The notes under the pieces: generated by a model | What the model was told of the DNA's origin: nothing | The model's input: the letters and a program-made list of their open reading frames with translations, nothing else | The model's database searches: none | Assembly (NCBI RefSeq): GCF_000471965.1 | Contig: NC_022550.1 | Coordinates: forward strand, 558,001 to 622,000 | Direction of reading: 5' to 3' | From: Blattabacterium sp. (Nauphoeta cinerea) | GTDB taxonomy: Bacteria > Bacteroidota > Bacteroidia > Flavobacteriales > Blattabacteriaceae | DNA: 64,000 nucleotides | In this document: in pieces, positions 1 through 64,000 of the stretch | Position numbering within the stretch: the first letter of the stretch is position 1 | Layout of the letters: each line of letters opens with the position of its first letter | Position numbers and translations under genes: made by a program

Positions 1-576
1 TATATTTTTTATTTCCTATATTAGGAATAGCAATTTCATCCCGTATAAACAGAATTAAAAATTCTAAAAAAATTCCTAAACTCCATTTAAGTTTATAATC
101 TTTATAATTCCGTTTCATTCGGATAAAAAGATAAGATAACAAAAAAGAAGACATAAAAATAGATACCACATTTTTTGTAATAGAAAAATCCCAAGGTTTA
201 TCATTTTTAGGAACACCTTTTGAATCCATATATAACGAACCCAGATGATTCGTATTATATATTATTCCCTTAAACATTTTATAATATCCATATTTTCCTT
301 TTACTACATTTTTACATGAAAATTTTGATGAAGAAAAAATATCTAATCCATTATTCCATAAAATAATTGGTAAAAAAAAAGTAATTCCACGATTGTGAAT
401 CCCTATAACATGCCACTCATGAGAGTCACCTACATGATCAAAAATAATATTGGCAATATCTACATCATCTTTTTTTTTATATTCTTTTTCTTTATTCTGA
501 TTTTTATTAGCACATTCAATGAACAAAAATAAAAATAAAAAGAAAACAACAAATATATTATTTTTTTCAAAATCAT
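1..576 (-). CDS. atpB: ATP synthase F0 subunit a (AtpB), 3' end outside window, frameshift near the start
   Basis: Subunit a of the F0 proton channel, in the inner membrane. Minus-strand translation gives GDSHEWHVIGIHNRGITFF, the N-terminal extension typical of Bacteroidetes AtpB, then the first membrane segments; the C-terminal channel helices lie beyond position 1. The large frame has no in-frame ATG and runs into a stop near position 605. The ATG at 576-574 is in another frame; adding one A to the A7 tract at 561-567 joins it to the main frame and yields a good signal peptide (MILKKNNIFVVFFLFLF, then IECANK). A TAnnTTTG element at 597-604 lies just upstream of this ATG, supporting it as the start. 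The identity is firm; whether the gene is expressed by slippage, is decaying, or reflects a sequencing error is unknown. Confidence 0.85.
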
Positions 577-596
577 TTCTAATAAAAAATAGAAAA

Positions 597-604
597 CAAA
601 TTTA
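597..604 (-). promoter_or_regulatory. Putative Bacteroidetes -7 element of atpB
   Basis: On the minus strand this reads TAAATTTG, matching the Bacteroidetes -7 consensus TAnnTTTG. It lies about 20 nt before the proposed atpB ATG. No clear -33 TTG is seen, so this is a motif match only. Confidence 0.45.
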
Positions 605-669
605 TATTTTTTTCTAAAAAATATTTGTAGAAAAAATTTTTTTAACAAAGATTCTATTTTCATTTTTAG

Positions 670-677
670 TACATTTG
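670..677 (+). promoter_or_regulatory. Putative -7 element of the transsulfuration gene
   Basis: TACATTTG matches TAnnTTTG and sits 28 nt before the ATG at 705. It faces away from the atpB element at 597-604, so the divergent gap holds one candidate promoter in each direction. Its position also argues against translation starting at the TTG at 675, which falls inside the element. Confidence 0.45.
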
Positions 678-704
678 CATTCAATTGATGAAATTTTATT
701 AACG

Positions 705-1853
705 ATGAAGGAAGAAACAAAGCTTATTCAAAATATTTTATCTGATCCTCTTACAGGTGCAATATCCACTCCAATATATCAAACATCAACTTATGTACAG
801 GAATCTCCTGGTGTTCATAAAGGATTCGACTATACTAGAACTAATAATCCAACAAGAAAAATACTGGAAGATTTAATAACTAAATTGGAATACGGTTATG
901 CTAGTCTAGCATTTTCTTCTGGATTAGCATCTGTGGATGCTATATTAAAATTACTAAAATATGGAGATGAAATAGTAGCTATAGACGATATTTATGGAGG
1001 AACATTTCGTTTACTAAATCTATATAAAAAATTAGGGATTAATACTAAATTTGTAGATACAACAGATGTAGAAAAAACGATTTCTGCTATTTCCGATAAT
1101 ACTAAATTAATTTGGTTAGAATCCCCCACAAATCCTACGTTAAAAATATCTGATATAGAATATATTAGCAAAAAATCTAAAAAGAAAAATCCCCAAATTT
1201 TAGTTGTTGTAGATAATACTTTTGCTTCTCCTGCTATTCAAAATCCTTTGAAATTAGGATCAGATATAGTGGTTCATAGTGCTACAAAATATTTAGCAGG
1301 ACATTCAGATGTATTAGCTGGATTAATTACTGTGAAAAATATAGACTTGTATGAAAAATTAAAATATATTCAAAATGCAACTGGAGGGGTTCTATCTCCT
1401 ATTGATTGTTGGTTGACGATAAGAGGAAGTCAAACATTATATTTACGTATCAAAAAACAATCTCAAAATGCATTTCAAATCGCTTCTTTTTTAAAAGAGA
1501 ACAATGATAAAATAGATCAAATTTATTACCCTGGATTATCGCATCATAAAAATCATTTTATAGCGTTAAAACAACAACGATATTTTGGAGGAATTGTTTC
1601 TTTTAGTCTTAAAAAAGATACAATAGAATCAGCGAAAAAAGTAGTCACTTCTACAAACTTATTTAAGTTGGCAGAAAGCTTAGGGGGTACAAAAAGTTTG
1701 ATTTGTCAACCAGCAACTATGACTCATAAATCGACTCCTGTAGAAGTGAGAATTCATGCAGGAATACAAGATTCACTCATCCGTTTGTCTATGGGGATAG
1801 AAAATGTAGAAGATCTTATAGAAGATATTGATCAAGCCTTAAAATCATTGTAA
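705..1853 (+). CDS. metB: Cystathionine gamma-synthase / gamma-lyase family PLP enzyme
   Basis: Cytosolic Cys/Met-metabolism PLP enzyme that makes or cleaves cystathionine. The family pattern is complete: STPIYQTSTYVQ near the N-terminus, YTRTNNPTR, FSSGLAS, and HSATKYLAGHSD with the lysine that binds PLP. The C-terminal domain ends normally at about 382 residues. I chose the ATG at 705 because family members start at this point; an upstream TTG at 675 would lie within the putative promoter. Synthase and lyase cannot be told apart by eye, so the symbol is provisional. The 3' end overlaps the convergent cysS gene by 9 bp. Confidence 0.85.
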   Translation: MKEETKLIQNILSDPLTGAISTPIYQTSTYVQESPGVHKGFDYTRTNNPTRKILEDLITKLEYGYASLAFSSGLASVDAILKLLKYGDEIVAIDDIYGGTFRLLNLYKKLGINTKFVDTTDVEKTISAISDNTKLIWLESPTNPTLKISDIEYISKKSKKKNPQILVVVDNTFASPAIQNPLKLGSDIVVHSATKYLAGHSDVLAGLITVKNIDLYEKLKYIQNATGGVLSPIDCWLTIRGSQTLYLRIKKQSQNAFQIASFLKENNDKIDQIYYPGLSHHKNHFIALKQQRYFGGIVSFSLKKDTIESAKKVVTSTNLFKLAESLGGTKSLICQPATMTHKSTPVEVRIHAGIQDSLIRLSMGIENVEDLIEDIDQALKSL

Positions 1854-3326
1854 CAATTTTTTGTCATGTAATGAAACACCTATATAAGACAATTCTTGAC
1901 GAATTTTATCTGAAACAATCCAATTTTTTTGTTTTCTTTCCTCTGTACGAAATTTTATTAGTCTTTTAATAAGTATTTTTAATTTTATAGAATTTTCTTC
2001 ATGATGATTGATCTCTTGAATTCCTAAAATATCAAAAACAAAATGAATCATATACTTTTTTAATAAATTAATATGATCTATATTCTGAATAGAATTCATA
2101 ATATGAATAGAAGCTTGAAATAAATGAGTTATTAATAAAGGAGTATTAAAATCATCATTAATAGCTTGATAACAAATATTTATCCAATGATGAACATTGA
2201 AAATATTGTGATTCTTTAATATATATTTTGATGTTTTCTGTTCAAAATTTTTTAAAACATTTATAGAGTTTATGATTCTATGATATCCTTTTTCAGCATC
2301 TATAAGCCCCTTATAGGAAAAATCCATTACGTTTCTATAATGAGATTGTAAAATATAAAATCTAAAAATATTAGGGGGAAAAGCTTTTCCACAAATTTTT
2401 TGATCATAAATAATATCTTTTATTTCTAAAAAGTTTCCTGTAGATTTACTCATTTTTTTTCCATTCAAAGTTAACATGTTGGCATGCATCCAATAATGCG
2501 CAAAATTACTTTTATTATAAATTCCTATAGCTTGTGCAAATTCACATTCGTGATGAGGAAATTTTAGATCTATCCCCCCTCCATGTATATCAAAAGTTTC
2601 TCCTAAATATTTTATACTCATAGTAGTGCATTCTATATGCCAACCGGGGTATCCTTTTCCCCATGGAGAATTCCAATTCATAATGTGACGAGAATGAGCT
2701 TTTTTCCATAGAGAAAAATCTTGAAATCCACGCTTTTCCTTTAAAAATTTTAATTTTTTATGATAAAGTAGATCAATTTTATTTTTACTAATCACACCAT
2801 AAGGATATGATTTTCTATATTCTTTTAAATCAAAATATACAGACCCATTTATTTCATATGCTAATTTTTTTTGAATTAACTTTTGAATCATATCTATTTG
2901 TTCTATAATATGGCCTGTTGCTGTAGGTTCTATACTTGGAGGTAATACATTTAAAATATTTAATAAATTGTGAAAAGAAAGAGTATATTTTTGAACCACC
3001 TCCATAGGTTCCAATCCTTCTATACGAGATTTTTTTAAAATTTTGTCTTCTGCATCATAATTATCGTTCTCTAAATGCCCAACATCAGTAATATTTCTAA
3101 CATAACGAACTTTATATCCCAAATGTTTAAGATAACGAAAAACAATATCAAACGATATAAAAGTTCTGCAATTTCCTAAATGCAAATGATTATAAACTGT
3201 TGGTCCACATACATAAATTCCAACATATTCTTTATGAATAGGACGAAACAATTCTTTTTTTTCTGTTAAAGAATTATATATTTTTAGATGATTTCTATTT
3301 TTATGCGAATAATTTTTTTCCTCCAT
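1845..3326 (-). CDS. cysS: Cysteinyl-tRNA synthetase
   Basis: Charges tRNA-Cys in the cytosol. Class I signatures are visible: CGPTVYN (first zinc-ligand cysteine), HLGNCRTF as the HIGH motif, HGGGIDLKFPHHE in the catalytic core, and KMSKSTGN as the KMSKS loop. At 493 residues it is full length with the C-terminal DALR-like region. folE is directly upstream, with 3 nt between them, suggesting cotranscription. The C-terminal codons overlap the convergent transsulfuration gene, so no separate terminator fits between the two. Confidence 0.96.
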   Translation of the reverse strand: MEEKNYSHKNRNHLKIYNSLTEKKELFRPIHKEYVGIYVCGPTVYNHLHLGNCRTFISFDIVFRYLKHLGYKVRYVRNITDVGHLENDNYDAEDKILKKSRIEGLEPMEVVQKYTLSFHNLLNILNVLPPSIEPTATGHIIEQIDMIQKLIQKKLAYEINGSVYFDLKEYRKSYPYGVISKNKIDLLYHKKLKFLKEKRGFQDFSLWKKAHSRHIMNWNSPWGKGYPGWHIECTTMSIKYLGETFDIHGGGIDLKFPHHECEFAQAIGIYNKSNFAHYWMHANMLTLNGKKMSKSTGNFLEIKDIIYDQKICGKAFPPNIFRFYILQSHYRNVMDFSYKGLIDAEKGYHRIINSINVLKNFEQKTSKYILKNHNIFNVHHWINICYQAINDDFNTPLLITHLFQASIHIMNSIQNIDHINLLKKYMIHFVFDILGIQEINHHEENSIKLKILIKRLIKFRTEERKQKNWIVSDKIRQELSYIGVSLHDKKLLQ

Positions 3327-3329
3327 TTT

Positions 3330-4010
3330 TTAAGAAATTCCAATATAATGCAAAAATTCATTTCGAATTTCCCAATTTTTTTTGAAAGCCCCTATTAATT
3401 CAGTCGTGACAGTGCTACTATCTATATCCTTAATTCCACGAGAATTTACGCATAAATGCTTTGCCTCTATAACACAAGCAACATCTTGTGTTTCTAACAT
3501 CTTTTGCAAAGATTGGACAATTTGCATTGTTAAACGTTCTTGAACTTGTGGTCTTTTGGCATAAAAATTTACAATTCTATTGATTTTAGAAAGACCTACT
3601 ACTTTTCCGTTAGAAATATAACCTACATGAGCTTTTCCTACTATAGGAAGGAAATGATGTTCACAAGTAGAATAAACTGTTATATTTTTTTCTATTAACA
3701 TCTGATTGTATTTATATTTATTTTCAAAAATGGAAAAATTAGGTATATTTTTTGAGTTTAGACCACTAAATATCTCTTGTATAAACATTTTTGCCACCCG
3801 TTTAGGTGTTTTACGTAAACTATCATCATTCATATCTAAACCTAAAATTTTCATAATCTGAAAAAAATGTTTTTCGATTCTTTCAATTTTATTTTCATCA
3901 CTATCAAAACAAACATTATTCTGTAAAAAACGATCTGTATTGATTGAATGATTGAAAATACAATTTAATTTTTCTTTTCTTAAATTTTTTTTATGTTTTT
4001 CTTCCATCAT
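3330..4010 (-). CDS. folE: GTP cyclohydrolase I
   Basis: Converts GTP to 7,8-dihydroneopterin triphosphate, the first step of folate synthesis. CEHHFLPIVGKAHVGYI carries the zinc-binding Cys and catalytic His residues; a later Cys (KHLCVNSRGI) supplies the second zinc Cys. DSSTVTTELIGAF is the family C-terminal signature. The 226 residues match the usual length plus a lysine-rich N-terminal extension. Two adjacent ATGs (4010, 4007) are possible starts. It lies just upstream of cysS in the same direction. Confidence 0.95.
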   Translation of the reverse strand: MMEEKHKKNLRKEKLNCIFNHSINTDRFLQNNVCFDSDENKIERIEKHFFQIMKILGLDMNDDSLRKTPKRVAKMFIQEIFSGLNSKNIPNFSIFENKYKYNQMLIEKNITVYSTCEHHFLPIVGKAHVGYISNGKVVGLSKINRIVNFYAKRPQVQERLTMQIVQSLQKMLETQDVACVIEAKHLCVNSRGIKDIDSSTVTTELIGAFKKNWEIRNEFLHYIGIS

Positions 4011-4034
4011 AAAATGAACTTAATCCTTGAAAAA

Positions 4035-4042
4035 CAAAGTTA
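4035..4042 (-). promoter_or_regulatory. Putative -7 element of folE-cysS
   Basis: The minus strand reads TAACTTTG, a match to TAnnTTTG, about 25 nt before the folE ATG in the 77-bp gap after nadE. The -33 box is not evident. Confidence 0.4.
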
Positions 4043-4087
4043 CAAAAACGATTCTGTATGAGATTGTTTAAAACAAAAATAGAATTT

Positions 4088-4873
4088 TCATTTTCCTGTT
4101 TTTATTTGATCAGGTATTTTACATACAGGAATAGGAATCATCTTGTGTAAATTTTTTTTATGTAAAATTTGATATTTTTTAAAAATTTGATATTCCATTT
4201 CAGAAAAAGTGTAATCTTTTTTTTTCATAACTTCCATTGCCCATTCTAATTCCTCATAAGTAGCCCCTAATTGATCTTCATCTGATCGATGATCATCCCA
4301 AAGTCCATCCGTTGGTTTTGCTTTTTGAATTTCATCAATGATATTTAATTTTTTAGCTATAAAACGGACTTCACTTTTAGTTAAATCAGCTATAGGATGT
4401 AAATCTACTCCTCCGTCTCCATATTTTGTAAAAAAACCGACTCCAAAATCTTCCACTTTGTTTCCGGTTCCAACAACAAGATAATTTTTAACATTCGCAT
4501 AATAGTATAAAGTTAACATACGAATACGAGATTTTACATTAGCTAATGCTAAAGATAGTTTTGAGCTTTCAATCCCATTAGTTACATGACAAAAAGTTTG
4601 GAACAAAATAGATAAGTCTTTTTTAAGATAAGAAACGTTAGAAAATTTTTTTGTCAAAAATTTTGCATGTTTTATAGGTAAAAAATTTTTATTTTCTAAA
4701 ATAGGCATTTCTAACATAAGAGTAGGAAATCTTGTCATAGCTACTAAAAAAGATGTGACTGAAGAATCGATTCCTCCAGATATTCCAATAATAAAACCAT
4801 TAGATTGATATTTTTGAATATATTCTTTTAACCAAGAAACAATATATTTAATTATTTTTTCTGCTTTTATCAT
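4088..4873 (-). CDS. nadE: NH3-dependent NAD+ synthetase
   Basis: Amidates nicotinic acid adenine dinucleotide to NAD+ using ammonia and ATP. IGISGGIDSSV near residue 30 is the PP-loop ATP-pyrophosphatase motif; VGTGNKVEDFGVGFFTKYGDGG is the conserved substrate and metal region. At 261 residues it lacks a glutaminase domain, so it should use free ammonia, which suits a symbiont that recycles nitrogen (inference). It is divergently oriented to tsaB across a 39-bp gap. Confidence 0.94.
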   Translation of the reverse strand: MIKAEKIIKYIVSWLKEYIQKYQSNGFIIGISGGIDSSVTSFLVAMTRFPTLMLEMPILENKNFLPIKHAKFLTKKFSNVSYLKKDLSILFQTFCHVTNGIESSKLSLALANVKSRIRMLTLYYYANVKNYLVVGTGNKVEDFGVGFFTKYGDGGVDLHPIADLTKSEVRFIAKKLNIIDEIQKAKPTDGLWDDHRSDEDQLGATYEELEWAMEVMKKKDYTFSEMEYQIFKKYQILHKKNLHKMIPIPVCKIPDQIKTGK

Positions 4874-4912
4874 TTTCTTTTTATTTTTTTGAATATTTAA
4901 AAAAATTTAATA

Positions 4913-5548
4913 ATGTCTTTAATTTTAAATTTAGAAACTTCTACAAAAAATTGTTCAGTCTGTATTGCTAAAAATGGAACAAGTCTAACTTGTGTAGAAG
5001 AAAATTCTGAAGAATATCTTCATTCAGAAAAATTGCATACATTCATACAATATGCTATAAATATTTCCGGCATTCATATTAAGGATTTAAAATCTATTTG
5101 TGTAAGCAAAGGGCCTGGATCTTATACTTCTCTGAGAATAGCAGCGTCCTCTGCTAGAGGATTATGTTCTTCTTTGGATATTCCTTTATTATCTATAGAT
5201 TCATTGACTGTAATGAGTAGCAAAATAAACATAAAAAAAGGATTTTTAATTCCCATGATACATGCTAAATCTGATTTTTTTTATATTTCGTTATTTAATG
5301 AATTAAAAGAAAGATTGAATCCTATTAAAATAAAAAAATTAGACGATAATTTTTTTGAATCTTTTTTAAGATATAATAAAGTCTATTTTGTAGGAAATAT
5401 TCCTATTAATAACAGAAAATTTTTTTTCGGAAAAAATGAATTTTTATACAAAATTCCATCTGCAATGGACATGTCTTACATATCTTACAAAAAATTTTGC
5501 GAAAAAAAATTTAATGATATAGAAAAATTTATTCCTTTTTATTTATAA
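4913..5548 (+). CDS. tsaB: tRNA threonylcarbamoyladenosine biosynthesis protein TsaB
   Basis: Non-catalytic partner of TsaD in making t6A at position 37 of ANN-decoding tRNAs. The ASKHA fold N-terminus (LILNLETSTKNCSVCI), SEKLHTFI and GPGSYTSLRI are typical of TsaB. The 211 residues are slightly short; the C-terminal domain is lysine-rich and poorly conserved. Its partner tsaD is also in the window, at about 49.3 kb. The gap after it (5549-5664) contains an imperfect inverted repeat but no gene. Confidence 0.9.
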   Translation: MSLILNLETSTKNCSVCIAKNGTSLTCVEENSEEYLHSEKLHTFIQYAINISGIHIKDLKSICVSKGPGSYTSLRIAASSARGLCSSLDIPLLSIDSLTVMSSKINIKKGFLIPMIHAKSDFFYISLFNELKERLNPIKIKKLDDNFFESFLRYNKVYFVGNIPINNRKFFFGKNEFLYKIPSAMDMSYISYKKFCEKKFNDIEKFIPFYL

Positions 5549-5573
5549 ATATATAAATAAAAAAAATTATTAA

Positions 5574-5622
5574 AATCAGATAAAATATTATAAGTCTCCA
5601 CCGATAATTATTGAATCTGATT
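5574..5622 (+). other. Imperfect inverted repeat downstream of tsaB
   Basis: AATCAGA at 5574-5580 pairs with TCTGATT at 5616-5622 across a 35-nt spacer that contains an unusually GC-rich stretch, GTCTCCACCG. It could be a weak terminator or leader structure between tsaB and trkH. The stem is short for such a long loop, so support is low. Confidence 0.2.
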
Positions 5623-5664
5623 ATTTTGTATTATAAAAAATTAAAAAGTATTTCATAAAAAATT

Positions 5665-7416
5665 ATGATCCAAATTAGATTACAGAATTTTTTGGGGATA
5701 TTTACTCCAATTATATTTATTTATATAATTCTTTCTTTAGGATGGAATACTTTTCAATTTTTTAATGTAGAAATTATTTTAGGAATTGTATCAATAATAA
5801 GTATTTTACATTTTTTTATTCTTTTTGATAAAAACCTTGAAAAAGGTTATAGATCCATGATTTTTTTATCCTTTTTGATATTGATTTTTTCTCTTATTTT
5901 TTCTTTTATAAAAATTTTATTTTATGATAATGGAAAAATGACTTCAGATATAAAAATATCCGCACTTATTAGTTTAATTCTATACATACTGATTCGTGTT
6001 ACTTATTTTATGCGAATCGTGTATGTCAAAATACATAATCCTGTTTTCATATTTATTACAAGTTTTGTTTTTTTATCTTTTTTGGGATCTATTTTATTAA
6101 TGTTACCTGCATCTACAGTAAAAAAAATATCATTCATAGATGCTTTGTTTACTTCTACCAGTGCTGTCTGTGTGACAGGATTGGTCGTATTAGATACAGC
6201 AAAGGATTTTACACATTTAGGAAGAGTTTTTATACTTATATTAATAGAATTAGGAGGATTAGGTATTTTAACTATAACTTCTTTCTTTAGTTATTTTTTT
6301 AGAGATGGATTTTCTTTTAAAGAAGCTATTTTTGTTAGTAATTTTTTGAATACAAAAACAACAAGCAACGTTCTTAGTTTAGCAGTGAAAGTCGTTATGT
6401 TTACTCTAACAGTGGAATTTATAGGAGCTTTATTCATTTATTTTTCTGTTAAAAATAATAAAAATACTATAGAATCTGATAGTATCTTGTTTTTTTCTAT
6501 TTTTCATTCTATATCTGCTTTTTGTAATAGTGGTTTTTCTACCTTAAGCCAAGGTTTATATTCACAATCTGTAAGATTGAATTATTTATTTCAACTTATT
6601 ATTGCTTTTTTATTAATACTAGGAGGTATAGGTTTCAATATTTTATTTAATTTTTTTACATACATATGGTTAACTATCAAAAAATATTTTTTGAAAATTT
6701 TTAAAGATGAAGATTTACGATGTCCTGCACATGTGGTAACTTTAAATACACAAATCGTTATACTAACAACTTTTTTTCTCCTTTTTTTCGGAACCGTTTT
6801 TTATTACATTAGTGAATACCATTTTTCTCTTTCAGAACATTCTTCATTTTATGGAAAATGGATAGCTTCTTTTTTTTCCTCAGCTACATCTAGAACAGCG
6901 GGGTTTCATGTATTAAATATGAATGCTTTAACACCGGTTACTATTTTATTTACTATTTTTTTGATGTGGATAGGGGCTTCTCCAGCTTCTACTGGTGGAG
7001 GAATTAAAACAAGCACTTTCGCGTTAGCATTAATGAATATTATTTCTTTGTCTATAGGAAAAAATAGATTAGAAATACAGAGAAGAGAAATATCTGCGGA
7101 ATCTATTCGATTATCTTTTTCAATCATTATGTTATCTATAATAGTGATATATATAAGTATTTTAATTATAATTTTTTTGGATCCAGAAAAAAATATCCTG
7201 TTTATTTCTTTTGAAGTCGTTTCAGCTTTTTCTACAGCAGGATTATCTTTAGGAATTACTTCCAATTTATCCAATGGAAGTAAATTAATTTTAATACTTT
7301 TAATGTTATTAGGAAGAATAGGTGTATTGAATGTCATGATTGGTTTATTAAGAAAAAATAAAATTGACTCTCATCATTATTACAGATATCCTAAAGGAAA
7401 TATTCTTATTAATTGA
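5665..7416 (+). CDS. trkH: TrkH/KtrB-type potassium uptake channel
   Basis: Membrane pore subunit of a K+ uptake system. The 583-residue hydrophobic protein shows the four-repeat pore pattern: TSTSAVCVTGLVV, AFCNSGFST, SRTAGFHVL and SAFSTAGLSLG, each with a filter glycine. GASPASTGGGIKTSTF follows the third pore loop as in TrkH/KtrB. An extra run of helices at the N-terminus makes it longer than KtrB, as in Bacteroidetes homologues. trkA follows after 36 bp, so the two form one unit. Confidence 0.93.
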   Translation: MIQIRLQNFLGIFTPIIFIYIILSLGWNTFQFFNVEIILGIVSIISILHFFILFDKNLEKGYRSMIFLSFLILIFSLIFSFIKILFYDNGKMTSDIKISALISLILYILIRVTYFMRIVYVKIHNPVFIFITSFVFLSFLGSILLMLPASTVKKISFIDALFTSTSAVCVTGLVVLDTAKDFTHLGRVFILILIELGGLGILTITSFFSYFFRDGFSFKEAIFVSNFLNTKTTSNVLSLAVKVVMFTLTVEFIGALFIYFSVKNNKNTIESDSILFFSIFHSISAFCNSGFSTLSQGLYSQSVRLNYLFQLIIAFLLILGGIGFNILFNFFTYIWLTIKKYFLKIFKDEDLRCPAHVVTLNTQIVILTTFFLLFFGTVFYYISEYHFSLSEHSSFYGKWIASFFSSATSRTAGFHVLNMNALTPVTILFTIFLMWIGASPASTGGGIKTSTFALALMNIISLSIGKNRLEIQRREISAESIRLSFSIIMLSIIVIYISILIIIFLDPEKNILFISFEVVSAFSTAGLSLGITSNLSNGSKLILILLMLLGRIGVLNVMIGLLRKNKIDSHHYYRYPKGNILIN

Positions 7417-7452
7417 TAAAGAAATAAGAAAATTCAGTAAATACAAAAAAAT

Positions 7453-8139
7453 ATGAAGATTATAATTATTGGATTAGGAAATTTTGGAAGATCTTTGGCT
7501 CTTAATTTAACTGATAATGGACATGAAGTATTTGGCATAGATCATAAGATGGAAAAAGTAGATTTATTAAAAGATCATATAGCAAATGTAGTATGTATGG
7601 ATGCCAATAACGAAGCGGCTTATAAAGTGTTACCAATTCAACAAGCAGATTTGGGGATTGTAGCTATTGGAGAAAACGAAGGTTCATCAATAGTGACTAC
7701 AGCTATATTAAAAAAATATAAGCATTTAAGAATTGTTAGTAGATCTTTATCTAAAATACATGATACAATATTAGAAGCTATGGGCATTAATGATGTAGTT
7801 CATCCAGAACAAGACGCCGCGTTTCGATTGACCAAACAAATATCTTTTAATTACGCTTTAGATTATTTTAGAATAGACAATAAGCATTCTATAGCAGAAG
7901 TATTTTCTCCATATTCTTTTAGTGGAAAATCTGTTAAAAGTTTAAAACTGACACAAAAATATTCAGTATCTTTAATTACTGTAATACGAGATATTAAAAA
8001 ACCAATGTCTTCTAAAGGAACTTCAACAAGAAAAGTCATAGGATTGGTTACAGGAGATACTCTTTTACAGGAAGGAGACATCTTAACTCTTTTTGGTTCT
8101 AATAAATCTATTATGAATTTTGTAAAGGATAAAAAATAA
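7453..8139 (+). CDS. trkA: TrkA/KtrA-type K+ channel regulatory subunit (RCK)
   Basis: Cytosolic gating ring for the preceding TrkH channel. The N-terminal Rossmann RCK_N domain starts with IIIGLGNFGRSLA (nucleotide-binding glycines) and has the acidic residue ending beta 2 (FGIDHK). The last 80 or so residues form an RCK_C/TrkA_C domain ending ILTLFGSNKSIMNF. The 228 residues correspond to the single-RCK KtrA type rather than the double-RCK E. coli TrkA. It ends 33 bp from the convergent actF. Confidence 0.93.
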   Translation: MKIIIIGLGNFGRSLALNLTDNGHEVFGIDHKMEKVDLLKDHIANVVCMDANNEAAYKVLPIQQADLGIVAIGENEGSSIVTTAILKKYKHLRIVSRSLSKIHDTILEAMGINDVVHPEQDAAFRLTKQISFNYALDYFRIDNKHSIAEVFSPYSFSGKSVKSLKLTQKYSVSLITVIRDIKKPMSSKGTSTRKVIGLVTGDTLLQEGDILTLFGSNKSIMNFVKDKK

Positions 8140-8172
8140 GATTAAGTTATTTTTTTCATATTCTAATTAAAA

Positions 8173-9417
8173 TTAAGGATATTTATGGTTTTTACTTTCC
8201 TGAAAAAAAGGATTTCCTTCAGAAGAAAGAGATTTTCTTTTTATAAAATTTGAAAATAAAACATAAATAAAAAATCCTCCTATTATTAATATAGAACCTA
8301 TTACTTCAAATAGGCAAACTTTAATATTAAGATCTGGAGCTATTAAATTGTATATATCTATGTAATGTCCAATTAATAATATTATAGATATTGAAGATAC
8401 TATTTTGTAATTCGATTTATTTTTACTACTAATTAATCCAAAAAAAGGAATTAAAAAATTAGGAATAAGCATCCAAAAATGTATGGAATGATAAATGTCT
8501 TCTCTTTTTATAAAATATATGATTTCTTCTGGAATATTTCCATACCAATAAAGCAAAAATTGTGAAAACCAAAGATATGTCCATAATAAGCTACCAGAAA
8601 ATAAGTATTTACTTAGATCATGTAAATGACTTTTATTAAAAAAGGGTAAATATCCTTTTTTATTAAGATAAATAGATATGATTGTGATAGTGCTTATGGC
8701 TGTTATGATAAAACCACTTAAAACGTACCAGCTAAATAAAGTACTGAACCAATGTGGATTTAAAGACATTACCCAATCCCATGTCATGAATATAGAAATT
8801 ATAGAAAAAAATATAATGAAAATAATAGATATTAAATATAATTTTCTATAATCATTCAAAGAATATGACATATATAATGTATAAGATATTTTTTTAATAT
8901 TAAAACAAAAAAAACTACACCCCAACACATAAATTATACTTCTTACTAAAAAAAAAGGAATATTAAAAAATAACTTTTTACTCGCAATAATTTTATCATA
9001 CTTTAAAGAAGTAGGATTGTATAAATCTGAATTCATCCAATGAAATATATGCACAATATCCATTGTATTTAATAATAAAATAATAAGAATTATGCCCCCC
9101 CCATATGGAATAAAAGATGAAATTTCCTCTATAATAGGATGAATGACAATGGACCAACCTGATTGAGATACATTTTGTATCCCCAAAAAAAATAATGCTC
9201 CTAAAGATATAGAGGTAAAGTAAAAAATAGAAATATATAATGTTGTTTCAGGTTTATGTTCATGATCTTTTGGAAGATCATATTTTTTTTGTATTCCTGC
9301 GAAAGGTAAAATTTTTTTATTATTTCCGATAAATACTTTATCTAAAGAAATAAAAACAAAACCCATTATAATAAGAATAATAATTTTTTTATTCATTTTA
9401 TAAAACTGATGCATCAT
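8173..9417 (-). CDS. actF: Alternative complex III subunit ActF (quinone-binding membrane subunit)
   Basis: Integral membrane subunit of the quinol:cytochrome c oxidoreductase (ACIII). About ten hydrophobic segments, 414 residues, with TWDWVMSLNPHWFSTLFSWY, typical of the DUF-type ActF/SCO-like family. It is the last gene of the act cluster, 2 bp after actE. In many free-living Bacteroidetes cytochrome oxidase genes follow here; in this window the next gene is trkA, on the opposite strand. Confidence 0.88.
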   Translation of the reverse strand: MMHQFYKMNKKIIILIIMGFVFISLDKVFIGNNKKILPFAGIQKKYDLPKDHEHKPETTLYISIFYFTSISLGALFFLGIQNVSQSGWSIVIHPIIEEISSFIPYGGGIILIILLLNTMDIVHIFHWMNSDLYNPTSLKYDKIIASKKLFFNIPFFLVRSIIYVLGCSFFCFNIKKISYTLYMSYSLNDYRKLYLISIIFIIFFSIISIFMTWDWVMSLNPHWFSTLFSWYVLSGFIITAISTITIISIYLNKKGYLPFFNKSHLHDLSKYLFSGSLLWTYLWFSQFLLYWYGNIPEEIIYFIKREDIYHSIHFWMLIPNFLIPFFGLISSKNKSNYKIVSSISIILLIGHYIDIYNLIAPDLNIKVCLFEVIGSILIIGGFFIYVLFSNFIKRKSLSSEGNPFFQESKNHKYP

Positions 9418-9419
9418 AT

Positions 9420-10031
9420 TTATTTATTTTTTTTTAAAAACATAACATATTCTGATACTCTCCATCTATCTGTTTCATTCAATTGTGAAGCATAAGAACT
9501 CATATTATTTTTTCCATATGTAATAACATAATAAATACTTCCAATAGTTATGTCTCTATCTTTATAATTAGGGACTCCTAAAATTTTTTCATTTTTTACT
9601 AATTCTCCTTGTCCATCTCCATTTTTACCGTGACATATAGAACAATTAATTTTATATAATTTTTCTCCTTTTTTTATTGTAACTTTCATTTTTTCGAAAT
9701 GATTGTTTTGCAATGGATTTTGAATGATATTTTTTGAATCATTCAATCCTTTATTTTCAAAATCTGTAAAATTATAAAACAAATAATTTCTAGAAATAGT
9801 TCCTTTTACTGGAAATAATGAAGAAGTTTTTTCTTTAAATAGAGGAATTTTTATTTTTTTATTATTCTGATTATTAAAATCAGGATCAGAATAAGGTTCA
9901 TATGCTTCTGAATAATACATGTCAGGCATATATACTACATTGGGTTTCGTTTTGTCAAACCAACAAGATTCTAAAAAAAATACTGATGATATTATGTTTA
10001 AAATAATAAATCTATAAAAATATTTATTCAT
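9420..10031 (-). CDS. actE: Alternative complex III subunit ActE (monoheme cytochrome c lipoprotein)
   Basis: Membrane-anchored cytochrome c that passes electrons within or out of ACIII. A lipoprotein signal ends FFLESC near residue 23. The mature N-terminus has VYMPDMYYSEAYEPYSDP, typical of Bacteroidetes ActE, and a single heme site, CSICHGKNGDG, in the C-terminal half, with a distal Met candidate in NNMSSYASQL. At 203 residues it has normal length. It lies between actD and actF with very short spacers. Confidence 0.92.
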   Translation of the reverse strand: MNKYFYRFIILNIISSVFFLESCWFDKTKPNVVYMPDMYYSEAYEPYSDPDFNNQNNKKIKIPLFKEKTSSLFPVKGTISRNYLFYNFTDFENKGLNDSKNIIQNPLQNNHFEKMKVTIKKGEKLYKINCSICHGKNGDGQGELVKNEKILGVPNYKDRDITIGSIYYVITYGKNNMSSYASQLNETDRWRVSEYVMFLKKNK

Positions 10032-10044
10032 AATTCAACTTATA

Positions 10045-10578
10045 TTATTTTTTTATAATTACCTCTATTGCCCCATATTGTTTGAGTAGATCTACTAATT
10101 GAGTGATATTTTTTTCCGTATAAATTTCTATCAAAAACATGTTATCAGTAGTTCTGGGATCCGGATTTTTGGATATACGTCCTGGAAATAATTTGCATTG
10201 AATCAAATAAGTAATACACATAAAATGTGCAGAAAAAAAAATTGATAATTCAAATATAACAGGAATAAAAGAAGGAAAATTTCTTATCCAAGAAAAAGAG
10301 GGTTTTCCTCCAATATTTTGAGGCCAATCCCAAATCATAGTATACCAAGTTAATATACAAGCCATACAAAAACCTAATAATCCATATATAAAAGATAAAA
10401 AAGATAAATTCGTTTTTTTTAATTTTAACACTTCAGTCAAATTATGAATAGGAAAAGGAGAATAAACTTCATGTATATCATAATTATGATATTGTATAAT
10501 TTTTATACTCTTTATAAGGGTATAATCATTATCATATAATGCATGTACATATGTATTCATTTCGTTATTTTTTATCAT
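10045..10578 (-). CDS. actD: Alternative complex III subunit ActD (DUF3341)
   Basis: Small ACIII membrane subunit of the DUF3341 family. Two transmembrane segments occur at roughly residues 60-85 and 100-130, preceded by YDIHEVYSPFPIHNL (the conserved EvysPfPih pattern) and ending with a ferredoxin-like soluble part. At 177 residues it is full length. Its start overlaps the end of actC by 14 bp, indicating translational coupling. The molecular role of ActD is not well established. Confidence 0.9.
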   Translation of the reverse strand: MIKNNEMNTYVHALYDNDYTLIKSIKIIQYHNYDIHEVYSPFPIHNLTEVLKLKKTNLSFLSFIYGLLGFCMACILTWYTMIWDWPQNIGGKPSFSWIRNFPSFIPVIFELSIFFSAHFMCITYLIQCKLFPGRISKNPDPRTTDNMFLIEIYTEKNITQLVDLLKQYGAIEVIIKK

Positions 10579-11935
10579 GATCTGATTTTAATATTGTTTT
10601 TAATTCCGATTGTGAAATCACAGGAAAAACACGTATATATAATAAATAAAGGATAAAAAATAAGCCAATAGTTCCTATAAAAATACCGACATCTACAAAT
10701 GAAGGGACAAAACCAGTCCAAGAAGAAGGAAGATAATCATGACTAAGATTTAGAACAATAATATCAAATCTTTCAAACCACATTCCAATATTTATAATAA
10801 TAGCTATAAAATAAGACCAAAAAAAACTTCTTCGTACAGATTTAATCCATAAAAATTGAGGAATCATAACATTGCAAATAATCAAAGCCCAAAAAGCCCA
10901 CCAAAATGGACCTTTAGATGCTTCTACAGAAAAATAAATGAATTTTTCAAAAGGATCTCCTGAATACCAAGCAAGAATAAATTCTGAAATATAAGCCAAT
11001 AAAACAATTCCCCCTGTTAATAAAATAATCATATTCATATATTCGATATGATTTCTGGTAATATAATTTTCTAGAGAAAGAACTTTTCTTGCAACACCTA
11101 ATAAAGTTTGTACCATAGCAAATCCTGAAAATATAGCTCCTGCTACAAAATAAGGAGGAAATATTGTACTATGCCAGCCTTTTATGACAGAAGTTGAAAA
11201 ATCAAAAGAAACTATGGTATGCACAGAAAATACCAATGGAGTGCATAAACCAGCTAAAATTAAAGATATCTCTTCAAACCTTTGCCAATCTTTTGAGGTC
11301 CCTCCCCATCCAAAACTAAGAATGCTATATATCCTTTTTTGAAAAGGATCTGAAATACGATCTCGTATCATAGCAAAGTCTGGAATTAATCCCATAAACC
11401 AAAAAACTGTAGAAACAGAAAAATAAGTACTAATTGCAAATACATCCCATAATAAAGGCGAATTAAAATTGGGCCACAAAGTTCCAAACTGATTAGGAAT
11501 AGGTAACACCCAATGTGCATTCCATGGTCTTCCCATATGAATTATAGGAAATAATCCAGCTTGTATTACTGCAAAAATTGTCATTGCTTCTGCTGAACGA
11601 TTAATAGATAAACGCCATTTTTGTCGAAATAATAATAAAACAGCTGAAATCAAAGTTCCAGCATGACCAATTCCAACCCACCAAACAAAATTGGTAATAT
11701 CCCAAGCCCAATTAATTGTTCGATTTAAACCCCACACACCTATACCTGTTCCGATTGTATAAAAAATACACCCCAATCCCCACAAAAAAGCTAAAATAGA
11801 AAGAAATAAAGATATCCACCATAAATTTCCAGCTTTATTCTTTATAGGATTGAATATGTCATCGGTAATATTTTTATATGTTTTTTTTCCTAAAATCAAG
11901 GGTTTTCTTATAGGAGATTCGTTATGATTTAACAT
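10565..11935 (-). CDS. actC: Alternative complex III subunit ActC (NrfD/PsrC-like quinol-binding subunit)
   Basis: NrfD-type integral membrane protein thought to bind menaquinol on the periplasmic side. It has 456 residues with about ten hydrophobic helices; WWVGIGHAGTLISA and HMGRPWNAHW are conserved ActC patterns. It sits between actB (8 bp upstream) and actD (overlapping), the usual act order. Confidence 0.93.
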   Translation of the reverse strand: MLNHNESPIRKPLILGKKTYKNITDDIFNPIKNKAGNLWWISLFLSILAFLWGLGCIFYTIGTGIGVWGLNRTINWAWDITNFVWWVGIGHAGTLISAVLLLFRQKWRLSINRSAEAMTIFAVIQAGLFPIIHMGRPWNAHWVLPIPNQFGTLWPNFNSPLLWDVFAISTYFSVSTVFWFMGLIPDFAMIRDRISDPFQKRIYSILSFGWGGTSKDWQRFEEISLILAGLCTPLVFSVHTIVSFDFSTSVIKGWHSTIFPPYFVAGAIFSGFAMVQTLLGVARKVLSLENYITRNHIEYMNMIILLTGGIVLLAYISEFILAWYSGDPFEKFIYFSVEASKGPFWWAFWALIICNVMIPQFLWIKSVRRSFFWSYFIAIIINIGMWFERFDIIVLNLSHDYLPSSWTGFVPSFVDVGIFIGTIGLFFILYLLYIRVFPVISQSELKTILKSDHDKK

Positions 11936-11943
11936 AATTTTAT

Positions 11944-14919
11944 CTATTTCATTTTATCTATTTCATTTTTTTTATTCCTAATTTTCAATTGATAAGATAC
12001 ATTGGGTCTGACTCCTATAAAATCTAATAATTTATAAGATCTAGGATTTTTTATTTTCTTAGAAATAAGACTTGTAGAATCATTCGTGTCTCCAAAAGTT
12101 ATAGCTTTGGTAGGACAAGAAATACTGCAAGCAGTTTCAAATTCTTTATCTTTAATTTCTCTATTTTCTTTTTTTGCTACTCCTATAACGTACTGTGTTC
12201 TTTGTATACATAAAGAACATTTTTCCATTACACCTCTAGTTCTAACTACGACATCTGGATTTAAAACCATCTTTCCTAAAGAATTATTCATATTAAAATC
12301 AAATTTTTGATTATTAACATAATTAAACCAGTTAAATCGTCTAACTTTATAAGGACAGTTATTTGCACAATAACGAGTCCCCACACAACGATTATAAACC
12401 ATCATATTCTGACCTTGTTTCCCATGAGTAGTCGCTCCAACTGGACATACAGTCTCACAAGGAGCATGATCACAATGTTGACACATGATAGGTTGAAAAG
12501 ATACTTTTGGATTTTTATAAATGTTTTCTTCATTATTGTTCTTTTCTTGATCCGAAAAATAATATCTATCTATACGTAACCAATGCATATCTCTAGATTT
12601 TTCTATTTCCTCTTTTCCAACAATAGGAACATTATTTTCAGAATGACATGCTATTATGCAAGCTCCACATCCAATACAAGCATTTAAATCTATAGATAAA
12701 TTAAAATGATGTCCATTCTTTTTTTCTTTACTTTTATTATTTTTTTTGTAATTTTGGCTCCAAATAGATATTCTTTCCAAAGAAATCATTCCTTTATGAG
12801 TTAAAATTTTCTCTTCTTCATTCCAAATTTCTCTGGGTGTGTTTAAAAATTTATCTAAATCTGTTTCTCTTACTAAATTTCTTCCTACCGTTGTGTGATG
12901 TAGTTGTACACAAGCAAATTTATGTATTTTATCTACTTTTTTTATCTGTATATTATTTTGTATATTCAAAAAATTTTCATAAATTCTATAAGCATTTTTT
13001 CCGTTAACAATTTTAGATAATTTTCCTTTTTTTTGACCATAACCAAAAGCTAACCCTATGGATCCTATAGCCTGTCCAGGTTGAATCAAAACAGGAATAT
13101 TTTGAATGACCGTTTTATCGTTTTGAATTAAATCTACACAGTTTCCATTTAAAGAACCATCTCCTGAGTTCCAATTCCTTAATCCCATTTTATTTGCATC
13201 AAAATATGATATAGTTAAATAATTATCCCATGTACTACGTGTAATCGGGTCTGGAAGTTCTTGTAACCAAGGATTATTATGTTGAGAACCATCACCCATA
13301 CTAATTTTTGTGTATAATCTGAGTTCAAAGTTTTTTTCTATTTTTTTATTTCCTATTTTTTTTTCATATTCTTGTATCTTATTGTTATTCGAATAATTAT
13401 TTGAAATTGCATTATGATTTATAATTTTTACTACCCCGAGAAATAAAGCTTCATTAAAAGAAGAAACATTAGATTTAGGTACAATATTTTTTATCCAAGT
13501 TTTCTTTAAATATTCATAAAAATTTTTTTCTTTCATCCCCCCCCAAATAATTAAAGAATCCTGAAATTGTCTTGTGTTAAAAATACGTTGAACAGTAGGT
13601 TGAATTAATGTATAAATATTACTTACAGGATAAGTATCTCCCCAACTTTCTAACCAATGAGGAATAGGAGCTAACACATCCATCACTTCATTGGTTTCGT
13701 CTTTATTCATAGAAAAAGAAACTGTTAAAGGTATTTTTTTTATAAACTTTTTTACTTTTTCATGAATAGATAATGGAAGACTATAAATAGGATTTACATT
13801 ATGAATAAATAAACCTCCAATATTTCCTATCTTTAAATTTTTTAAAAAATTTTCGAATTCATCATCATTACTTTCTTTTGAGAAAAAAAAACTATTTTTT
13901 TGTAATGCATGACTATTAATTTTCTTATTAATCAAAAAAGATAATTCATAAGATTCTTGATCTCCATCGGCAAAAATAACGCTTTTAGACCCCATTTTAT
14001 TTATCAATGAAACTATTTTGTCCACATTTTTATCATTAGAATTTTTTCCAAAAAAAATTTTTTGAAAAATTTCAAATAACATTTTTTTTATATCAGAAGG
14101 CTTTTTAGCCAAACGAATATCTGCATTTGCTCCAGTTATTGTCATGTTGCTTTCTATTTGAATATGTTGCATCATATTTTTTTGAGGTGTTCTATTTTGA
14201 ACATAAGATTTAGCCATATTTTCTGGACTCCAATCTCCTAAAAAATCAGCATCAAACGAAATTATTAATTCTGATTTATTCAAATTAAAGACAGGAAAAC
14301 CGCGGATTCCAAATATTTCTTTTGACGCATCTAGAGCTTTAGAATATGAAATAGGATCATAAGTTATCCATTTAGTATTAGGATATTTTTTCTTAAAATC
14401 CTGAATCAATTTTTTTGTGGAAAAACTTGGAAAAGAATGAGAAAGAAAAATTATATCTTTTTTTGTTTGAGATAAATGCTTTAAATGCCAAATCACATAA
14501 TTATCTATTTTATTCCAAGTACTTTCTTTGCCTTTTAAAAAAGGATTTTTTAATCTTTCTTCATCATAAAGAGATAACAAAGAAGATTGTATTCTTGCAG
14601 AAGTTGTATTAAAATATTCAGAATAAGAATTGGGTTCTATTTTTATAGGACGACCTTCTCTTGTTTTAACCAAAACACTTCCTATATCAAAAGAGTCGAT
14701 CATAGTTGATGCATAATAATTCGGAATTCCTGGAGTGATATTATCTGGTTTGACCACATAAGGAATCGATTTAATTACTGGGCCTTTACAAGCGGCTAAA
14801 GTGACTGAAGCTGTACTAAAACCCACCCATTTAAGAAAATCACGTCTGGATGTTTCTCCTTTAAGTAGATTTTTGATGGGATTATATTCAAATATTTTTC
14901 CTTTTTTGTTTGATTTCAT
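11944..14919 (-). CDS. actB: Alternative complex III subunit ActB (molybdopterin-like plus four-cluster Fe-S protein)
   Basis: Large periplasmic-side electron-transfer subunit of ACIII. A Tat-type signal with TSRRDFLK (residues 23-30) is followed by a hydrophobic stretch ending LAAC, a lipobox candidate. The centre is a molybdopterin-oxidoreductase-like domain that in ACIII carries no Mo cofactor. The C-terminal third has four cysteine groups: CIGCGACIIAC, CQHCDHAPCETVC, CVGTRYCANNC and CSLC with CSISCPTKA. I chose the ATG at 14919, giving 991 residues and leaving 13 bp after actA; the frame also opens at a GTG at 14961 inside actA, which would mis-place the signal sequence. Confidence 0.95.
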   Translation of the reverse strand: MKSNKKGKIFEYNPIKNLLKGETSRRDFLKWVGFSTASVTLAACKGPVIKSIPYVVKPDNITPGIPNYYASTMIDSFDIGSVLVKTREGRPIKIEPNSYSEYFNTTSARIQSSLLSLYDEERLKNPFLKGKESTWNKIDNYVIWHLKHLSQTKKDIIFLSHSFPSFSTKKLIQDFKKKYPNTKWITYDPISYSKALDASKEIFGIRGFPVFNLNKSELIISFDADFLGDWSPENMAKSYVQNRTPQKNMMQHIQIESNMTITGANADIRLAKKPSDIKKMLFEIFQKIFFGKNSNDKNVDKIVSLINKMGSKSVIFADGDQESYELSFLINKKINSHALQKNSFFFSKESNDDEFENFLKNLKIGNIGGLFIHNVNPIYSLPLSIHEKVKKFIKKIPLTVSFSMNKDETNEVMDVLAPIPHWLESWGDTYPVSNIYTLIQPTVQRIFNTRQFQDSLIIWGGMKEKNFYEYLKKTWIKNIVPKSNVSSFNEALFLGVVKIINHNAISNNYSNNNKIQEYEKKIGNKKIEKNFELRLYTKISMGDGSQHNNPWLQELPDPITRSTWDNYLTISYFDANKMGLRNWNSGDGSLNGNCVDLIQNDKTVIQNIPVLIQPGQAIGSIGLAFGYGQKKGKLSKIVNGKNAYRIYENFLNIQNNIQIKKVDKIHKFACVQLHHTTVGRNLVRETDLDKFLNTPREIWNEEEKILTHKGMISLERISIWSQNYKKNNKSKEKKNGHHFNLSIDLNACIGCGACIIACHSENNVPIVGKEEIEKSRDMHWLRIDRYYFSDQEKNNNEENIYKNPKVSFQPIMCQHCDHAPCETVCPVGATTHGKQGQNMMVYNRCVGTRYCANNCPYKVRRFNWFNYVNNQKFDFNMNNSLGKMVLNPDVVVRTRGVMEKCSLCIQRTQYVIGVAKKENREIKDKEFETACSISCPTKAITFGDTNDSTSLISKKIKNPRSYKLLDFIGVRPNVSYQLKIRNKKNEIDKMK

Positions 14920-14932
14920 AATAATTTTTATT

Positions 14933-16270
14933 TCAGTAATGACATTTAGCACATTCTGCACCTCCTACCATGTCAACAGTTATTTTATCTTTTTTTTCAT
15001 TAGGAAAATATTTTTTATAATATTGATTGTTATTGTCTATTTCTACGTTTCTATGACAAGAAATACACCATTCCATAGTGAAATTATTAAACATTTCCAC
15101 TGTATCCATTTTTTGAACTTCTCCATGACAAGCATTACAAACTAAATTTACTTTTTTATTTTTTATTGTTTTTTCTCCTGTTATGATATGTTGAGAATGA
15201 TCAAAATAGACAAAATCTGGCATATTATGAATACGAATCCATTTAATGGGATTAGTTTTTTTAGAATATTTTCTTGTTTTCGTATCCCATCCTACAGCTT
15301 GATATATTTTTTGTATTTCTTGATTATATTCTTCTCGACTTTTTCCCTTTTCCAAATAATCTCCATTGTATTCATTAATAGTAATATGACAATTCATACA
15401 AACATTAATTGAAGGAATTCCAGATACTTTACCATACTTGGCAGAAGAATGACAATATTGACAATCAATTTTATTAATTTCAGAATGAATTTTATGAGAA
15501 AAATAAATAGGTTGCTCAGGTTTATATCCTTTATTTACATCTATTTTCATGATAACTCCAAGTCTCATATAATCCCAATAACAAAAAAAAACCTGTAAAA
15601 CAAGAAAATAAATACCATTTTTTTTGTTATTTCCTAATATTCTTTTGTAAAGAAAATTGATTATAAAATTTTTCTTACTAAAAGCAGAGGCTTTTGTTTC
15701 GCCTTCATTGATTAATCTTACAAGGATTTGGATCCTATACAAAATCCAAATTAAAATTAAAGATAAAATACAAAAACAAAAAATAATGAGTTTTACTAAA
15801 AATTTTTTTTCTTCTTTTTCAGAGTCCGCAATTTCATTATGATTTACTTCGTGGGTTTCATTTTCTTTTTTTTTTATTAAATCTGGATTTTTTATAAAAT
15901 ATAATATATCATCTATCTGTTTTTCTGATAATTGAGGAAATGAATTCATTTCTATATTTTCATATTCCTTATAAATCTCCAAAGCTTCTTTATCCCCACT
16001 TTCTCTTAAAGACTTATTATCTTTAATCCATTGTTGTAACCATTTACGGCTTCTTTTTTCAGTAACTCCATGTAAAGCCGGTCCTATCATTTTTTTTTCT
16101 AAATCCATGGAATGGCATGCTGTGCAATTTTTTTTAAAAAGTTCAACTCCATTATTAATATCTCCTTTTATTATATCACTCTTTAATTCTACTTTTCCTT
16201 TTCCTACTCCTACTAAAAAAAAATAAAGAATAAAAGTAAAAAACGAAATTCTTTTCATACTATAAATCAT
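14933..16270 (-). CDS. actA: Alternative complex III subunit ActA (multiheme cytochrome c with extra N-terminal cytochrome domain)
   Basis: Heme-bearing subunit of ACIII. Six CXXCH sites are visible at residues 49-53, 270-274, 291-295, 378-382, 402-406 and 440-444. The first belongs to a class I cytochrome domain, separated by a transmembrane helix (about 157-187) from a pentaheme domain. The N-terminus is a signal peptide; an ATG at codon 5 (16258) is an equally plausible start. Heme attachment would need the CcsBA protein encoded at about 36-39 kb. First gene of the act cluster. Confidence 0.92.
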   Translation of the reverse strand: MIYSMKRISFFTFILYFFLVGVGKGKVELKSDIIKGDINNGVELFKKNCTACHSMDLEKKMIGPALHGVTEKRSRKWLQQWIKDNKSLRESGDKEALEIYKEYENIEMNSFPQLSEKQIDDILYFIKNPDLIKKKENETHEVNHNEIADSEKEEKKFLVKLIIFCFCILSLILIWILYRIQILVRLINEGETKASAFSKKNFIINFLYKRILGNNKKNGIYFLVLQVFFCYWDYMRLGVIMKIDVNKGYKPEQPIYFSHKIHSEINKIDCQYCHSSAKYGKVSGIPSINVCMNCHITINEYNGDYLEKGKSREEYNQEIQKIYQAVGWDTKTRKYSKKTNPIKWIRIHNMPDFVYFDHSQHIITGEKTIKNKKVNLVCNACHGEVQKMDTVEMFNNFTMEWCISCHRNVEIDNNNQYYKKYFPNEKKDKITVDMVGGAECAKCHY

Positions 16271-16364
16271 AATGAATTAATTCATTTATACCACAAAAAT
16301 AGAATAAAAGAAAAAAATCCCATTTTTTGGAAAAAAAAATTCGTAAATTTCTTTTTTGAATCTT

Positions 16365-16372
16365 TAACTTTG
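16365..16372 (+). promoter_or_regulatory. Putative -7 element before the M16 peptidase operon
   Basis: TAACTTTG matches TAnnTTTG exactly but ends only 4 nt before the ATG at 16377. If used, the transcript would be leaderless or nearly so; no -33 TTG is seen at the right distance. Confidence 0.35.
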
Positions 16373-16376
16373 TTTC

Positions 16377-17738
16377 ATGAATAGGATTTACATTTTTTTC
16401 TTAATATCATCAGTTATGTTATTTAATCATTTAGATTCCAAGGACTTTAATTACTCCAAGAAATTATATAAAATTAAGTTTTTCGAAGAAAAACTGTCAA
16501 ATGGACTACATGTTATTTTACATCAAGACAATACGAACCCTTTAGTTTCTATTTCCGTTTTGTATCATGTAGGTAGTAAAAATGAAAACCCTGGTAGATC
16601 GGGTTTTGCTCATTTTTTTGAACATCTTATGTTCGAGGGATCTAAAAATATTAAAAAAGGAGAATATTTTAAGTATATAGCTTATAATGGAGGAAAAAAT
16701 AATGCTTATACAAATCATGATGAGACTTGTTATTACGAGATATTACCATCTGATCGCCTTCCACTCGCTTTATGGTTAGAATCTGAAAGAATGCTTCATG
16801 CCAAAGTTGATGAGGAAAGCATTAATGTACAAAGAGAAGTAGTAAAAGAAGAAAAAAAAATGCGTGTGGAAAATCAACCATATGTAAAATCAATTACGGA
16901 AATTATTCCTTCTTTATTATTCAAAAAACATCCATATAAATATCCAATTATTGGATTCGATGAAGACTTAGATACCGCAACAGAAGCAGATTATAAGGAA
17001 TTTTACAAAACTTATTATGTTCCAAACAATGCTGTTTTAGTTGTATCAGGGGATTTTAATCTAAATGAAGCTAGAATGTTGATAAAAAAATATTTTGAAT
17101 CGATTCCTAAAGGAAAAATGAATTTTGGGATGGTAAAAATAGAAGAAGAACCAATAAAAAAAGAAATATTTTATACTTATATAGATAAAAATACCAAAGT
17201 ACCTGGAGTGTTTTTATCATATAGAGTCCCCAAACTTACAGATAAAGATTCTTATGTATTAAAAATCATTGATCACGTATTATCTTCTGGAGAAAGTTCT
17301 CGTATTATGAAAAATATTGTAAATACAAAACAAATAGCTTCTTATGCTGGTTCATTTTTAGATCCTATGGAAGATTATGGTATTTTCATTATATATGGAT
17401 TAATAAATCCTGGAGTCACATTAGATCAATTAACAAAGGTGATAGATGAAGAAATAAATGTTTTAAAGGAAAAAGGAATAACACAATATGAATTGGAAAA
17501 ACAAATAAATTATTTTGAGAAAAAGTTTATTTCTGACAATTATTCTATGAGTGGAATAACTGCAAATTTATCTCATTATCATTTGTATTATCATAATGCT
17601 GATTTAATTAATACTGATATAGAAAAATATCAAAAAATAACTATAGAAGATATAAAAAGAGTTTCTAATAAATATTTCAATAAAAACAATAGAGTTCGTT
17701 TATATAATGTTCCAAATAACAATAACACAGATCAATAA
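16377..17738 (+). CDS. M16 family zinc peptidase (catalytic subunit)
   Basis: Periplasmic or membrane-attached metallopeptidase of the pitrilysin/processing-peptidase family. A signal peptide covers roughly the first 20 residues. The inverted zinc motif HFFEH is present (GFAHFFEHLMFEGS), with the downstream zinc-ligand Glu in EVVKEEKKMR. At 453 residues it is the usual half-size M16 subunit. The following gene encodes a second M16 protein without the zinc motif, so the pair probably works as an active/inactive heterodimer. Start ATG at 16377 gives the signal peptide directly. Confidence 0.93.
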   Translation: MNRIYIFFLISSVMLFNHLDSKDFNYSKKLYKIKFFEEKLSNGLHVILHQDNTNPLVSISVLYHVGSKNENPGRSGFAHFFEHLMFEGSKNIKKGEYFKYIAYNGGKNNAYTNHDETCYYEILPSDRLPLALWLESERMLHAKVDEESINVQREVVKEEKKMRVENQPYVKSITEIIPSLLFKKHPYKYPIIGFDEDLDTATEADYKEFYKTYYVPNNAVLVVSGDFNLNEARMLIKKYFESIPKGKMNFGMVKIEEEPIKKEIFYTYIDKNTKVPGVFLSYRVPKLTDKDSYVLKIIDHVLSSGESSRIMKNIVNTKQIASYAGSFLDPMEDYGIFIIYGLINPGVTLDQLTKVIDEEINVLKEKGITQYELEKQINYFEKKFISDNYSMSGITANLSHYHLYYHNADLINTDIEKYQKITIEDIKRVSNKYFNKNNRVRLYNVPNNNNTDQ

Positions 17739-19182
17739 ATTTCTTGTAAAACTTGTAAAAATTATCTTTACTATAATAATTTTTTTTCATACAATAATTA
17801 TGTTTGCTCATATATTTAATCGTAATACCCCCCCTCAATCTCTCAAAAGAAAAACTACTATAAATATTGAAAAACCTAAGTTTTTTCAAATGAAAAATGG
17901 GTTAAAAGTTCTGATTGTTGAAAATCATAAACTTCCTTTAGTTCGAATTGGATTAGAATTAGATTGTCAACCATTTTTGGAAAAAGATAAGGCTGGAATT
18001 AAAAAAGTTTTTGGTCAAATGCTCCGTTCTGGAACAAAAAATTATACGAAAGAAGAATTAGACGATATTATTGATTATATGGGGTGTAGTTTATATACTT
18101 CTTTTTCTGAAACATCTATTTTTACTATGAAAAAATATCTAGATAAATCTGTATCTATAATAAGTGATATTTTGATGAATAGTCAATTTGATAATTCTAA
18201 AGAATTAGATAAAATAATTAAACAAAGAATTACAGATATTCGTCTTTCAGAAAAAGATCCAAATGCTATTTTACAAAGAGTCAGAAATGTTTTATATTTT
18301 GGTAAAAATCATCCTTATGGAGAATATGAAACTCATGATACAATTAAAAACATTACTCTTTATGATTTGAAAAAATTATACGAAAAATATTATATCCCAA
18401 ATATATCCTATCTTTCTTTCATAGGAGATATCTCTAAAAAAGAAGTAGAGAAATTATGTTCTATTTATTTTTCTAAATGGGAAAAAAAGTTATATATAGA
18501 TAATCCTATTTCAAAAGAATATTTTATTCCATCTAAAATAGAAATAGATATAGTGGATATTCCTTCTTTAACACAATCTTCTATTTGTTTTGGGGGTCCA
18601 ATTTGCTTAAAGAAAAATGATCCTGAATATTTTTCTTCTATGTTAGCAAATGGAATTTTAGGAGGTGGGCCTCAAAGTCGTTTATTTTTAAATCTTAGAG
18701 AAAAAAAGGCTTATACATATGGAGCTTATTCTATTTTAAAATCTGATAAAAATATTGGTTATTTTTCAGTTTACACTCAAGTAAGAAGTGAAGTCACAGA
18801 AAATGCTATAAAAGATATTATAAAAGAAATAGTGAAAATAACAGAACAAAAAATCGCTTTTGAGGAATTAAATATCAAAAAAAAAGAACTGAGCGGTCAA
18901 TTTATTCTTGATTTCGAAGATCCTAATAGAATTAGTGATCTCTTTATATGTGAACTAAAAAATAATCTTCCAAATGGATTTTATAAAAATTATTTGAATA
19001 GAATCGAATCAGTTACTATAGATAATATATATCAATCATGTCGTAAATTTTTCTTAACAAAAAATGGAAGGATTATAATTGTTGGAAAAGCGAATGATAT
19101 ATTACCTGGAATTAAAAAATTAGGTTATCCTGTTCGTTATTTTGATCAATTTGGATCTTTAATAAAGAAAGAAAAAAAATGA
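17707..19182 (+). CDS. M16 family peptidase-like protein (non-catalytic partner)
   Basis: Second M16 protein, overlapping the first by 32 bp. The HXXEH position is replaced (AGIKKVFGQMLRSGT), so it cannot bind zinc there, but the C-terminal M16 domain is well kept (GGPQSRLFLNLREKKAYTYG). A hydrophobic N-terminal segment (about residues 12-35) suggests export. It is presumably the substrate-binding partner of the upstream enzyme, as in bacterial alpha/beta M16 pairs. Its stop overlaps the next start (ATGA at 19179). Confidence 0.9.
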   Translation: MFQITITQINKFLVKLVKIIFTIIIFFHTIIMFAHIFNRNTPPQSLKRKTTINIEKPKFFQMKNGLKVLIVENHKLPLVRIGLELDCQPFLEKDKAGIKKVFGQMLRSGTKNYTKEELDDIIDYMGCSLYTSFSETSIFTMKKYLDKSVSIISDILMNSQFDNSKELDKIIKQRITDIRLSEKDPNAILQRVRNVLYFGKNHPYGEYETHDTIKNITLYDLKKLYEKYYIPNISYLSFIGDISKKEVEKLCSIYFSKWEKKLYIDNPISKEYFIPSKIEIDIVDIPSLTQSSICFGGPICLKKNDPEYFSSMLANGILGGGPQSRLFLNLREKKAYTYGAYSILKSDKNIGYFSVYTQVRSEVTENAIKDIIKEIVKITEQKIAFEELNIKKKELSGQFILDFEDPNRISDLFICELKNNLPNGFYKNYLNRIESVTIDNIYQSCRKFFLTKNGRIIIVGKANDILPGIKKLGYPVRYFDQFGSLIKKEKK

Positions 19183-19493
19183 ATAATGAAAATTTTTCTT
19201 TAGAAGATCGTATTATTTCTATATTGAAAAGCATATATGATCCTGAAATTCCAGTAGACATTTATGAGTTAGGTTTAATTTATGATATTAAAATTTCCGG
19301 AAAAAAAGTGAAAATAACAATGACTTTAACTACACCTAATTGTCCAGTCGTAGAAAGTTTACCTTTAGAAGTAAAAGAAAAAGTTGAATCTATACAAGAA
19401 ATAAAAGAAGTAAATGTAGTTTTAACATTTGATCCGCCTTGGAGTCGGGAATTTATGAGCGAGGAAGCTCGTTTAGAACTAGGATTTTTATAA
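19179..19493 (+). CDS. DUF59/MIP18-family Fe-S assembly protein (SufT-like)
   Basis: Small cytosolic protein of the DUF59 family, implicated in maturation of Fe-S proteins. DPEIPVDIYELGLIYDI and the conserved cysteine in TLTTPNCPV are the family marks; the C-terminus ends FDPPWSREFMSEEAR, typical of the SUF-associated form. 104 residues, standard length. It overlaps the preceding M16 gene by 4 bp. Fe-S clients in this window include ActB; Nth appears to have lost its cluster. Confidence 0.88.
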   Translation: MNNENFSLEDRIISILKSIYDPEIPVDIYELGLIYDIKISGKKVKITMTLTTPNCPVVESLPLEVKEKVESIQEIKEVNVVLTFDPPWSREFMSEEARLELGFL

Positions 19494-19506
19494 AATTTTT
19501 TAATAT

Positions 19507-20442
19507 ATGAGTATTTTCGGTTTACTATTTTATGGAATATTAGCTATTTTAATTTTATCTTTTTTTTCTAGTTTTATTTTTATAGTGAATCAAGAAACAG
19601 CAGCAATTCTTGAAAGAATGGGAAAATTTCATAGCATTCGCTATGCTGGATTAAATTTTAAGGTCCCCATTGTAGATAATATAGTAGGAAAACTTACATT
19701 AAAAATTCAGCAATTGGAAGTATTAGTAGATACAAAGACAAAAGATAATGTTTTTGTTAAAGTGAAAGTGTCAGTTCAATTTAAAGTAATTAAGGATAAA
19801 GTATATGAAGCTTTTTATAAATTGGATAATTCTCATGCTCAAATCACTTCTTATGTATTTGATGTGGTTAGAGCTGAAGTTCCAAAAATGCGTTTGGATG
19901 ATGTTTTTGAACGAAAAGATCATATCGCTTTAGCCGTTAAGGGAGAATTGGAAGGGTCTATGTTAGATTATGGATATTCTATCATTAAAGCATTAGTTAC
20001 AGATATTGATCCAGATGAACAAGTAAAACAAGCTATGAATCGTATTAATACAGCTGAAAGAGAAAAAGTAGCTGCGGAATACAAAGCCGAAGCTGATAGG
20101 ATACAAATTGTGGCTAAAGCTAAAGCTGAAGCTGAAAGTAAAAAATTACAAGGAAAAGGAACAGCAGATCAACGTAGAGAGATAGCTAGAGGAATTTTAG
20201 AATCAGTAGAAGTATTAAATAATGTAGGAATTAATTCACAAGAAGCTTCCGCTTTGATTGTTGTAACACAACACTATGATACCCTTCAATCTATGGGAGA
20301 AAGTGGAAACACTAATTTGATTTTATTACCTAACTCACCAGGATCAGCTAGTGAAATGTTAAACAATATGATCACTTCGTTTAATATTTCTAACCAAATT
20401 GGAGAAACTCTAAAAAAAAAGAACAATAGTAAAAAAAAATAA
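19507..20442 (+). CDS. SPFH/Band 7 membrane protein (stomatin/QmcA-like)
   Basis: Membrane-scaffold protein of the SPFH family. One N-terminal transmembrane segment (about residues 5-28) is followed by NQETAAILERMGKFHSI, the SPFH domain, and a long Ala/Glu/Lys-rich coiled coil (about 185-240, AEREKVAAEYKAEADR). At 311 residues it is typical of the stomatin/QmcA branch. Its exact role is unclear; the family is linked to membrane microdomains and FtsH control. It lies 13 bp after the DUF59 gene. Confidence 0.9.
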   Translation: MSIFGLLFYGILAILILSFFSSFIFIVNQETAAILERMGKFHSIRYAGLNFKVPIVDNIVGKLTLKIQQLEVLVDTKTKDNVFVKVKVSVQFKVIKDKVYEAFYKLDNSHAQITSYVFDVVRAEVPKMRLDDVFERKDHIALAVKGELEGSMLDYGYSIIKALVTDIDPDEQVKQAMNRINTAEREKVAAEYKAEADRIQIVAKAKAEAESKKLQGKGTADQRREIARGILESVEVLNNVGINSQEASALIVVTQHYDTLQSMGESGNTNLILLPNSPGSASEMLNNMITSFNISNQIGETLKKKNNSKKK

Positions 20443-20454
20443 ATTTTAATCTTC

Positions 20455-20805
20455 ATGGAAATCATAGGAATAGTCAAAAAATTATTTGATGTTCAAAAAT
20501 TTGATAGCGGTTTTAAAAAAAGAGAAATAGTTATCACCACTGAAGAACCATATCCTCAAAATGTATTAATTGAATTTATTCAAGATAAAGTAGATTTATT
20601 AAAAAATATAAAATTAAAAGATAAAATAAAAATATCTATTAATATTAGAGGAAGAGAATGGACAAATCCTAAAGGAATTGTTAGATATTTTAATTCTATC
20701 CAAGGATGGAAAATAGAACATTATTTTGCAGGAACTTCAAATAAGACTTCTTCTACTCCATCTTCTTCTTTGTCTTCCGATGATTTTGATGATTTGCCTT
20801 TTTAA
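20455..20805 (+). CDS. DUF3127 domain protein
   Basis: Conserved small Bacteroidetes protein of unknown function. The DUF3127 pattern is seen: a beta-rich OB-like core with FKKREIVITTEEPYPQ, FNSIQGWKIE and a short acidic Ser-rich tail ending DDLPF. The DDLPF tail resembles the acidic C-terminal tip of single-stranded DNA-binding proteins, which I note only as a similarity. 116 residues. It overlaps the convergent nth gene by 4 bp. Confidence 0.82.
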   Translation: MEIIGIVKKLFDVQKFDSGFKKREIVITTEEPYPQNVLIEFIQDKVDLLKNIKLKDKIKISINIRGREWTNPKGIVRYFNSIQGWKIEHYFAGTSNKTSSTPSSSLSSDDFDDLPF

Positions 20806-21443
20806 TTAAAAATTAAATTGTTTCTTAATAATTCCTGGTATATGATGTCTTTTTTGGTATCCCATTTTTGAGATGGAGAGTATTCTCTGGCATAAGAAAT
20901 CATTTGGAAATGTAATTTTTTCCAATTTTCTTTTTTAAAAATACATTTTGCATCTTTCTCTGTTTGTTTAACATTTTTTCCATTGCTCAACCTCCAACGA
21001 AACATCATTCTATGAATGTGAGTGTCCACAGGAAATACAAATTCATCAGAGACATGAGATAAAAAAACAGATGCGGTTTTGTGCCCTACTCCAGGTAAAG
21101 ATTTTAATTCCGAAATGTTTTTCGGAATAATTCCATTATATTTTTTCACTAATATTACAGATAAATCATAAATATTTTTGGATTTTGTGTGATGAAGTCC
21201 TATATTTTTTATAATATTTTTTATATTTTCAATAGAAATACAAATTGTATCCATAGGGGAATTTATCTTCTGAAATAGAAATTTTGTAATTTCGTTCACT
21301 TTTTTTTCTTGACTTCTAGCAGTTAATATTATAGATATTAGTAAAGTATATTCGTTAATATAATATAAAGTCCTAATTGGATTAGGATATAAAAAATTCA
21401 ATATTTTCTCAATAATTTTTATTTTTTTTGAAATAAAATTCAT
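20802..21443 (-). CDS. nth: Endonuclease III-like DNA glycosylase lacking the Fe-S cluster
   Basis: Base-excision repair glycosylase/AP lyase family. The helix-hairpin-helix LPGVGHKTAS carries the catalytic Lys (122) and VDTHIHR the catalytic Asp (140). The usual C-terminal 4Fe-4S loop is gone: the last 40 residues contain no Cys, and the protein has only C68 and C167. The LSAQxTD segment reads LTARSQE, so the lesion-contacting Gln is replaced. 213 residues. Its start overlaps the clpC stop (ATGA). It may be active but structurally altered, or decaying. Confidence 0.88.
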   Translation of the reverse strand: MNFISKKIKIIEKILNFLYPNPIRTLYYINEYTLLISIILTARSQEKKVNEITKFLFQKINSPMDTICISIENIKNIIKNIGLHHTKSKNIYDLSVILVKKYNGIIPKNISELKSLPGVGHKTASVFLSHVSDEFVFPVDTHIHRMMFRWRLSNGKNVKQTEKDAKCIFKKENWKKLHFQMISYAREYSPSQKWDTKKDIIYQELLRNNLIFN

Positions 21444-23562
21444 TTTATTTTAGAAATAAAAATTTCTACGTTATCATTATTTGTATTCATTTTTAGTGAA
21501 ATTTTATCTCCTTTTTTTAATTTTTCACTGATTATATATTCTGATATTGGATTTTTTATAAATTTTTCTATCACTCTTTTTAAAGGTCGTGCTCCATACT
21601 CTTGATCAAATCCTTTTTTTTGAATAAAATCTATTACTTTAGGAAACAACACTAATTGGTAACCTAAATTGGATACATGAAAAATAACTTTTCCTAATTC
21701 TATACGAGTAATTCTTGATATGTCCTCTTTTGTTAAAGAATTAAAAATAATGATATCATCTATTCTATTTAAAAATTCAGGAGAAAAAGTTCGTTTTAAA
21801 GCTTGTTCTAATACATATTTAATATGATTATTAAGTTTTCTTGCCTGAGTATAAAAACCTATCCCCTGACCAAATTCTTTTAATTGTTGTGTTCCTGCAT
21901 TTGAAGTAAAAATAATTACAGTATTTTTAAAATTTATTTTTCTACCAATACTATCTGTTACACATCCATAATCTAATATTTGTAATAATACATTAAATAC
22001 TTCATGATGCGCTTTTTCTATTTCATCCAATAATATTACAGAATAAGGCCTACGACGTATAATTTCTGTTAATTGTCCTCCTTCCTCATAACCCACATAA
22101 CCTGGAGGGGCTCCTATTAATCTAGATACAGAAAATTTTTCCATATATTCACTCATATCTATACGAATTAATGATTCTTCTGAATCAAATAATTCTTTAG
22201 AAAAAATTTTTGCTAAATAAGTTTTTCCTACTCCTGTTTGTCCTAAAAAAATAAAAGAACCTATAGGAGAATTAGGTTCTTTCAATCCAGTTCTGTTTCT
22301 TTGAACTGCTTTGACTATTTTTTCAACAGCTTCATCTTGTCCTATTATTTTTTCTTTTAATATATCTATCATTTTGCTCAATTTTTTCATTTCAGCTTGA
22401 GCGATCTTGTTTACTGGAACTCCACTCATCATAGATACTACCTCTTCAACATTTTCTTCTGACACAATTTCTTTATTCTTCTTAGAAGATTCTTCCCATT
22501 CTTTTTGGGCTTTGATTAATTGTTTTTCTATACGTTTTTCTGTATCTCTCAAACGAGCCGCTTCTTCATATTTCTGACTTTTAACCATTTTAGATTTCTC
22601 TTTTCGAATACTGTCTAATTCTTTTTCTAAAAGAACTATTTCCTGTGGAACTTTTATATTTTTTATATGAACACGAGACCCTGCTTCATCTAAAGCATCA
22701 ATTGCTTTATCAGGTAAAAAACGATCTACAATATATCGTACAGTAAGATGCACACAAGCTTTTATCGCTTCTTCTGTATAAAGAACATTATGATGACTTT
22801 CATATTTTCCTTTTATTTTTTTAAAATTTCTATAGTTTCTTTCTCAGAAGAAGGTTGCACAATAATTTTTTGAAATCTTCTTTCTAATGCTCCATCTTTT
22901 TCTATATATTGTCTATATTCATTAAGTGTAGTTGCGCCAATACATTGAATATATCCTCTTGCTAAAGCCGGCTTAAATATGTTTGAAGCATCCAATGATC
23001 CTGTAGTCCCTCCTGCTCCAATCATAGTATGAATTTCATCTATAAAAAGAATTAATCCTGTATTTTTCTCTGATTCATTTATAATAGCTTTCATTCTTTC
23101 TTCAAATTGTCCTCTATATTTAGTTCCAGCAACTAAACTTGCTAAATCTAATACAACCACTCTTTTATTGTATAATACTCTAGAAACTTTTTTTTGTACA
23201 ATACGTAATGCTAATCCTTCAGCAATTGCAGATTTACCTACACCAGGTTCTCCTATAAGAAGAGGGTTATTTTTTTTTCTTCTACTCAATATTTGGGATA
23301 CACGTTCTACTTCTTTATCTCTTCCTACTACTGGATCCAACTTACCTTCCATGGCCATAGAATTTAAATCTCTTCCAAAATTATCTAGAACAGGAGTTTT
23401 ACTTCTGATTGAAGAGCCTCCCCCCCCATAATAACCAGAACCTGTTCCACTTCCACCAAACCCATAAGAAGAAGTAGAACTATCATTTTCAATATCTTCA
23501 TCGGAATAAACAGAAGATAAAGAAATTACATTATTTGGAGAATAATAAGAATAATGAATCAT
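21440..23562 (-). CDS. clpC: ClpC-type AAA+ unfoldase, frameshifted and lacking the Clp N-domain
   Basis: Hsp100 ATPase that unfolds substrates for ClpP. The upstream frame (to 22813) has the first AAA module ([17 protein letters not shown]); the downstream frame has the UVR-like middle region and second AAA module ([19 protein letters not shown]). The reading frame breaks at an A7 tract (22816-22822): the first frame ends ILKK-stop, and one added A gives the continuous [21 protein letters not shown] expected of flavobacterial ClpC. The downstream frame opens only at a GTG that is an internal Val, so it is not a separate gene. No Clp N-domain precedes the Gly/Ser linker; dnaX ends 57 bp upstream. 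May be rescued by slippage, or decaying. Confidence 0.88.
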
Positions 23563-23619
23563 AAATTAAAATCATTAAATAAATAAAAAAAGATAAAATA
23601 TCTCTTTCATTTATACAAA

Positions 23620-25047
23620 TTATATTTCAGAAGAAGAAATTTTTAAATTCAATCGTTCTACTAATGTTTCTACTAATTTATTTTTCTTATATAATAGATT
23701 ATATTGCTTTATCGTATTTGAATTTTTTTTCACAATTTCAAATTCTAAATATGGATCATTGAATTTTTCTTTAAAATACTTCAAAAAATATGTTTGAATT
23801 AACAAAAGATTTCGATCTTCTAATTTATATGGAATTATAAAAAATATTTTATTTTTTTCCATTTTGAATTGTGTCTCATTTTTTAAAAAATATAAATGAA
23901 CAGGATTTATTTTACCAGAAAATTTCTGTATAAATTTTCCAATTTTTTTGTAAAAGTTCAATTTTTTCATCATATTATGATTATAATTATGATTATAAAA
24001 TAAATATGATAATTGCATTAAATAGATTTCAATTATCAATCGATGATTTTGATGAATTTTTTCATATTCTTTTTTTAGTCTAAAACAAATCTTCAAAGCA
24101 TTCATTAAAAAAAAATATGAAATTTTATTTGATTGCGTAATATAAGAGAATATTATCCCCTTTCTAAATTTTAGAATAGAAATGGTTTTATTATTTTTAG
24201 ATAAAAATAAATTTCTAAAATGTTTAATTAATCCTATAATTAAATTATAACAATCAGTTTTTTTTTGTAAAATTTGACCCAACAAAATAAATATTTCATG
24301 CATTTTTTTATTTAAAAGACAATCTACTATCTTAAAATAATATTTAATGTCAATAATTCCTAATTTTTGAATCAGGAATTCTTTGGATATTTTGTTTTCA
24401 CTATACAAAATTAATTTATTAAATAAATAAACAGCTTTTCCAATAGATCCTTTTGCATGTTTCGACAAAATCAATAACGCTTCGTTTTCTATTTCTAAAT
24501 TTTCTTTTTCCGCAATCATTTTCAAATGTATAAAAATTTCTTTCGTGGAAATAGCTTGAAATTCATACACTTGACAATGTGATAAAATCAATTTTGGGAT
24601 TTTTTTTTCTTCCTCCCCACAAAAAATAAATAATATATGCGGATGTCTCTCTTCTATAAATTTGATAAAAATATTGAAAAAATATAGAGAAAACATATGT
24701 ATATTATTAATAATGAATATATTATACATCCCTATTCTAGGAACAAAACGAGATTGATTTATGATTCTATAAATATATTCAGATGAATTATTAAAACAAC
24801 CATCGATATCAAATCGATTCAAAGAAAAATCTTCTAATCCTGAAAAAGAATTTAATTCATTTGATAAAATCCGTGCACATGTACTTTTTCCTACTCCTTT
24901 TGGACCCAAAAAAAATAAAATTTTAGATAAACGATTTTCTTGTATTGCTTTTTTTAAAACAAGAATTATATCTTTTTGTCCTATTACTTCATTCCATTTT
25001 AATGGTTTATATTTTTCAGATAATACAGAAAAAATTTTGTTATTCAT
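23620..25047 (-). CDS. dnaX: DNA polymerase III gamma/tau subunit with degenerate ATPase motifs
   Basis: Clamp-loader subunit. Start EKYKPLKWNEVIGQ and Walker A GPKGVGKST (48-56) identify DnaX. Three hallmarks are missing: the four-Cys zinc module after Walker A is deleted; Walker B (DExH) reads FIINNIHMF (111-119), with both acids changed to Asn; and the SRC arginine finger reads SHC (156-158). Later domains are Lys/Phe/Ile-rich and weakly conserved. 475 residues. It can probably still assemble with delta and delta' but is unlikely to hydrolyse ATP in the normal way. It lies between sucC and clpC. Confidence 0.85.
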   Translation of the reverse strand: MNNKIFSVLSEKYKPLKWNEVIGQKDIILVLKKAIQENRLSKILFFLGPKGVGKSTCARILSNELNSFSGLEDFSLNRFDIDGCFNNSSEYIYRIINQSRFVPRIGMYNIFIINNIHMFSLYFFNIFIKFIEERHPHILFIFCGEEEKKIPKLILSHCQVYEFQAISTKEIFIHLKMIAEKENLEIENEALLILSKHAKGSIGKAVYLFNKLILYSENKISKEFLIQKLGIIDIKYYFKIVDCLLNKKMHEIFILLGQILQKKTDCYNLIIGLIKHFRNLFLSKNNKTISILKFRKGIIFSYITQSNKISYFFLMNALKICFRLKKEYEKIHQNHRLIIEIYLMQLSYLFYNHNYNHNMMKKLNFYKKIGKFIQKFSGKINPVHLYFLKNETQFKMEKNKIFFIIPYKLEDRNLLLIQTYFLKYFKEKFNDPYLEFEIVKKNSNTIKQYNLLYKKNKLVETLVERLNLKISSSEI

Positions 25048-25061
25048 AAATCAAATAAATC

Positions 25062-26261
25062 TTATTTTAAATGCAAAATTTCTTGAATTTTATAAGATGC
25101 TTCTTTCAAAGTATCAGTAAAATAGATCGGTAATAAACTTTTTCTAATTAATTTTTTTGCCACCTTTTCATTTGTTCCTTGTAAACGAACAACTACAGGG
25201 ATCTCTATATCCTGATAAATTTTAGAAAAAGAATTTATAATTCCTTCTGCAACTGTATCACAACGTACAATTCCTCCAAATATATTAATCAATATTGTTT
25301 TTACAGATTTATCCTTTAATATCAAGTAAAAAGCTTTTTCTACACGTTCTCTATCAGCAGAACCTCCTATATCTAAAAAATTAGCAGGGACTCCGCCACA
25401 AGACTTAATCATATCCATAGTAGCCATTGCCAATCCAGCCCCATTTACCATACATCCTACATTCCCTTCCAACTTTAAAAAATTTAACTTAGATTCAATA
25501 GCTTCTTTTTCAATAATTTCTATATCATCTATTTGAATCAAATCATATTTTTTATGACGAAACAAAGCGTTATTATCCAAAACAATTTTTATATCAACTG
25601 GTATAAATTTATTATCAAATGTTTTTATTAGAGGATTAATCTCTAATAATAAAGCATCGTAAGTTATATAAGCTTTATAAAGAGAAAAAAGAAAAATACT
25701 AAAATTTTTTATAGATTCATTATTATAAATTCCTAAATTAAAACCTATTTTTCTTGTTTGAAAAAATTGAAGTCCTAATATCGGATCTATTACTTCTACA
25801 CATATTTTATCTGGATTTTTTTTTGATAATTCTTCTATATTAATCCCTCCTTCTATAGAATAAAGAATCATATTTTTTTCTATATCACGATTCAATAATA
25901 TGGACAAATAATACTCTATGGGAGGGCTAGATTCAGAAGAATAAACATCTTCAGATAATAAAATTTTTCTAACTAATTTTCCTTTTTTTGAAGTTTGAGG
26001 AGTCACTAAAAATTTTCCTAAAATGTTTTTTGATTTTTCATAAACTTCATTTAAACTTTTTGCTATTTGAATACCACCAGCTTTTCCTCTACCTCCAGCA
26101 TGAATCTGAGCTTTAATGACTAAAGAGTTTTTATTAGTTTTTTTGAAAATAATTTCAGCTACTTTTACAGCTTCTTCAGGTGAAGAGACTAATCTTCCAT
26201 AAGGAACTTGAATTGAAAAAGAACTCAATATTTCTCTACCTTGGTATTCATATAAATTCAT
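25062..26261 (-). CDS. sucC: Succinyl-CoA synthetase beta subunit
   Basis: TCA-cycle enzyme subunit binding nucleotide and, with SucD, converting succinyl-CoA to succinate. ATP-grasp N-terminus MNLYEYQGREILSSF, AQIHAGGRGKAGG, and the CoA-ligase domain GNVGCMVNGAGLAMATMD and NIFGGIVRCD are clear. 399 residues, full length. sucD is not in the window. First of a minus-strand run with dnaX, clpC and nth; divergent from lolD. Confidence 0.96.
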   Translation of the reverse strand: MNLYEYQGREILSSFSIQVPYGRLVSSPEEAVKVAEIIFKKTNKNSLVIKAQIHAGGRGKAGGIQIAKSLNEVYEKSKNILGKFLVTPQTSKKGKLVRKILLSEDVYSSESSPPIEYYLSILLNRDIEKNMILYSIEGGINIEELSKKNPDKICVEVIDPILGLQFFQTRKIGFNLGIYNNESIKNFSIFLFSLYKAYITYDALLLEINPLIKTFDNKFIPVDIKIVLDNNALFRHKKYDLIQIDDIEIIEKEAIESKLNFLKLEGNVGCMVNGAGLAMATMDMIKSCGGVPANFLDIGGSADRERVEKAFYLILKDKSVKTILINIFGGIVRCDTVAEGIINSFSKIYQDIEIPVVVRLQGTNEKVAKKLIRKSLLPIYFTDTLKEASYKIQEILHLK

Positions 26262-26376
26262 GTAAAATAATTTTTAAATTAAATTTTTACTAAAATTCGT
26301 TTATTTTTATGACGTTTTTTTAGCTTTATAATTTCTTTTTTAAATTAAGAAAGAAGAAATTTAAATTTACGAAAAA

Positions 26377-27054
26377 ATGATTCAGGCTAAAAATATTTAC
26401 AAATTTTTTGGAAAAAACGAAATTTTAAAAGGAGTGAATATAATGGTAAAAGAAGGAAGTATGGTATGTATTTTGGGAGAATCAGGAGTAGGAAAAAGTA
26501 CTTTATTACATATTTTAGGGACTTTAGAAAAACCAACCATAAATAAAAAAATAAAAACTATTTTAAAAATAAACAAGAAAGAAATATTATCTATGACAGA
26601 TGACGAACTTTCTAGTTTAAGAAATCAAAAAATAGGTTTTATATTTCAAACTCCTCAACTTCTTCCCGAATTCACTGTATTAGAAAATATTTGTTTACCA
26701 GGTCTTATCAATAAAAAAAATAAAGAATATGTTAAAAAAAAAGCTATAAATTTATTAAAAAAGTTTAACCTATATAAGTATGAGAATTCAAAGATAGAAG
26801 AATTATCTGGAGGACAAAAACAGAGATTATCTGTAGCAAGAGCTTTGATAAACAATCCGAAAATAATTTTTGCGGATGAACCTTCTGGTAATTTGGATCA
26901 AAAAAATGCAGAAGAATTACACAATTTTTTTTCTTTACTGAATCATCAATTCAAACAAACTTTTTTAATTGTCACTCATAATCTACAGTTAGCAAATATG
27001 GCTGATGAAAAACTAAAAATAGAAAATGGTATAATATATAAAATTGATAAATAA
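26377..27054 (+). CDS. lolD: Lipoprotein-releasing ABC transporter ATPase LolD-like
   Basis: ATPase of the LolCDE-type complex that extracts lipoproteins from the inner membrane. Walker A GESGVGKST, Q-loop FQTPQLLPEFTVLEN, signature LSGGQKQRLSVARAL and Walker B IIFADEPSGNLD are all intact. 225 residues, matching LolD/MacB-type ATPases. The permease is not next to it; the LolD assignment rests on overall family resemblance and on the presence of lipoproteins such as ActE. Two unrelated genes follow in the same direction. Confidence 0.85.
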   Translation: MIQAKNIYKFFGKNEILKGVNIMVKEGSMVCILGESGVGKSTLLHILGTLEKPTINKKIKTILKINKKEILSMTDDELSSLRNQKIGFIFQTPQLLPEFTVLENICLPGLINKKNKEYVKKKAINLLKKFNLYKYENSKIEELSGGQKQRLSVARALINNPKIIFADEPSGNLDQKNAEELHNFFSLLNHQFKQTFLIVTHNLQLANMADEKLKIENGIIYKIDK

Positions 27055-27063
27055 AAATGTCTT

Positions 27064-27732
27064 ATGCTTTTAAAAAATAAACTTTCTATTAAACATATTA
27101 TAAAAAAACCTGTAAGTGGAAAAGAAAGTACTCTCTTTTTAATGATCCATGGATATGGTAGTAACGAAAAAGATCTTTTTTCTTTTAAAAAAGATCTTCC
27201 AGAAGATTTTTTTATAATTAGTATTCAAGGTTTTTATTCTATTGAAACGGGAAAATACTCTTGGTATGATATAGATTTTGATAACGAAAAAAAATTCATT
27301 AATATAACACAGGCAAAAAAAACTATTGACAAAATATCATTTTTTATACATGAAGCCATAAAAGAGTATAAATTGAAAAAAAATCCAGTATGGATATGTG
27401 GTTTTAGCCAAGGAGCTATTCTAAGTTATGCTATTGCGTTAAAAAATTCTGATAAAATAAAAAAAGTAATTGCTTTAAGTGGATATTTAGAAAATAGTCT
27501 TTTTCCAAAAAAAATAAATCATTATACAGATTTAGAATTTTTCATATCTCATGGGAAATATGATACGATAATCCCTGTAGATTGGGTAAAAAAGGGATTG
27601 AAATTTCTAAAACAAAAAAAAGTCCTTTCTTTATTTTATAAAGAATATGAATCTGGACATACTTTAAATGATACAAATTATCAAGATCTTATTAATTGGA
27701 TTAAAGAGAAACATATTTATTCTGAAAAATAA
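27064..27732 (+). CDS. Alpha/beta-hydrolase of the phospholipase/carboxylesterase family
   Basis: Small serine esterase (YpfH/carboxylesterase type). The oxyanion segment LMIHGYGSNEKDLFSF, nucleophile elbow GFSQGA, acid GKYDTIIP and histidine ESGHTL complete the triad. 222 residues, no signal peptide, so probably cytosolic. The substrate cannot be inferred. Lies 9 bp after lolD and 8 bp before the TPR protein. Confidence 0.87.
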   Translation: MLLKNKLSIKHIIKKPVSGKESTLFLMIHGYGSNEKDLFSFKKDLPEDFFIISIQGFYSIETGKYSWYDIDFDNEKKFINITQAKKTIDKISFFIHEAIKEYKLKKNPVWICGFSQGAILSYAIALKNSDKIKKVIALSGYLENSLFPKKINHYTDLEFFISHGKYDTIIPVDWVKKGLKFLKQKKVLSLFYKEYESGHTLNDTNYQDLINWIKEKHIYSEK

Positions 27733-27740
27733 CATAAATC

Positions 27741-28301
27741 ATGAGTAAATATTCAAAATTAACATTATTTATATTCATTTTATTGGTATCTATTTTTTTA
27801 TTTTTTATAAAAAATTATACGTATGGATATATACTATTTTTATTAAGTTTAATCCCTGTTTTTTTTATTTTTAGAAATGAATTTTTATTATTAGCTTTTT
27901 TTAAAATACGGAAAAAAGATATGAAAGGATTGAAAAAATATTTAGGACACATTAAAAATCCTAAATTACAACTCACTAAAAATCAAATGGCTTATTATTA
28001 TTTTTTGAATGGAATTTTATATTCAGAAAATAATATTTTTCAATCAGAAAATTATATGCAGAAAGCTTTAGATTTAGGATTAAAATTTAAACAAAATATA
28101 GCTATTGCAAAATTAAATTTAGCAATAGCGTCCTTATCAAAAGGAAATAAAAAAAAAGCTGAATTTCTACTGTTAGAAGCCAAAAAAATGGATATTTCTG
28201 GTTTATTACATAACCAAATTCAAATCATAAAAATACAAATGAAAAAAATGAATATAGGAAATATAAATAAACCTAATCCTTATGTTAGAAAAAAATTTTA
28301 A
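27741..28301 (+). CDS. Membrane-anchored TPR-like protein of unknown function
   Basis: Two hydrophobic helices (about residues 7-26 and 28-57) are followed by a helical region with TPR-like repeats, e.g. AYYYFLNGILYSENNIFQSE and AIAKLNLAIASLSKGNKKKAE. 186 residues, very basic. I do not recognise a named family beyond TPR-like membrane proteins of Flavobacteriia. It ends a three-gene plus-strand run with lolD and the esterase; a role in envelope biogenesis is only a guess from position. Confidence 0.7.
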   Translation: MSKYSKLTLFIFILLVSIFLFFIKNYTYGYILFLLSLIPVFFIFRNEFLLLAFFKIRKKDMKGLKKYLGHIKNPKLQLTKNQMAYYYFLNGILYSENNIFQSENYMQKALDLGLKFKQNIAIAKLNLAIASLSKGNKKKAEFLLLEAKKMDISGLLHNQIQIIKIQMKKMNIGNINKPNPYVRKKF

Positions 28302-28341
28302 TCTAAACGAATAATCCTTATTCAAAAAATTTTCATGATTT

Positions 28342-29565
28342 TTACAATTCTAATTTTTTATAAATATTTTCTTCATTTCCTCCCATCAAAAATTTAACAG
28401 GATTTTCTATGGATTCTTTTATAGATACTAAAAATCCTACAGATTCTCTTCCATCAATTATTCTATGATCATAAGATAAAGCTAAGTACATTATAGGACG
28501 TATTTCAATCGAACCATTAATCACTACAGGTCTTTCCATAATTTTATGCATTCCTAATATAGCGCTTTGTGGGGGATTTATAATCGGAGTTGATAACATG
28601 GATCCAAAAACTCCTCCATTAGTAATAGTAAAAGTCCCCCCCGTCATTTCATCTATAGATATTGTTCCATTATGAACTCGTGTTGATAACTTGTATATTT
28701 CTTGTTCTATTCCACGAAATGATAAATATTCTGCATTTCTAATGACAGGGACCATTAATCCTTTAGGACCAGATATGGCAATACTAATATCACAATATTC
28801 AAAATGAATTTTTTCTTCTCCACTAATCGTCGCATTAATATCTGGATAAAGTTGCAGGGCTCTAACACAAGAAAGAGTGAAAAAAGACATAAACCCTAAA
28901 TTGACTCCATGTTTTTTCTTAAAAATATCTTTATATTTTTTTCGAATAATAAAAATCTCTCGCATGTCTACTTCATTAAATGTGGAGAGAGAAGCGGTCT
29001 GATTTTTTGCATTAACTAACCTTTCAGAAATTTTTCTTCTTAAAGAAGAAAGAGGGATACTTGTCTTAGATCTATAAATAGGTCTGTTCATATTAGAAAT
29101 AAAAGATGTTTCATTTTTTTCTAATTTTTCTAAATGAGAAATGCAGTCTTTTTTTGTTATTCTTCCATCTTTTCCAGTTCCTTGAATAGATTCTATAGAA
29201 ATATTTTTTTCATTTAAAATTTTTTTTGAAGCTGGAGAAGGAATTTTGAAAGAAGTTTTGATAGGATCTTTTTCAACAGGATTTTTTTGTTCATAAATAA
29301 CATTTTCTTGTTTTTCTTTTATTTTTTCTTTTGAAGAATCGATAATACATAAAACATCTCCAACTTTTACTCTTTCTCCTTTTTCTATCATTAAAGTAAT
29401 TATTCCATTTTCTTCTGCAGAGATTTCTAAAGTCGCTTTATCTGAATCTATTTCTGCTATTGTTTGGCCTTTATGAACATAATCTCCGTTCTTTACAAGC
29501 CATGCGGAAACTTCAACCTCTGTAATTGATTCTCCTGGAGAAGGGACTTTTATCTGTATTATCAT
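28342..29565 (-). CDS. sucB: Dihydrolipoamide succinyltransferase (E2 of 2-oxoglutarate dehydrogenase)
   Basis: E2 core that transfers the succinyl group to CoA. N-terminal lipoyl domain with [11 protein letters not shown] (lipoylated Lys), an E3-binding segment ([14 protein letters not shown]), and the catalytic domain ending [18 protein letters not shown] with the active-site His and Asp. 407 residues. It follows sucA by 12 bp, so the two are an operon. The E3 (lpd) is outside the window. Confidence 0.95.
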
Positions 29566-29577
29566 AATTGAAATATT

Positions 29578-32301
29578 TTAAAAAAAAGCTTTTTTTAATA
29601 TTTTATTTTGAATTTTTAAAAAATCAGGATAAGATCCTGTAGATGGACTAGAACTTTCAGATGGAGCTATTAATTTAAATGAAATGATACCTCCTAATTT
29701 ATTTAAAATAAAACTCCATAATCCCATATTTTCTGGTTCTTCTTGCACCCAAAAAATTTCTTTCTTATTTTCATATTTATCTATAAGTTTTTTAATCTCA
29801 TCCATTTTCAATGGATAAATTTGTTCTATCCGAATCAATGCTGTTTTTTCATCTTGAATATATTCTCTTTTGTTCAATAATTCATAATATATTTTACCAG
29901 AGCAAAAAATTAATTTTGTAATTTTATTTACTTTTTTTACATAAGGATCATCTAATATCTCCTGAAATATTCCTGTGGAAAGATCTTTTATTGTGGATAA
30001 ACATTTTGTGTTTCTAAGTAAACTTTTAGGAGTGAAAACGATAAGAGGTTTCCTGAACTTTAATTTCATTTGTCTTCTTATAAGATGATAAAAATTAGAT
30101 GGGGTAGTACAATTAACTACAAATAAATTATTATTTGCGCAAAGTTGTAAATAACGTTCAATACGTGCAGAAGAATGTTCAGGCCCTTGCCCCTCATATC
30201 CATGAGGAAGTAACAATACAATTCCATTTCTAATTTTCCATTTCTTTTCTCCAGAAGAAATATATTGATCTATAATGATTTGTCCCCCGTTTCCAAAATC
30301 TCCAAATTGAGCTTCCCACAAAGTTAAAACATGAGGAGAACACATGGCATATCCGTAATCAAAGCCTAAAACTCCATATTCTGAAAGAGGAGAATTCAAA
30401 ACTTGTATTTTTCCTTGTTTTTCACAAATTTGGTTCAGAAGAATAATTTCTTCTTCTTTCTCTGTTTTAATAACAGCATGACGTTGAGAAAATGTGCCTC
30501 TTGCTACATCTTCTCCTGATAAACGAATATGATATCCTTCATATAAAAGTGACCCATAAGCTAATAATTCCGCCATACTCCAGTCCACCAATTCTTTTTT
30601 TATCATTTCTAATCTTTTTCTAAAAATGAATTCCGTTTTTCTAAAAAATTTCTTCTCTTTGGGAAGGGAAAAAATTTTATGGGATATTTTTATAATTTTT
30701 TCGATAGAAAATCGTGTATCTACTTCTTTTAAAATTTCTTCATTATTAAACACGATAGGAATATCTTTCCATTCTTCTTCTAAAAAAGAATTCAACACAT
30801 TCCATTTAATGTGATTGGCCTCATGATATTTCACATTAAGAATATTTTCATATTCCTTTTTCATATTTTTTATATCATTATGACTGACAATTTTATCTTT
30901 TTCCAATTTTGTTTTATATAATTCATAAGAATTAGTATGTTTTGAAATAACTTTATATAAAGAAGGTTGAGTAAATCTAGGTTCATCTCCTTCATTATGT
31001 CCATATTTTCTATACCCCAATAAATCTATAAAAATATCTTCTTGATAACGCATTCTAAAATCTACAGCAAAATAAATAGCTCGAATAACAGATTCCACAT
31101 CATCAGCGTTTACATGCAGCACTGGTGACATAAGTATTTTAGCTATATCAGTGCAATACATACTGGAACGACCTTCACTAGGATTTGTGGTAAATCCTAT
31201 TTGATTATTAATTACAATATGAATTGTCCCTCCAGTTTTGTATCCTTTTAATTGAGATAATTGAAGGACTTCATATACAATTCCTTGACCGGATAAAGCT
31301 GCATCTCCATGTATTAAAATAGGAATAATTTTATTGGTATTTTGATTATAAGTAATATCTATTTTGGCACGTGTAATTCCTTCTACAATAGCATCCACAG
31401 ATTCTAAATGAGAAGGGTTAGGGACTAAATTTAGTTTAATATATTTACCTTTGCGAGTTTTTCTTTTTTTAGAAAATCCTAAATGATATTTAACATCGCC
31501 AGAAAAATTTTTTTCTTTATATTCTTTTCCTTGAAATTCAATAAATATCTGAGAGTAATTTTTTTCAAAAAAATTAGAAAGAATATTCAAACGACCTCTG
31601 TGTGACATTCCAATTATAAATTCTTCTGTGAGATATCTGTCGGATGTATATTCTATCATTTCTTCTAATGCAGGTAACGTGGATTCATTTCCTTCTATAG
31701 AAAATCTTTTTTGACCTACAAATTTTGTATGAATAAAATTTTCAAAAGTAACAGCTTCATTTAATTTTTTCAAAAAAAACTTTTTTTCTTCTGTAGAAAA
31801 TTGTAATTTTTCTTTAAAAAACCATTTTTCAATCCAATGAATTTTTTCAGGATCAGAAATATACATATATTCTATTCCTATAGATCCACAATAAATCTTT
31901 TTTAAATGATGAATTATATTTCTTAACGAAGTTTTCCCTATCCCTATTAATTTTCCAACATTAAAATATGTATCTAATTCTTTTTCAGATAATCCAAAAT
32001 TCATCAAATCTAAAGAATGGATATGCTTTTTTCTATTTTGTAAAATAGGATTTGTATTTGTGAAAAAATGGCCTCTTTTTCTATAAGCATGAATTAAATC
32101 ATATACTAAAAATTCTTTTTGTATATCTTTTGATTCTATAACATTTTGAATATTTTTATAGTTTTCTTTTCCAAAATCAAATCCATGAAAAAAGGCACTC
32201 CAACTTGATTCTATTGAATTAGGATTTTCTTTATATTTATTATATAGAAATTCTATATCTTTAAAATGAATGGCATTTAGAAAAGAATATCTATCATTCA
32301 T
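29578..32301 (-). CDS. sucA: 2-oxoglutarate dehydrogenase E1
   Basis: Thiamine-diphosphate-dependent E1 that decarboxylates 2-oxoglutarate. The N-terminus ends the E2-interaction peptide in SSWSAFFHGFDF; ThDP-binding HGDAALSGQGIVYE and NNQIGFTTNPSEGRSS, and SGEDVARGTFSQRHAV are conserved. 907 residues, close to E. coli SucA. The ThDP it needs could come through ThiN (about 54.3 kb). Upstream partner of sucB. Confidence 0.96.
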   Translation of the reverse strand: MNDRYSFLNAIHFKDIEFLYNKYKENPNSIESSWSAFFHGFDFGKENYKNIQNVIESKDIQKEFLVYDLIHAYRKRGHFFTNTNPILQNRKKHIHSLDLMNFGLSEKELDTYFNVGKLIGIGKTSLRNIIHHLKKIYCGSIGIEYMYISDPEKIHWIEKWFFKEKLQFSTEEKKFFLKKLNEAVTFENFIHTKFVGQKRFSIEGNESTLPALEEMIEYTSDRYLTEEFIIGMSHRGRLNILSNFFEKNYSQIFIEFQGKEYKEKNFSGDVKYHLGFSKKRKTRKGKYIKLNLVPNPSHLESVDAIVEGITRAKIDITYNQNTNKIIPILIHGDAALSGQGIVYEVLQLSQLKGYKTGGTIHIVINNQIGFTTNPSEGRSSMYCTDIAKILMSPVLHVNADDVESVIRAIYFAVDFRMRYQEDIFIDLLGYRKYGHNEGDEPRFTQPSLYKVISKHTNSYELYKTKLEKDKIVSHNDIKNMKKEYENILNVKYHEANHIKWNVLNSFLEEEWKDIPIVFNNEEILKEVDTRFSIEKIIKISHKIFSLPKEKKFFRKTEFIFRKRLEMIKKELVDWSMAELLAYGSLLYEGYHIRLSGEDVARGTFSQRHAVIKTEKEEEIILLNQICEKQGKIQVLNSPLSEYGVLGFDYGYAMCSPHVLTLWEAQFGDFGNGGQIIIDQYISSGEKKWKIRNGIVLLLPHGYEGQGPEHSSARIERYLQLCANNNLFVVNCTTPSNFYHLIRRQMKLKFRKPLIVFTPKSLLRNTKCLSTIKDLSTGIFQEILDDPYVKKVNKITKLIFCSGKIYYELLNKREYIQDEKTALIRIEQIYPLKMDEIKKLIDKYENKKEIFWVQEEPENMGLWSFILNKLGGIISFKLIAPSESSSPSTGSYPDFLKIQNKILKKAFF

Positions 32302-32351
32302 ATACTCATTTTTTTATTTCAAATTTAAGCATTTTAAATATCTATCAAAGT

Positions 32352-35030
32352 TTATTGATGATTTAAATGATTCTGACACGCAATTGCATCTTTTAAAATT
32401 AAATTCAATCCATCTTTTTTAGTCCCTATAGCTGTAGCGAAAGAAGAATTACCCCAATATTTTCCATGTATATAAGCAGCCATATCACATATAATCTTAT
32501 GAGCATGAATATTATTATTTTTGATAACAAAATCAGAAATAGATATAAAAATAATCACTTTTTTATTTTTTGTAAACCCTATAATCATAAACAAATTATT
32601 TATCTCATGTCTTAAGTCTAAGACTACTTTTCTCATAATATTTATTTCTTTTTCTTCATGAGGATCAATTTCACATATGTATTTTATAGAAGATGATAAT
32701 TGTATTGCTTTCAAAGAATATTCTTTTTTTAATATTTTTATTTTCTGTAAATTTATTTTGGATATTTCTTGTTTTAATTTTTCATTAGATTTTTGCAAAA
32801 TTAACAAACTTTTTATGGGAGATTCTGGGGATTTCATTATCTTTTTCAAAGATTGATATTGATCACGAATAGATTTCAAATGTTGAACAGCTTTTTTAGC
32901 AGTTATAGCTTTAATTCTACGTATTCCATGTGATATAGAAGATTCTGATAATATTTCAAAAATATGAATTAATCCAGTACGTTTAACATGTGTCCCAATA
33001 CATAATTCAGAAGATTTCCCAAAAGTAATAATTCTAACCTTTTGTTTATATTTCTCTTGAAATATTTCATTTATCCCATGAAAATCAAATGAAGTATTTT
33101 TTTTAGCTTCTTGTAAAGAATTAAACGTTTTTATTTCTAATAAAAGATCAGAAAAAATTAGTTCCTGAACGAAATTTTCTATTTCGTTTAATTCTTGATA
33201 TGTTATTTTTTTATAATGAGAAAAATCAAATCTTAGATAATCGTCTCCTACATAAGAGCCTTTTTGTTGAATATGATCTCCTAAAACTTTTTTTAAAGAA
33301 AAATGTAGTAAATGAGTAGAAGTATGATTTTTTTCTATTTTTGATCTTCTATTTTGATTTATGATGGCTTTAAAAGAAGAAAAAATATTTGAAGGTAATA
33401 TTTGAACATGATGTATAATAATGGAATTTTCAATTTTAGTATCGAACACATCAATTTTTTCAAATTCATTTTTTATAATGCCCACATCTCCCAATTGTCC
33501 TCCACCTTCAGGATAAAAAGGGGTCTGAGAAAAAACTAATTCATAATAATGAATTTTTTTTAATTTATTTTCTACTTCCCTATATTTTAATATTAAAATA
33601 TCACATTCTGTACAATTATATCCTACGAAATTTTGATTGATATGAAAATTATCATGGATTTTAATCCAATCTTTTTTTATCATTGAGTTATTTTCTTTTT
33701 GGGATCTTTCTTTTTGTTCTAACAATTTTTTTTGAAATGATTTTTCATCAATAGATAAATTACTATTTTCAACTAATATTTTAGATAATTTTATAGGAAA
33801 TCCATAAGTATCGTGTAATTTAAAAATTTTCTTTCCATCAACAATTTTTTCTTTTTTTTCTTTATGTTTATTAATTATATGTTGAACTTTTTTGCTTCCT
33901 TTTTCAATTACATTGAGAAAGGATAATTCTTCTTCATTGATAATGTATTGTATATATTTTTTTTTCTTTTCTAATTCTGGGAAAGAACTTTTCATTTCTC
34001 TTACCAAAGAATTGACAAATTGATAAATAAAAGGTTTTTTTTGATCAAAAAAACGTCTGGCACAAATAACGGACCTCCTTAGTATTTTTCGAATCACATA
34101 ACCGGCCCCATTATGGGATGGTAATTGCCCATCTGAAATAGAAAAAACAATAGCCCTTAAATGATCTGCTATAATCCGTAAAGACACTTTTTGATCAAAA
34201 TTCTTTTCATTATAAATATTTCCTAAATAATCTTTTATATCTTGAATAATAGGATAAAAAATATCAGTTTCATAACTAGAAACTTTTCCTTGTAAAACCA
34301 TACATAATCTTTCCAACCCCATTCCTGTATCTACATGTTTTGTAGAAAGTTTTTTTAATGTTCCATCTGATTTTCGTATAAATTCTATAAAAACAAGATT
34401 CCAAATTTCTATTACTTTAGGATGTTTTTTGTTAATTAGATATTTACCAGGCAATACTTGTTTTTCTTTATCATTACGTAAATCTATATGAATCTCTGAA
34501 CAAGGACCACAAGGGCCTGTTAATCCCATTTCCCAAAAGTTATCTTTTTTTCCAAAAAAAAGAATATTCTTTTCGTCAATTAAAGTTCTCCAATATTTGA
34601 AAGTTTCCTTATCCATAGATAGGTTATCTTCTTGATCTCCAACAAAAACAGATACATAAATATTTTTATTGGGAATATTATATACTTTGATTAATAATTC
34701 CCAAGCCCATTCTATGGTTTCTTTCCTAGAATAATCCCCAAAAGACCAATTCCCTAACATTTCGAACATTGTATGATGATAATTGTCATATCCCACATTT
34801 TCTAAATCATTATGTTTTCCAGTTATTCTAAGACATTTTTGAATATTCGCAATTCTAGGATACTCAGGTTTTACATGCCCTAAAAAATAGTCTTTAAAAG
34901 GATTCATTCCGGCATTAACAAAAAAAATAGAAGGATCATTTTTTGAATAAATAGGATAAGAAGGAATGATTTTGTGTTCTTTTTTTTGAAAAAAATTGAG
35001 AAAAGTATCTTTTATAAATTTATATTTCAT
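32352..35030 (-). CDS. alaS: Alanyl-tRNA synthetase
   Basis: Class II synthetase charging tRNA-Ala. N-terminal motif FINAGMNPFKD-like (FFVNAGMNPFKDYF), GPCGPCSEIHID, editing-domain zinc motif HTSTHLLH with CIGTHVKRTG downstream, and a C-terminal oligomerisation domain. 892 residues, full length; the C-Ala part is divergent, rich in Lys and Ile. It lies 50 bp upstream of sucA in the same direction. Confidence 0.96.
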   Translation of the reverse strand: MKYKFIKDTFLNFFQKKEHKIIPSYPIYSKNDPSIFFVNAGMNPFKDYFLGHVKPEYPRIANIQKCLRITGKHNDLENVGYDNYHHTMFEMLGNWSFGDYSRKETIEWAWELLIKVYNIPNKNIYVSVFVGDQEDNLSMDKETFKYWRTLIDEKNILFFGKKDNFWEMGLTGPCGPCSEIHIDLRNDKEKQVLPGKYLINKKHPKVIEIWNLVFIEFIRKSDGTLKKLSTKHVDTGMGLERLCMVLQGKVSSYETDIFYPIIQDIKDYLGNIYNEKNFDQKVSLRIIADHLRAIVFSISDGQLPSHNGAGYVIRKILRRSVICARRFFDQKKPFIYQFVNSLVREMKSSFPELEKKKKYIQYIINEEELSFLNVIEKGSKKVQHIINKHKEKKEKIVDGKKIFKLHDTYGFPIKLSKILVENSNLSIDEKSFQKKLLEQKERSQKENNSMIKKDWIKIHDNFHINQNFVGYNCTECDILILKYREVENKLKKIHYYELVFSQTPFYPEGGGQLGDVGIIKNEFEKIDVFDTKIENSIIIHHVQILPSNIFSSFKAIINQNRRSKIEKNHTSTHLLHFSLKKVLGDHIQQKGSYVGDDYLRFDFSHYKKITYQELNEIENFVQELIFSDLLLEIKTFNSLQEAKKNTSFDFHGINEIFQEKYKQKVRIITFGKSSELCIGTHVKRTGLIHIFEILSESSISHGIRRIKAITAKKAVQHLKSIRDQYQSLKKIMKSPESPIKSLLILQKSNEKLKQEISKINLQKIKILKKEYSLKAIQLSSSIKYICEIDPHEEKEINIMRKVVLDLRHEINNLFMIIGFTKNKKVIIFISISDFVIKNNNIHAHKIICDMAAYIHGKYWGNSSFATAIGTKKDGLNLILKDAIACQNHLNHQ

Positions 35031-35048
35031 TTCATTATATTTGTATTT

Positions 35049-35849
35049 TTATAAATGATTTCCTGTATATCTGTACTTTGGAGATTGTTCTATAGCATCC
35101 ATAATTTTTTCCATTATGAAATCTGTTGTATCTTTTTTCAAATCTAATTGAATTGGTTTTTTAAATTTCATTTTTTGCAAAACTCCTTTTTTTTTAATAC
35201 GAATTCCTTTTTTATCATAAGCTTTCTGAAATCCATCTATCACAATAGGAACAACAATAGGGTTATACTTTCTGATTACATGAACGATTCCTCTTCGTCC
35301 TGGAGCAAAAGCTTGAGTTGTTCCTTGTGGAAAAGTGATTAACCAACCATCATTGATAGCTATTCCCATACGATTAATTTCAGATACTATATCTGGAGCG
35401 ATCAACTTTTTTTTCTTTTTTATCCAAGTTCTTGTTACAGTAATCCCTCCTGAATAAGTAAATAATTTTGTTAAAAACCCTTGATTCATAGTTTCTTTTT
35501 CTGCAACATAATATAAATTAACTTTAGGATTTAAGAGATAAATAGGGTTTTTAATACTATTGATAAAACCATTTTTTACGCTACAAAATACATGAAACAT
35601 AGCAAAAACATCGGCAAAATAAGTTTGATGATTAGATACAAAAAGAACTTTTTTATCAGGTAAATCTTTTATATATTCAGTTCCTTCTAAATGTAACTGA
35701 TTGAATCCATTATAACGATTGTAAGAAATGCATCCAAAAGTAAAAATTAAAAAACGTTTTATGAAATGCAAATTTCCAAATGCATCTCTAAATAGAGTAC
35801 TTTCTTTTTTTCTTAAATGTTTTTTAAAAAAATACGAATGAAAATTCAC
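35049..35849 (-). CDS. plsC: 1-acyl-sn-glycerol-3-phosphate acyltransferase family protein
   Basis: Membrane acyltransferase of the PlsC superfamily, making phosphatidic acid or a related lipid. The catalytic HX4D is in SNHQTYFADVF; ITFPQGTTQAFAPGRRGI matches the glycerol-phosphate block (usually FPEGTR; here FPQGTT, so the conserved Glu is Gln). 266 residues. The frame opens only at a GTG (35849), 3 nt after the ccsBA stop codon, so a GTG start coupled to ccsBA is likely. Confidence 0.83.
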   Translation of the reverse strand: MNFHSYFFKKHLRKKESTLFRDAFGNLHFIKRFLIFTFGCISYNRYNGFNQLHLEGTEYIKDLPDKKVLFVSNHQTYFADVFAMFHVFCSVKNGFINSIKNPIYLLNPKVNLYYVAEKETMNQGFLTKLFTYSGGITVTRTWIKKKKKLIAPDIVSEINRMGIAINDGWLITFPQGTTQAFAPGRRGIVHVIRKYNPIVVPIVIDGFQKAYDKKGIRIKKKGVLQKMKFKKPIQLDLKKDTTDFIMEKIMDAIEQSPKYRYTGNHL

Positions 35850-35852
35850 TGT

Positions 35853-38800
35853 TTATTTATTATATGTTTTTATTTTATAAAATTTGAATGAATAATAAGA
35901 TAAAATAGTGATAATTAATAAAACTAACAAACTATAATATATCCAATGAGGAATAGAAATAGGATCTCCTTTTGCATAAGAATGTAATCCTGATAAATAA
36001 TAATTTACTCCAAAATAAGTCATTAAAATCGAACTAACTGATAATATACTGGAAAAGTTAAAAAAAAATATGCTTTTTAAATATGGAATTAAACGAATAT
36101 GCAATACAAAAGCATAAACCATTATACTAATCAAAGCCCAAGTTTCCTTAGGGTCCCAGCTCCAATAACGTCCCCAACTATTGTTGGCCCAAACTGAACC
36201 TAAAAAAGTTCCTATGGTTAATAAAAAAAGCCCTATAGTCAAACATATTTCATTAATAATAGTCAATTTTTCAATATGGATATGAATGATGTCACTATAA
36301 TTACGAAAACATGCTTTTAATATAAAAAAAAGCAATACTAAAAAACCCAAAAATGCTCCTGTTAAAAAGAAACCATAACTTGATGTTATTGTTGCTACAT
36401 GTATAATTAACCAATGAGATTTTAAAACTGGAACCAAATTGGTGATTTCTGGATCCATCACATTTCCATGTGCGACCATTAATAAAATGGATGCAATTAA
36501 AGCTGTAATTCCTGAAACAAATTTATTTTTATAGAATAAAAAACCTATCCCGATTAAACTCCAACTTATAAAAAGTACAGATTCATATCCGTTAGTCCAT
36601 GGTGCATGTCCAGAAATATACCATCTAGAAATTAGACCTAAAAAATTTAAAATAAACAGAACGAATAAAATGAAAATAAATATTCTAGAAAAAAAATACA
36701 TCCATTTTTTTTGGAAAAAAATTAGAAAAAAAGAATTCATAATAATAATTCCTCCAAAAAAAGCATATAAAAAAGATAATACATAGAATATATTTAATTT
36801 ATTATAAATAATTTCTACAAATATTTTATTTTCTGAAGGCAAAATAGATTTTGCATATTTAAGTTGATGTAATCGTATTTTTTGAATTTCATTATCTGCG
36901 ATGTTCCAATTTTTTTCATTATGAGACAATAACAGAGATTTTAGATAATTATTAAACATAGATAAACCTAAAGAATTCAATTTATTCGAAGTTGAAATCC
37001 AACTAGACCAAGTATGATTTTTATCATGAGGAATAGGAAAAATACGAATATATTTTCCTTGAAAAATTTCATGTATAATTCCCACACGTTCACTAAGATT
37101 TAGCACGGCTTTATCGTATTCATTTCTTTGAGTCGGATTTTTCGAAAAAGCTCGTTCATAGTCTTCTTGTAAAAGAAATTTTAGCTTTGAAGTTTTGGGA
37201 TCTATAAAATATAAATCAATAAGGGAAACGTAAAATTGTTTATTTGCCTTTATTTTTTTTAAAAATTTATGTCCTCCTTTTTTATCGACTTTAATAAAAG
37301 GAATTTTTGTCCAGAAGATATTATCTTGATGTATAGATATAAACCATTGGTTTGGATCTAAACTTCCTATGGAATCTTTTTTGTGTATTTTTCTAAGTAA
37401 TTCAATTGCAATCGTATTAATAGGTTTAATTCTTCCTTTATAATCTTGTACTAATAAACGTCCAAAATTTTCACTATGTTTTTTGGGGATATGAATTCCA
37501 TCAAAAACATCTTCTAAAGGAATTTTTTTAAATTCATGGATTTGAGAAAATACCAAATTATGGGGATTGAACAACATGAATACAATAAATAATAAAATTG
37601 AATAGTTTTTATAAGATAAATCCTTCAATTTTTTTTTTAGATAACTAAATCTAGTTCCTTTCCAAAATAAAGTTAAAAACATTCCTATACTCATAAAAAT
37701 ATAACCTATATAGGAAAAGAATGTCCCTAAATAATCATTATTAACAAAAAAATGAGTTCCTTTTCCATCTGGATCGTATCCTGACTGAAAAAATCTAAAT
37801 CCTTTATAATTTAAAACATGATTCATGTAAATGAAATGATTTTTTCTCTCGCTTTTATCTATTAATGTTATATCACTCATAAAAGAAGATGGAAATTCAG
37901 AACCTGGATAATTTTCTATTTTGAATCTATTCAATTTCAAAAAAAAAGGAAGATTCCAAAAAATTGAACCATATCCAATGGATATTTTATAATTTTTAAA
38001 AAAGAAAGTAGGGCTCATATTTGTTGTATTTTCTCCTCCTAAAAATGTTACTAATTTGGATTGATTCTTGAAAAAAATTCTTGCTGTAATAGCACTTAAT
38101 TGGTTCTTTTCTTCATAATTATTGCATGATTTTACATATTTTAATTTTCCTTCTACAACCCCTTCAGGAATAACCCATTGCATCAATTCATTATTTTTAT
38201 CAATTTTCATTTGATACAAATGTTTTATTTTTAATACATTATATTCATTTTTTAACAAAGAACTAATTTGTTGATTGATCATGTTCATACTTTTTCCCGA
38301 AAAAGATGATTTTATATAAAGTTTATTTTTCTTTTCTAAAAGAATAATTCCAAAAGGAATTTTCTTATTAAAAGAAAATAAAATGCCATTCACGTTTGTA
38401 ACTCCCCCACTTTTAACAAAATGTTCTGTTCTTTCTTTTTGATTTGTTGAAACTATTCTTATAATTTTTTCTACAGGTTTTTCTTTTGATAAAAAAATTT
38501 TTGCGCATGGGATATAATCTATAATTTTTATTTTCAAAGGATTTTCTTGAAAAAAAAATTCCTTCTGATATTCTTTATGAAAAGAAGAAAAAATATAAGG
38601 ATCATGATAAAATTTACTGTAAGATCCTTGACTTATCTTTAATTTTATGTAATTTCTACTAGAAAGTATTTTTCCATTTGTTTCTCCTTCCCTTATAGAC
38701 ATCGTCCCTTCAAAACTAAAATATCTAGAAAAAATACCTCCAATAAAAATTAATATAAATGATAGATGAAAAATTAATAAAGGGAATTTTTTGTAAGTCC

Positions 38801-39014
38801 ATAATTTATATTTATATATATTTCCCATTAGATTGATTATGATAAATAACATGATACTTTCAAACCAAATAGATTCATAAATAAATATTTTTGCCACATT
38901 TGTGGAATACTTCTTTTCTATAAAAGTAGCTATAGCCATAGATAAGGCTAACAATAAAAATAAAAAAGAAGTAATTTTTGTGGAGAAAAGAATTTTTTTT
39001 AATGTTTTTCGCAT
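35853..39014 (-). CDS. ccsBA: System II cytochrome c synthase, CcsB-CcsA fusion (ResB-ResC)
   Basis: Exports heme and ligates it to CXXCH apocytochromes. The N-terminal half is ResB/CcsB-like with four helices and a large periplasmic part; the C-terminal half is CcsA with the heme-handling WWD-type motif ANNSWGRYWSWDPKETWAL and conserved His (HGNVMDPE, HVATITSSYG). 1053 residues, as in fused Bacteroidetes and epsilonproteobacterial proteins. Clients in the window are ActA (six sites) and ActE (one). Confidence 0.94.
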   Translation of the reverse strand: MRKTLKKILFSTKITSFLFLLLALSMAIATFIEKKYSTNVAKIFIYESIWFESIMLFIIINLMGNIYKYKLWTYKKFPLLIFHLSFILIFIGGIFSRYFSFEGTMSIREGETNGKILSSRNYIKLKISQGSYSKFYHDPYIFSSFHKEYQKEFFFQENPLKIKIIDYIPCAKIFLSKEKPVEKIIRIVSTNQKERTEHFVKSGGVTNVNGILFSFNKKIPFGIILLEKKNKLYIKSSFSGKSMNMINQQISSLLKNEYNVLKIKHLYQMKIDKNNELMQWVIPEGVVEGKLKYVKSCNNYEEKNQLSAITARIFFKNQSKLVTFLGGENTTNMSPTFFFKNYKISIGYGSIFWNLPFFLKLNRFKIENYPGSEFPSSFMSDITLIDKSERKNHFIYMNHVLNYKGFRFFQSGYDPDGKGTHFFVNNDYLGTFFSYIGYIFMSIGMFLTLFWKGTRFSYLKKKLKDLSYKNYSILLFIVFMLFNPHNLVFSQIHEFKKIPLEDVFDGIHIPKKHSENFGRLLVQDYKGRIKPINTIAIELLRKIHKKDSIGSLDPNQWFISIHQDNIFWTKIPFIKVDKKGGHKFLKKIKANKQFYVSLIDLYFIDPKTSKLKFLLQEDYERAFSKNPTQRNEYDKAVLNLSERVGIIHEIFQGKYIRIFPIPHDKNHTWSSWISTSNKLNSLGLSMFNNYLKSLLLSHNEKNWNIADNEIQKIRLHQLKYAKSILPSENKIFVEIIYNKLNIFYVLSFLYAFFGGIIIMNSFFLIFFQKKWMYFFSRIFIFILFVLFILNFLGLISRWYISGHAPWTNGYESVLFISWSLIGIGFLFYKNKFVSGITALIASILLMVAHGNVMDPEITNLVPVLKSHWLIIHVATITSSYGFFLTGAFLGFLVLLFFILKACFRNYSDIIHIHIEKLTIINEICLTIGLFLLTIGTFLGSVWANNSWGRYWSWDPKETWALISIMVYAFVLHIRLIPYLKSIFFFNFSSILSVSSILMTYFGVNYYLSGLHSYAKGDPISIPHWIYYSLLVLLIITILSYYSFKFYKIKTYNK

Positions 39015-39038
39015 TGACTTGTTTGTATTTTTTTTTAT

Positions 39039-39821
39039 TTATTCATATATAATTAGTTCATCATAAGCTAGATATACATTATTAGGTAATTGTGTTTCAA
39101 TTTCTTCGTGAAATCCAAATGTATGGCTAATATGTGTCAAATAAGTTTTTTTAGGAGAAATTTTTTGAATGATATTCAAAGTGTCAGAAAGCATGAAAGG
39201 AAAAGGGTTTTTTTCTGCTTTTTTTAATATGTTTCTTAACACATTTAAGACTAAAACATTTATCCCTTTTAATTGTTGTATGGTTTGAATAGGAATTGTA
39301 CTAGCATCTGTGATATACGCAAAATTTCCTATACGAAATCCTAGAATAGGAAGATGTCCATGCCATATAAACAAAGGAAAAATTTTTGAATTCTCCACTA
39401 AGAAAAAATCTTTGTAATTATCTAACTCATGTGAAAAAATTTTTGAAACATTTGATTTTTTATTTTCAGAAAAAATATAAAAAAATCTTTTTTTTAAATT
39501 TTCTATAACTCTACGTAATCCATAAATAGAAATAGGCGTATTCATATTAAAATTAATTGGTCTTATATCGTCTAATCCACCTATATGATCTTGATGTTCA
39601 TGTGTCATAAAAATAGCATTCAATTTTTCATAATTGCTTCTTAACATTTGATAACGAAAGTCTGGACCACAATCTATCAAGAAATTTTTTTGATCTTTTT
39701 CAATTAAAACAGAGCATCTAAGTCTTTTATCTTTTGAATTTTTAGATAAACATACCGGATGTTTAGATCCAATGACGGGAATTCCTTGAGAAGTTCCGGT
39801 CCCCAAAAAAGTAATTTTCAT
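39039..39821 (-). CDS. MBL-fold metallohydrolase (PhnP/RNase Z-like)
   Basis: Metallo-beta-lactamase-fold hydrolase. [15 protein letters not shown] at the N-terminus, [11 protein letters not shown], and the di-metal motif [13 protein letters not shown] are complete; further ligands in FIWHGH, ITDAS and THISHTFG. 260 residues, the common Bacteroidetes PhnP-like length. The substrate is not known; PhnP homologues act on cyclic phosphodiesters. It overlaps the end of recA by 4 bp, so it is translationally coupled to it. Confidence 0.87.
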
Positions 39822-40804
39822 ATATTTTTGTATATATTTTTTTGTATTTCATCTATAATATTTTCTTTATCTTTCAAGAATTTTTTAACTGAATCTCTTC
39901 CTTGACCTAATTTTATATCTCCATAACTAAACCAAGATGTATTCTTTTTAAGAATTCCTAAATCGACCCCTATATCCAATATTTCACCAATTTTAGAAAT
40001 TCCTTCTCCATACATAATGTCAAATTCTGCAGTTCTAAAAGGAGGAGATAATTTATTTTTCACTACTTTCACTTTTGTTTTATTTCCTAATATATTTTCT
40101 CCGTTTTTTATTTGATTTCCTCTTCTTATATCTAATCGTATTGAAGAATAAAACTTTAAAGCATTTCCTCCAGTTGTTACTTCTGGATTTCCATAAACAC
40201 CTATTTTTTCTCTTAATTGATTAATAAATATAAGTATGCTTTTAGATTTTCCTATACTTGAAGTTAGCTTTCTTAAAGCTTGAGACATTAATCTTGCTTG
40301 TAACCCAATTTTAGAATCCCCCATTTCTCCTTCTATTTCACTTTTAGGTGTTAAAGCGGCCACAGAATCAACTACTATTATATCAATAACACCAGATCTA
40401 ATTAAATTATCAACAATTTCAAGTGCTTGTTCTCCATTATCTGGTTGAGATATTATTAATTCTTTGACATTGACTCCTATTTTTTCAGCATAAGTAGGGT
40501 CAAAAGCATGTTCTGCGTCTATAAAACCAGCAAAACCACCTAATTTTTGAGATTGAGTTATAGCATGTAAAGCTAAAGTCGTTTTTCCGGAAGATTCAGG
40601 CCCAAATATTTCTATAATCCTACCTTTAGGAAACCCTTTTATCCCTAAAGCAATATCTAAACTTAAGGAGCCAGAAGAAACAATTTCTAAATTTTCTATA
40701 TGAGAATTCCCCATTTTCATTACAGTCCCTTTCCCATATATTTTATCCATTTGTTCCAAAAGAAGTTGTAAAGATTTTCTTTTTTGTTCAATTTTTTCGT
40801 TCAT
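39818..40804 (-). CDS. recA: Recombinase A
   Basis: Central recombinase. Walker [14 protein letters not shown], the Walker B region [15 protein letters not shown], loop L1 around [12 protein letters not shown] and L2 around [16 protein letters not shown] are all intact. 328 residues, with a shortened C-terminal tail. A 9-bp tandem repeat lies 36 bp upstream. Its retention contrasts with the erosion seen in dnaX and nth. Confidence 0.97.
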
Positions 40805-40839
40805 AACTTTGAGAATAAATTTTTTTTCAAAAAATTAAT

Positions 40840-40857
40840 ATTACTCATATTACTCAT
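40840..40857 (+). repeat. Perfect 9-bp tandem repeat upstream of recA
   Basis: ATTACTCAT occurs twice head to tail in the recA-mltD gap. It could be an operator for recA or a chance slippage product; there is no further evidence. Confidence 0.4.
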
Positions 40858-40889
40858 AATCCATAATATGGTTTTATTATGTATTTATG

Positions 40890-42014
40890 TTAATTTTTGT
40901 AATTTTTTATTAAAAAAAAGAAAGAGAAGTTTTTTTTTAAAATAGAAATCTTATTTTTTGGGAATCTTAATTTATTACCTGGAGGAATAAGATCTACAAG
41001 ATATTGCGGATTCATAAGAATTAAATCTTGATAAGAAAGATTTAAACTATAAGCAAAAAATTTCAGTGAAATTTTTTCTTTTATAGGAATTAATACAGTT
41101 TCTGTGTATTTATATCTATAGGGGGAAGAATGATATATCGAAATATTATGTTCCTTATAATAATTCATTACATAATTTATAGCAATAAATTTAGGAATAT
41201 AATTTTGAGTTTCTTTAGGGAAGTATTCCCATAGTTCCCAAAAATTTTTTCGGTTATGATTCCGTTGTAATATTTTATCTACTACTCCCGGACCTGCATT
41301 ATAAGCAGCTAAAACCAATTCCCAATTTCCTATTTTTTTATATAAAAATTTCAAGTATCGACAAGCGGCTTCTGTAGATTTAATAGGATCATTTCTTTCA
41401 TCATAAATATTGTTAATATTAAGATTATATATTTTTCCTGTTTCAGGCATAAATTGCCAAATTCCTCGTGCTCCTGCTTTAGAAGTGGCAACTGGATTTA
41501 AATTGGATTCTATAATAGCTAAATATTTTAATTCTTTGGGAAGTCTATAATTTTCAAGTTTTTCTTCAAACATAGGAAAGTAAAAATCTGACAAAGAAAT
41601 AATTTTTCCTATATATTTACTCATACGAAGATAACTTTCTACAGAAGCATGTACAATACTATTATATCTTAATATTTTAATTTTAGATTTTTGATTTAAA
41701 AAATTGAGTCTTAATCGAAGTTCTTCGGTCTTGATATTGATAATGACAGCATTTTTTTTATTATTATTACGAGGACGAAAAGATAATTTTTTTCCAGATA
41801 AGGATTTTTTCTTTCCTCCTAACATTTTTTTCCATAATTTTTCTGTACTGTGTATGTTATTTATATTTTCTAATTTTGGATTAGAAATATTTTTATGAAA
41901 GTTCATTTTCATTACATTTTTTTGTTCTAAGAATGGTTTTGATATAGATTGAATTGCCAGGCTTTTTAAGATGAACATAAAAAACATAATATTTCTTATC
42001 GTTGTCGTTCCCAT
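40890..42014 (-). CDS. mltD: Membrane-bound lytic murein transglycosylase (MltD-like, LysM-like tail)
   Basis: Cleaves peptidoglycan glycan strands. A signal peptide is followed by a low-complexity basic region, then an SLT domain with catalytic Glu in YLAIIESNLNP and ARGIWQFMPETG, AAYNAGPG. A LysM-like segment (SLNLSYQDLILMNPQYL...PGNKLRFP) lies near the C-terminus. 374 residues, shorter than E. coli MltD (fewer LysM repeats). It implies that a peptidoglycan layer is still turned over. Confidence 0.9.
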   Translation of the reverse strand: MGTTTIRNIMFFMFILKSLAIQSISKPFLEQKNVMKMNFHKNISNPKLENINNIHSTEKLWKKMLGGKKKSLSGKKLSFRPRNNNKKNAVIINIKTEELRLRLNFLNQKSKIKILRYNSIVHASVESYLRMSKYIGKIISLSDFYFPMFEEKLENYRLPKELKYLAIIESNLNPVATSKAGARGIWQFMPETGKIYNLNINNIYDERNDPIKSTEAACRYLKFLYKKIGNWELVLAAYNAGPGVVDKILQRNHNRKNFWELWEYFPKETQNYIPKFIAINYVMNYYKEHNISIYHSSPYRYKYTETVLIPIKEKISLKFFAYSLNLSYQDLILMNPQYLVDLIPPGNKLRFPKNKISILKKNFSFFFLIKNYKN

Positions 42015-42093
42015 TATTTATTAGTTTGATTAGTTTCTAAAATTTTAGAAAAAAAGTACTAATAAACAAACGTAAATATGAAAATTAAAATTT

Positions 42094-42285
42094 TTATTCT
42101 TTGTCCGTTTCTGAATCTTTTTCTTCAGATGCTTTTTTAAACTCTTTTAAACCAGTACCTAATCCCTTCATTAATTCTGGAATTTTCTTTCCTCCAAATA
42201 ATAAAAGGGCAAGTATGACTATCACCACGATTTCTGTGGTTCCAAAAGTACCCAGTATCATAGAAAAAGTATAAATAAAACCCAT
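42094..42285 (-). CDS. tatA: Twin-arginine translocase subunit TatA
   Basis: Pore-forming subunit of the Tat pathway for folded proteins. 63 residues: one transmembrane helix ([20 protein letters not shown]) with the FGxxKxPE hinge and an amphipathic helix ([15 protein letters not shown]), then an acidic tail. The start may be the ATG at 42285 or codon 9. TatC is not in the window. A clear likely client is ActB with its SRRDFLK signal. Confidence 0.93.
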
Positions 42286-42319
42286 GGAATTTTTGTTAAA
42301 TATAAAAAATTATTTTATT

Positions 42320-43336
42320 CTATTTAAAAATAGAATAATCACTCAAGCTTACTTTTTTAGTTTTTTCTCCTATATATATTGAATGATTTCCTATTATTGA
42401 ATGTTTCAAATTCGCATATTGAACTATTGTATAATTTTGAATTAAAGATTTTTTAATATTACTATTTTTTATTTTTGAATATTCTCCTATTGAAACATAA
42501 GGACCTATAATACTATTTTCAATACTTGTATTTTTTCCTATTGAACAAGGTTTTATAATTAAACTATTTTTTAGAATAACTTTTTTATGAATTAATTCTG
42601 AATTTTGTGATTCTATAGATAGTAATTTTGAATTTGAAGAAATAGTTCTTTTTTTGTCTCCAAAATCCATCCATTCTTCAACTTGTTTGCTAATAAATTT
42701 TTCACCTTTTCTTCTCATATTTTCTAGAACAGACGTTAGTTGATATTCTTGTTCATTTTTAATATTATGATTTAATAAAAATTGCAATTCTTCCTTTAAA
42801 AGCAAACTATTTTTAAAATAATAAAATCCGACAATTGCAAGATTAGATATATGATTATTTGGTTTTTCTATAAAATGAGTGATCCTTCCTGAAGGATCAC
42901 ATTTTACGATTCCAAATAAATGAGGTTTTTTAACTTTTTTTGTCCATATAATATTATCATGAGTGATTTCTTTATCAAAAGAATTATGATAGAATAAAGA
43001 ATCAGAAAAAGCAACGATAATTGGTTCTCCTGTTAAAGATTTTTTAGCTTTGAACAAAGCGTCTGCAGTTCCAAGTGGAATAATTTGATAATATATAATT
43101 GGATTTATACTCATATCATGAGATAATTTAATTAATTGTTTTTCTATTTTTTCCCCGAAATTTCCTATAATAAAAACAATTTCTTGTATAGAAAAAACTT
43201 GAATAAGCTTAGATAAACTTTCCATTAATCTTTTTAAAATTGTTTTTCCAGCAACATATATCAGTGGTTTAGGAGTATTTAAAGTATGAGGAAGAAGACG
43301 TGATCCTTTTCCCGCCATAGGGATTATAATTTTCAT
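42320..43336 (-). CDS. Sugar-phosphate nucleotidyltransferase (NTP_transferase plus left-handed beta-helix)
   Basis: Activates a sugar phosphate to NDP-sugar for envelope glycans. N-terminal IPMAGKGSRLLPHTLNTPKPL is the nucleotide-binding signature; VAFSDSLFYH supplies the metal Asp. Hexapeptide-type repeats occur in the last 80 residues (SIENSIIGPYVSIGEYSKI). 338 residues. In Flavobacteriia this gene commonly sits with dut and a flippase, as here. The specific sugar (glucose-1-P or similar) is not determined. Confidence 0.83.
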   Translation of the reverse strand: MKIIIPMAGKGSRLLPHTLNTPKPLIYVAGKTILKRLMESLSKLIQVFSIQEIVFIIGNFGEKIEKQLIKLSHDMSINPIIYYQIIPLGTADALFKAKKSLTGEPIIVAFSDSLFYHNSFDKEITHDNIIWTKKVKKPHLFGIVKCDPSGRITHFIEKPNNHISNLAIVGFYYFKNSLLLKEELQFLLNHNIKNEQEYQLTSVLENMRRKGEKFISKQVEEWMDFGDKKRTISSNSKLLSIESQNSELIHKKVILKNSLIIKPCSIGKNTSIENSIIGPYVSIGEYSKIKNSNIKKSLIQNYTIVQYANLKHSIIGNHSIYIGEKTKKVSLSDYSIFK

Positions 43337-43353
43337 ATCATTTGTTTTTTTTA

Positions 43354-43740
43354 TTATATTCCAGTACTTCCGAAACTGTTACTTCCTCTTATACTTCTAC
43401 TTAGAATTGAACATTTTTCCCATTTTATTTTAACACCTTCGATAAGATCGAATATTCCTAATTCATCATTAGGTTCAATCATTATATTTTTAAAAAAAAC
43501 GTTGATGACAATTATTTGTATTTCATTATACAATGTATATTTTTTATTCTTTATGTTTTTTGTGATATGAATTATACAAATAGATTCTATAAATTTTTTA
43601 ATCAAAGAAAAAGAATGTCTAGTATTTTTAGGAGTTTTAATAAGAATCCCCGTTGAAATTAATTTTCTTTCCAAAAATTTAATAGAAACAGATTCTTTTA
43701 TGTTAGCGATCAAAGTTAATCTACATATTTTTTTACACAA
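43354..43740 (-). CDS. dut: Degenerate dUTP diphosphatase-like ORF, probably a pseudogene
   Basis: dUTPase remnant. The C-terminal motif V is kept (RGSNSFGSTG, residues 118-127) and ERKLISTGILIKTP, EIQIIVIN and IEPNDE align with the beta barrel. The catalytic motifs are gone: AGxDLxA reads CRLTLIAN, the RSG/RSS motif reads SLIKK, and the GxIDxDYRGE loop with its catalytic Asp reads KNKKYTLYNE. 128 residues versus about 145. There is no ATG; the frame opens with TTG, and the N-terminal strand is missing next to the flippase stop. Either a recent pseudogene or a non-enzymatic derivative. Confidence 0.7.
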   Translation of the reverse strand: MCKKICRLTLIANIKESVSIKFLERKLISTGILIKTPKNTRHSFSLIKKFIESICIIHITKNIKNKKYTLYNEIQIIVINVFFKNIMIEPNDELGIFDLIEGVKIKWEKCSILSRSIRGSNSFGSTGI

Positions 43741-43750
43741 AATATTATTT

Positions 43751-45205
43751 TTATTTGATTAGGTTCATCAATCTTTTTTTCTCTAATAAAAAAATAGTTA
43801 TCATATATAAAAACTGTAAAAATAAATTCAATAGTACTTTTTTTTTCATCATAAAAACAATAAAAAGTGCAAATAAAAAATGTATTATAATATTTCTTAT
43901 TTTTTTATTACAAAATTTAAAAAATTGTTTTTTACCCCAAATGTATAGAATTATCAACATAGACCCATAAGATATCAAAGTCCCCCAAGCAGGAATCATA
44001 AAACTATTATAAATAATAATAAAAATAATATTAAATAAAAAAGTGATTAATACTCCGATTAAAGATATATAAGTCCCAATAATAGGTTTATCTATAATTT
44101 TGTAAAAAATAGATAAATTAGTGTAAACTCCTAAAAAAAGATTCCCCATCATTATTATAGGAATAATGGAAATAGCTGTATGATATTTTTTATCAATTAA
44201 AAATTTCATAAAAATATTAATATTTCCACATATTAATACATAAAAAATTAATCCCAATAAAACAAATATATAAGTGATTTCTTCATAATAATATATTGCA
44301 TCAGAATCTCTAGATTTTTTAAAAAAAAAAGGTTCAATCCCTAATCTAAAAATTCTGATATATATACTCATGAAAGCAGCTATTTTGTAACAAGCAGAAT
44401 AAGATCCATTAATTTCATCTGAAACCCATCTTTTAATCAAAATTTTATCCAAATTTTCATTAATAGAAAAAGAGATAGTTCCTAACATTATAGGAATACT
44501 ATAATTTAACATGTTTATAGCAAGAAGTTTGTTAAACTTTTTTATAGTTACTTTTTTTAAAATAATAGGGAGTATCAAAAATAAATTAATTAAAGAAGAA
44601 ATCATGTTTGCAAAAAATATATAACCGATTTTATCGGTAAAAGAGTCTACCCATTTAAAAATGAAAACAAAGAAAGTTTTTTGATAAATATTATTAGAAC
44701 AAGAGAATAAATATATTATCACAAACGATTGTATCAATATATTTGTAATATTTATTGTAGAATATTGTAAAGGTTTATCATTAGCACGAAACCAAGCCAT
44801 AGGAAGAATACAAATTGTATCGAAGAATATGATTAAAAAAAACATCAAAAAATATTCTGGATGATTATAATATCCAGCAATGGATGATAAATATTTTACT
44901 AAATTTATAGATATTATTAAAAAAAAAGAACTTATAAGTAATTGTATTATAACTACTGTTGAAAAAACAATTTCTTGATTATAATTTTTTTTATATAAAA
45001 ATCTAAAGTAAGTGTTTTCTAATCCAAAAGAAAGAAATCCTATGACCATAAAAGACAATGCATACATATCTGTATAAAGAGAAAATTCTTCTCTTTTAAA
45101 AAAAAGAGTAAAAAATTTTAAAAAAGCATAATTAACAATTCTAGGAAATATGAATCCTATAGAATATATAATTGTTTGTATTGTTAATTTTTTGTACAAA
45201 ATCAA
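43751..45205 (-). CDS. Oligosaccharide/polysaccharide flippase (MATE-MurJ-Wzx superfamily)
   Basis: Multi-spanning membrane protein with 12-14 hydrophobic helices, 484 residues. The N-terminal LYKKLTIQTIIYSIGFIFPRIVNY resembles flavobacterial polysaccharide biosynthesis flippases. Likely moves a lipid-linked sugar across the inner membrane. The frame has no ATG at the expected N-terminus; TTG at 45205 gives the best alignment. It precedes the dut remnant and the nucleotidyltransferase. A lipid II flippase role is possible but untested. Confidence 0.82.
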   Translation of the reverse strand: MILYKKLTIQTIIYSIGFIFPRIVNYAFLKFFTLFFKREEFSLYTDMYALSFMVIGFLSFGLENTYFRFLYKKNYNQEIVFSTVVIIQLLISSFFLIISINLVKYLSSIAGYYNHPEYFLMFFLIIFFDTICILPMAWFRANDKPLQYSTINITNILIQSFVIIYLFSCSNNIYQKTFFVFIFKWVDSFTDKIGYIFFANMISSLINLFLILPIILKKVTIKKFNKLLAINMLNYSIPIMLGTISFSINENLDKILIKRWVSDEINGSYSACYKIAAFMSIYIRIFRLGIEPFFFKKSRDSDAIYYYEEITYIFVLLGLIFYVLICGNINIFMKFLIDKKYHTAISIIPIIMMGNLFLGVYTNLSIFYKIIDKPIIGTYISLIGVLITFLFNIIFIIIYNSFMIPAWGTLISYGSMLIILYIWGKKQFFKFCNKKIRNIIIHFLFALFIVFMMKKKVLLNLFLQFLYMITIFLLEKKRLMNLIK

Positions 45206-45267
45206 TGCTTTTAAATTAAAAGTTTATAATTTCAATATTTTTTATTAAAATTTTATGTAGAAGAAAG

Positions 45268-45275
45268 TAACTTTG
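45268..45275 (+). promoter_or_regulatory. Putative -7 element of clpP
   Basis: TAACTTTG matches TAnnTTTG, 28 nt before the clpP ATG, giving a leader of about 20 nt. The identical octamer occurs before folE and before the M16 operon. Confidence 0.45.
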
Positions 45276-45303
45276 ACGGAAGTTTTAATATAAAAGAAAA
45301 GAA

Positions 45304-45969
45304 ATGAATTCTCATAAAAACTCAAAAGAGTTTATACTATATGCGATAAAACATAAAAAAATTAGTAGTTTAACAATTGATGAATATATTAAATTCATGA
45401 CTCCTTATATTGTGGAAGAAAGAAAATTAAATGTAGCCCAGATGGATGTATTTTCTCGTTTGATGATGGACCGAGTTATTTTTTTAGGAACCCCAATAGA
45501 AGATCAAGTATCCAATATAGTACAAGCTCAACTATTGTTTTTACAATCTGTAGATTCTACGAAGGATATACAAATATACATTAATTCTCCAGGAGGAGAT
45601 GTTTATGCTGGATTAGGTATATATGATACCATGCAAATTGTAGAACCAGATGTAGCAACTATTTGTACTGGAATGGCTGCATCCATGTCTGCTGTATTGC
45701 TTTGTGCAGGAGAAAAAATAAAAGATCGGCAAAAACATTCTAGAGTTATGATTCATCAACCTATAGGAGGAACGCAAGGTCAAGCTTCAGATATTGAAAT
45801 CACAGTTCGTGAGATTTTAAAATTGAAAAAAGAACTTTATGAGATAATATCAAAACATTCTGGATTACCTATTGAAAAAATAGAAAAAGATTCAGATAGG
45901 GATTATTGGATGACTTCTATAGAAGCTAAAGAGTATGGTATGATAGACGAAGTGTTAGAAGGGAAAAAA

Positions 45970-45972
<3 letters not shown>
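45304..45972 (+). CDS. clpP: ATP-dependent Clp protease proteolytic subunit
   Basis: Serine peptidase forming the tetradecameric chamber that pairs with ClpC/ClpX. Catalytic Ser in CTGMAASMSAVLL, His in HSRVMIHQPIGG and Asp in KDSDRDYWMT are intact. 222 residues, full length with a short N-terminal extension. It is not adjacent to clpC, which is frameshifted at about 22.8 kb. Its TGA stop lies inside the 3' end of the opposite-strand tRNA-Arg gene. Confidence 0.96.
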
Positions 45973-46043
<71 letters not shown>

Positions 46044-46047
46044 TTAA

Positions 46048-46122
46048 TCGGGGTAGCAGGATTTGAACCTACGATCTCCTGGTCCCAAACCAGGCGCGAT
46101 AACCAAACTACGCTATACCCCG
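46048..46122 (-). tRNA. tRNA-Pro (anticodon TGG)
   Basis: Acceptor CGGGGTA pairs with TACCCCG; anticodon stem CCTGG/CCAGG with loop TTTGGGA gives TGG, which can read all four Pro codons. T-loop GGTTCAAATCC, discriminator A, no encoded CCA. It lies 4 bp from tRNA-Arg. Confidence 0.95.
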
Positions 46123-46125
46123 TTG

Positions 46126-46210
46126 CGGAGAATGTGGGATTCGAACCCACGCGGTATTTACATACCGACAGTTTAGCAAACTGTTCCGTTAACCACTCCG
46201 GCAACTCTCC
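46126..46210 (-). tRNA. tRNA-Ser (anticodon GCT)
   Basis: Acceptor GGAGAGT pairs with ATTCTCC including one G-T pair; anticodon stem ACAGT/ACTGT with loop TTGCTAA gives GCT for AGC/AGT. A long variable arm (GGTATGTAAATACC) and discriminator G are typical of tRNA-Ser. It is first in the three-tRNA run on the minus strand. Confidence 0.95.
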
Positions 46211-46273
46211 CAAAAAAATATACAAACAAATCTAAAGCAGATCTATAAAATAAACAAATAATTCTATATTAAA

Positions 46274-48292
46274 TTAAAGCTTAGGATATTCGATTCTAGT
46301 GTGATAAATATTCCTTAATTTATTTTTTAGAACTTGTTTGACTTTTTCTATTTCTTTTAAAGTAATGTCTGCATTAGAAAATTGATTTTCAATTTTTTGT
46401 TTTTTTATTATGTTTTCTACTAAATTATCTAAATCTTTAGCAGACGGATTTTTGATACTTTTTGAAGCCGCTTCTACAGAATCAGCGATCATGACAATAG
46501 CAGTTTCTTTGGAAAATGGTTTGGGTCCAGAATATTGAAATTGTTTTTTATCCACTTTTATTTGGATATTTTTTTTTTGTTTTTCATAAAAATAATAAAC
46601 AATACTATTTCCATGATGAGTGCGTATAAAATCAGTAACTGGATCAGGTAAGTGATATTTTTTTGCAAGTTCAACTCCTACTGATACATGTTCTAAAATA
46701 ATTTTTGCACTTTCTTTCGGATTTAATTCTTTATGAGGGTCAATTATATTCTGTTGGTTTTCAGTAAAAAATGTAGAATTTTTAATTTTTCCTATATCAT
46801 GATAAATTGCACCTATTCTTACTAATAAAGAGTTAGCCCCAATTGCAACAGCAGCTTCTTCTGCAATGTTTGCTACTGTCAAAACATGTTGTAAAGTACC
46901 TGGAGCTTTTTGAGACAATAATCTTAATATAGGAGTATTGGTGTCAGACAATTCTAATAATGAAATATCTGAAGTTAAATTCAATAATTTTTCGAAAAGA
47001 AATATTAATGGATGAACAAACAAAGTTAAAATTCCACTAAAAAAAAATAAAGAAAAAGTATATAAAGAAATTTTTTCCAAAGATCCTTCACGGATTAAAG
47101 TGAGTAAACTAAAAGTCATAATATAAGTAATGATTATTTTTGTTGCAGCAATAAAAAGATTTGCCATCTTATAAAGATTTTGTTTCGTTAACATAACTAA
47201 AAGACCTGTAGTAATTTGAACAAAAATAAATTCAAAACTATTTGGTGTAATTAATGACAATAATAAAATAGTTATTAAATGAATAAAAATACTCAAATTA
47301 AAATTGAAGAAAGCTCGTATGCTTATAGGGAGTATGCAAAAAGGAATAATGTATAATATTTTAGAATGATATTTTAAAATTGTAATAGTAATTAATGATA
47401 TTAATAATATATTTATAATCAAAAAATTTATTTCTCTATTATTATGGAATATTTTATTTTCAAAATAAAAAATGTATAATATAAACAGAATAAATATCAT
47501 ACTTATTATTAATAAGTATCCTATAATAAGACAGTAATATTTTTTTTTATTCCATATTTTATTTTCATATTCCTTTTTAAAAAAAGATAAAATTTTAAAT
47601 TTTTTATTATTTATAATCTCATTATTTCTAATAATATTATCACCCTTTGTAAATGTGTATTCAATTTTTTTTATAGATTGAATTTTTTTTTGAAAAAAAA
47701 AATCAGTATAATATTGGCTATAAAATAAATTAGGAACGATAATTTTTCTTAAAAATTTTTTTAAAATTTTTGCACGATAACTTTTATTTCTAAAATGATT
47801 TTCAATAATATTATTAACTTTTTTATGATTGAAAATTCTTTTATATAAAATAGGAATCCATTTTTCATCCTTTTTCAAAAAAATGATGTTAATTTTGTTT
47901 GTAAAATTATTATAATCTTTTATGTATCCGTATTTATATATCGTACCAATAATTCTATGAACAATTTTATTGTAACGTTTGTTTTTTCGTATAAATGAAA
48001 CTTTTCTTATCTTTTTTTTTATATTTTTTACTATTTTTTCATTTCTAATACAAAATATTTCTTTATTTTTTTTTAAGTTTTTAACTTCCCAATCTATATC
48101 TTGACTCGTTTTGGGAACTAAAAAATGAAATGGAGAAGATAAATTTCCATAAGACCATGTTTTTCCTTCTGAAAATTTATATTTTAAAATTTCTTTTTTA
48201 GGAAAGAAAAATGTCAATAATAAGATTGCAATAATTATAATTAATATTCTATATGCAATATTTTTATTATAAAATTTTAAAAAATTAGCCAT
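46274..48292 (-). CDS. 7TM-HD family phosphohydrolase (PgpH-like)
   Basis: Membrane protein with an N-terminal helix, an extracytoplasmic region, seven transmembrane helices (about residues 255-450) and a C-terminal HD domain with IYHDIGKIKNS and THHGNSIVYY. The family hydrolyses cyclic di-AMP in Firmicutes; here that activity is inferred. 672 residues, close to Bacteroidetes homologues. The extracytoplasmic part is shortened and very Lys/Ile-rich. The last gene before the three tRNAs on this strand. Confidence 0.88.
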   Translation of the reverse strand: MANFLKFYNKNIAYRILIIIIAILLLTFFFPKKEILKYKFSEGKTWSYGNLSSPFHFLVPKTSQDIDWEVKNLKKNKEIFCIRNEKIVKNIKKKIRKVSFIRKNKRYNKIVHRIIGTIYKYGYIKDYNNFTNKINIIFLKKDEKWIPILYKRIFNHKKVNNIIENHFRNKSYRAKILKKFLRKIIVPNLFYSQYYTDFFFQKKIQSIKKIEYTFTKGDNIIRNNEIINNKKFKILSFFKKEYENKIWNKKKYYCLIIGYLLIISMIFILFILYIFYFENKIFHNNREINFLIINILLISLITITILKYHSKILYIIPFCILPISIRAFFNFNLSIFIHLITILLLSLITPNSFEFIFVQITTGLLVMLTKQNLYKMANLFIAATKIIITYIMTFSLLTLIREGSLEKISLYTFSLFFFSGILTLFVHPLIFLFEKLLNLTSDISLLELSDTNTPILRLLSQKAPGTLQHVLTVANIAEEAAVAIGANSLLVRIGAIYHDIGKIKNSTFFTENQQNIIDPHKELNPKESAKIILEHVSVGVELAKKYHLPDPVTDFIRTHHGNSIVYYFYEKQKKNIQIKVDKKQFQYSGPKPFSKETAIVMIADSVEAASKSIKNPSAKDLDNLVENIIKKQKIENQFSNADITLKEIEKVKQVLKNKLRNIYHTRIEYPKL

Positions 48293-48389
48293 TACCTAAA
48301 AATAGGATGAATTTTTTTTCTTTTTTAAAAAAGAAGTTTCATATTGAAATAATAAAAAATTATAATAATAATTGACAATTGTTATATTA

Positions 48390-48908
48390 TTATATTTTTT
48401 TTTTATGATATCTTTTATGTTTTTGTAATATATTGGATAATAATCTATTTTCATCATTTATACTTTCTTCTAAACAAATAGTAGATTCTGTTCTTAGTAC
48501 TCCTTTGATTTCACCTATTTTAGAAATCACATCTCTTGCATCTGAAGGATCTCTAGCAATAATTCTACAAAAAAGATTATATTTTCCTGAAGTTATGTAT
48601 AGTTGAACTATATTTGGTATTTTTTTTAATTCTTCTTTTACTAATTGGGATTCACGAGAATCTGATAAAATTCCTACAAAAGCTATTAAATGAAATCCTA
48701 ATGACTCATATCCTATGATTAAAGTACTTCCTTTTATAATCCCTGCATCTTCCAATTTTTTTACTCTGACATGAACTGTCCCAACTGATAATGGTTTGAT
48801 TTCTTCACTAATTTGTTTACTAATTTCAGTATAGGGGGTTCTAGCATTTATATTTAGTTTTCTGACAATTGTATTGTCAATTTCGTCTGTATTATATCTT
48901 AGGATCAT
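48390..48908 (-). CDS. Lrp/AsnC-family transcriptional regulator
   Basis: One-component regulator that usually senses amino acids. N-terminal winged helix-turn-helix (DNTIVRKLNINARTPYTEI, VGTVHVRVKKLEDAGII) followed by the RAM/AsnC ligand-binding domain (FHLIAFVGIL). 172 residues, normal length. Regulators are rare in such reduced genomes, so its retention suggests control of amino-acid metabolism (inference). A perfect palindrome lies just upstream of its start. Confidence 0.92.
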   Translation of the reverse strand: MILRYNTDEIDNTIVRKLNINARTPYTEISKQISEEIKPLSVGTVHVRVKKLEDAGIIKGSTLIIGYESLGFHLIAFVGILSDSRESQLVKEELKKIPNIVQLYITSGKYNLFCRIIARDPSDARDVISKIGEIKGVLRTESTICLEESINDENRLLSNILQKHKRYHKKKI

Positions 48909-48936
48909 TGTTTTATATTTTTTTTATTATTTTTAA

Positions 48937-48951
48937 GGTATTAAAAATACC
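48937..48951 (-). promoter_or_regulatory. Palindrome upstream of the Lrp-type gene, possible operator
   Basis: GGTATT-AAA-AATACC is a perfect 6-bp inverted repeat with a 3-nt centre, 28 bp upstream of the regulator's ATG. Lrp-family proteins often bind AT-rich palindromes and repress their own genes, so an autoregulatory site is plausible. It could also act as a small hairpin in the leader. Confidence 0.35.
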
Positions 48952-49317
48952 AAGATACAAAACTTTCTTTTGAAGAAGGAGATTATTATTTTACAATATA
49001 TTCTATATGATAAAAATTGTTTTATATCTGATATACAATAAATTATAACATGATAATGATTGATTAATTTTCAATATCAACATTCAATGAAATTAATTGT
49101 AGTATATTGCATTTTTTTATTGTTTCATTTCATAAACACTGTAAAAAAAATTATAAAAACAATGATTTTTTCAAAAGTATATAAAAAATTTATTATCATA
49201 TCATTTTTGAACAAAAATTTTACTAATCGTTAAAAATGATTTTTGTATCACAAGCAAAAAGTAAAAAATCTTTTTTATAAAATATAAAAGGGGTTCAAAT
49301 TATTTTATATACTATAT

Positions 49318-49335
49318 ACTTGTCACTTGTCAAGT
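49318..49335 (+). promoter_or_regulatory. Direct repeat plus palindrome upstream of tsaD
   Basis: ACTTGTC is repeated in tandem (49318-49324 and 49325-49331), and the second copy forms the palindrome ACTTG-T-CAAGT. It lies 13 bp before the tsaD ATG. This could be a protein-binding site; a chance origin is not excluded. Confidence 0.25.
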
Positions 49336-49348
49336 CTAAAAAAAGATT

Positions 49349-50383
49349 ATGAAAAAAGAACCTATAATTATTGGAATAGAATCATCATGCGATGACACAG
49401 GTGTTTCTATTATTAGAAATAGAAATGTTCTATCTAATATTATTCTTCATCAAAAAATACATAAAAAATATGGAGGGGTGGTCCCTGAACTAGCATCAAG
49501 ACTACATGATGTAAATATTCCAAAGGGAGTTAAGAAAGCTATTTTTTCAGCAAAAATAAACCGGAATGAAATTGATGCCGTATCTTTTACTTTAGGACCT
49601 GGACTAATCGGTCCGTTATTAGTTGGGACTTCTTTTGCAAAATCATTTTCCATGGGATTAGGAGTTCCATTACTAACTGTAAATCATGTACAAGCTCATA
49701 TTCTTTCTCATTTTATACAAGATGCCAATCTTAACAAGGATTATTATCCAGAATTTCCATTTCTAGGTTTAGTTGTAAGTGGTGGGCATACCCAAATCAT
49801 AAAAGTGAATGATTTTTTTAAAATGAAAATATTAGGATCTACTTTAGACGATTCTGTCGGAGAAGCTTTAGATAAAATTGCTAGAATATTAGGTTTTTAT
49901 TATCCTGGTGGACCTATGATAGAATATTTTGCTAAAAATGGAAATAATAAAAAATTTACTTTTTCTAAGCCTAGAGTAAGTGGATTAGATTTTAGTTTTA
50001 GTGGATTCAAAAGCGATGTATTACAATTCATAAAAAATGAATCAAGAAACAATTCATTTTTTATAAAAAAAAATTTATCTGACATTTGTGCTTCTATACA
50101 AAAAATCATATCAGAAATACTTTTAGATAAAGTGAAAAAAGCTATTTTAAAAACTGGAATTTTCAGAATAGCTTTATCAGGAGGTGTTTCCGCTAATTAT
50201 GAAATTAGAAAAACATTCATATCCCTTACAAAGAAAAATAAAAAATGTGAAGTTTTTATTCTAAAAAAAAAATATACCACTGATAATGGAGCAATGATAG
50301 CTATTGTAGGATTGCTAAAGTATAAAAGAAATTTATTTGATTCTGTTTATGTCACCCCATACTCAAAGTTTAAAACATTTTAA
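49349..50383 (+). CDS. tsaD: tRNA N6-adenosine threonylcarbamoyltransferase TsaD
   Basis: Catalytic subunit transferring threonylcarbamoyl to A37 of tRNAs. ASKHA fold start IGIESSCDDTG, the metal-binding HVQAH, VVSGGHTQI and ALSGGVSANYEIR are all present. 344 residues, full length. Its partner TsaB is encoded at about 4.9 kb; both being kept fits the essential nature of t6A. Convergent with gcvP, 16 bp apart. Confidence 0.97.
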   Translation: MKKEPIIIGIESSCDDTGVSIIRNRNVLSNIILHQKIHKKYGGVVPELASRLHDVNIPKGVKKAIFSAKINRNEIDAVSFTLGPGLIGPLLVGTSFAKSFSMGLGVPLLTVNHVQAHILSHFIQDANLNKDYYPEFPFLGLVVSGGHTQIIKVNDFFKMKILGSTLDDSVGEALDKIARILGFYYPGGPMIEYFAKNGNNKKFTFSKPRVSGLDFSFSGFKSDVLQFIKNESRNNSFFIKKNLSDICASIQKIISEILLDKVKKAILKTGIFRIALSGGVSANYEIRKTFISLTKKNKKCEVFILKKKYTTDNGAMIAIVGLLKYKRNLFDSVYVTPYSKFKTF

Positions 50384-50399
50384 CTGCTCACATTTTATT

Positions 50400-53294
50400 T
50401 TATATGCATGTACAAATTAAGTTCCTGTCACCATATGCATCATCAACACGGGTTACTGATGGCCAAAATTTTCTCTCTTTAATCCAAGATAAAGGATAAG
50501 CAGCTTTTTCTCTACTATAAGGATAATTCCATTCATTTTGAGTCAAAACATCTATATTATGCGGAGCATTTTTTAAAACATTATTTTTCTTAGAAAACTT
50601 TCCATTTTCAATTTCTTTGATTTCTTGTCTTATACTAATAAGAGTTTCAATGAAACGATCTAGTTCTTCTTTAGATTCGCTTTCTGTAGGTTCGATCATC
50701 ATACATCCTTCTACAGGAAAAGATATAGTAGGAGCATGATATCCGTAATCCATCATTCTTTTTGCTATATCTATAACTCCTATGTTCATAGATTTAAAAA
50801 TTCTACAGTCTATAATTAATTCATGCGCTACAGTATTATTTTCTCCTACGTATAATATGTTATAAAATTCTCTCAATTTTTCTTTAATATAATTTGCATT
50901 TAATATAGATATTTCTGTACACATTCTAAGTCCGTCTGGCCCCAATAAACGAATATAAGCATAAGAAATTGTTAAAATTAAAGAAGAACCGTATGGAGAA
51001 GAGGAAATCGTCAATATTTTGTCTTCTTTTCTTTTATTTTCTTCCTGCTGTTTTTTTTGAAAAGGATGTTTTGGTAAAAAAGGTTTTAAATGTGAAGCGA
51101 CACAAATAGGCCCCATCCCAGGTCCTCCACCTCCATGAGGAATAGCAAAAGTTTTATGAAGATTTAAATGACAAATATCTACTCCTAAATATGCCGGCTT
51201 TATTAATCCTACCTGAGCATTCATATTGGCTCCATCCATATAAACTTGTCCCCCACTATCATGAATGATTTTTATAATTTCCTGAATATTTTTTTCATAT
51301 ATACCATAAGTAGAAGGATAAGTGATCATTAATGTAGATAATGAATCTTTATTTTCTTTTACTTTTTTTAATAAATCATTTTGATTAATAGATCCATCAT
51401 TTTTTGTATCTATTAGTATGACCTTCATCCCTGCCATATATGCTGAAGCAGGATTTGTTCCATGAGAAGAAGAAGGAATTAATGTAACATTTCTTCGAAA
51501 TTCTTGTAATGAATGATGATAACATTTTATAGTCATAAGTCCAGCGTATTCTCCTTGAGCTCCTGAATTGGGTTGTAAAGAGATTTCAGAAAATCCAGTA
51601 ATTTCCTTCAGATATTTTTTTAAATTTTGAATCACAATATGATACCCCATAGCTTGTTTATCAGGAACAAAAGGATGTACGTCTCTCCATTCATGTTGAC
51701 TCAAAGAAAATAATTCTGAAGAAGCGTTTAATTTCATAGTACATGATCCAAGTGGAATCATAGAATGAGTTAAGGATATATCTTTTTTTTCTAGTCTTTT
51801 TATATAACGCATCAGCTCATTTTCTGAATAAAATTTTTTGAAAATTTTATGTTTCAAAAAATTAGAAGTTCTTTTTAAAGAATTAGGAAATTTATATTCA
51901 TCATGAATATTTTGATGACATTTTTTTACATACGTTTTTTTATTTTTATTATATGCTTCATAAAAAATTGATAAAATATGATTGATATCTTCTTGACAAG
52001 TAGTTTCATCTAAAGTGATGGTTAGATAATTTTGATTGATATATCTAAAATTCGTTTTTTTACGTTCTGCTACTTTTCTTATTTTTATTACGTGATCTGT
52101 TTTAATTCTAAGAGTATCAAAATAAAAATCATTTACTTGAAAAATATGGTTTATATTATTTATTAATAAAAATTCTAATTTTTTAGCATATTCATGAATA
52201 CGTTTCGCAATTTCTGTTAATCCTTCTTTTCCATGATATAAAGCATACATAGAAGCCATGACAGCAGGAAGTACTTGTGAAGTACAAATATTAGAAGTCG
52301 CTTTTTCTCTTTTGATATGTTGTTCTCTTGTTTGTAACGCCATACGAAAAGCTTTTTTATTATTTTGATCCACAGATACTCCAATAATTCTTCCAGGAAG
52401 AAAACGTTTATATTGTTCATGAGTAGAAAAAAAAGCAGCATGAGGCCCCCCATATCCCATAGGAATACCAAAAGACTGACTGGATCCTATAACTACATCA
52501 GCTCCCCATTCTCCCGGAGGTTTTAACAAAGATAAGGATAAAAGATCTGCAGAAACTATTATTGATATTTTCTTCCGTTTTGCATATTCAACTGTTTCCG
52601 CATAATCATATATCTTTCCTAAACTAGAAGGATAAGATATTATATCCGAATATTTTTTTTTATTATATTTTTTTAAATTTTTATGAGTATCATTTATAAC
52701 ATGTATCCCTAATCCAAAACATCTTGTTTTCAAAACCGCAAAAGTTTGAGGGAAGATCTCATTTGAAATAAAAAAATAATAATTATTATCTATTTGTTTT
52801 TTTTTGATTTTTTCTTGAAAAATCATGAACATAGCATCAGATGCTGCCGTAGATTCATCTAACATAGAAGCATTACTAATTTTCATTCCAGTTAAGTCAG
52901 AAATCATAGTTTGAAAATTAATTAAAGCTTCTAATCTTCCTTGAGATATTTCTGATTGATAAGGAGTATAAGGGGTGTACCAACTAGGATTTTCTAAAAT
53001 ATTTCTTTGAATAACACTTGGAGTAATCGTATTTTTATATCCTAATCCTATGTAAGAACGATAAATTTTATTTTTTTTACTTATTCTATAAATATGTTTC
53101 AAATATTGATATTCAGAAATAGAGTGTGGGAGATCTAATCGTTTTTTTAAACGTATTTCTTTAGGCACTGTTTTATTTATAAAATCTTTAATAGAAGAAC
53201 ATTGCAATGTTTTTAACATATCATTAATTTCATTAAAAGATGCGCCTATATGTCTAAAACAAAATTTTTTTCTTATAAGGGAATCCTCTTTCAT
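50400..53294 (-). CDS. gcvP: Glycine dehydrogenase (glycine cleavage system P protein)
   Basis: PLP enzyme that decarboxylates glycine and loads H-protein lipoate. Single 964-residue chain holding both the alpha-like and beta-like halves. The PLP lysine is in NLHKTFAIPHGGGGPGMGP; the N-terminus FRHIGASFNEINDML and GSCTMKLN are typical. The gcvT and gcvH genes are not in the window. Its role in one-carbon supply and nitrogen handling suits a nitrogen-recycling symbiont (inference). Confidence 0.97.
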   Translation of the reverse strand: MKEDSLIRKKFCFRHIGASFNEINDMLKTLQCSSIKDFINKTVPKEIRLKKRLDLPHSISEYQYLKHIYRISKKNKIYRSYIGLGYKNTITPSVIQRNILENPSWYTPYTPYQSEISQGRLEALINFQTMISDLTGMKISNASMLDESTAASDAMFMIFQEKIKKKQIDNNYYFFISNEIFPQTFAVLKTRCFGLGIHVINDTHKNLKKYNKKKYSDIISYPSSLGKIYDYAETVEYAKRKKISIIVSADLLSLSLLKPPGEWGADVVIGSSQSFGIPMGYGGPHAAFFSTHEQYKRFLPGRIIGVSVDQNNKKAFRMALQTREQHIKREKATSNICTSQVLPAVMASMYALYHGKEGLTEIAKRIHEYAKKLEFLLINNINHIFQVNDFYFDTLRIKTDHVIKIRKVAERKKTNFRYINQNYLTITLDETTCQEDINHILSIFYEAYNKNKKTYVKKCHQNIHDEYKFPNSLKRTSNFLKHKIFKKFYSENELMRYIKRLEKKDISLTHSMIPLGSCTMKLNASSELFSLSQHEWRDVHPFVPDKQAMGYHIVIQNLKKYLKEITGFSEISLQPNSGAQGEYAGLMTIKCYHHSLQEFRRNVTLIPSSSHGTNPASAYMAGMKVILIDTKNDGSINQNDLLKKVKENKDSLSTLMITYPSTYGIYEKNIQEIIKIIHDSGGQVYMDGANMNAQVGLIKPAYLGVDICHLNLHKTFAIPHGGGGPGMGPICVASHLKPFLPKHPFQKKQQEENKRKEDKILTISSSPYGSSLILTISYAYIRLLGPDGLRMCTEISILNANYIKEKLREFYNILYVGENNTVAHELIIDCRIFKSMNIGVIDIAKRMMDYGYHAPTISFPVEGCMMIEPTESESKEELDRFIETLISIRQEIKEIENGKFSKKNNVLKNAPHNIDVLTQNEWNYPYSREKAAYPLSWIKERKFWPSVTRVDDAYGDRNLICTCI

Positions 53295-53321
53295 AAAAAT
53301 TGTGTTTATCTTTAGAAATTA

Positions 53322-53329
53322 CAAATTTA
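53322..53329 (-). promoter_or_regulatory. Putative -7 element of gcvP
   Basis: The minus strand reads TAAATTTG, matching TAnnTTTG, 27 nt before the gcvP ATG in the divergent gcvP-mdh gap. Confidence 0.4.
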
Positions 53330-53382
53330 GATAAATAAGATTATCATTAAACATATTAAACATGTTAATAAAAAAAAATAAA

Positions 53383-54312
53383 ATGAAAATTACTATTATT
53401 GGAGCAGGAAATGTAGGAGCTTCTTGTGCTAGTTTATTAGCTCAAAAAGATATAGTCAAAAAAATTGTATTGTTAGATATTAGAGAAAAACTTTCAGAAG
53501 GAAAAAGTTTAGATATATCTCAAATGCTTTCTATGATGGAATCAAATACTGAAATTATTGGAATATCTAATGATTATTATCAATCCAAAAATTCTGAAAT
53601 CATTATTATTACTTGTGGGATTCCTAGAAAACCTGGAATGAATAGAGATGATCTTATCAAGACTAATGCAAAAATTATTAGTTCTGTAACCAAAAAATCT
53701 ATTTTTTTATCTCCAAAAGCTAAATTTATTATTGTATCCAATCCATTGGATGTTATGGCGTATGTGAGTTATATGACTGCAAAAATAGATTCTTCTCGTA
53801 TAATTGGAATGGCTGGCATATTAGATTCTACTAGATATCGTTTTTTTTTATCAAAAAAAATCAATGTTTCTCCTATTGATATACAATCTTTACTATTAGG
53901 AGGACATGGGGATACAATGGTTCCTTTATATAGATACACATCTGTATCAGGTATCCCTATTAAAGAATTTTTATCAGAAGAAGAAAATGACATAATTATT
54001 GATAAAACAAAAAAAGGAGGAGAAGAAATAATAAATTTATTAGGAACATCTGCTTGGATGGCTCCTAGTGCATCTGTTGTTAAAATAGTGGAAGCTATTT
54101 TAAAAGATTCTAAACGCATTTTTTCTTGTTCTGCTTTTTTAACAGGACAATATGGGTTAAAAAACTTATTTTTGGGAGTTCCAGTCATTTTAGGAAAATA
54201 TGGAATAGAAAAAATTGTAGAATTACAATTGAATGAAAAAGAAAACAATCTTTTGATCAAATCTGCAGACCATGTACGAAATATGATTAGTAAACTTGAA
54301 AATTTTGATTGA
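53383..54312 (+). CDS. mdh: Malate dehydrogenase (LDH-like type)
   Basis: NAD-dependent malate oxidation in the TCA cycle. Rossmann start MKITIIGAGNVGAS, the mobile-loop segment GIPRKPGMNRDDL, VSNPLDVMAY and the catalytic His in LLGGHGDTMVPL. About 309 residues from the ATG at 53383, which places the first beta strand at the N-terminus; an ATG seven codons earlier is possible. Convergent with thiN. Confidence 0.95.
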   Translation: MKITIIGAGNVGASCASLLAQKDIVKKIVLLDIREKLSEGKSLDISQMLSMMESNTEIIGISNDYYQSKNSEIIIITCGIPRKPGMNRDDLIKTNAKIISSVTKKSIFLSPKAKFIIVSNPLDVMAYVSYMTAKIDSSRIIGMAGILDSTRYRFFLSKKINVSPIDIQSLLLGGHGDTMVPLYRYTSVSGIPIKEFLSEEENDIIIDKTKKGGEEIINLLGTSAWMAPSASVVKIVEAILKDSKRIFSCSAFLTGQYGLKNLFLGVPVILGKYGIEKIVELQLNEKENNLLIKSADHVRNMISKLENFD

Positions 54313-54332
54313 AGAATAAGAATATTTGAAAT

Positions 54333-54974
54333 CTATCTTTCTATAAAGATTAATAATTCTCCATTTTTATAATGGATTTCTATTTTTTGATTATAGTTAT
54401 AAGCTTCATTTCTTATCCCTATATTTTTTCCTATTTTTAATAATCCTTTTTTTATGGAATATCTTAAACCGTAAGTGTATAATCCTTCTACTTTAGGAAA
54501 TGGAAATAAAGATACTTTCTTATTTTTTTTCTGATAAAAATAGGTTTTTTTGTCAGAAAAAAAATAAGAATGATATTTATCATGAAATATAATGGATAAT
54601 TTATCTTTATATTTTAGAGCTGTAGAAAGATTTCCCAAAAAATGATCTTGTTCGACTCCATTTGCCCCCCAAACATTTATATTTAGAAATCCTTTATCAT
54701 AAACAATGTTTAAAGCTTTATCAAAATCAGTATACCTCTGATCATAAGTTTTCAATATACGAGTTTTTAAAGGTATATTAAGTATATCTTTTTTTAAAAG
54801 AGAATCAAAATCACCAATAATATAATCCACTGAAACTCCAAATGTATTCAAATAATAAAAAGCCCCATCCACTGCAAATATTTTTTTATAAAAAGAAAAT
54901 TTTTCCTCTAAAAAAGGAGGAATTTCTCCATTCAGAAATAATCCTACTTCCGGTCCATCAAATCGATGATTCAT
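54333..54974 (-). CDS. thiN: Thiamine pyrophosphokinase
   Basis: Transfers pyrophosphate from ATP to thiamine to give thiamine diphosphate. FAVDGAFYYLNTFGVSVDYI and IGDFDSLLKKD carry the substrate and metal sites; QRYTDFDKAL and WGANGVEQDHFLGN are also typical. 213 residues, standard. It would supply the cofactor of SucA. Its start overlaps the lptB stop by 4 bp (ATGA). Confidence 0.92.
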   Translation of the reverse strand: MNHRFDGPEVGLFLNGEIPPFLEEKFSFYKKIFAVDGAFYYLNTFGVSVDYIIGDFDSLLKKDILNIPLKTRILKTYDQRYTDFDKALNIVYDKGFLNINVWGANGVEQDHFLGNLSTALKYKDKLSIIFHDKYHSYFFSDKKTYFYQKKNKKVSLFPFPKVEGLYTYGLRYSIKKGLLKIGKNIGIRNEAYNYNQKIEIHYKNGELLIFIER

Positions 54975-55708
54975 TTTTTTATTTTTTTAAAATTTATGAT
55001 TTTATTTCCTAAATAAATTTTCCTAACTATAGGATCTTGCATAATTTTTGTAGTATTTCCATATTTTATGATTGTTCCATTAAACATTAAATAAATACGA
55101 TCTGTTATTGTAAATATTTCTTGCACATTATGATCTGTCATTAATATTCCTATATTTTTGTTCTTCAAAGAAAGAATTATTTCTTGTAATTCTTCTATAG
55201 AAATTGGATCTATTCCAGAAAAAGGTTCATCTAAAAGAACAAATTTAGGATTTGTAGCTAAACATCTAGCAATTTCGGTCCGTCTTCGTTCTCCTCCAGA
55301 AATAAGATCCCCCCGATGATTTCTGATTTTTTTCAATCTTAATTCTTCAAGAAGTTTTTCCATTATTTTTATTCTTTCTGAGTTTGATATTTTTTGCATT
55401 TCTAAAATGCAAAGAATATTATCTTCCACAGATAATTTTCTAAATATAGATGGTTCTTGAGATAAATATCCAATTCCTTTTTTAGAACGTTGATACATTG
55501 GATTTGATGTAATGTTTTGATTATAAAGAAATATTTTTCCTTTATCTGGTTTAATTAATCCTATAATCATATAAAATGAAGTTGTTTTTCCCGCACCGTT
55601 AGGACCTATTAATCCTACTATCTCTCCCTCTTTTAATTGGATTGAAACATTTTTTACTATATATTTATTTTTGTATTTCTTATATATATTATCAACTTTT
55701 AAAGTCAT
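54971..55708 (-). CDS. lptB: LPS export ABC transporter ATPase LptB
   Basis: Drives extraction of LPS from the inner membrane with LptFG. Walker A GPNGAGKTTSFYMIIG, signature LISGGERRRTEIARCL and Walker B FVLLDEPFSGIDP are intact; the LptB pattern after Walker B (GIDPISIEELQ) is present. I chose the ATG at 55708 because it starts MTLKVDNIYKKY, as LptB does, and gives 245 residues; the frame stays open for 76 more codons, which overlap the divergent surA-like gene's upstream region and are not conserved-looking. Confidence 0.94.
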   Translation of the reverse strand: MTLKVDNIYKKYKNKYIVKNVSIQLKEGEIVGLIGPNGAGKTTSFYMIIGLIKPDKGKIFLYNQNITSNPMYQRSKKGIGYLSQEPSIFRKLSVEDNILCILEMQKISNSERIKIMEKLLEELRLKKIRNHRGDLISGGERRRTEIARCLATNPKFVLLDEPFSGIDPISIEELQEIILSLKNKNIGILMTDHNVQEIFTITDRIYLMFNGTIIKYGNTTKIMQDPIVRKIYLGNKIINFKKIKK

Positions 55709-55766
55709 AATGTCAATAATCTTTAAAATTTTTTTTTCAGTAAAAAAATATGAATATTTGTATGTT

Positions 55767-57020
55767 ATGATGAGTTTTGTAAAAATAAAAAAATGTTTTA
55801 TTATTATTCCATTTTTATGTGTTTTCTTTTCATATTCTTCTAGTTTAGAAAAGATGAGTGGAATTTCTTTAGTAATCGGAAACGATATCATTTTAAATTC
55901 TGAAATTAAAAGTGACAAAAAATCGTTTTGTAACACTGATGTTTTAAATGATTTTTTTATACAAAAATTGATGCTTTATTATGCAAAAAAAGATAAAAGC
56001 ATACAAATCAATAATAAAGAATTAGAATTGAAAACTCAAGCGTTTTTGTCAGAAATGAGAAAAAAATATATAAACCAAAAAGAATTTTTAATACAGTTTG
56101 AAAATGAAAACTTTTTAAAGGAATTAACTAAAGAAATTGAAAATAGACAGTATATAGAAAAAATTTACAATAAAATAACAGAAGATGTAGAAGTTTCTCC
56201 TCAAGAGATAAAACATTTTTTGACTAATAAACAGAATCAAATTCCTCATACGTCCAAAAAAATATGTATTTCTTATGCGGTATTCTATCCTAAATTAAGT
56301 AAAATTAACAAAAAAAAAATTGATTTTTTAAATCAAATTAAAAAAGAAATACATTCTGATATTGATTTTGCCACAAAAGCTATTTTATTTTCTGAAGATG
56401 ATTATTCCGCATTCAAAGGTGGTTTTGTTAAAGGTGTAAAAATAAATAATGTTCCAATGAAATTAGGACATTTCATTTTATCTTTAAAAGAAGGAGAAAT
56501 ATCAGAACCGTTTGAAACGGATTTAGGGTTTCATATCATAAAATTAGAAAAAAAAAGAAAAGATGAAATTGATTTTAGACATATTTTGATCAAACCTAAA
56601 TATTCAAAATATGAATTATATAAAATAAAATTATTTTTAGAATCTTTCAGAAAACATATTCTTATTCATAAAATAGATTTAGATAAAATTCCCGGTTTAT
56701 TGAATAATAGCAAAATAGTAAATGTAGTGGTTCAAAATAAAATTTGGATTGATGAAGATCAATTATCAAAAAATATGAAAAAAATATTCCTTTTTTTAAA
56801 AAAAGGAAAAATTACTAATCCTTATAAGGAAACTATAAATGGAAAAGAAGCATTTGTTATAATTAAGTTGTTAGATGAAATTCCATCTAAACCCCTTTCT
56901 TTTGAAAAAAATTACACCATATTAAAAGATATTGTAATCAGTATCAAAAAAAAAGATAAAATAAAAAATTGGGCAAAAGAAATATTAAGAAAAACTTATT
57001 ATGAAAAGATTGATTGTTAA
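55767..57020 (+). CDS. SurA-like periplasmic peptidyl-prolyl isomerase/chaperone
   Basis: Outer-membrane protein folding factor. A signal peptide (KCFIIIPFLCVFFSYSSS) follows the start; two adjacent ATGs (55767, 55770) fit. A SurA-type N-terminal helical chaperone region is followed by two parvulin-like domains, the first with LGHFILSLKEGEISEPFETDLGFHIIKL. About 417 residues. It is divergent from lptB and its stop abuts the convergent ABC exporter gene with no spacer. It fits the outer-membrane genes nearby. Confidence 0.85.
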   Translation: MMSFVKIKKCFIIIPFLCVFFSYSSSLEKMSGISLVIGNDIILNSEIKSDKKSFCNTDVLNDFFIQKLMLYYAKKDKSIQINNKELELKTQAFLSEMRKKYINQKEFLIQFENENFLKELTKEIENRQYIEKIYNKITEDVEVSPQEIKHFLTNKQNQIPHTSKKICISYAVFYPKLSKINKKKIDFLNQIKKEIHSDIDFATKAILFSEDDYSAFKGGFVKGVKINNVPMKLGHFILSLKEGEISEPFETDLGFHIIKLEKKRKDEIDFRHILIKPKYSKYELYKIKLFLESFRKHILIHKIDLDKIPGLLNNSKIVNVVVQNKIWIDEDQLSKNMKKIFLFLKKGKITNPYKETINGKEAFVIIKLLDEIPSKPLSFEKNYTILKDIVISIKKKDKIKNWAKEILRKTYYEKIDC

Positions 57021-58769
57021 TTATTTTTTATTAAAAGATTCTTTGTATAATCCAGCATAGTATCCATTTAATTGAATTAATTCTTTGTGAGTCCCTTTTT
57101 CTACAATATATCCTTTATCAATAGCTAATATTTTGTCAGCATTTTCTAATGTAGAAAGACGGTGAGTAATAATAATGGAAGTTTTTTTCTTAGTTAAAAA
57201 ATCTGTAGCACGATAAATCGTTTTTTCTAATTCTTTATTTAAGGATGCGGTAGCTTCATCTAAAATAAGTATAGAATAAGGATGCATTTGAACTCTTAAA
57301 AAGGAAATCAATTGTTTTTCCCCAATAGATAATAAATTTCCTCTTTCCTTGACTATAAATTTATATCCATTAGGTAAAGATGTGATAAAATTATGTATTC
57401 CTATTTTTTTTGCCATATTTTCTATCTGATCAATACTAATAGATGGATTTCCTAAAGTAATGTTATTGATGATTGAATCATTAAATAAAAAAGTATCTTG
57501 CGTTACTACTCTTATATGGGATCTTAAATTCTTTAATTCTATATCTTGAATAGAATGCCCGTCAATCCAAATATTACCTTTTTTTATTTCATAAAATCTA
57601 GAAATTAAATGAGTAATTGTAGATTTTCCAGAACCTGTTGATCCTACTATAGCAACTTTTTCTCCTGGTTTAATTTCAAAAGAAACTCCATTTAATACCA
57701 TTTCATCATCTATATAAGAGAAATGAACATTATTAAATACAATATGTCCTTTTAATTTTTTAAAACGTAAGTTCCCTTTATTAATAATGATTTCTTCAGA
57801 ATTTAATATAGAAAATATGCGTTCTATCCCAGATATTCCTCTTTGTATAATATTAAATCTATCAGCTATCTGTCGCAGAGGACGAAAAAGAAGGTAAATA
57901 AAAAAAATAAAAGCAATGATTTGTCCTGGTTTAACATTTCCTTTTTCAATTGCATGAAATCCTCCATAAAATATAATAATACTTATTGTTATTGCAGAAA
58001 TTATTTCTACTATAGGAAAAAAAATAGAAAAGTAAAAAATAGTTTTGAAATGTGCGCTCATTAAGTCACGATTAATAGATTTAAATCTTAAATATTTTTC
58101 TTTTTCTTTATGAAAAAGTTGAATAATAGACATCCCTATAATATTTTCTTGTAAAAAACTATTTAAACGTGAAGTTTGAACACGTTCTTCATGAAATGTT
58201 TTTTTTAACGTTTTTTGAAAAAAACGAGTAATGATATACATAAAAGGAATAGTTAAAAAAACTATAAAAGATAGTTTTTGATGAACTGTATACATCATAA
58301 TGATGATCATAATAATTCTTAATACATCTCCAGAAACAAGTAAAATTCCATCATTAAATATTACTGTTATTGTTTCTATATCTGATACAGAATAAGATAC
58401 CAATTTACCTATTGGAGTTCTATTAAAAAATGAATTTTTAAAATGTAATAATTTCTCGAATAAAAGAATTCTAATTTTTTCAATTACATTTTGAGCTAAT
58501 ATATTAGATAGATATAATAAAATAAAATGAAATATACTTTCTATAAAAAGAAGTATAATTATTAGCATTAGTATGTTTTTTAATCCCATAAAATCTTTGT
58601 AAAGAATATGAATATCTATAGCTTTTTGTATTAATTTAGGCCTATAAGCAGATATAAAAGAAATTAATATAGAAGTAATAATTATTGATATTAGTATAAA
58701 TTTATAATTTAGACTAATTCCAATCAACTGTTTTAAGGAGGAGTTTTGTTTATTAATTTTTTTTTTCAT
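57021..58769 (-). CDS. ABC exporter, MsbA/MdlB-like (fused membrane and ATPase domains)
   Basis: Half-transporter with six transmembrane helices (about residues 25-320) and an ATPase domain with Walker A GSTGSGKSTITHLI. The signature motif reads LLSIGEKQLISFLRV, so the usual LSGGQ has become LSIGE, and Walker B ILILDEATASLN is intact. 582 residues. Lipid A export (MsbA) is possible given the LPS genes nearby, but a drug/lipid exporter cannot be excluded. Its start overlaps truA by 17 bp. Confidence 0.87.
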   Translation of the reverse strand: MKKKINKQNSSLKQLIGISLNYKFILISIIITSILISFISAYRPKLIQKAIDIHILYKDFMGLKNILMLIIILLFIESIFHFILLYLSNILAQNVIEKIRILLFEKLLHFKNSFFNRTPIGKLVSYSVSDIETITVIFNDGILLVSGDVLRIIMIIIMMYTVHQKLSFIVFLTIPFMYIITRFFQKTLKKTFHEERVQTSRLNSFLQENIIGMSIIQLFHKEKEKYLRFKSINRDLMSAHFKTIFYFSIFFPIVEIISAITISIIIFYGGFHAIEKGNVKPGQIIAFIFFIYLLFRPLRQIADRFNIIQRGISGIERIFSILNSEEIIINKGNLRFKKLKGHIVFNNVHFSYIDDEMVLNGVSFEIKPGEKVAIVGSTGSGKSTITHLISRFYEIKKGNIWIDGHSIQDIELKNLRSHIRVVTQDTFLFNDSIINNITLGNPSISIDQIENMAKKIGIHNFITSLPNGYKFIVKERGNLLSIGEKQLISFLRVQMHPYSILILDEATASLNKELEKTIYRATDFLTKKKTSIIITHRLSTLENADKILAIDKGYIVEKGTHKELIQLNGYYAGLYKESFNKK

Positions 58770-59508
58770 AAAAAATATCTTCTGGGTAAAGGATTTGAGT
58801 TAGAAATAGACCATGTGCAGGAACGATAAATTTGTAAAAATTAGAATTTTTTAATTCTATAATTTTTATAAATTCATCGATACTGATTTTATTTCTTCCC
58901 ACATCAATAAGTGTACCTATAATAGCTCTAACCATCGATCTTAAAAATCGATTTGCTTCAATAGTAAAACATAAAACATTGTTCTTTTCAGACCAAGAAG
59001 CATGATAAATATGACATATATTATTTTCTTTTTCATCAGTTCGTTTTTTACAAAACGAACTGAAATCATTATATTCCATAAGCTTTTTTGAAGCTATATT
59101 CATTTTATGAACATTTAAGGAATAAAAACAGTACCAAGAGAAATCTTGATAAAATGGATTTTTTTCTCGTGTTAAATAATATTTGTATGTTCGCTTTATT
59201 GCATCAAATCTTGCATGAAGATTGTTTTTTACTGGAAAAATATTGAAGACTTTAATAGATTTCGGTAAAAAAATATTTAGTCTATCTACAAAATTATTTT
59301 TTATTTCTTTTTCAGAATCAAAATGAGCAAACATTTGTTTCGCATGAACCCCTTTATCCGTTCTTCCAGCACCTACAATATTTATAGATGTTTTCAATAA
59401 TTTTGATAAACAATATTCCAATTTTTCTTCAACTGTATTTACTTTTTTTTGAATTTGCCATCCAAAAAAGTATTTACCATTATAAGCTAATTCAATAAAA
59501 AATCTCAA
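58753..59508 (-). CDS. truA: tRNA pseudouridine38-40 synthase TruA
   Basis: Isomerises uridines at 38-40 in the anticodon stem. Catalytic Asp in GAGRTDKGVHA; also RFLRSMVRAIIGTLID. 251 residues. The frame opens with a TTG (59508), giving LRFFIELAYNG, exactly the family N-terminus, so a TTG start is likely. It ends inside the start of the ABC exporter gene (17-bp overlap), indicating coupled translation. Confidence 0.94.
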   Translation of the reverse strand: MRFFIELAYNGKYFFGWQIQKKVNTVEEKLEYCLSKLLKTSINIVGAGRTDKGVHAKQMFAHFDSEKEIKNNFVDRLNIFLPKSIKVFNIFPVKNNLHARFDAIKRTYKYYLTREKNPFYQDFSWYCFYSLNVHKMNIASKKLMEYNDFSSFCKKRTDEKENNICHIYHASWSEKNNVLCFTIEANRFLRSMVRAIIGTLIDVGRNKISIDEFIKIIELKNSNFYKFIVPAHGLFLTQILYPEDIFYEKKN

Positions 59509-59514
59509 TATTTT

Positions 59515-60702
59515 TTAAAGTTGATTCAAACTTTCAATAATAATAGAACATCCTTTTTGAATTTCACGTTTTGTGATAGTTAGAGGAGGAGATATACGTA
59601 TAAAATTACTATGAAATAAAAAACGAAATAATATTAATCCTTTTTTCAAACAATATTTTAAAACCTTTTCCACAGTATTTTGATTTTTTAATTCAAAAGA
59701 CAACAAAAGTCCTTTTCCATGAATATTTTTGATTTCATCATGATTCAAATATTTCTTAATACATTTTTCTTTTACTGATACTTGTTTCAATATATCAGAA
59801 TTGATAAGTTGTCTTAAAGTTGCTAAAGAAGCAGAAGCAGAAACAGGATTTCCTCCAAAAGTCGTTAAATGCCCTAAAGGAGCAATATCAATAAAAGTTT
59901 TCATAATTTTTTTAGATGAGACAAAACCACTAATAGGCATTCCTCCTCCCATTCCTTTTCCTATTATCAAGATATCAGGAATAACATCATAATGTTCAAA
60001 TGCAAAAAGTTTTCCTGTTCTTCCAAATCCAGTTTGGACTTCATCAAGTATCATTAAAGCTTTTTTTTTATCACATTGTTTTCTCACCTCTTTTAAAAAA
60101 GAAAAATCCGGTAATATAATTCCAGAAGAACATTGAATAGTTTCTAAAATGACACAAGCAGTTTTTTCAGTAATAGAACTTATTAATTCTTCTATATGAT
60201 TAAATGTGATAAACTTAACTAAAGGTAACAAAGGCCTAAAAGATCTTTTATAATCTTCATGTCCCATAACACTCATAGAGCCATGTGTACTTCCATGATA
60301 AGACCACTTACAGGATATCATCTCTTCTTTTCCTGTATAACATTTAGCTAGTTTCAAGGCCCCTTCTACAGCTTCTGTTCCAGAATTAACTAGATAAGTG
60401 GTGTGAAGTGGATATGGAATATTTTTTGATATTTCTTTACAAAGTTTGACACAAGGACTTTGTATAAATTCTCCATATACCATAGTATGTAAATATTTAT
60501 CGACTTGTTTTTTTATAGCTTCTTTAATTTTTTGATTTCCATGTCCTAGTACATTTACGGAAATACCTGCTACAAAATCTAGATATTTTTTTCCATCTTT
60601 CCCATAAATATAATTTCCATCAGCATAATCTACTATAATATTCATGGGATATGGATTCACTTGAGTTTGATACTGAAAAAAACATTTTTTTAATTCTTTC
60701 AT
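59515..60702 (-). CDS. Class III PLP aminotransferase (acetylornithine/ornithine type)
   Basis: Fold-type I aminotransferase. DGKKYLDFVAGISVNVLGH, NSGTEAVEGALKLA, LDEVQTGFGRTGK with the PLP Asp, and GKGMGGGMPISG with the Schiff-base Lys. 395 residues, full length. It resembles ArgD/ornithine transaminases, but no arginine genes flank it, so the substrate is left open. 6 bp upstream of truA. Confidence 0.87.
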   Translation of the reverse strand: MKELKKCFFQYQTQVNPYPMNIIVDYADGNYIYGKDGKKYLDFVAGISVNVLGHGNQKIKEAIKKQVDKYLHTMVYGEFIQSPCVKLCKEISKNIPYPLHTTYLVNSGTEAVEGALKLAKCYTGKEEMISCKWSYHGSTHGSMSVMGHEDYKRSFRPLLPLVKFITFNHIEELISSITEKTACVILETIQCSSGIILPDFSFLKEVRKQCDKKKALMILDEVQTGFGRTGKLFAFEHYDVIPDILIIGKGMGGGMPISGFVSSKKIMKTFIDIAPLGHLTTFGGNPVSASASLATLRQLINSDILKQVSVKEKCIKKYLNHDEIKNIHGKGLLLSFELKNQNTVEKVLKYCLKKGLILFRFLFHSNFIRISPPLTITKREIQKGCSIIIESLNQL

Positions 60703-60714
60703 GAAAATTTTATT

Positions 60715-62406
60715 CTATTTATTTTTTATCATAGTTTTAATTTGTTCTTTTTCTAACAAACTTTCTTTTTTATATTTGTCGATTTCTTTGTATAAAAGAA
60801 ATTTTTTTTTATTTTTATCTAGTTTTTCTTTTTCTTTCCAAGAAAATTTAGAAAGATAAAGAAACTTATCAGAAATATTAATATTTTTATATACTGGAAT
60901 AAGTTCTGAATAAACTTCTTTTTCACAAAAAATTTTTCTTATTTTTTTTGATTCATCCAAATATATTAATAGTATTTTACAAGATAATTTGTTAATTATT
61001 TTTTTTCCTTTATCAGTGTAAAGGAAAATAATGCTGTTAATATCTCCTTGAATTTTTACTTTTTCTAAAGAATTTTCTTTATTGAAAAAACCAATTATAA
61101 TATCTCCTTCTATTTGATTAAATTCTTTTGAATTAATTTTTTCTATATAAAAAGCATTTTTAACAATTTTTATATATTTTAATAAATTGCTGTTTTCATT
61201 CCTAAGATAAATATATATGACTTTTCCAGTAATTTGTTTGTTTTGAATCCAAAATATAGGATTTCCATCAAAGTGCATATAGTTATTTGAAGATTCATAA
61301 TTGAAAAAATCACATATTCCTTGAATATTTTCATTTAAAAAAAAACTTTTAACAGAAAAAGCTTGAATTGAATATGTATTATTTTTTTTTCTATTTATTT
61401 TTATAATATTTGAATAAATAAAAATCAAATTATTTTTTGATATTTTTATAATCTTGGGGTTTTCTTTTAGAATTAAAGAACTGGAATTAAAATCAAATTC
61501 TCCATATCCGCTTGTTAAAAAACATTTTTTAATTGAATCTTCTAATAGGATATTTTTAATAAATCCACATTTTGTTTTAAAATTAAAAAATAAATATCCT
61601 CCTCTAATGATTATACCGTTATAATGAAGACTTACATAATTTTTAAATAAAAATATTTTTTTTTGAACTAAAAACACAGCTTTTTGAGCGTAAATAAAAT
61701 TATTAGAATTTGTATTCTGTATTATAATAACAGGATTATGAAAATTTACTTGATTTTGTACAAACAAATATTCTAATATATTAGCATATATAGTATAATT
61801 TTTATTATTCAATTGAATATCATGCTTTAACTCTATTTTTTTTTTATCAATATAAAAAAAACCTTCTTTGCTAGATATAGTATAATCATCTCCATAATAG
61901 AGAATGCTCTTTTTTTTATAAAAAATTTTATTTAATATTAAATCGTACTCTAATGAATTAGTCTTTAATTTAATTTTTCCGAAAAATAAAATAACATTGT
62001 CATTGACTTGAAGTAATTTTTTTTTAAAATTAAAATGAATGATGTCCCCCGTTAACCTGATTTTTCCTTGATACAAAATTACTTTACCTGATAATTTAAA
62101 ATCGAAAAAATTACCTACTATATTTTGAGAAATTATTTTATTTTTTCCTGATTCTAATCTTACATTTCCATATCCATAATATTTATTATTTTTTTTTTGA
62201 TATACAATTTTATTACAAAAAAGATGATATTTTTCATATTTTAAATGAACATTTCCTATTAAAATGAAAGATTGATTATGAACATCATTCTGTATTAAAT
62301 CTGCATGAATTATTTGTATATTTTTTTTTATTTCATTTTCATTAGAAAATATTTTATTTAATGAAAATAATGAAAAAACAATAAAAATTAAAAACCCATA
62401 TTTCAC
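60715..62406 (-). CDS. OstA/LptA-like LPS transport protein
   Basis: Periplasmic OstA-family protein, probably part of the LPS bridge. A signal peptide (FLIFIVFSLFSLNKIFS) precedes repeated beta-jellyroll OstA segments such as IGNVHLKYEKYHLFCNKIVY and ILYQGKIRLTGDIIHF. 563 residues, as in the long flavobacterial OstA-like proteins. The frame starts with GTG at 62406; no ATG fits. It follows lptD and ridA on the same strand. Confidence 0.82.
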   Translation of the reverse strand: MKYGFLIFIVFSLFSLNKIFSNENEIKKNIQIIHADLIQNDVHNQSFILIGNVHLKYEKYHLFCNKIVYQKKNNKYYGYGNVRLESGKNKIISQNIVGNFFDFKLSGKVILYQGKIRLTGDIIHFNFKKKLLQVNDNVILFFGKIKLKTNSLEYDLILNKIFYKKKSILYYGDDYTISSKEGFFYIDKKKIELKHDIQLNNKNYTIYANILEYLFVQNQVNFHNPVIIIQNTNSNNFIYAQKAVFLVQKKIFLFKNYVSLHYNGIIIRGGYLFFNFKTKCGFIKNILLEDSIKKCFLTSGYGEFDFNSSSLILKENPKIIKISKNNLIFIYSNIIKINRKKNNTYSIQAFSVKSFFLNENIQGICDFFNYESSNNYMHFDGNPIFWIQNKQITGKVIYIYLRNENSNLLKYIKIVKNAFYIEKINSKEFNQIEGDIIIGFFNKENSLEKVKIQGDINSIIFLYTDKGKKIINKLSCKILLIYLDESKKIRKIFCEKEVYSELIPVYKNINISDKFLYLSKFSWKEKEKLDKNKKKFLLYKEIDKYKKESLLEKEQIKTMIKNK

Positions 62407-62438
62407 AATATTTTCATTATTTTCATTTATAAAATAAT

Positions 62439-62825
62439 TTAATTTTTGTATGCTATTAAAGATATTTCAATATTGGCATTCTTAGGAAGACCAACAACTT
62501 CTACCGTTTCTCTAGCTGGATAACTCCCTTTATGAAAAAACTTAGAATAGACATTATTTATTATAGGAAAATTCCTCATATCTGTCACAAAAATAGAAGT
62601 TTTTATAACATTTTGGAATCCTATTCCATTTTCTGAAAGAATAATTTTTATATTTTCCATAACTTTTTTCGTTTCCATTTCTATATTATTGAAACCTAAT
62701 TTTTTTGTATCTTCATAGACAGCTATTTGTCCAGAAATAAATAGAAAACCTCCAACCAAAACACATGTATTATATGGGCCATAAGATGGAATTTTCTCTA
62801 TTGAAAATTTTTTTGGTATCATCAT
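62439..62825 (-). CDS. ridA: RidA family reactive-intermediate deaminase
   Basis: Hydrolyses reactive enamines/imines made by PLP enzymes such as those in branched-chain amino-acid synthesis. KIPSYGPYNTCVLVGGFLFISGQIA and GSYPARETVEVVGLP with the catalytic Arg are the family marks. 128 residues, full length; start at either of two adjacent ATGs. Lies between lptD (2 bp) and the OstA gene. Confidence 0.94.
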   Translation of the reverse strand: MMIPKKFSIEKIPSYGPYNTCVLVGGFLFISGQIAVYEDTKKLGFNNIEMETKKVMENIKIILSENGIGFQNVIKTSIFVTDMRNFPIINNVYSKFFHKGSYPARETVEVVGLPKNANIEISLIAYKN

Positions 62826-62827
62826 AA

Positions 62828-64000
62828 TTAATTAATTTTTCTTTCATTATACTGTATGATATTCTTAAAATTAGGATCTTTTAATCCTATAAAAAAAGAC
62901 CAATCAGAACTTTTTTCAAAATTCCAATTAAAACTCATTTCAAAACTTCTTAAATCTCTATTAAAAATGATATTAGCGAATATTATCTTTTTTTTCAAAA
63001 AATCATAATCTGTATGAAAACTTACTTTCCAATATTTTGTAATATTTATAGATCCATTTATACTTAATAAATTTTGAAACCATTTTTTTTTATTGAAATA
63101 ATTTTCATAAATTGAACGAAAATCAATTTCTAAACTAAGCGGAATTGTATATTTTGCATAATTTTTTTGATCAAAAAAAAAGTAATCATAACGATTTTTT
63201 CCTTTTTTATTAAATTCATTTTTTACAGGTGAAAAATGAATATTATAATTGGAAAAAAAAGAAAAATCAAATAATATATTGTTTTGATTTTTCTTTTTTT
63301 CCTCTTCCCATTCCCAATTTATACCGGCTTTATACTTTGCTGCCAAATTTTTTGTTAAATCAACATCTCCCATGAGATAAAAATTTTTCCATTTTATAAA
63401 ATTATTATCTAGAATAAATGAAAAATTCATTTCTTTAAAAATTTCTATTTTTTTGTATATATTAACATGGGGCCATGTGTTTTTTATTATCCAATTGTTA
63501 TTTAAAATCAAATTGATCCTTTTTTCGAAATGATTTTTTACGTTATAAAAAACAGGAGGATAGTATATCATATGAAAAGATAAAATGGGTTCTATTTCAT
63601 GTTTTAATAGGATACTCTTTTTTAATTTCCATATTTTATAAAATGGAACAGATATTATATTTGTTGAAATATCCATTTTTTGATAATTTGAAACATGAAA
63701 ATAAGGAAGATCCCATGTATAAAGATCTTTATAAAAAATTTGAGATGAAATTTTTAAATAAGGATAAAAAAAAGAAGAATAAGCATTCATCATCATATAA
63801 TGGTTAAATCCAGCATGAAAATACGTTGTGTTGTGAGACTCTATAGAATTTTTAAAAAATAATCTATTTTCAATATTTACATGACTTAAAAAAAGATTTT
63901 TTTTATCATCAAAAAGTATACTTTTAGTATATAAAATTAATTCTGGAATTATAAAATTGACTTTTTTTTTACTTGGGTTTTGAATCATATAAATATCCAT
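62828..64000 (-). CDS. lptD: LPS assembly protein LptD, C-terminal part (5' end outside window)
   Basis: Outer-membrane beta barrel that inserts LPS with LptE. 390 residues reach the window edge without a convincing start: the Met at the edge is followed by mid-barrel-like sequence. The chain shows alternating aromatic/polar beta strands (e.g. YFHAGFNHYMMMNAYSS, WKVSFHTDYDF) and ends near SFEMSFNWNFEKSSDWSFFIG, matching the C-terminal region of flavobacterial LptD-like proteins, which are about 850 residues. Upstream in order of ridA and the OstA gene. Confidence 0.75.
   Translation of the reverse strand: MDIYMIQNPSKKKVNFIIPELILYTKSILFDDKKNLFLSHVNIENRLFFKNSIESHNTTYFHAGFNHYMMMNAYSSFFYPYLKISSQIFYKDLYTWDLPYFHVSNYQKMDISTNIISVPFYKIWKLKKSILLKHEIEPILSFHMIYYPPVFYNVKNHFEKRINLILNNNWIIKNTWPHVNIYKKIEIFKEMNFSFILDNNFIKWKNFYLMGDVDLTKNLAAKYKAGINWEWEEEKKKNQNNILFDFSFFSNYNIHFSPVKNEFNKKGKNRYDYFFFDQKNYAKYTIPLSLEIDFRSIYENYFNKKKWFQNLLSINGSINITKYWKVSFHTDYDFLKKKIIFANIIFNRDLRSFEMSFNWNFEKSSDWSFFIGLKDPNFKNIIQYNERKIN

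Follow-up and report, generated by a model that had tools for sequence, protein, structure and literature searches.

A chromosomal dUTPase-like gene that keeps motif V and a plasmid dut that lacks it: a probable two-gene dUTPase in Blattabacterium

Why would a gene for dUTPase, an essential enzyme that cleans up DNA precursors, lose four of its five catalytic motifs and still be kept as an open frame? The question is raised by an open reading frame at 43,354–43,740 (minus strand) of a 64,000-nucleotide stretch of DNA (the window) from the 626.6-kb, two-contig genome of Blattabacterium sp. of Nauphoeta cinerea. It encodes a 128-amino acid dUTPase-like protein (here, C), which we propose as the motif-V-donating subunit of a two-gene dUTPase. 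A sequence-only reading of this locus had instead taken it to reflect loss of dUTPase, tolerable only if uracil-DNA glycosylase is also gone or dUTP is removed in another way. In a trimeric dUTPase, all three subunits ordinarily contribute to each active site: one provides motifs I, II and IV, another motif III, and the remaining one the motif V arm (PMC12524310, PMC4827122). The arm crosses to a remote site, and removal of motif V lowers kcat ~720-fold (PMC4827122); dUTPases without motif V were "nearly inactive" in all species investigated (PMC5519681).

The frame of C was confirmed to start with TTG and to be free of stops over 128 codons, and TTG or GTG starts near the same position are usual among its orthologues. 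The protein ends in ...SIRGSNSFGSTGI, i.e. RGSNSFGSTGI, and its conserved part is the P-loop-like C-terminal arm of motif V (RGSNSFGSTG; 43,360–43,389, minus strand, as are all sites in C). In the alignment, NDELGIF replaces GDRIAQ at the former motif IV site (43,450–43,470), and RPRSGLA is replaced at the former motif II site (43,597–43,620). The former motif III site (43,522–43,566) has lost the catalytic Asp and Tyr and is now a variable, lysine-rich loop. Motif I persists as a remnant (43,699–43,719; LTLIANI versus AGxDLRANI) without the Mg-binding Asp, and the first strand is deleted. The sequence-only reading had also reported this strand as missing, and rightly so, since the upstream flippase gene ends 11 nt from the start of C and therefore no upstream frame can restore it. 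A frame correction restoring motifs I–III was likewise considered and rejected, because the frame as it stands can be aligned along the entire canonical body.

Pfam PF00692 gives no match to C, and the NCBIfam dut models match it weakly, over full length. With PRK00601, residues 8–127 align to positions 30–148 of 150 (E=1e-8), far under the curated cut-off. A profile built exclusively from 12 chromosomal proteins matched solved trimeric dUTPases over the full profile length (7n56, E=9e-12). Judged by these profile matches, the homology of C to dUTPases is not due to chance. A structural model predicted with canonical dUTPase rows in the alignment is all-beta (pLDDT 78.8, with 57 for the last block), and dUTPases head its PDB matches (Z up to 9.4 over 101 residues, with an rmsd of 2.9). 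The model predicted from two chromosomal rows only is meaningless (pLDDT 30); sequence homology is thus the main ground for assigning the fold. C appears to keep the dUTPase jelly-roll fold, in a model that leans on the canonical rows; whole-chain homology and this predicted fold are what C has in common with the trimeric dUTPase family.

The position of C points to its origin. The gene lies between a polysaccharide flippase gene upstream (43,751–45,205, minus strand; Pfam Polysacc_synt) and a sugar nucleotidyltransferase gene downstream (42,320–43,336, minus strand; Pfam NTP_transferase). An intact, five-motif dut adjoins the same flippase in 30 of 30 Flavobacteriales outgroup loci, and the nucleotidyltransferase is also next to dut in 22 of these 30. 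This shared neighbourhood, marked by the flippase, identifies C as the ancestral dut locus, vertically inherited. Elsewhere in the window, two open reading frames with GFEPT-like repeats (45,969–46,235, plus strand; 45,998–46,225, minus strand) do not encode proteins; they coincide with three tRNA genes (Arg, Pro, Ser) at 45,970–46,210 on the minus strand.

A second dut, for which the sequence-only reading had thought a search worthwhile, was found in the same genome by profile search (E=7e-28, profile positions 4–117 of 129). It is located outside the window on a 3,674-base contig, a 3.7-kb plasmid (G000:C2:3001-3423, minus strand), and encodes a 136-amino acid Dut (here, P) that has motifs I–IV and lacks precisely motif V. 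The motifs read SSGMDLRA, RPRSGLA, NNPGTIDSDYRGEI and NGDKIAQI, with a motif III of the dUTPase type (GTIDSDYRGE), and the protein ends in ...KIKWDLKLKIIKKNN, stopping before the arm. Dut matches outside Blattabacterium reach profile position 128–129 among the matches listed, which are the better-scoring part from a sample of 246 Flavobacteriales genomes. Simple loss of dUTPase is therefore refuted, because a dut with motifs I–IV is present on the plasmid.

Plasmid-type dut genes passing the Pfam cut-off were detected in 12 of the 49 genus genomes, nine of them on a 3- to 4-kb contig and the other three inserted into the chromosome at ~139 kb. Together with the copies of BPLAN and CPUbr, 14 plasmid-type copies were compared, and motif V is absent from all 14 proteins, the three chromosome-integrated ones included. 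A six-frame scan of the plasmid-type dut records for motif-V-like patterns gave no match to a dut arm; the possibility that the motif is hidden in another frame downstream was rejected, as the scan yielded only unrelated glycine-rich matches. The plasmid gene is annotated as "dUTP diphosphatase" in symbionts of Periplaneta, Blattella, Mastotermes, Cryptocercus and others, and the annotated symbiont plasmids examined in full also carry nrdB and genes for a VRR-NUC protein and a DUF1599 protein. The end of the plasmid dut falls on, or a few bases from, the end of a convergent DUF1599-like gene (L071 3001–3004, and other plasmids), and the lost arm of P may have been overwritten by such gene crowding. 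Some plasmids also contain tandem repeats that are open in several frames (L076 1–390, L077 3147–3717), possibly replication or partition elements. Where the plasmid genes are chromosomal (G017, G016 and G002; L080, L081 and L082), the whole block of lipoprotein-like, dut, DUF1599-like, VRR-NUC-like and nrdB genes is integrated, beside a fructose-bisphosphatase-like gene.

Motif retention in the two proteins was measured in one alignment of 25 outgroup Flavobacteriales Duts, 14 plasmid proteins and 45 chromosomal proteins, in which columns were scored if conserved in ≥90% of the outgroup. The kept fractions, plasmid versus chromosome, are 0.85 versus 0.27 for motif I, 0.96 versus 0.07 for motif II, 0.89 versus 0.01 for motif III and 0.95 versus 0.11 for motif IV. 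For motif V the values are 0.00 versus 0.78. P thus keeps 85–96% of the conserved columns in motifs I–IV and C only 1–27%, which upholds the sequence-only observation that these motifs are gone from C. Across the 45 sequences of the chromosomal family, retention is 0–2% for the catalytic residues D(I), S(II), D(III) and Q(IV), and 0–7% for the wider set of Asp I, Ser II, Asp/Tyr III and Gln IV. The retention of motif V in C is equally clear, as R, F, G, S and G of the RGxxxFGSTG arm are kept in 45 of 45 proteins and are present too in four frameshifted copies; this arm occurs in 0 of 14 P proteins. No 10-residue window of C is more strongly conserved than motif V. The five arm residues are invariant while several synonymous codons are in use, so the constraint acts on the protein. 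The last-strand Trp lies 11 residues from the motif V Arg in 42 of the 44 C proteins that have the Trp, and the same spacing holds for all 22 outgroup Duts that could be scored; the reach of the arm is therefore preserved. These results demonstrate that each motif is kept by exactly one of the two proteins.

If the two genes depend on each other, both are expected in every genome, and 37 of the 49 assemblies lack a plasmid-type dut. nrdB is missing from exactly the same 37 assemblies, 30 of which have nrdA. It is implausible for a genome to encode a ribonucleotide reductase that lacks its small subunit, and these assemblies most likely just miss an unassembled plasmid. nrdA (PF02867) was unmatched in eight genomes (G010, G011, G015, G018, G023, G024, G037 and G040), reflecting either ribonucleotide reductase loss or a search artefact; G010 has a plasmid nrdB. 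The strain BPAA is listed as being without a plasmid in Table 1 of PMC6039017.

These observations suggest that Blattabacterium makes a two-gene dUTPase in which P and C co-assemble as a heterotrimer. We give this reading a probability of roughly two in three, with assembly, donation of the arm in trans, stoichiometry and activity drawn from known dUTPase structure. P would contribute a canonical dUTPase core with motifs I–IV that stops before the C-terminal arm, and C would contribute the fold and the motif V arm, its own motifs I–IV being lost. Among the possible trimers, P2C1 alone would yield a complete site, exactly one per trimer, with motifs I, II and IV from one P, motif III from the other P and motif V from C. 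P homotrimers are predicted to be nearly inactive and C homotrimers inactive, and in PC2 the P site would be without a motif III from P. One good site is expected to be enough, as hybrid trimers work site by site and one or two dead sites leave the good ones active (PMC4827122). The scheme requires a crossed arm. In a few viral enzymes and in that of Plasmodium, the arm acts at the site for which the same subunit supplies motif III (PMC12524310); with this geometry every combination of P and C would fail, and the usual crossed arm is therefore a prediction of the model. The deletion of the first strand in C might make the trimer pack less firmly.

A gene with so many catalytic residues gone could be a pseudogene in decay, with an open frame and a motif V that have lasted by chance. 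C does evolve fast, with a very long branch in the tree, and four copies (G001, G021, G033 and G046) are frameshifted. Against decay, the chromosomal gene is present in 49 of 49 genus genomes and its frame is open in 45, across ~125 A+T-rich codons; when neutral substitution by itself was simulated for one pair with 25 differences, a stop arose in 75–81% of the runs. The pooled dN/dS of the C body without the arm is 0.42 across seven independent close pairs, below all 300 neutral simulations with A+T-rich base composition at kappa 2, 4 and 8, and the five arm residues stay invariant with synonymous changes. C is thus under purifying selection; the pseudogene reading is refuted by the open-frame, dN/dS and arm-invariance tests unless the alignment is wrong, and we regard it as very improbable. 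The four breaks all fall at a run of 9–12 A in the lysine loop at the former motif III site (the G046 copy has further disruptions), and the motif V half remains open and conserved in each. G001 and G046 have a plasmid dut beside a frameshifted C, and so need slippage, a functional C-terminal fragment or a sequencing error; in another ant endosymbiont, frameshifts at such tracts were proposed to be corrected by transcriptional slippage (PMC3017870). The explanation offered by the sequence-only reading, that dUTPase loss is tolerated since ung is gone, fares worse still and is hardly credible. ung is indeed absent from this genome in a UDG-family search. However, all 49 genomes carry this form of the chromosomal gene, and 37 of them have at least a UDG match, so that lack of ung does not act as the permitting condition; the plasmid dut with motifs I–IV speaks against it as well. 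Matches are absent from 11 other genus genomes, and several others have only fragments; uracil-DNA glycosylase has been lost repeatedly in the genus.

P could instead act by itself, as a slow dUTPase without motif V that meets the needs of a slow-growing symbiont, with C having an unrelated or regulatory role as a dUTPase-fold binding protein that uses its arm. Arm-less enzymes do keep a nonzero residual activity, Mycobacterium smegmatis with an arm-truncated Dut is viable, and non-enzymatic roles of dUTPases are known (PMC12524310). However, M. smegmatis had a second dUTPase activity (Dcd:dut), and none was found in this genome. dCTP deaminase (TIGR02274) gave no match above cut-off. Bacterial dCTP deaminase and Dcd:dut belong to the same superfamily and have a core that works without motif V (PMC4827122); P differs from them in its dUTPase-type motif III and was found as a Dut, being the only protein to score against the deaminase model (36 bits against a cut-off of 92.8). 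A dimeric dUTPase (PF08761), raised in the sequence-only reading together with MazG, was unmatched in this genome, a weakly informative absence because the control matches only 1 of 14 genomes. thyA is present, and with neither a dimeric dUTPase nor a dCTP deaminase matched, dUTPase is expected to matter for dUMP supply. Motif V contacts the nucleotide phosphate, and an unrelated role of C would not predict that its one remaining motif is the one missing from P, as is seen in every genome with both; the arm linker length of C is also conserved. Sufficiency of P alone is thus unlikely. A further arrangement keeps the trans arm and dispenses with the mixed core: C, as homotrimer, monomer or C-terminal fragment, could dock its arm onto P3 homotrimers in the manner of an activator peptide or a prozyme. 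The absence of the N-terminal strand from C and the open, conserved motif V half in the four frameshifted genomes would suit such docking. We nonetheless consider it doubtful, since the body of C, and not the arm alone, is under selection, and since C keeps fold-determining positions (the ERxLIxTG strand and an invariant Asn), as expected of a packed trimer subunit.

For the P–C heterotrimer, the following history is proposed. An extra, full dut would have arisen on, or been acquired by, the plasmid; each copy would then have lost what the other supplied, and the pair would have become locked in before the genus diversified. In the tree, the plasmid copies form one clade (98/99) and the chromosomal copies another (100/100). 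Plasmid dut records come from widely separated hosts (Mastotermes, Cryptocercus, Periplaneta, Blattella and Blaberus), and C is found in every genus genome; the arrangement therefore predates the sampled diversity of the genus. One plasmid is discordant: the Dut protein of the Blaberus giganteus plasmid NC_017925 (L072, G045:C2) has the same sequence as that of two Cryptocercus plasmids (dN 0, dS 0.06–0.11), and the B. giganteus chromosomal dut-like gene groups elsewhere, which points either to a plasmid that moved between lineages or to a wrongly assigned record.

An inactive paralogue required by its catalytic subunit is known from the trypanosomatid prozymes, which act largely by allostery. 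C resembles these as a dead paralogue proposed to be necessary for its partner, but would differ in donating a catalytic motif itself. With the homotrimeric, all-beta dUTPases (Dut; PF00692, NF001862/TIGR00576), the Blattabacterium proteins share the fold, the ancestral locus and the arm. Those enzymes carry five motifs on one gene, whereas here motifs I–IV are on the plasmid and motif V on the chromosome, i.e. on two replicons. The monomeric dUTPases of herpesviruses likewise reflect duplication and complementary motif loss with one active site left, but their copies are fused, with motif III on one domain and the remaining four motifs on the other (PMC12524310); in Blattabacterium it is motif V that is set apart, and the copies are separate, unlinked genes. 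Non-identical subunits with independent sites, of which one good site suffices, are known from the pseudo-heterotrimer of Drosophila virilis and from engineered hybrid human trimers (PMC12524310, PMC4827122). Unlike the proposed P2C1, the former is covalent with nearly identical domains, and the latter are artificial and covalently linked. No paper combining Blattabacterium and dUTPase was found in the open literature searched, and the open papers searched likewise gave no account of a natural dUTPase divided between two genes. The part of PMC6039017 concerned with the plasmids notes dut and nrdB on them, and the missing arm and the chromosomal partner go unmentioned there.

In annotations, the plasmid gene passes for a complete dUTPase, and the chromosomal gene could easily be dismissed as a remnant. 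If the two-gene reading is true, this would be the first natural dUTPase with its five catalytic motifs distributed over two unlinked genes, as far as the searched literature shows, and a case in which a homotrimer became an obligate heterotrimer by complementary degeneration. It would provide a clean, testable example of an enzyme with shared active sites being ratcheted to higher complexity in a small asexual symbiont. The arrangement would also give a concrete reason for plasmid retention: on balance, and with somewhat less assurance than for the two-gene enzyme as such, we favor the view that an obligate P2C1 hetero-dUTPase, fixed in the common ancestor of Blattabacterium, helps explain why the 3- to 4-kb plasmid, with its nrdB, has been kept or integrated rather than lost.
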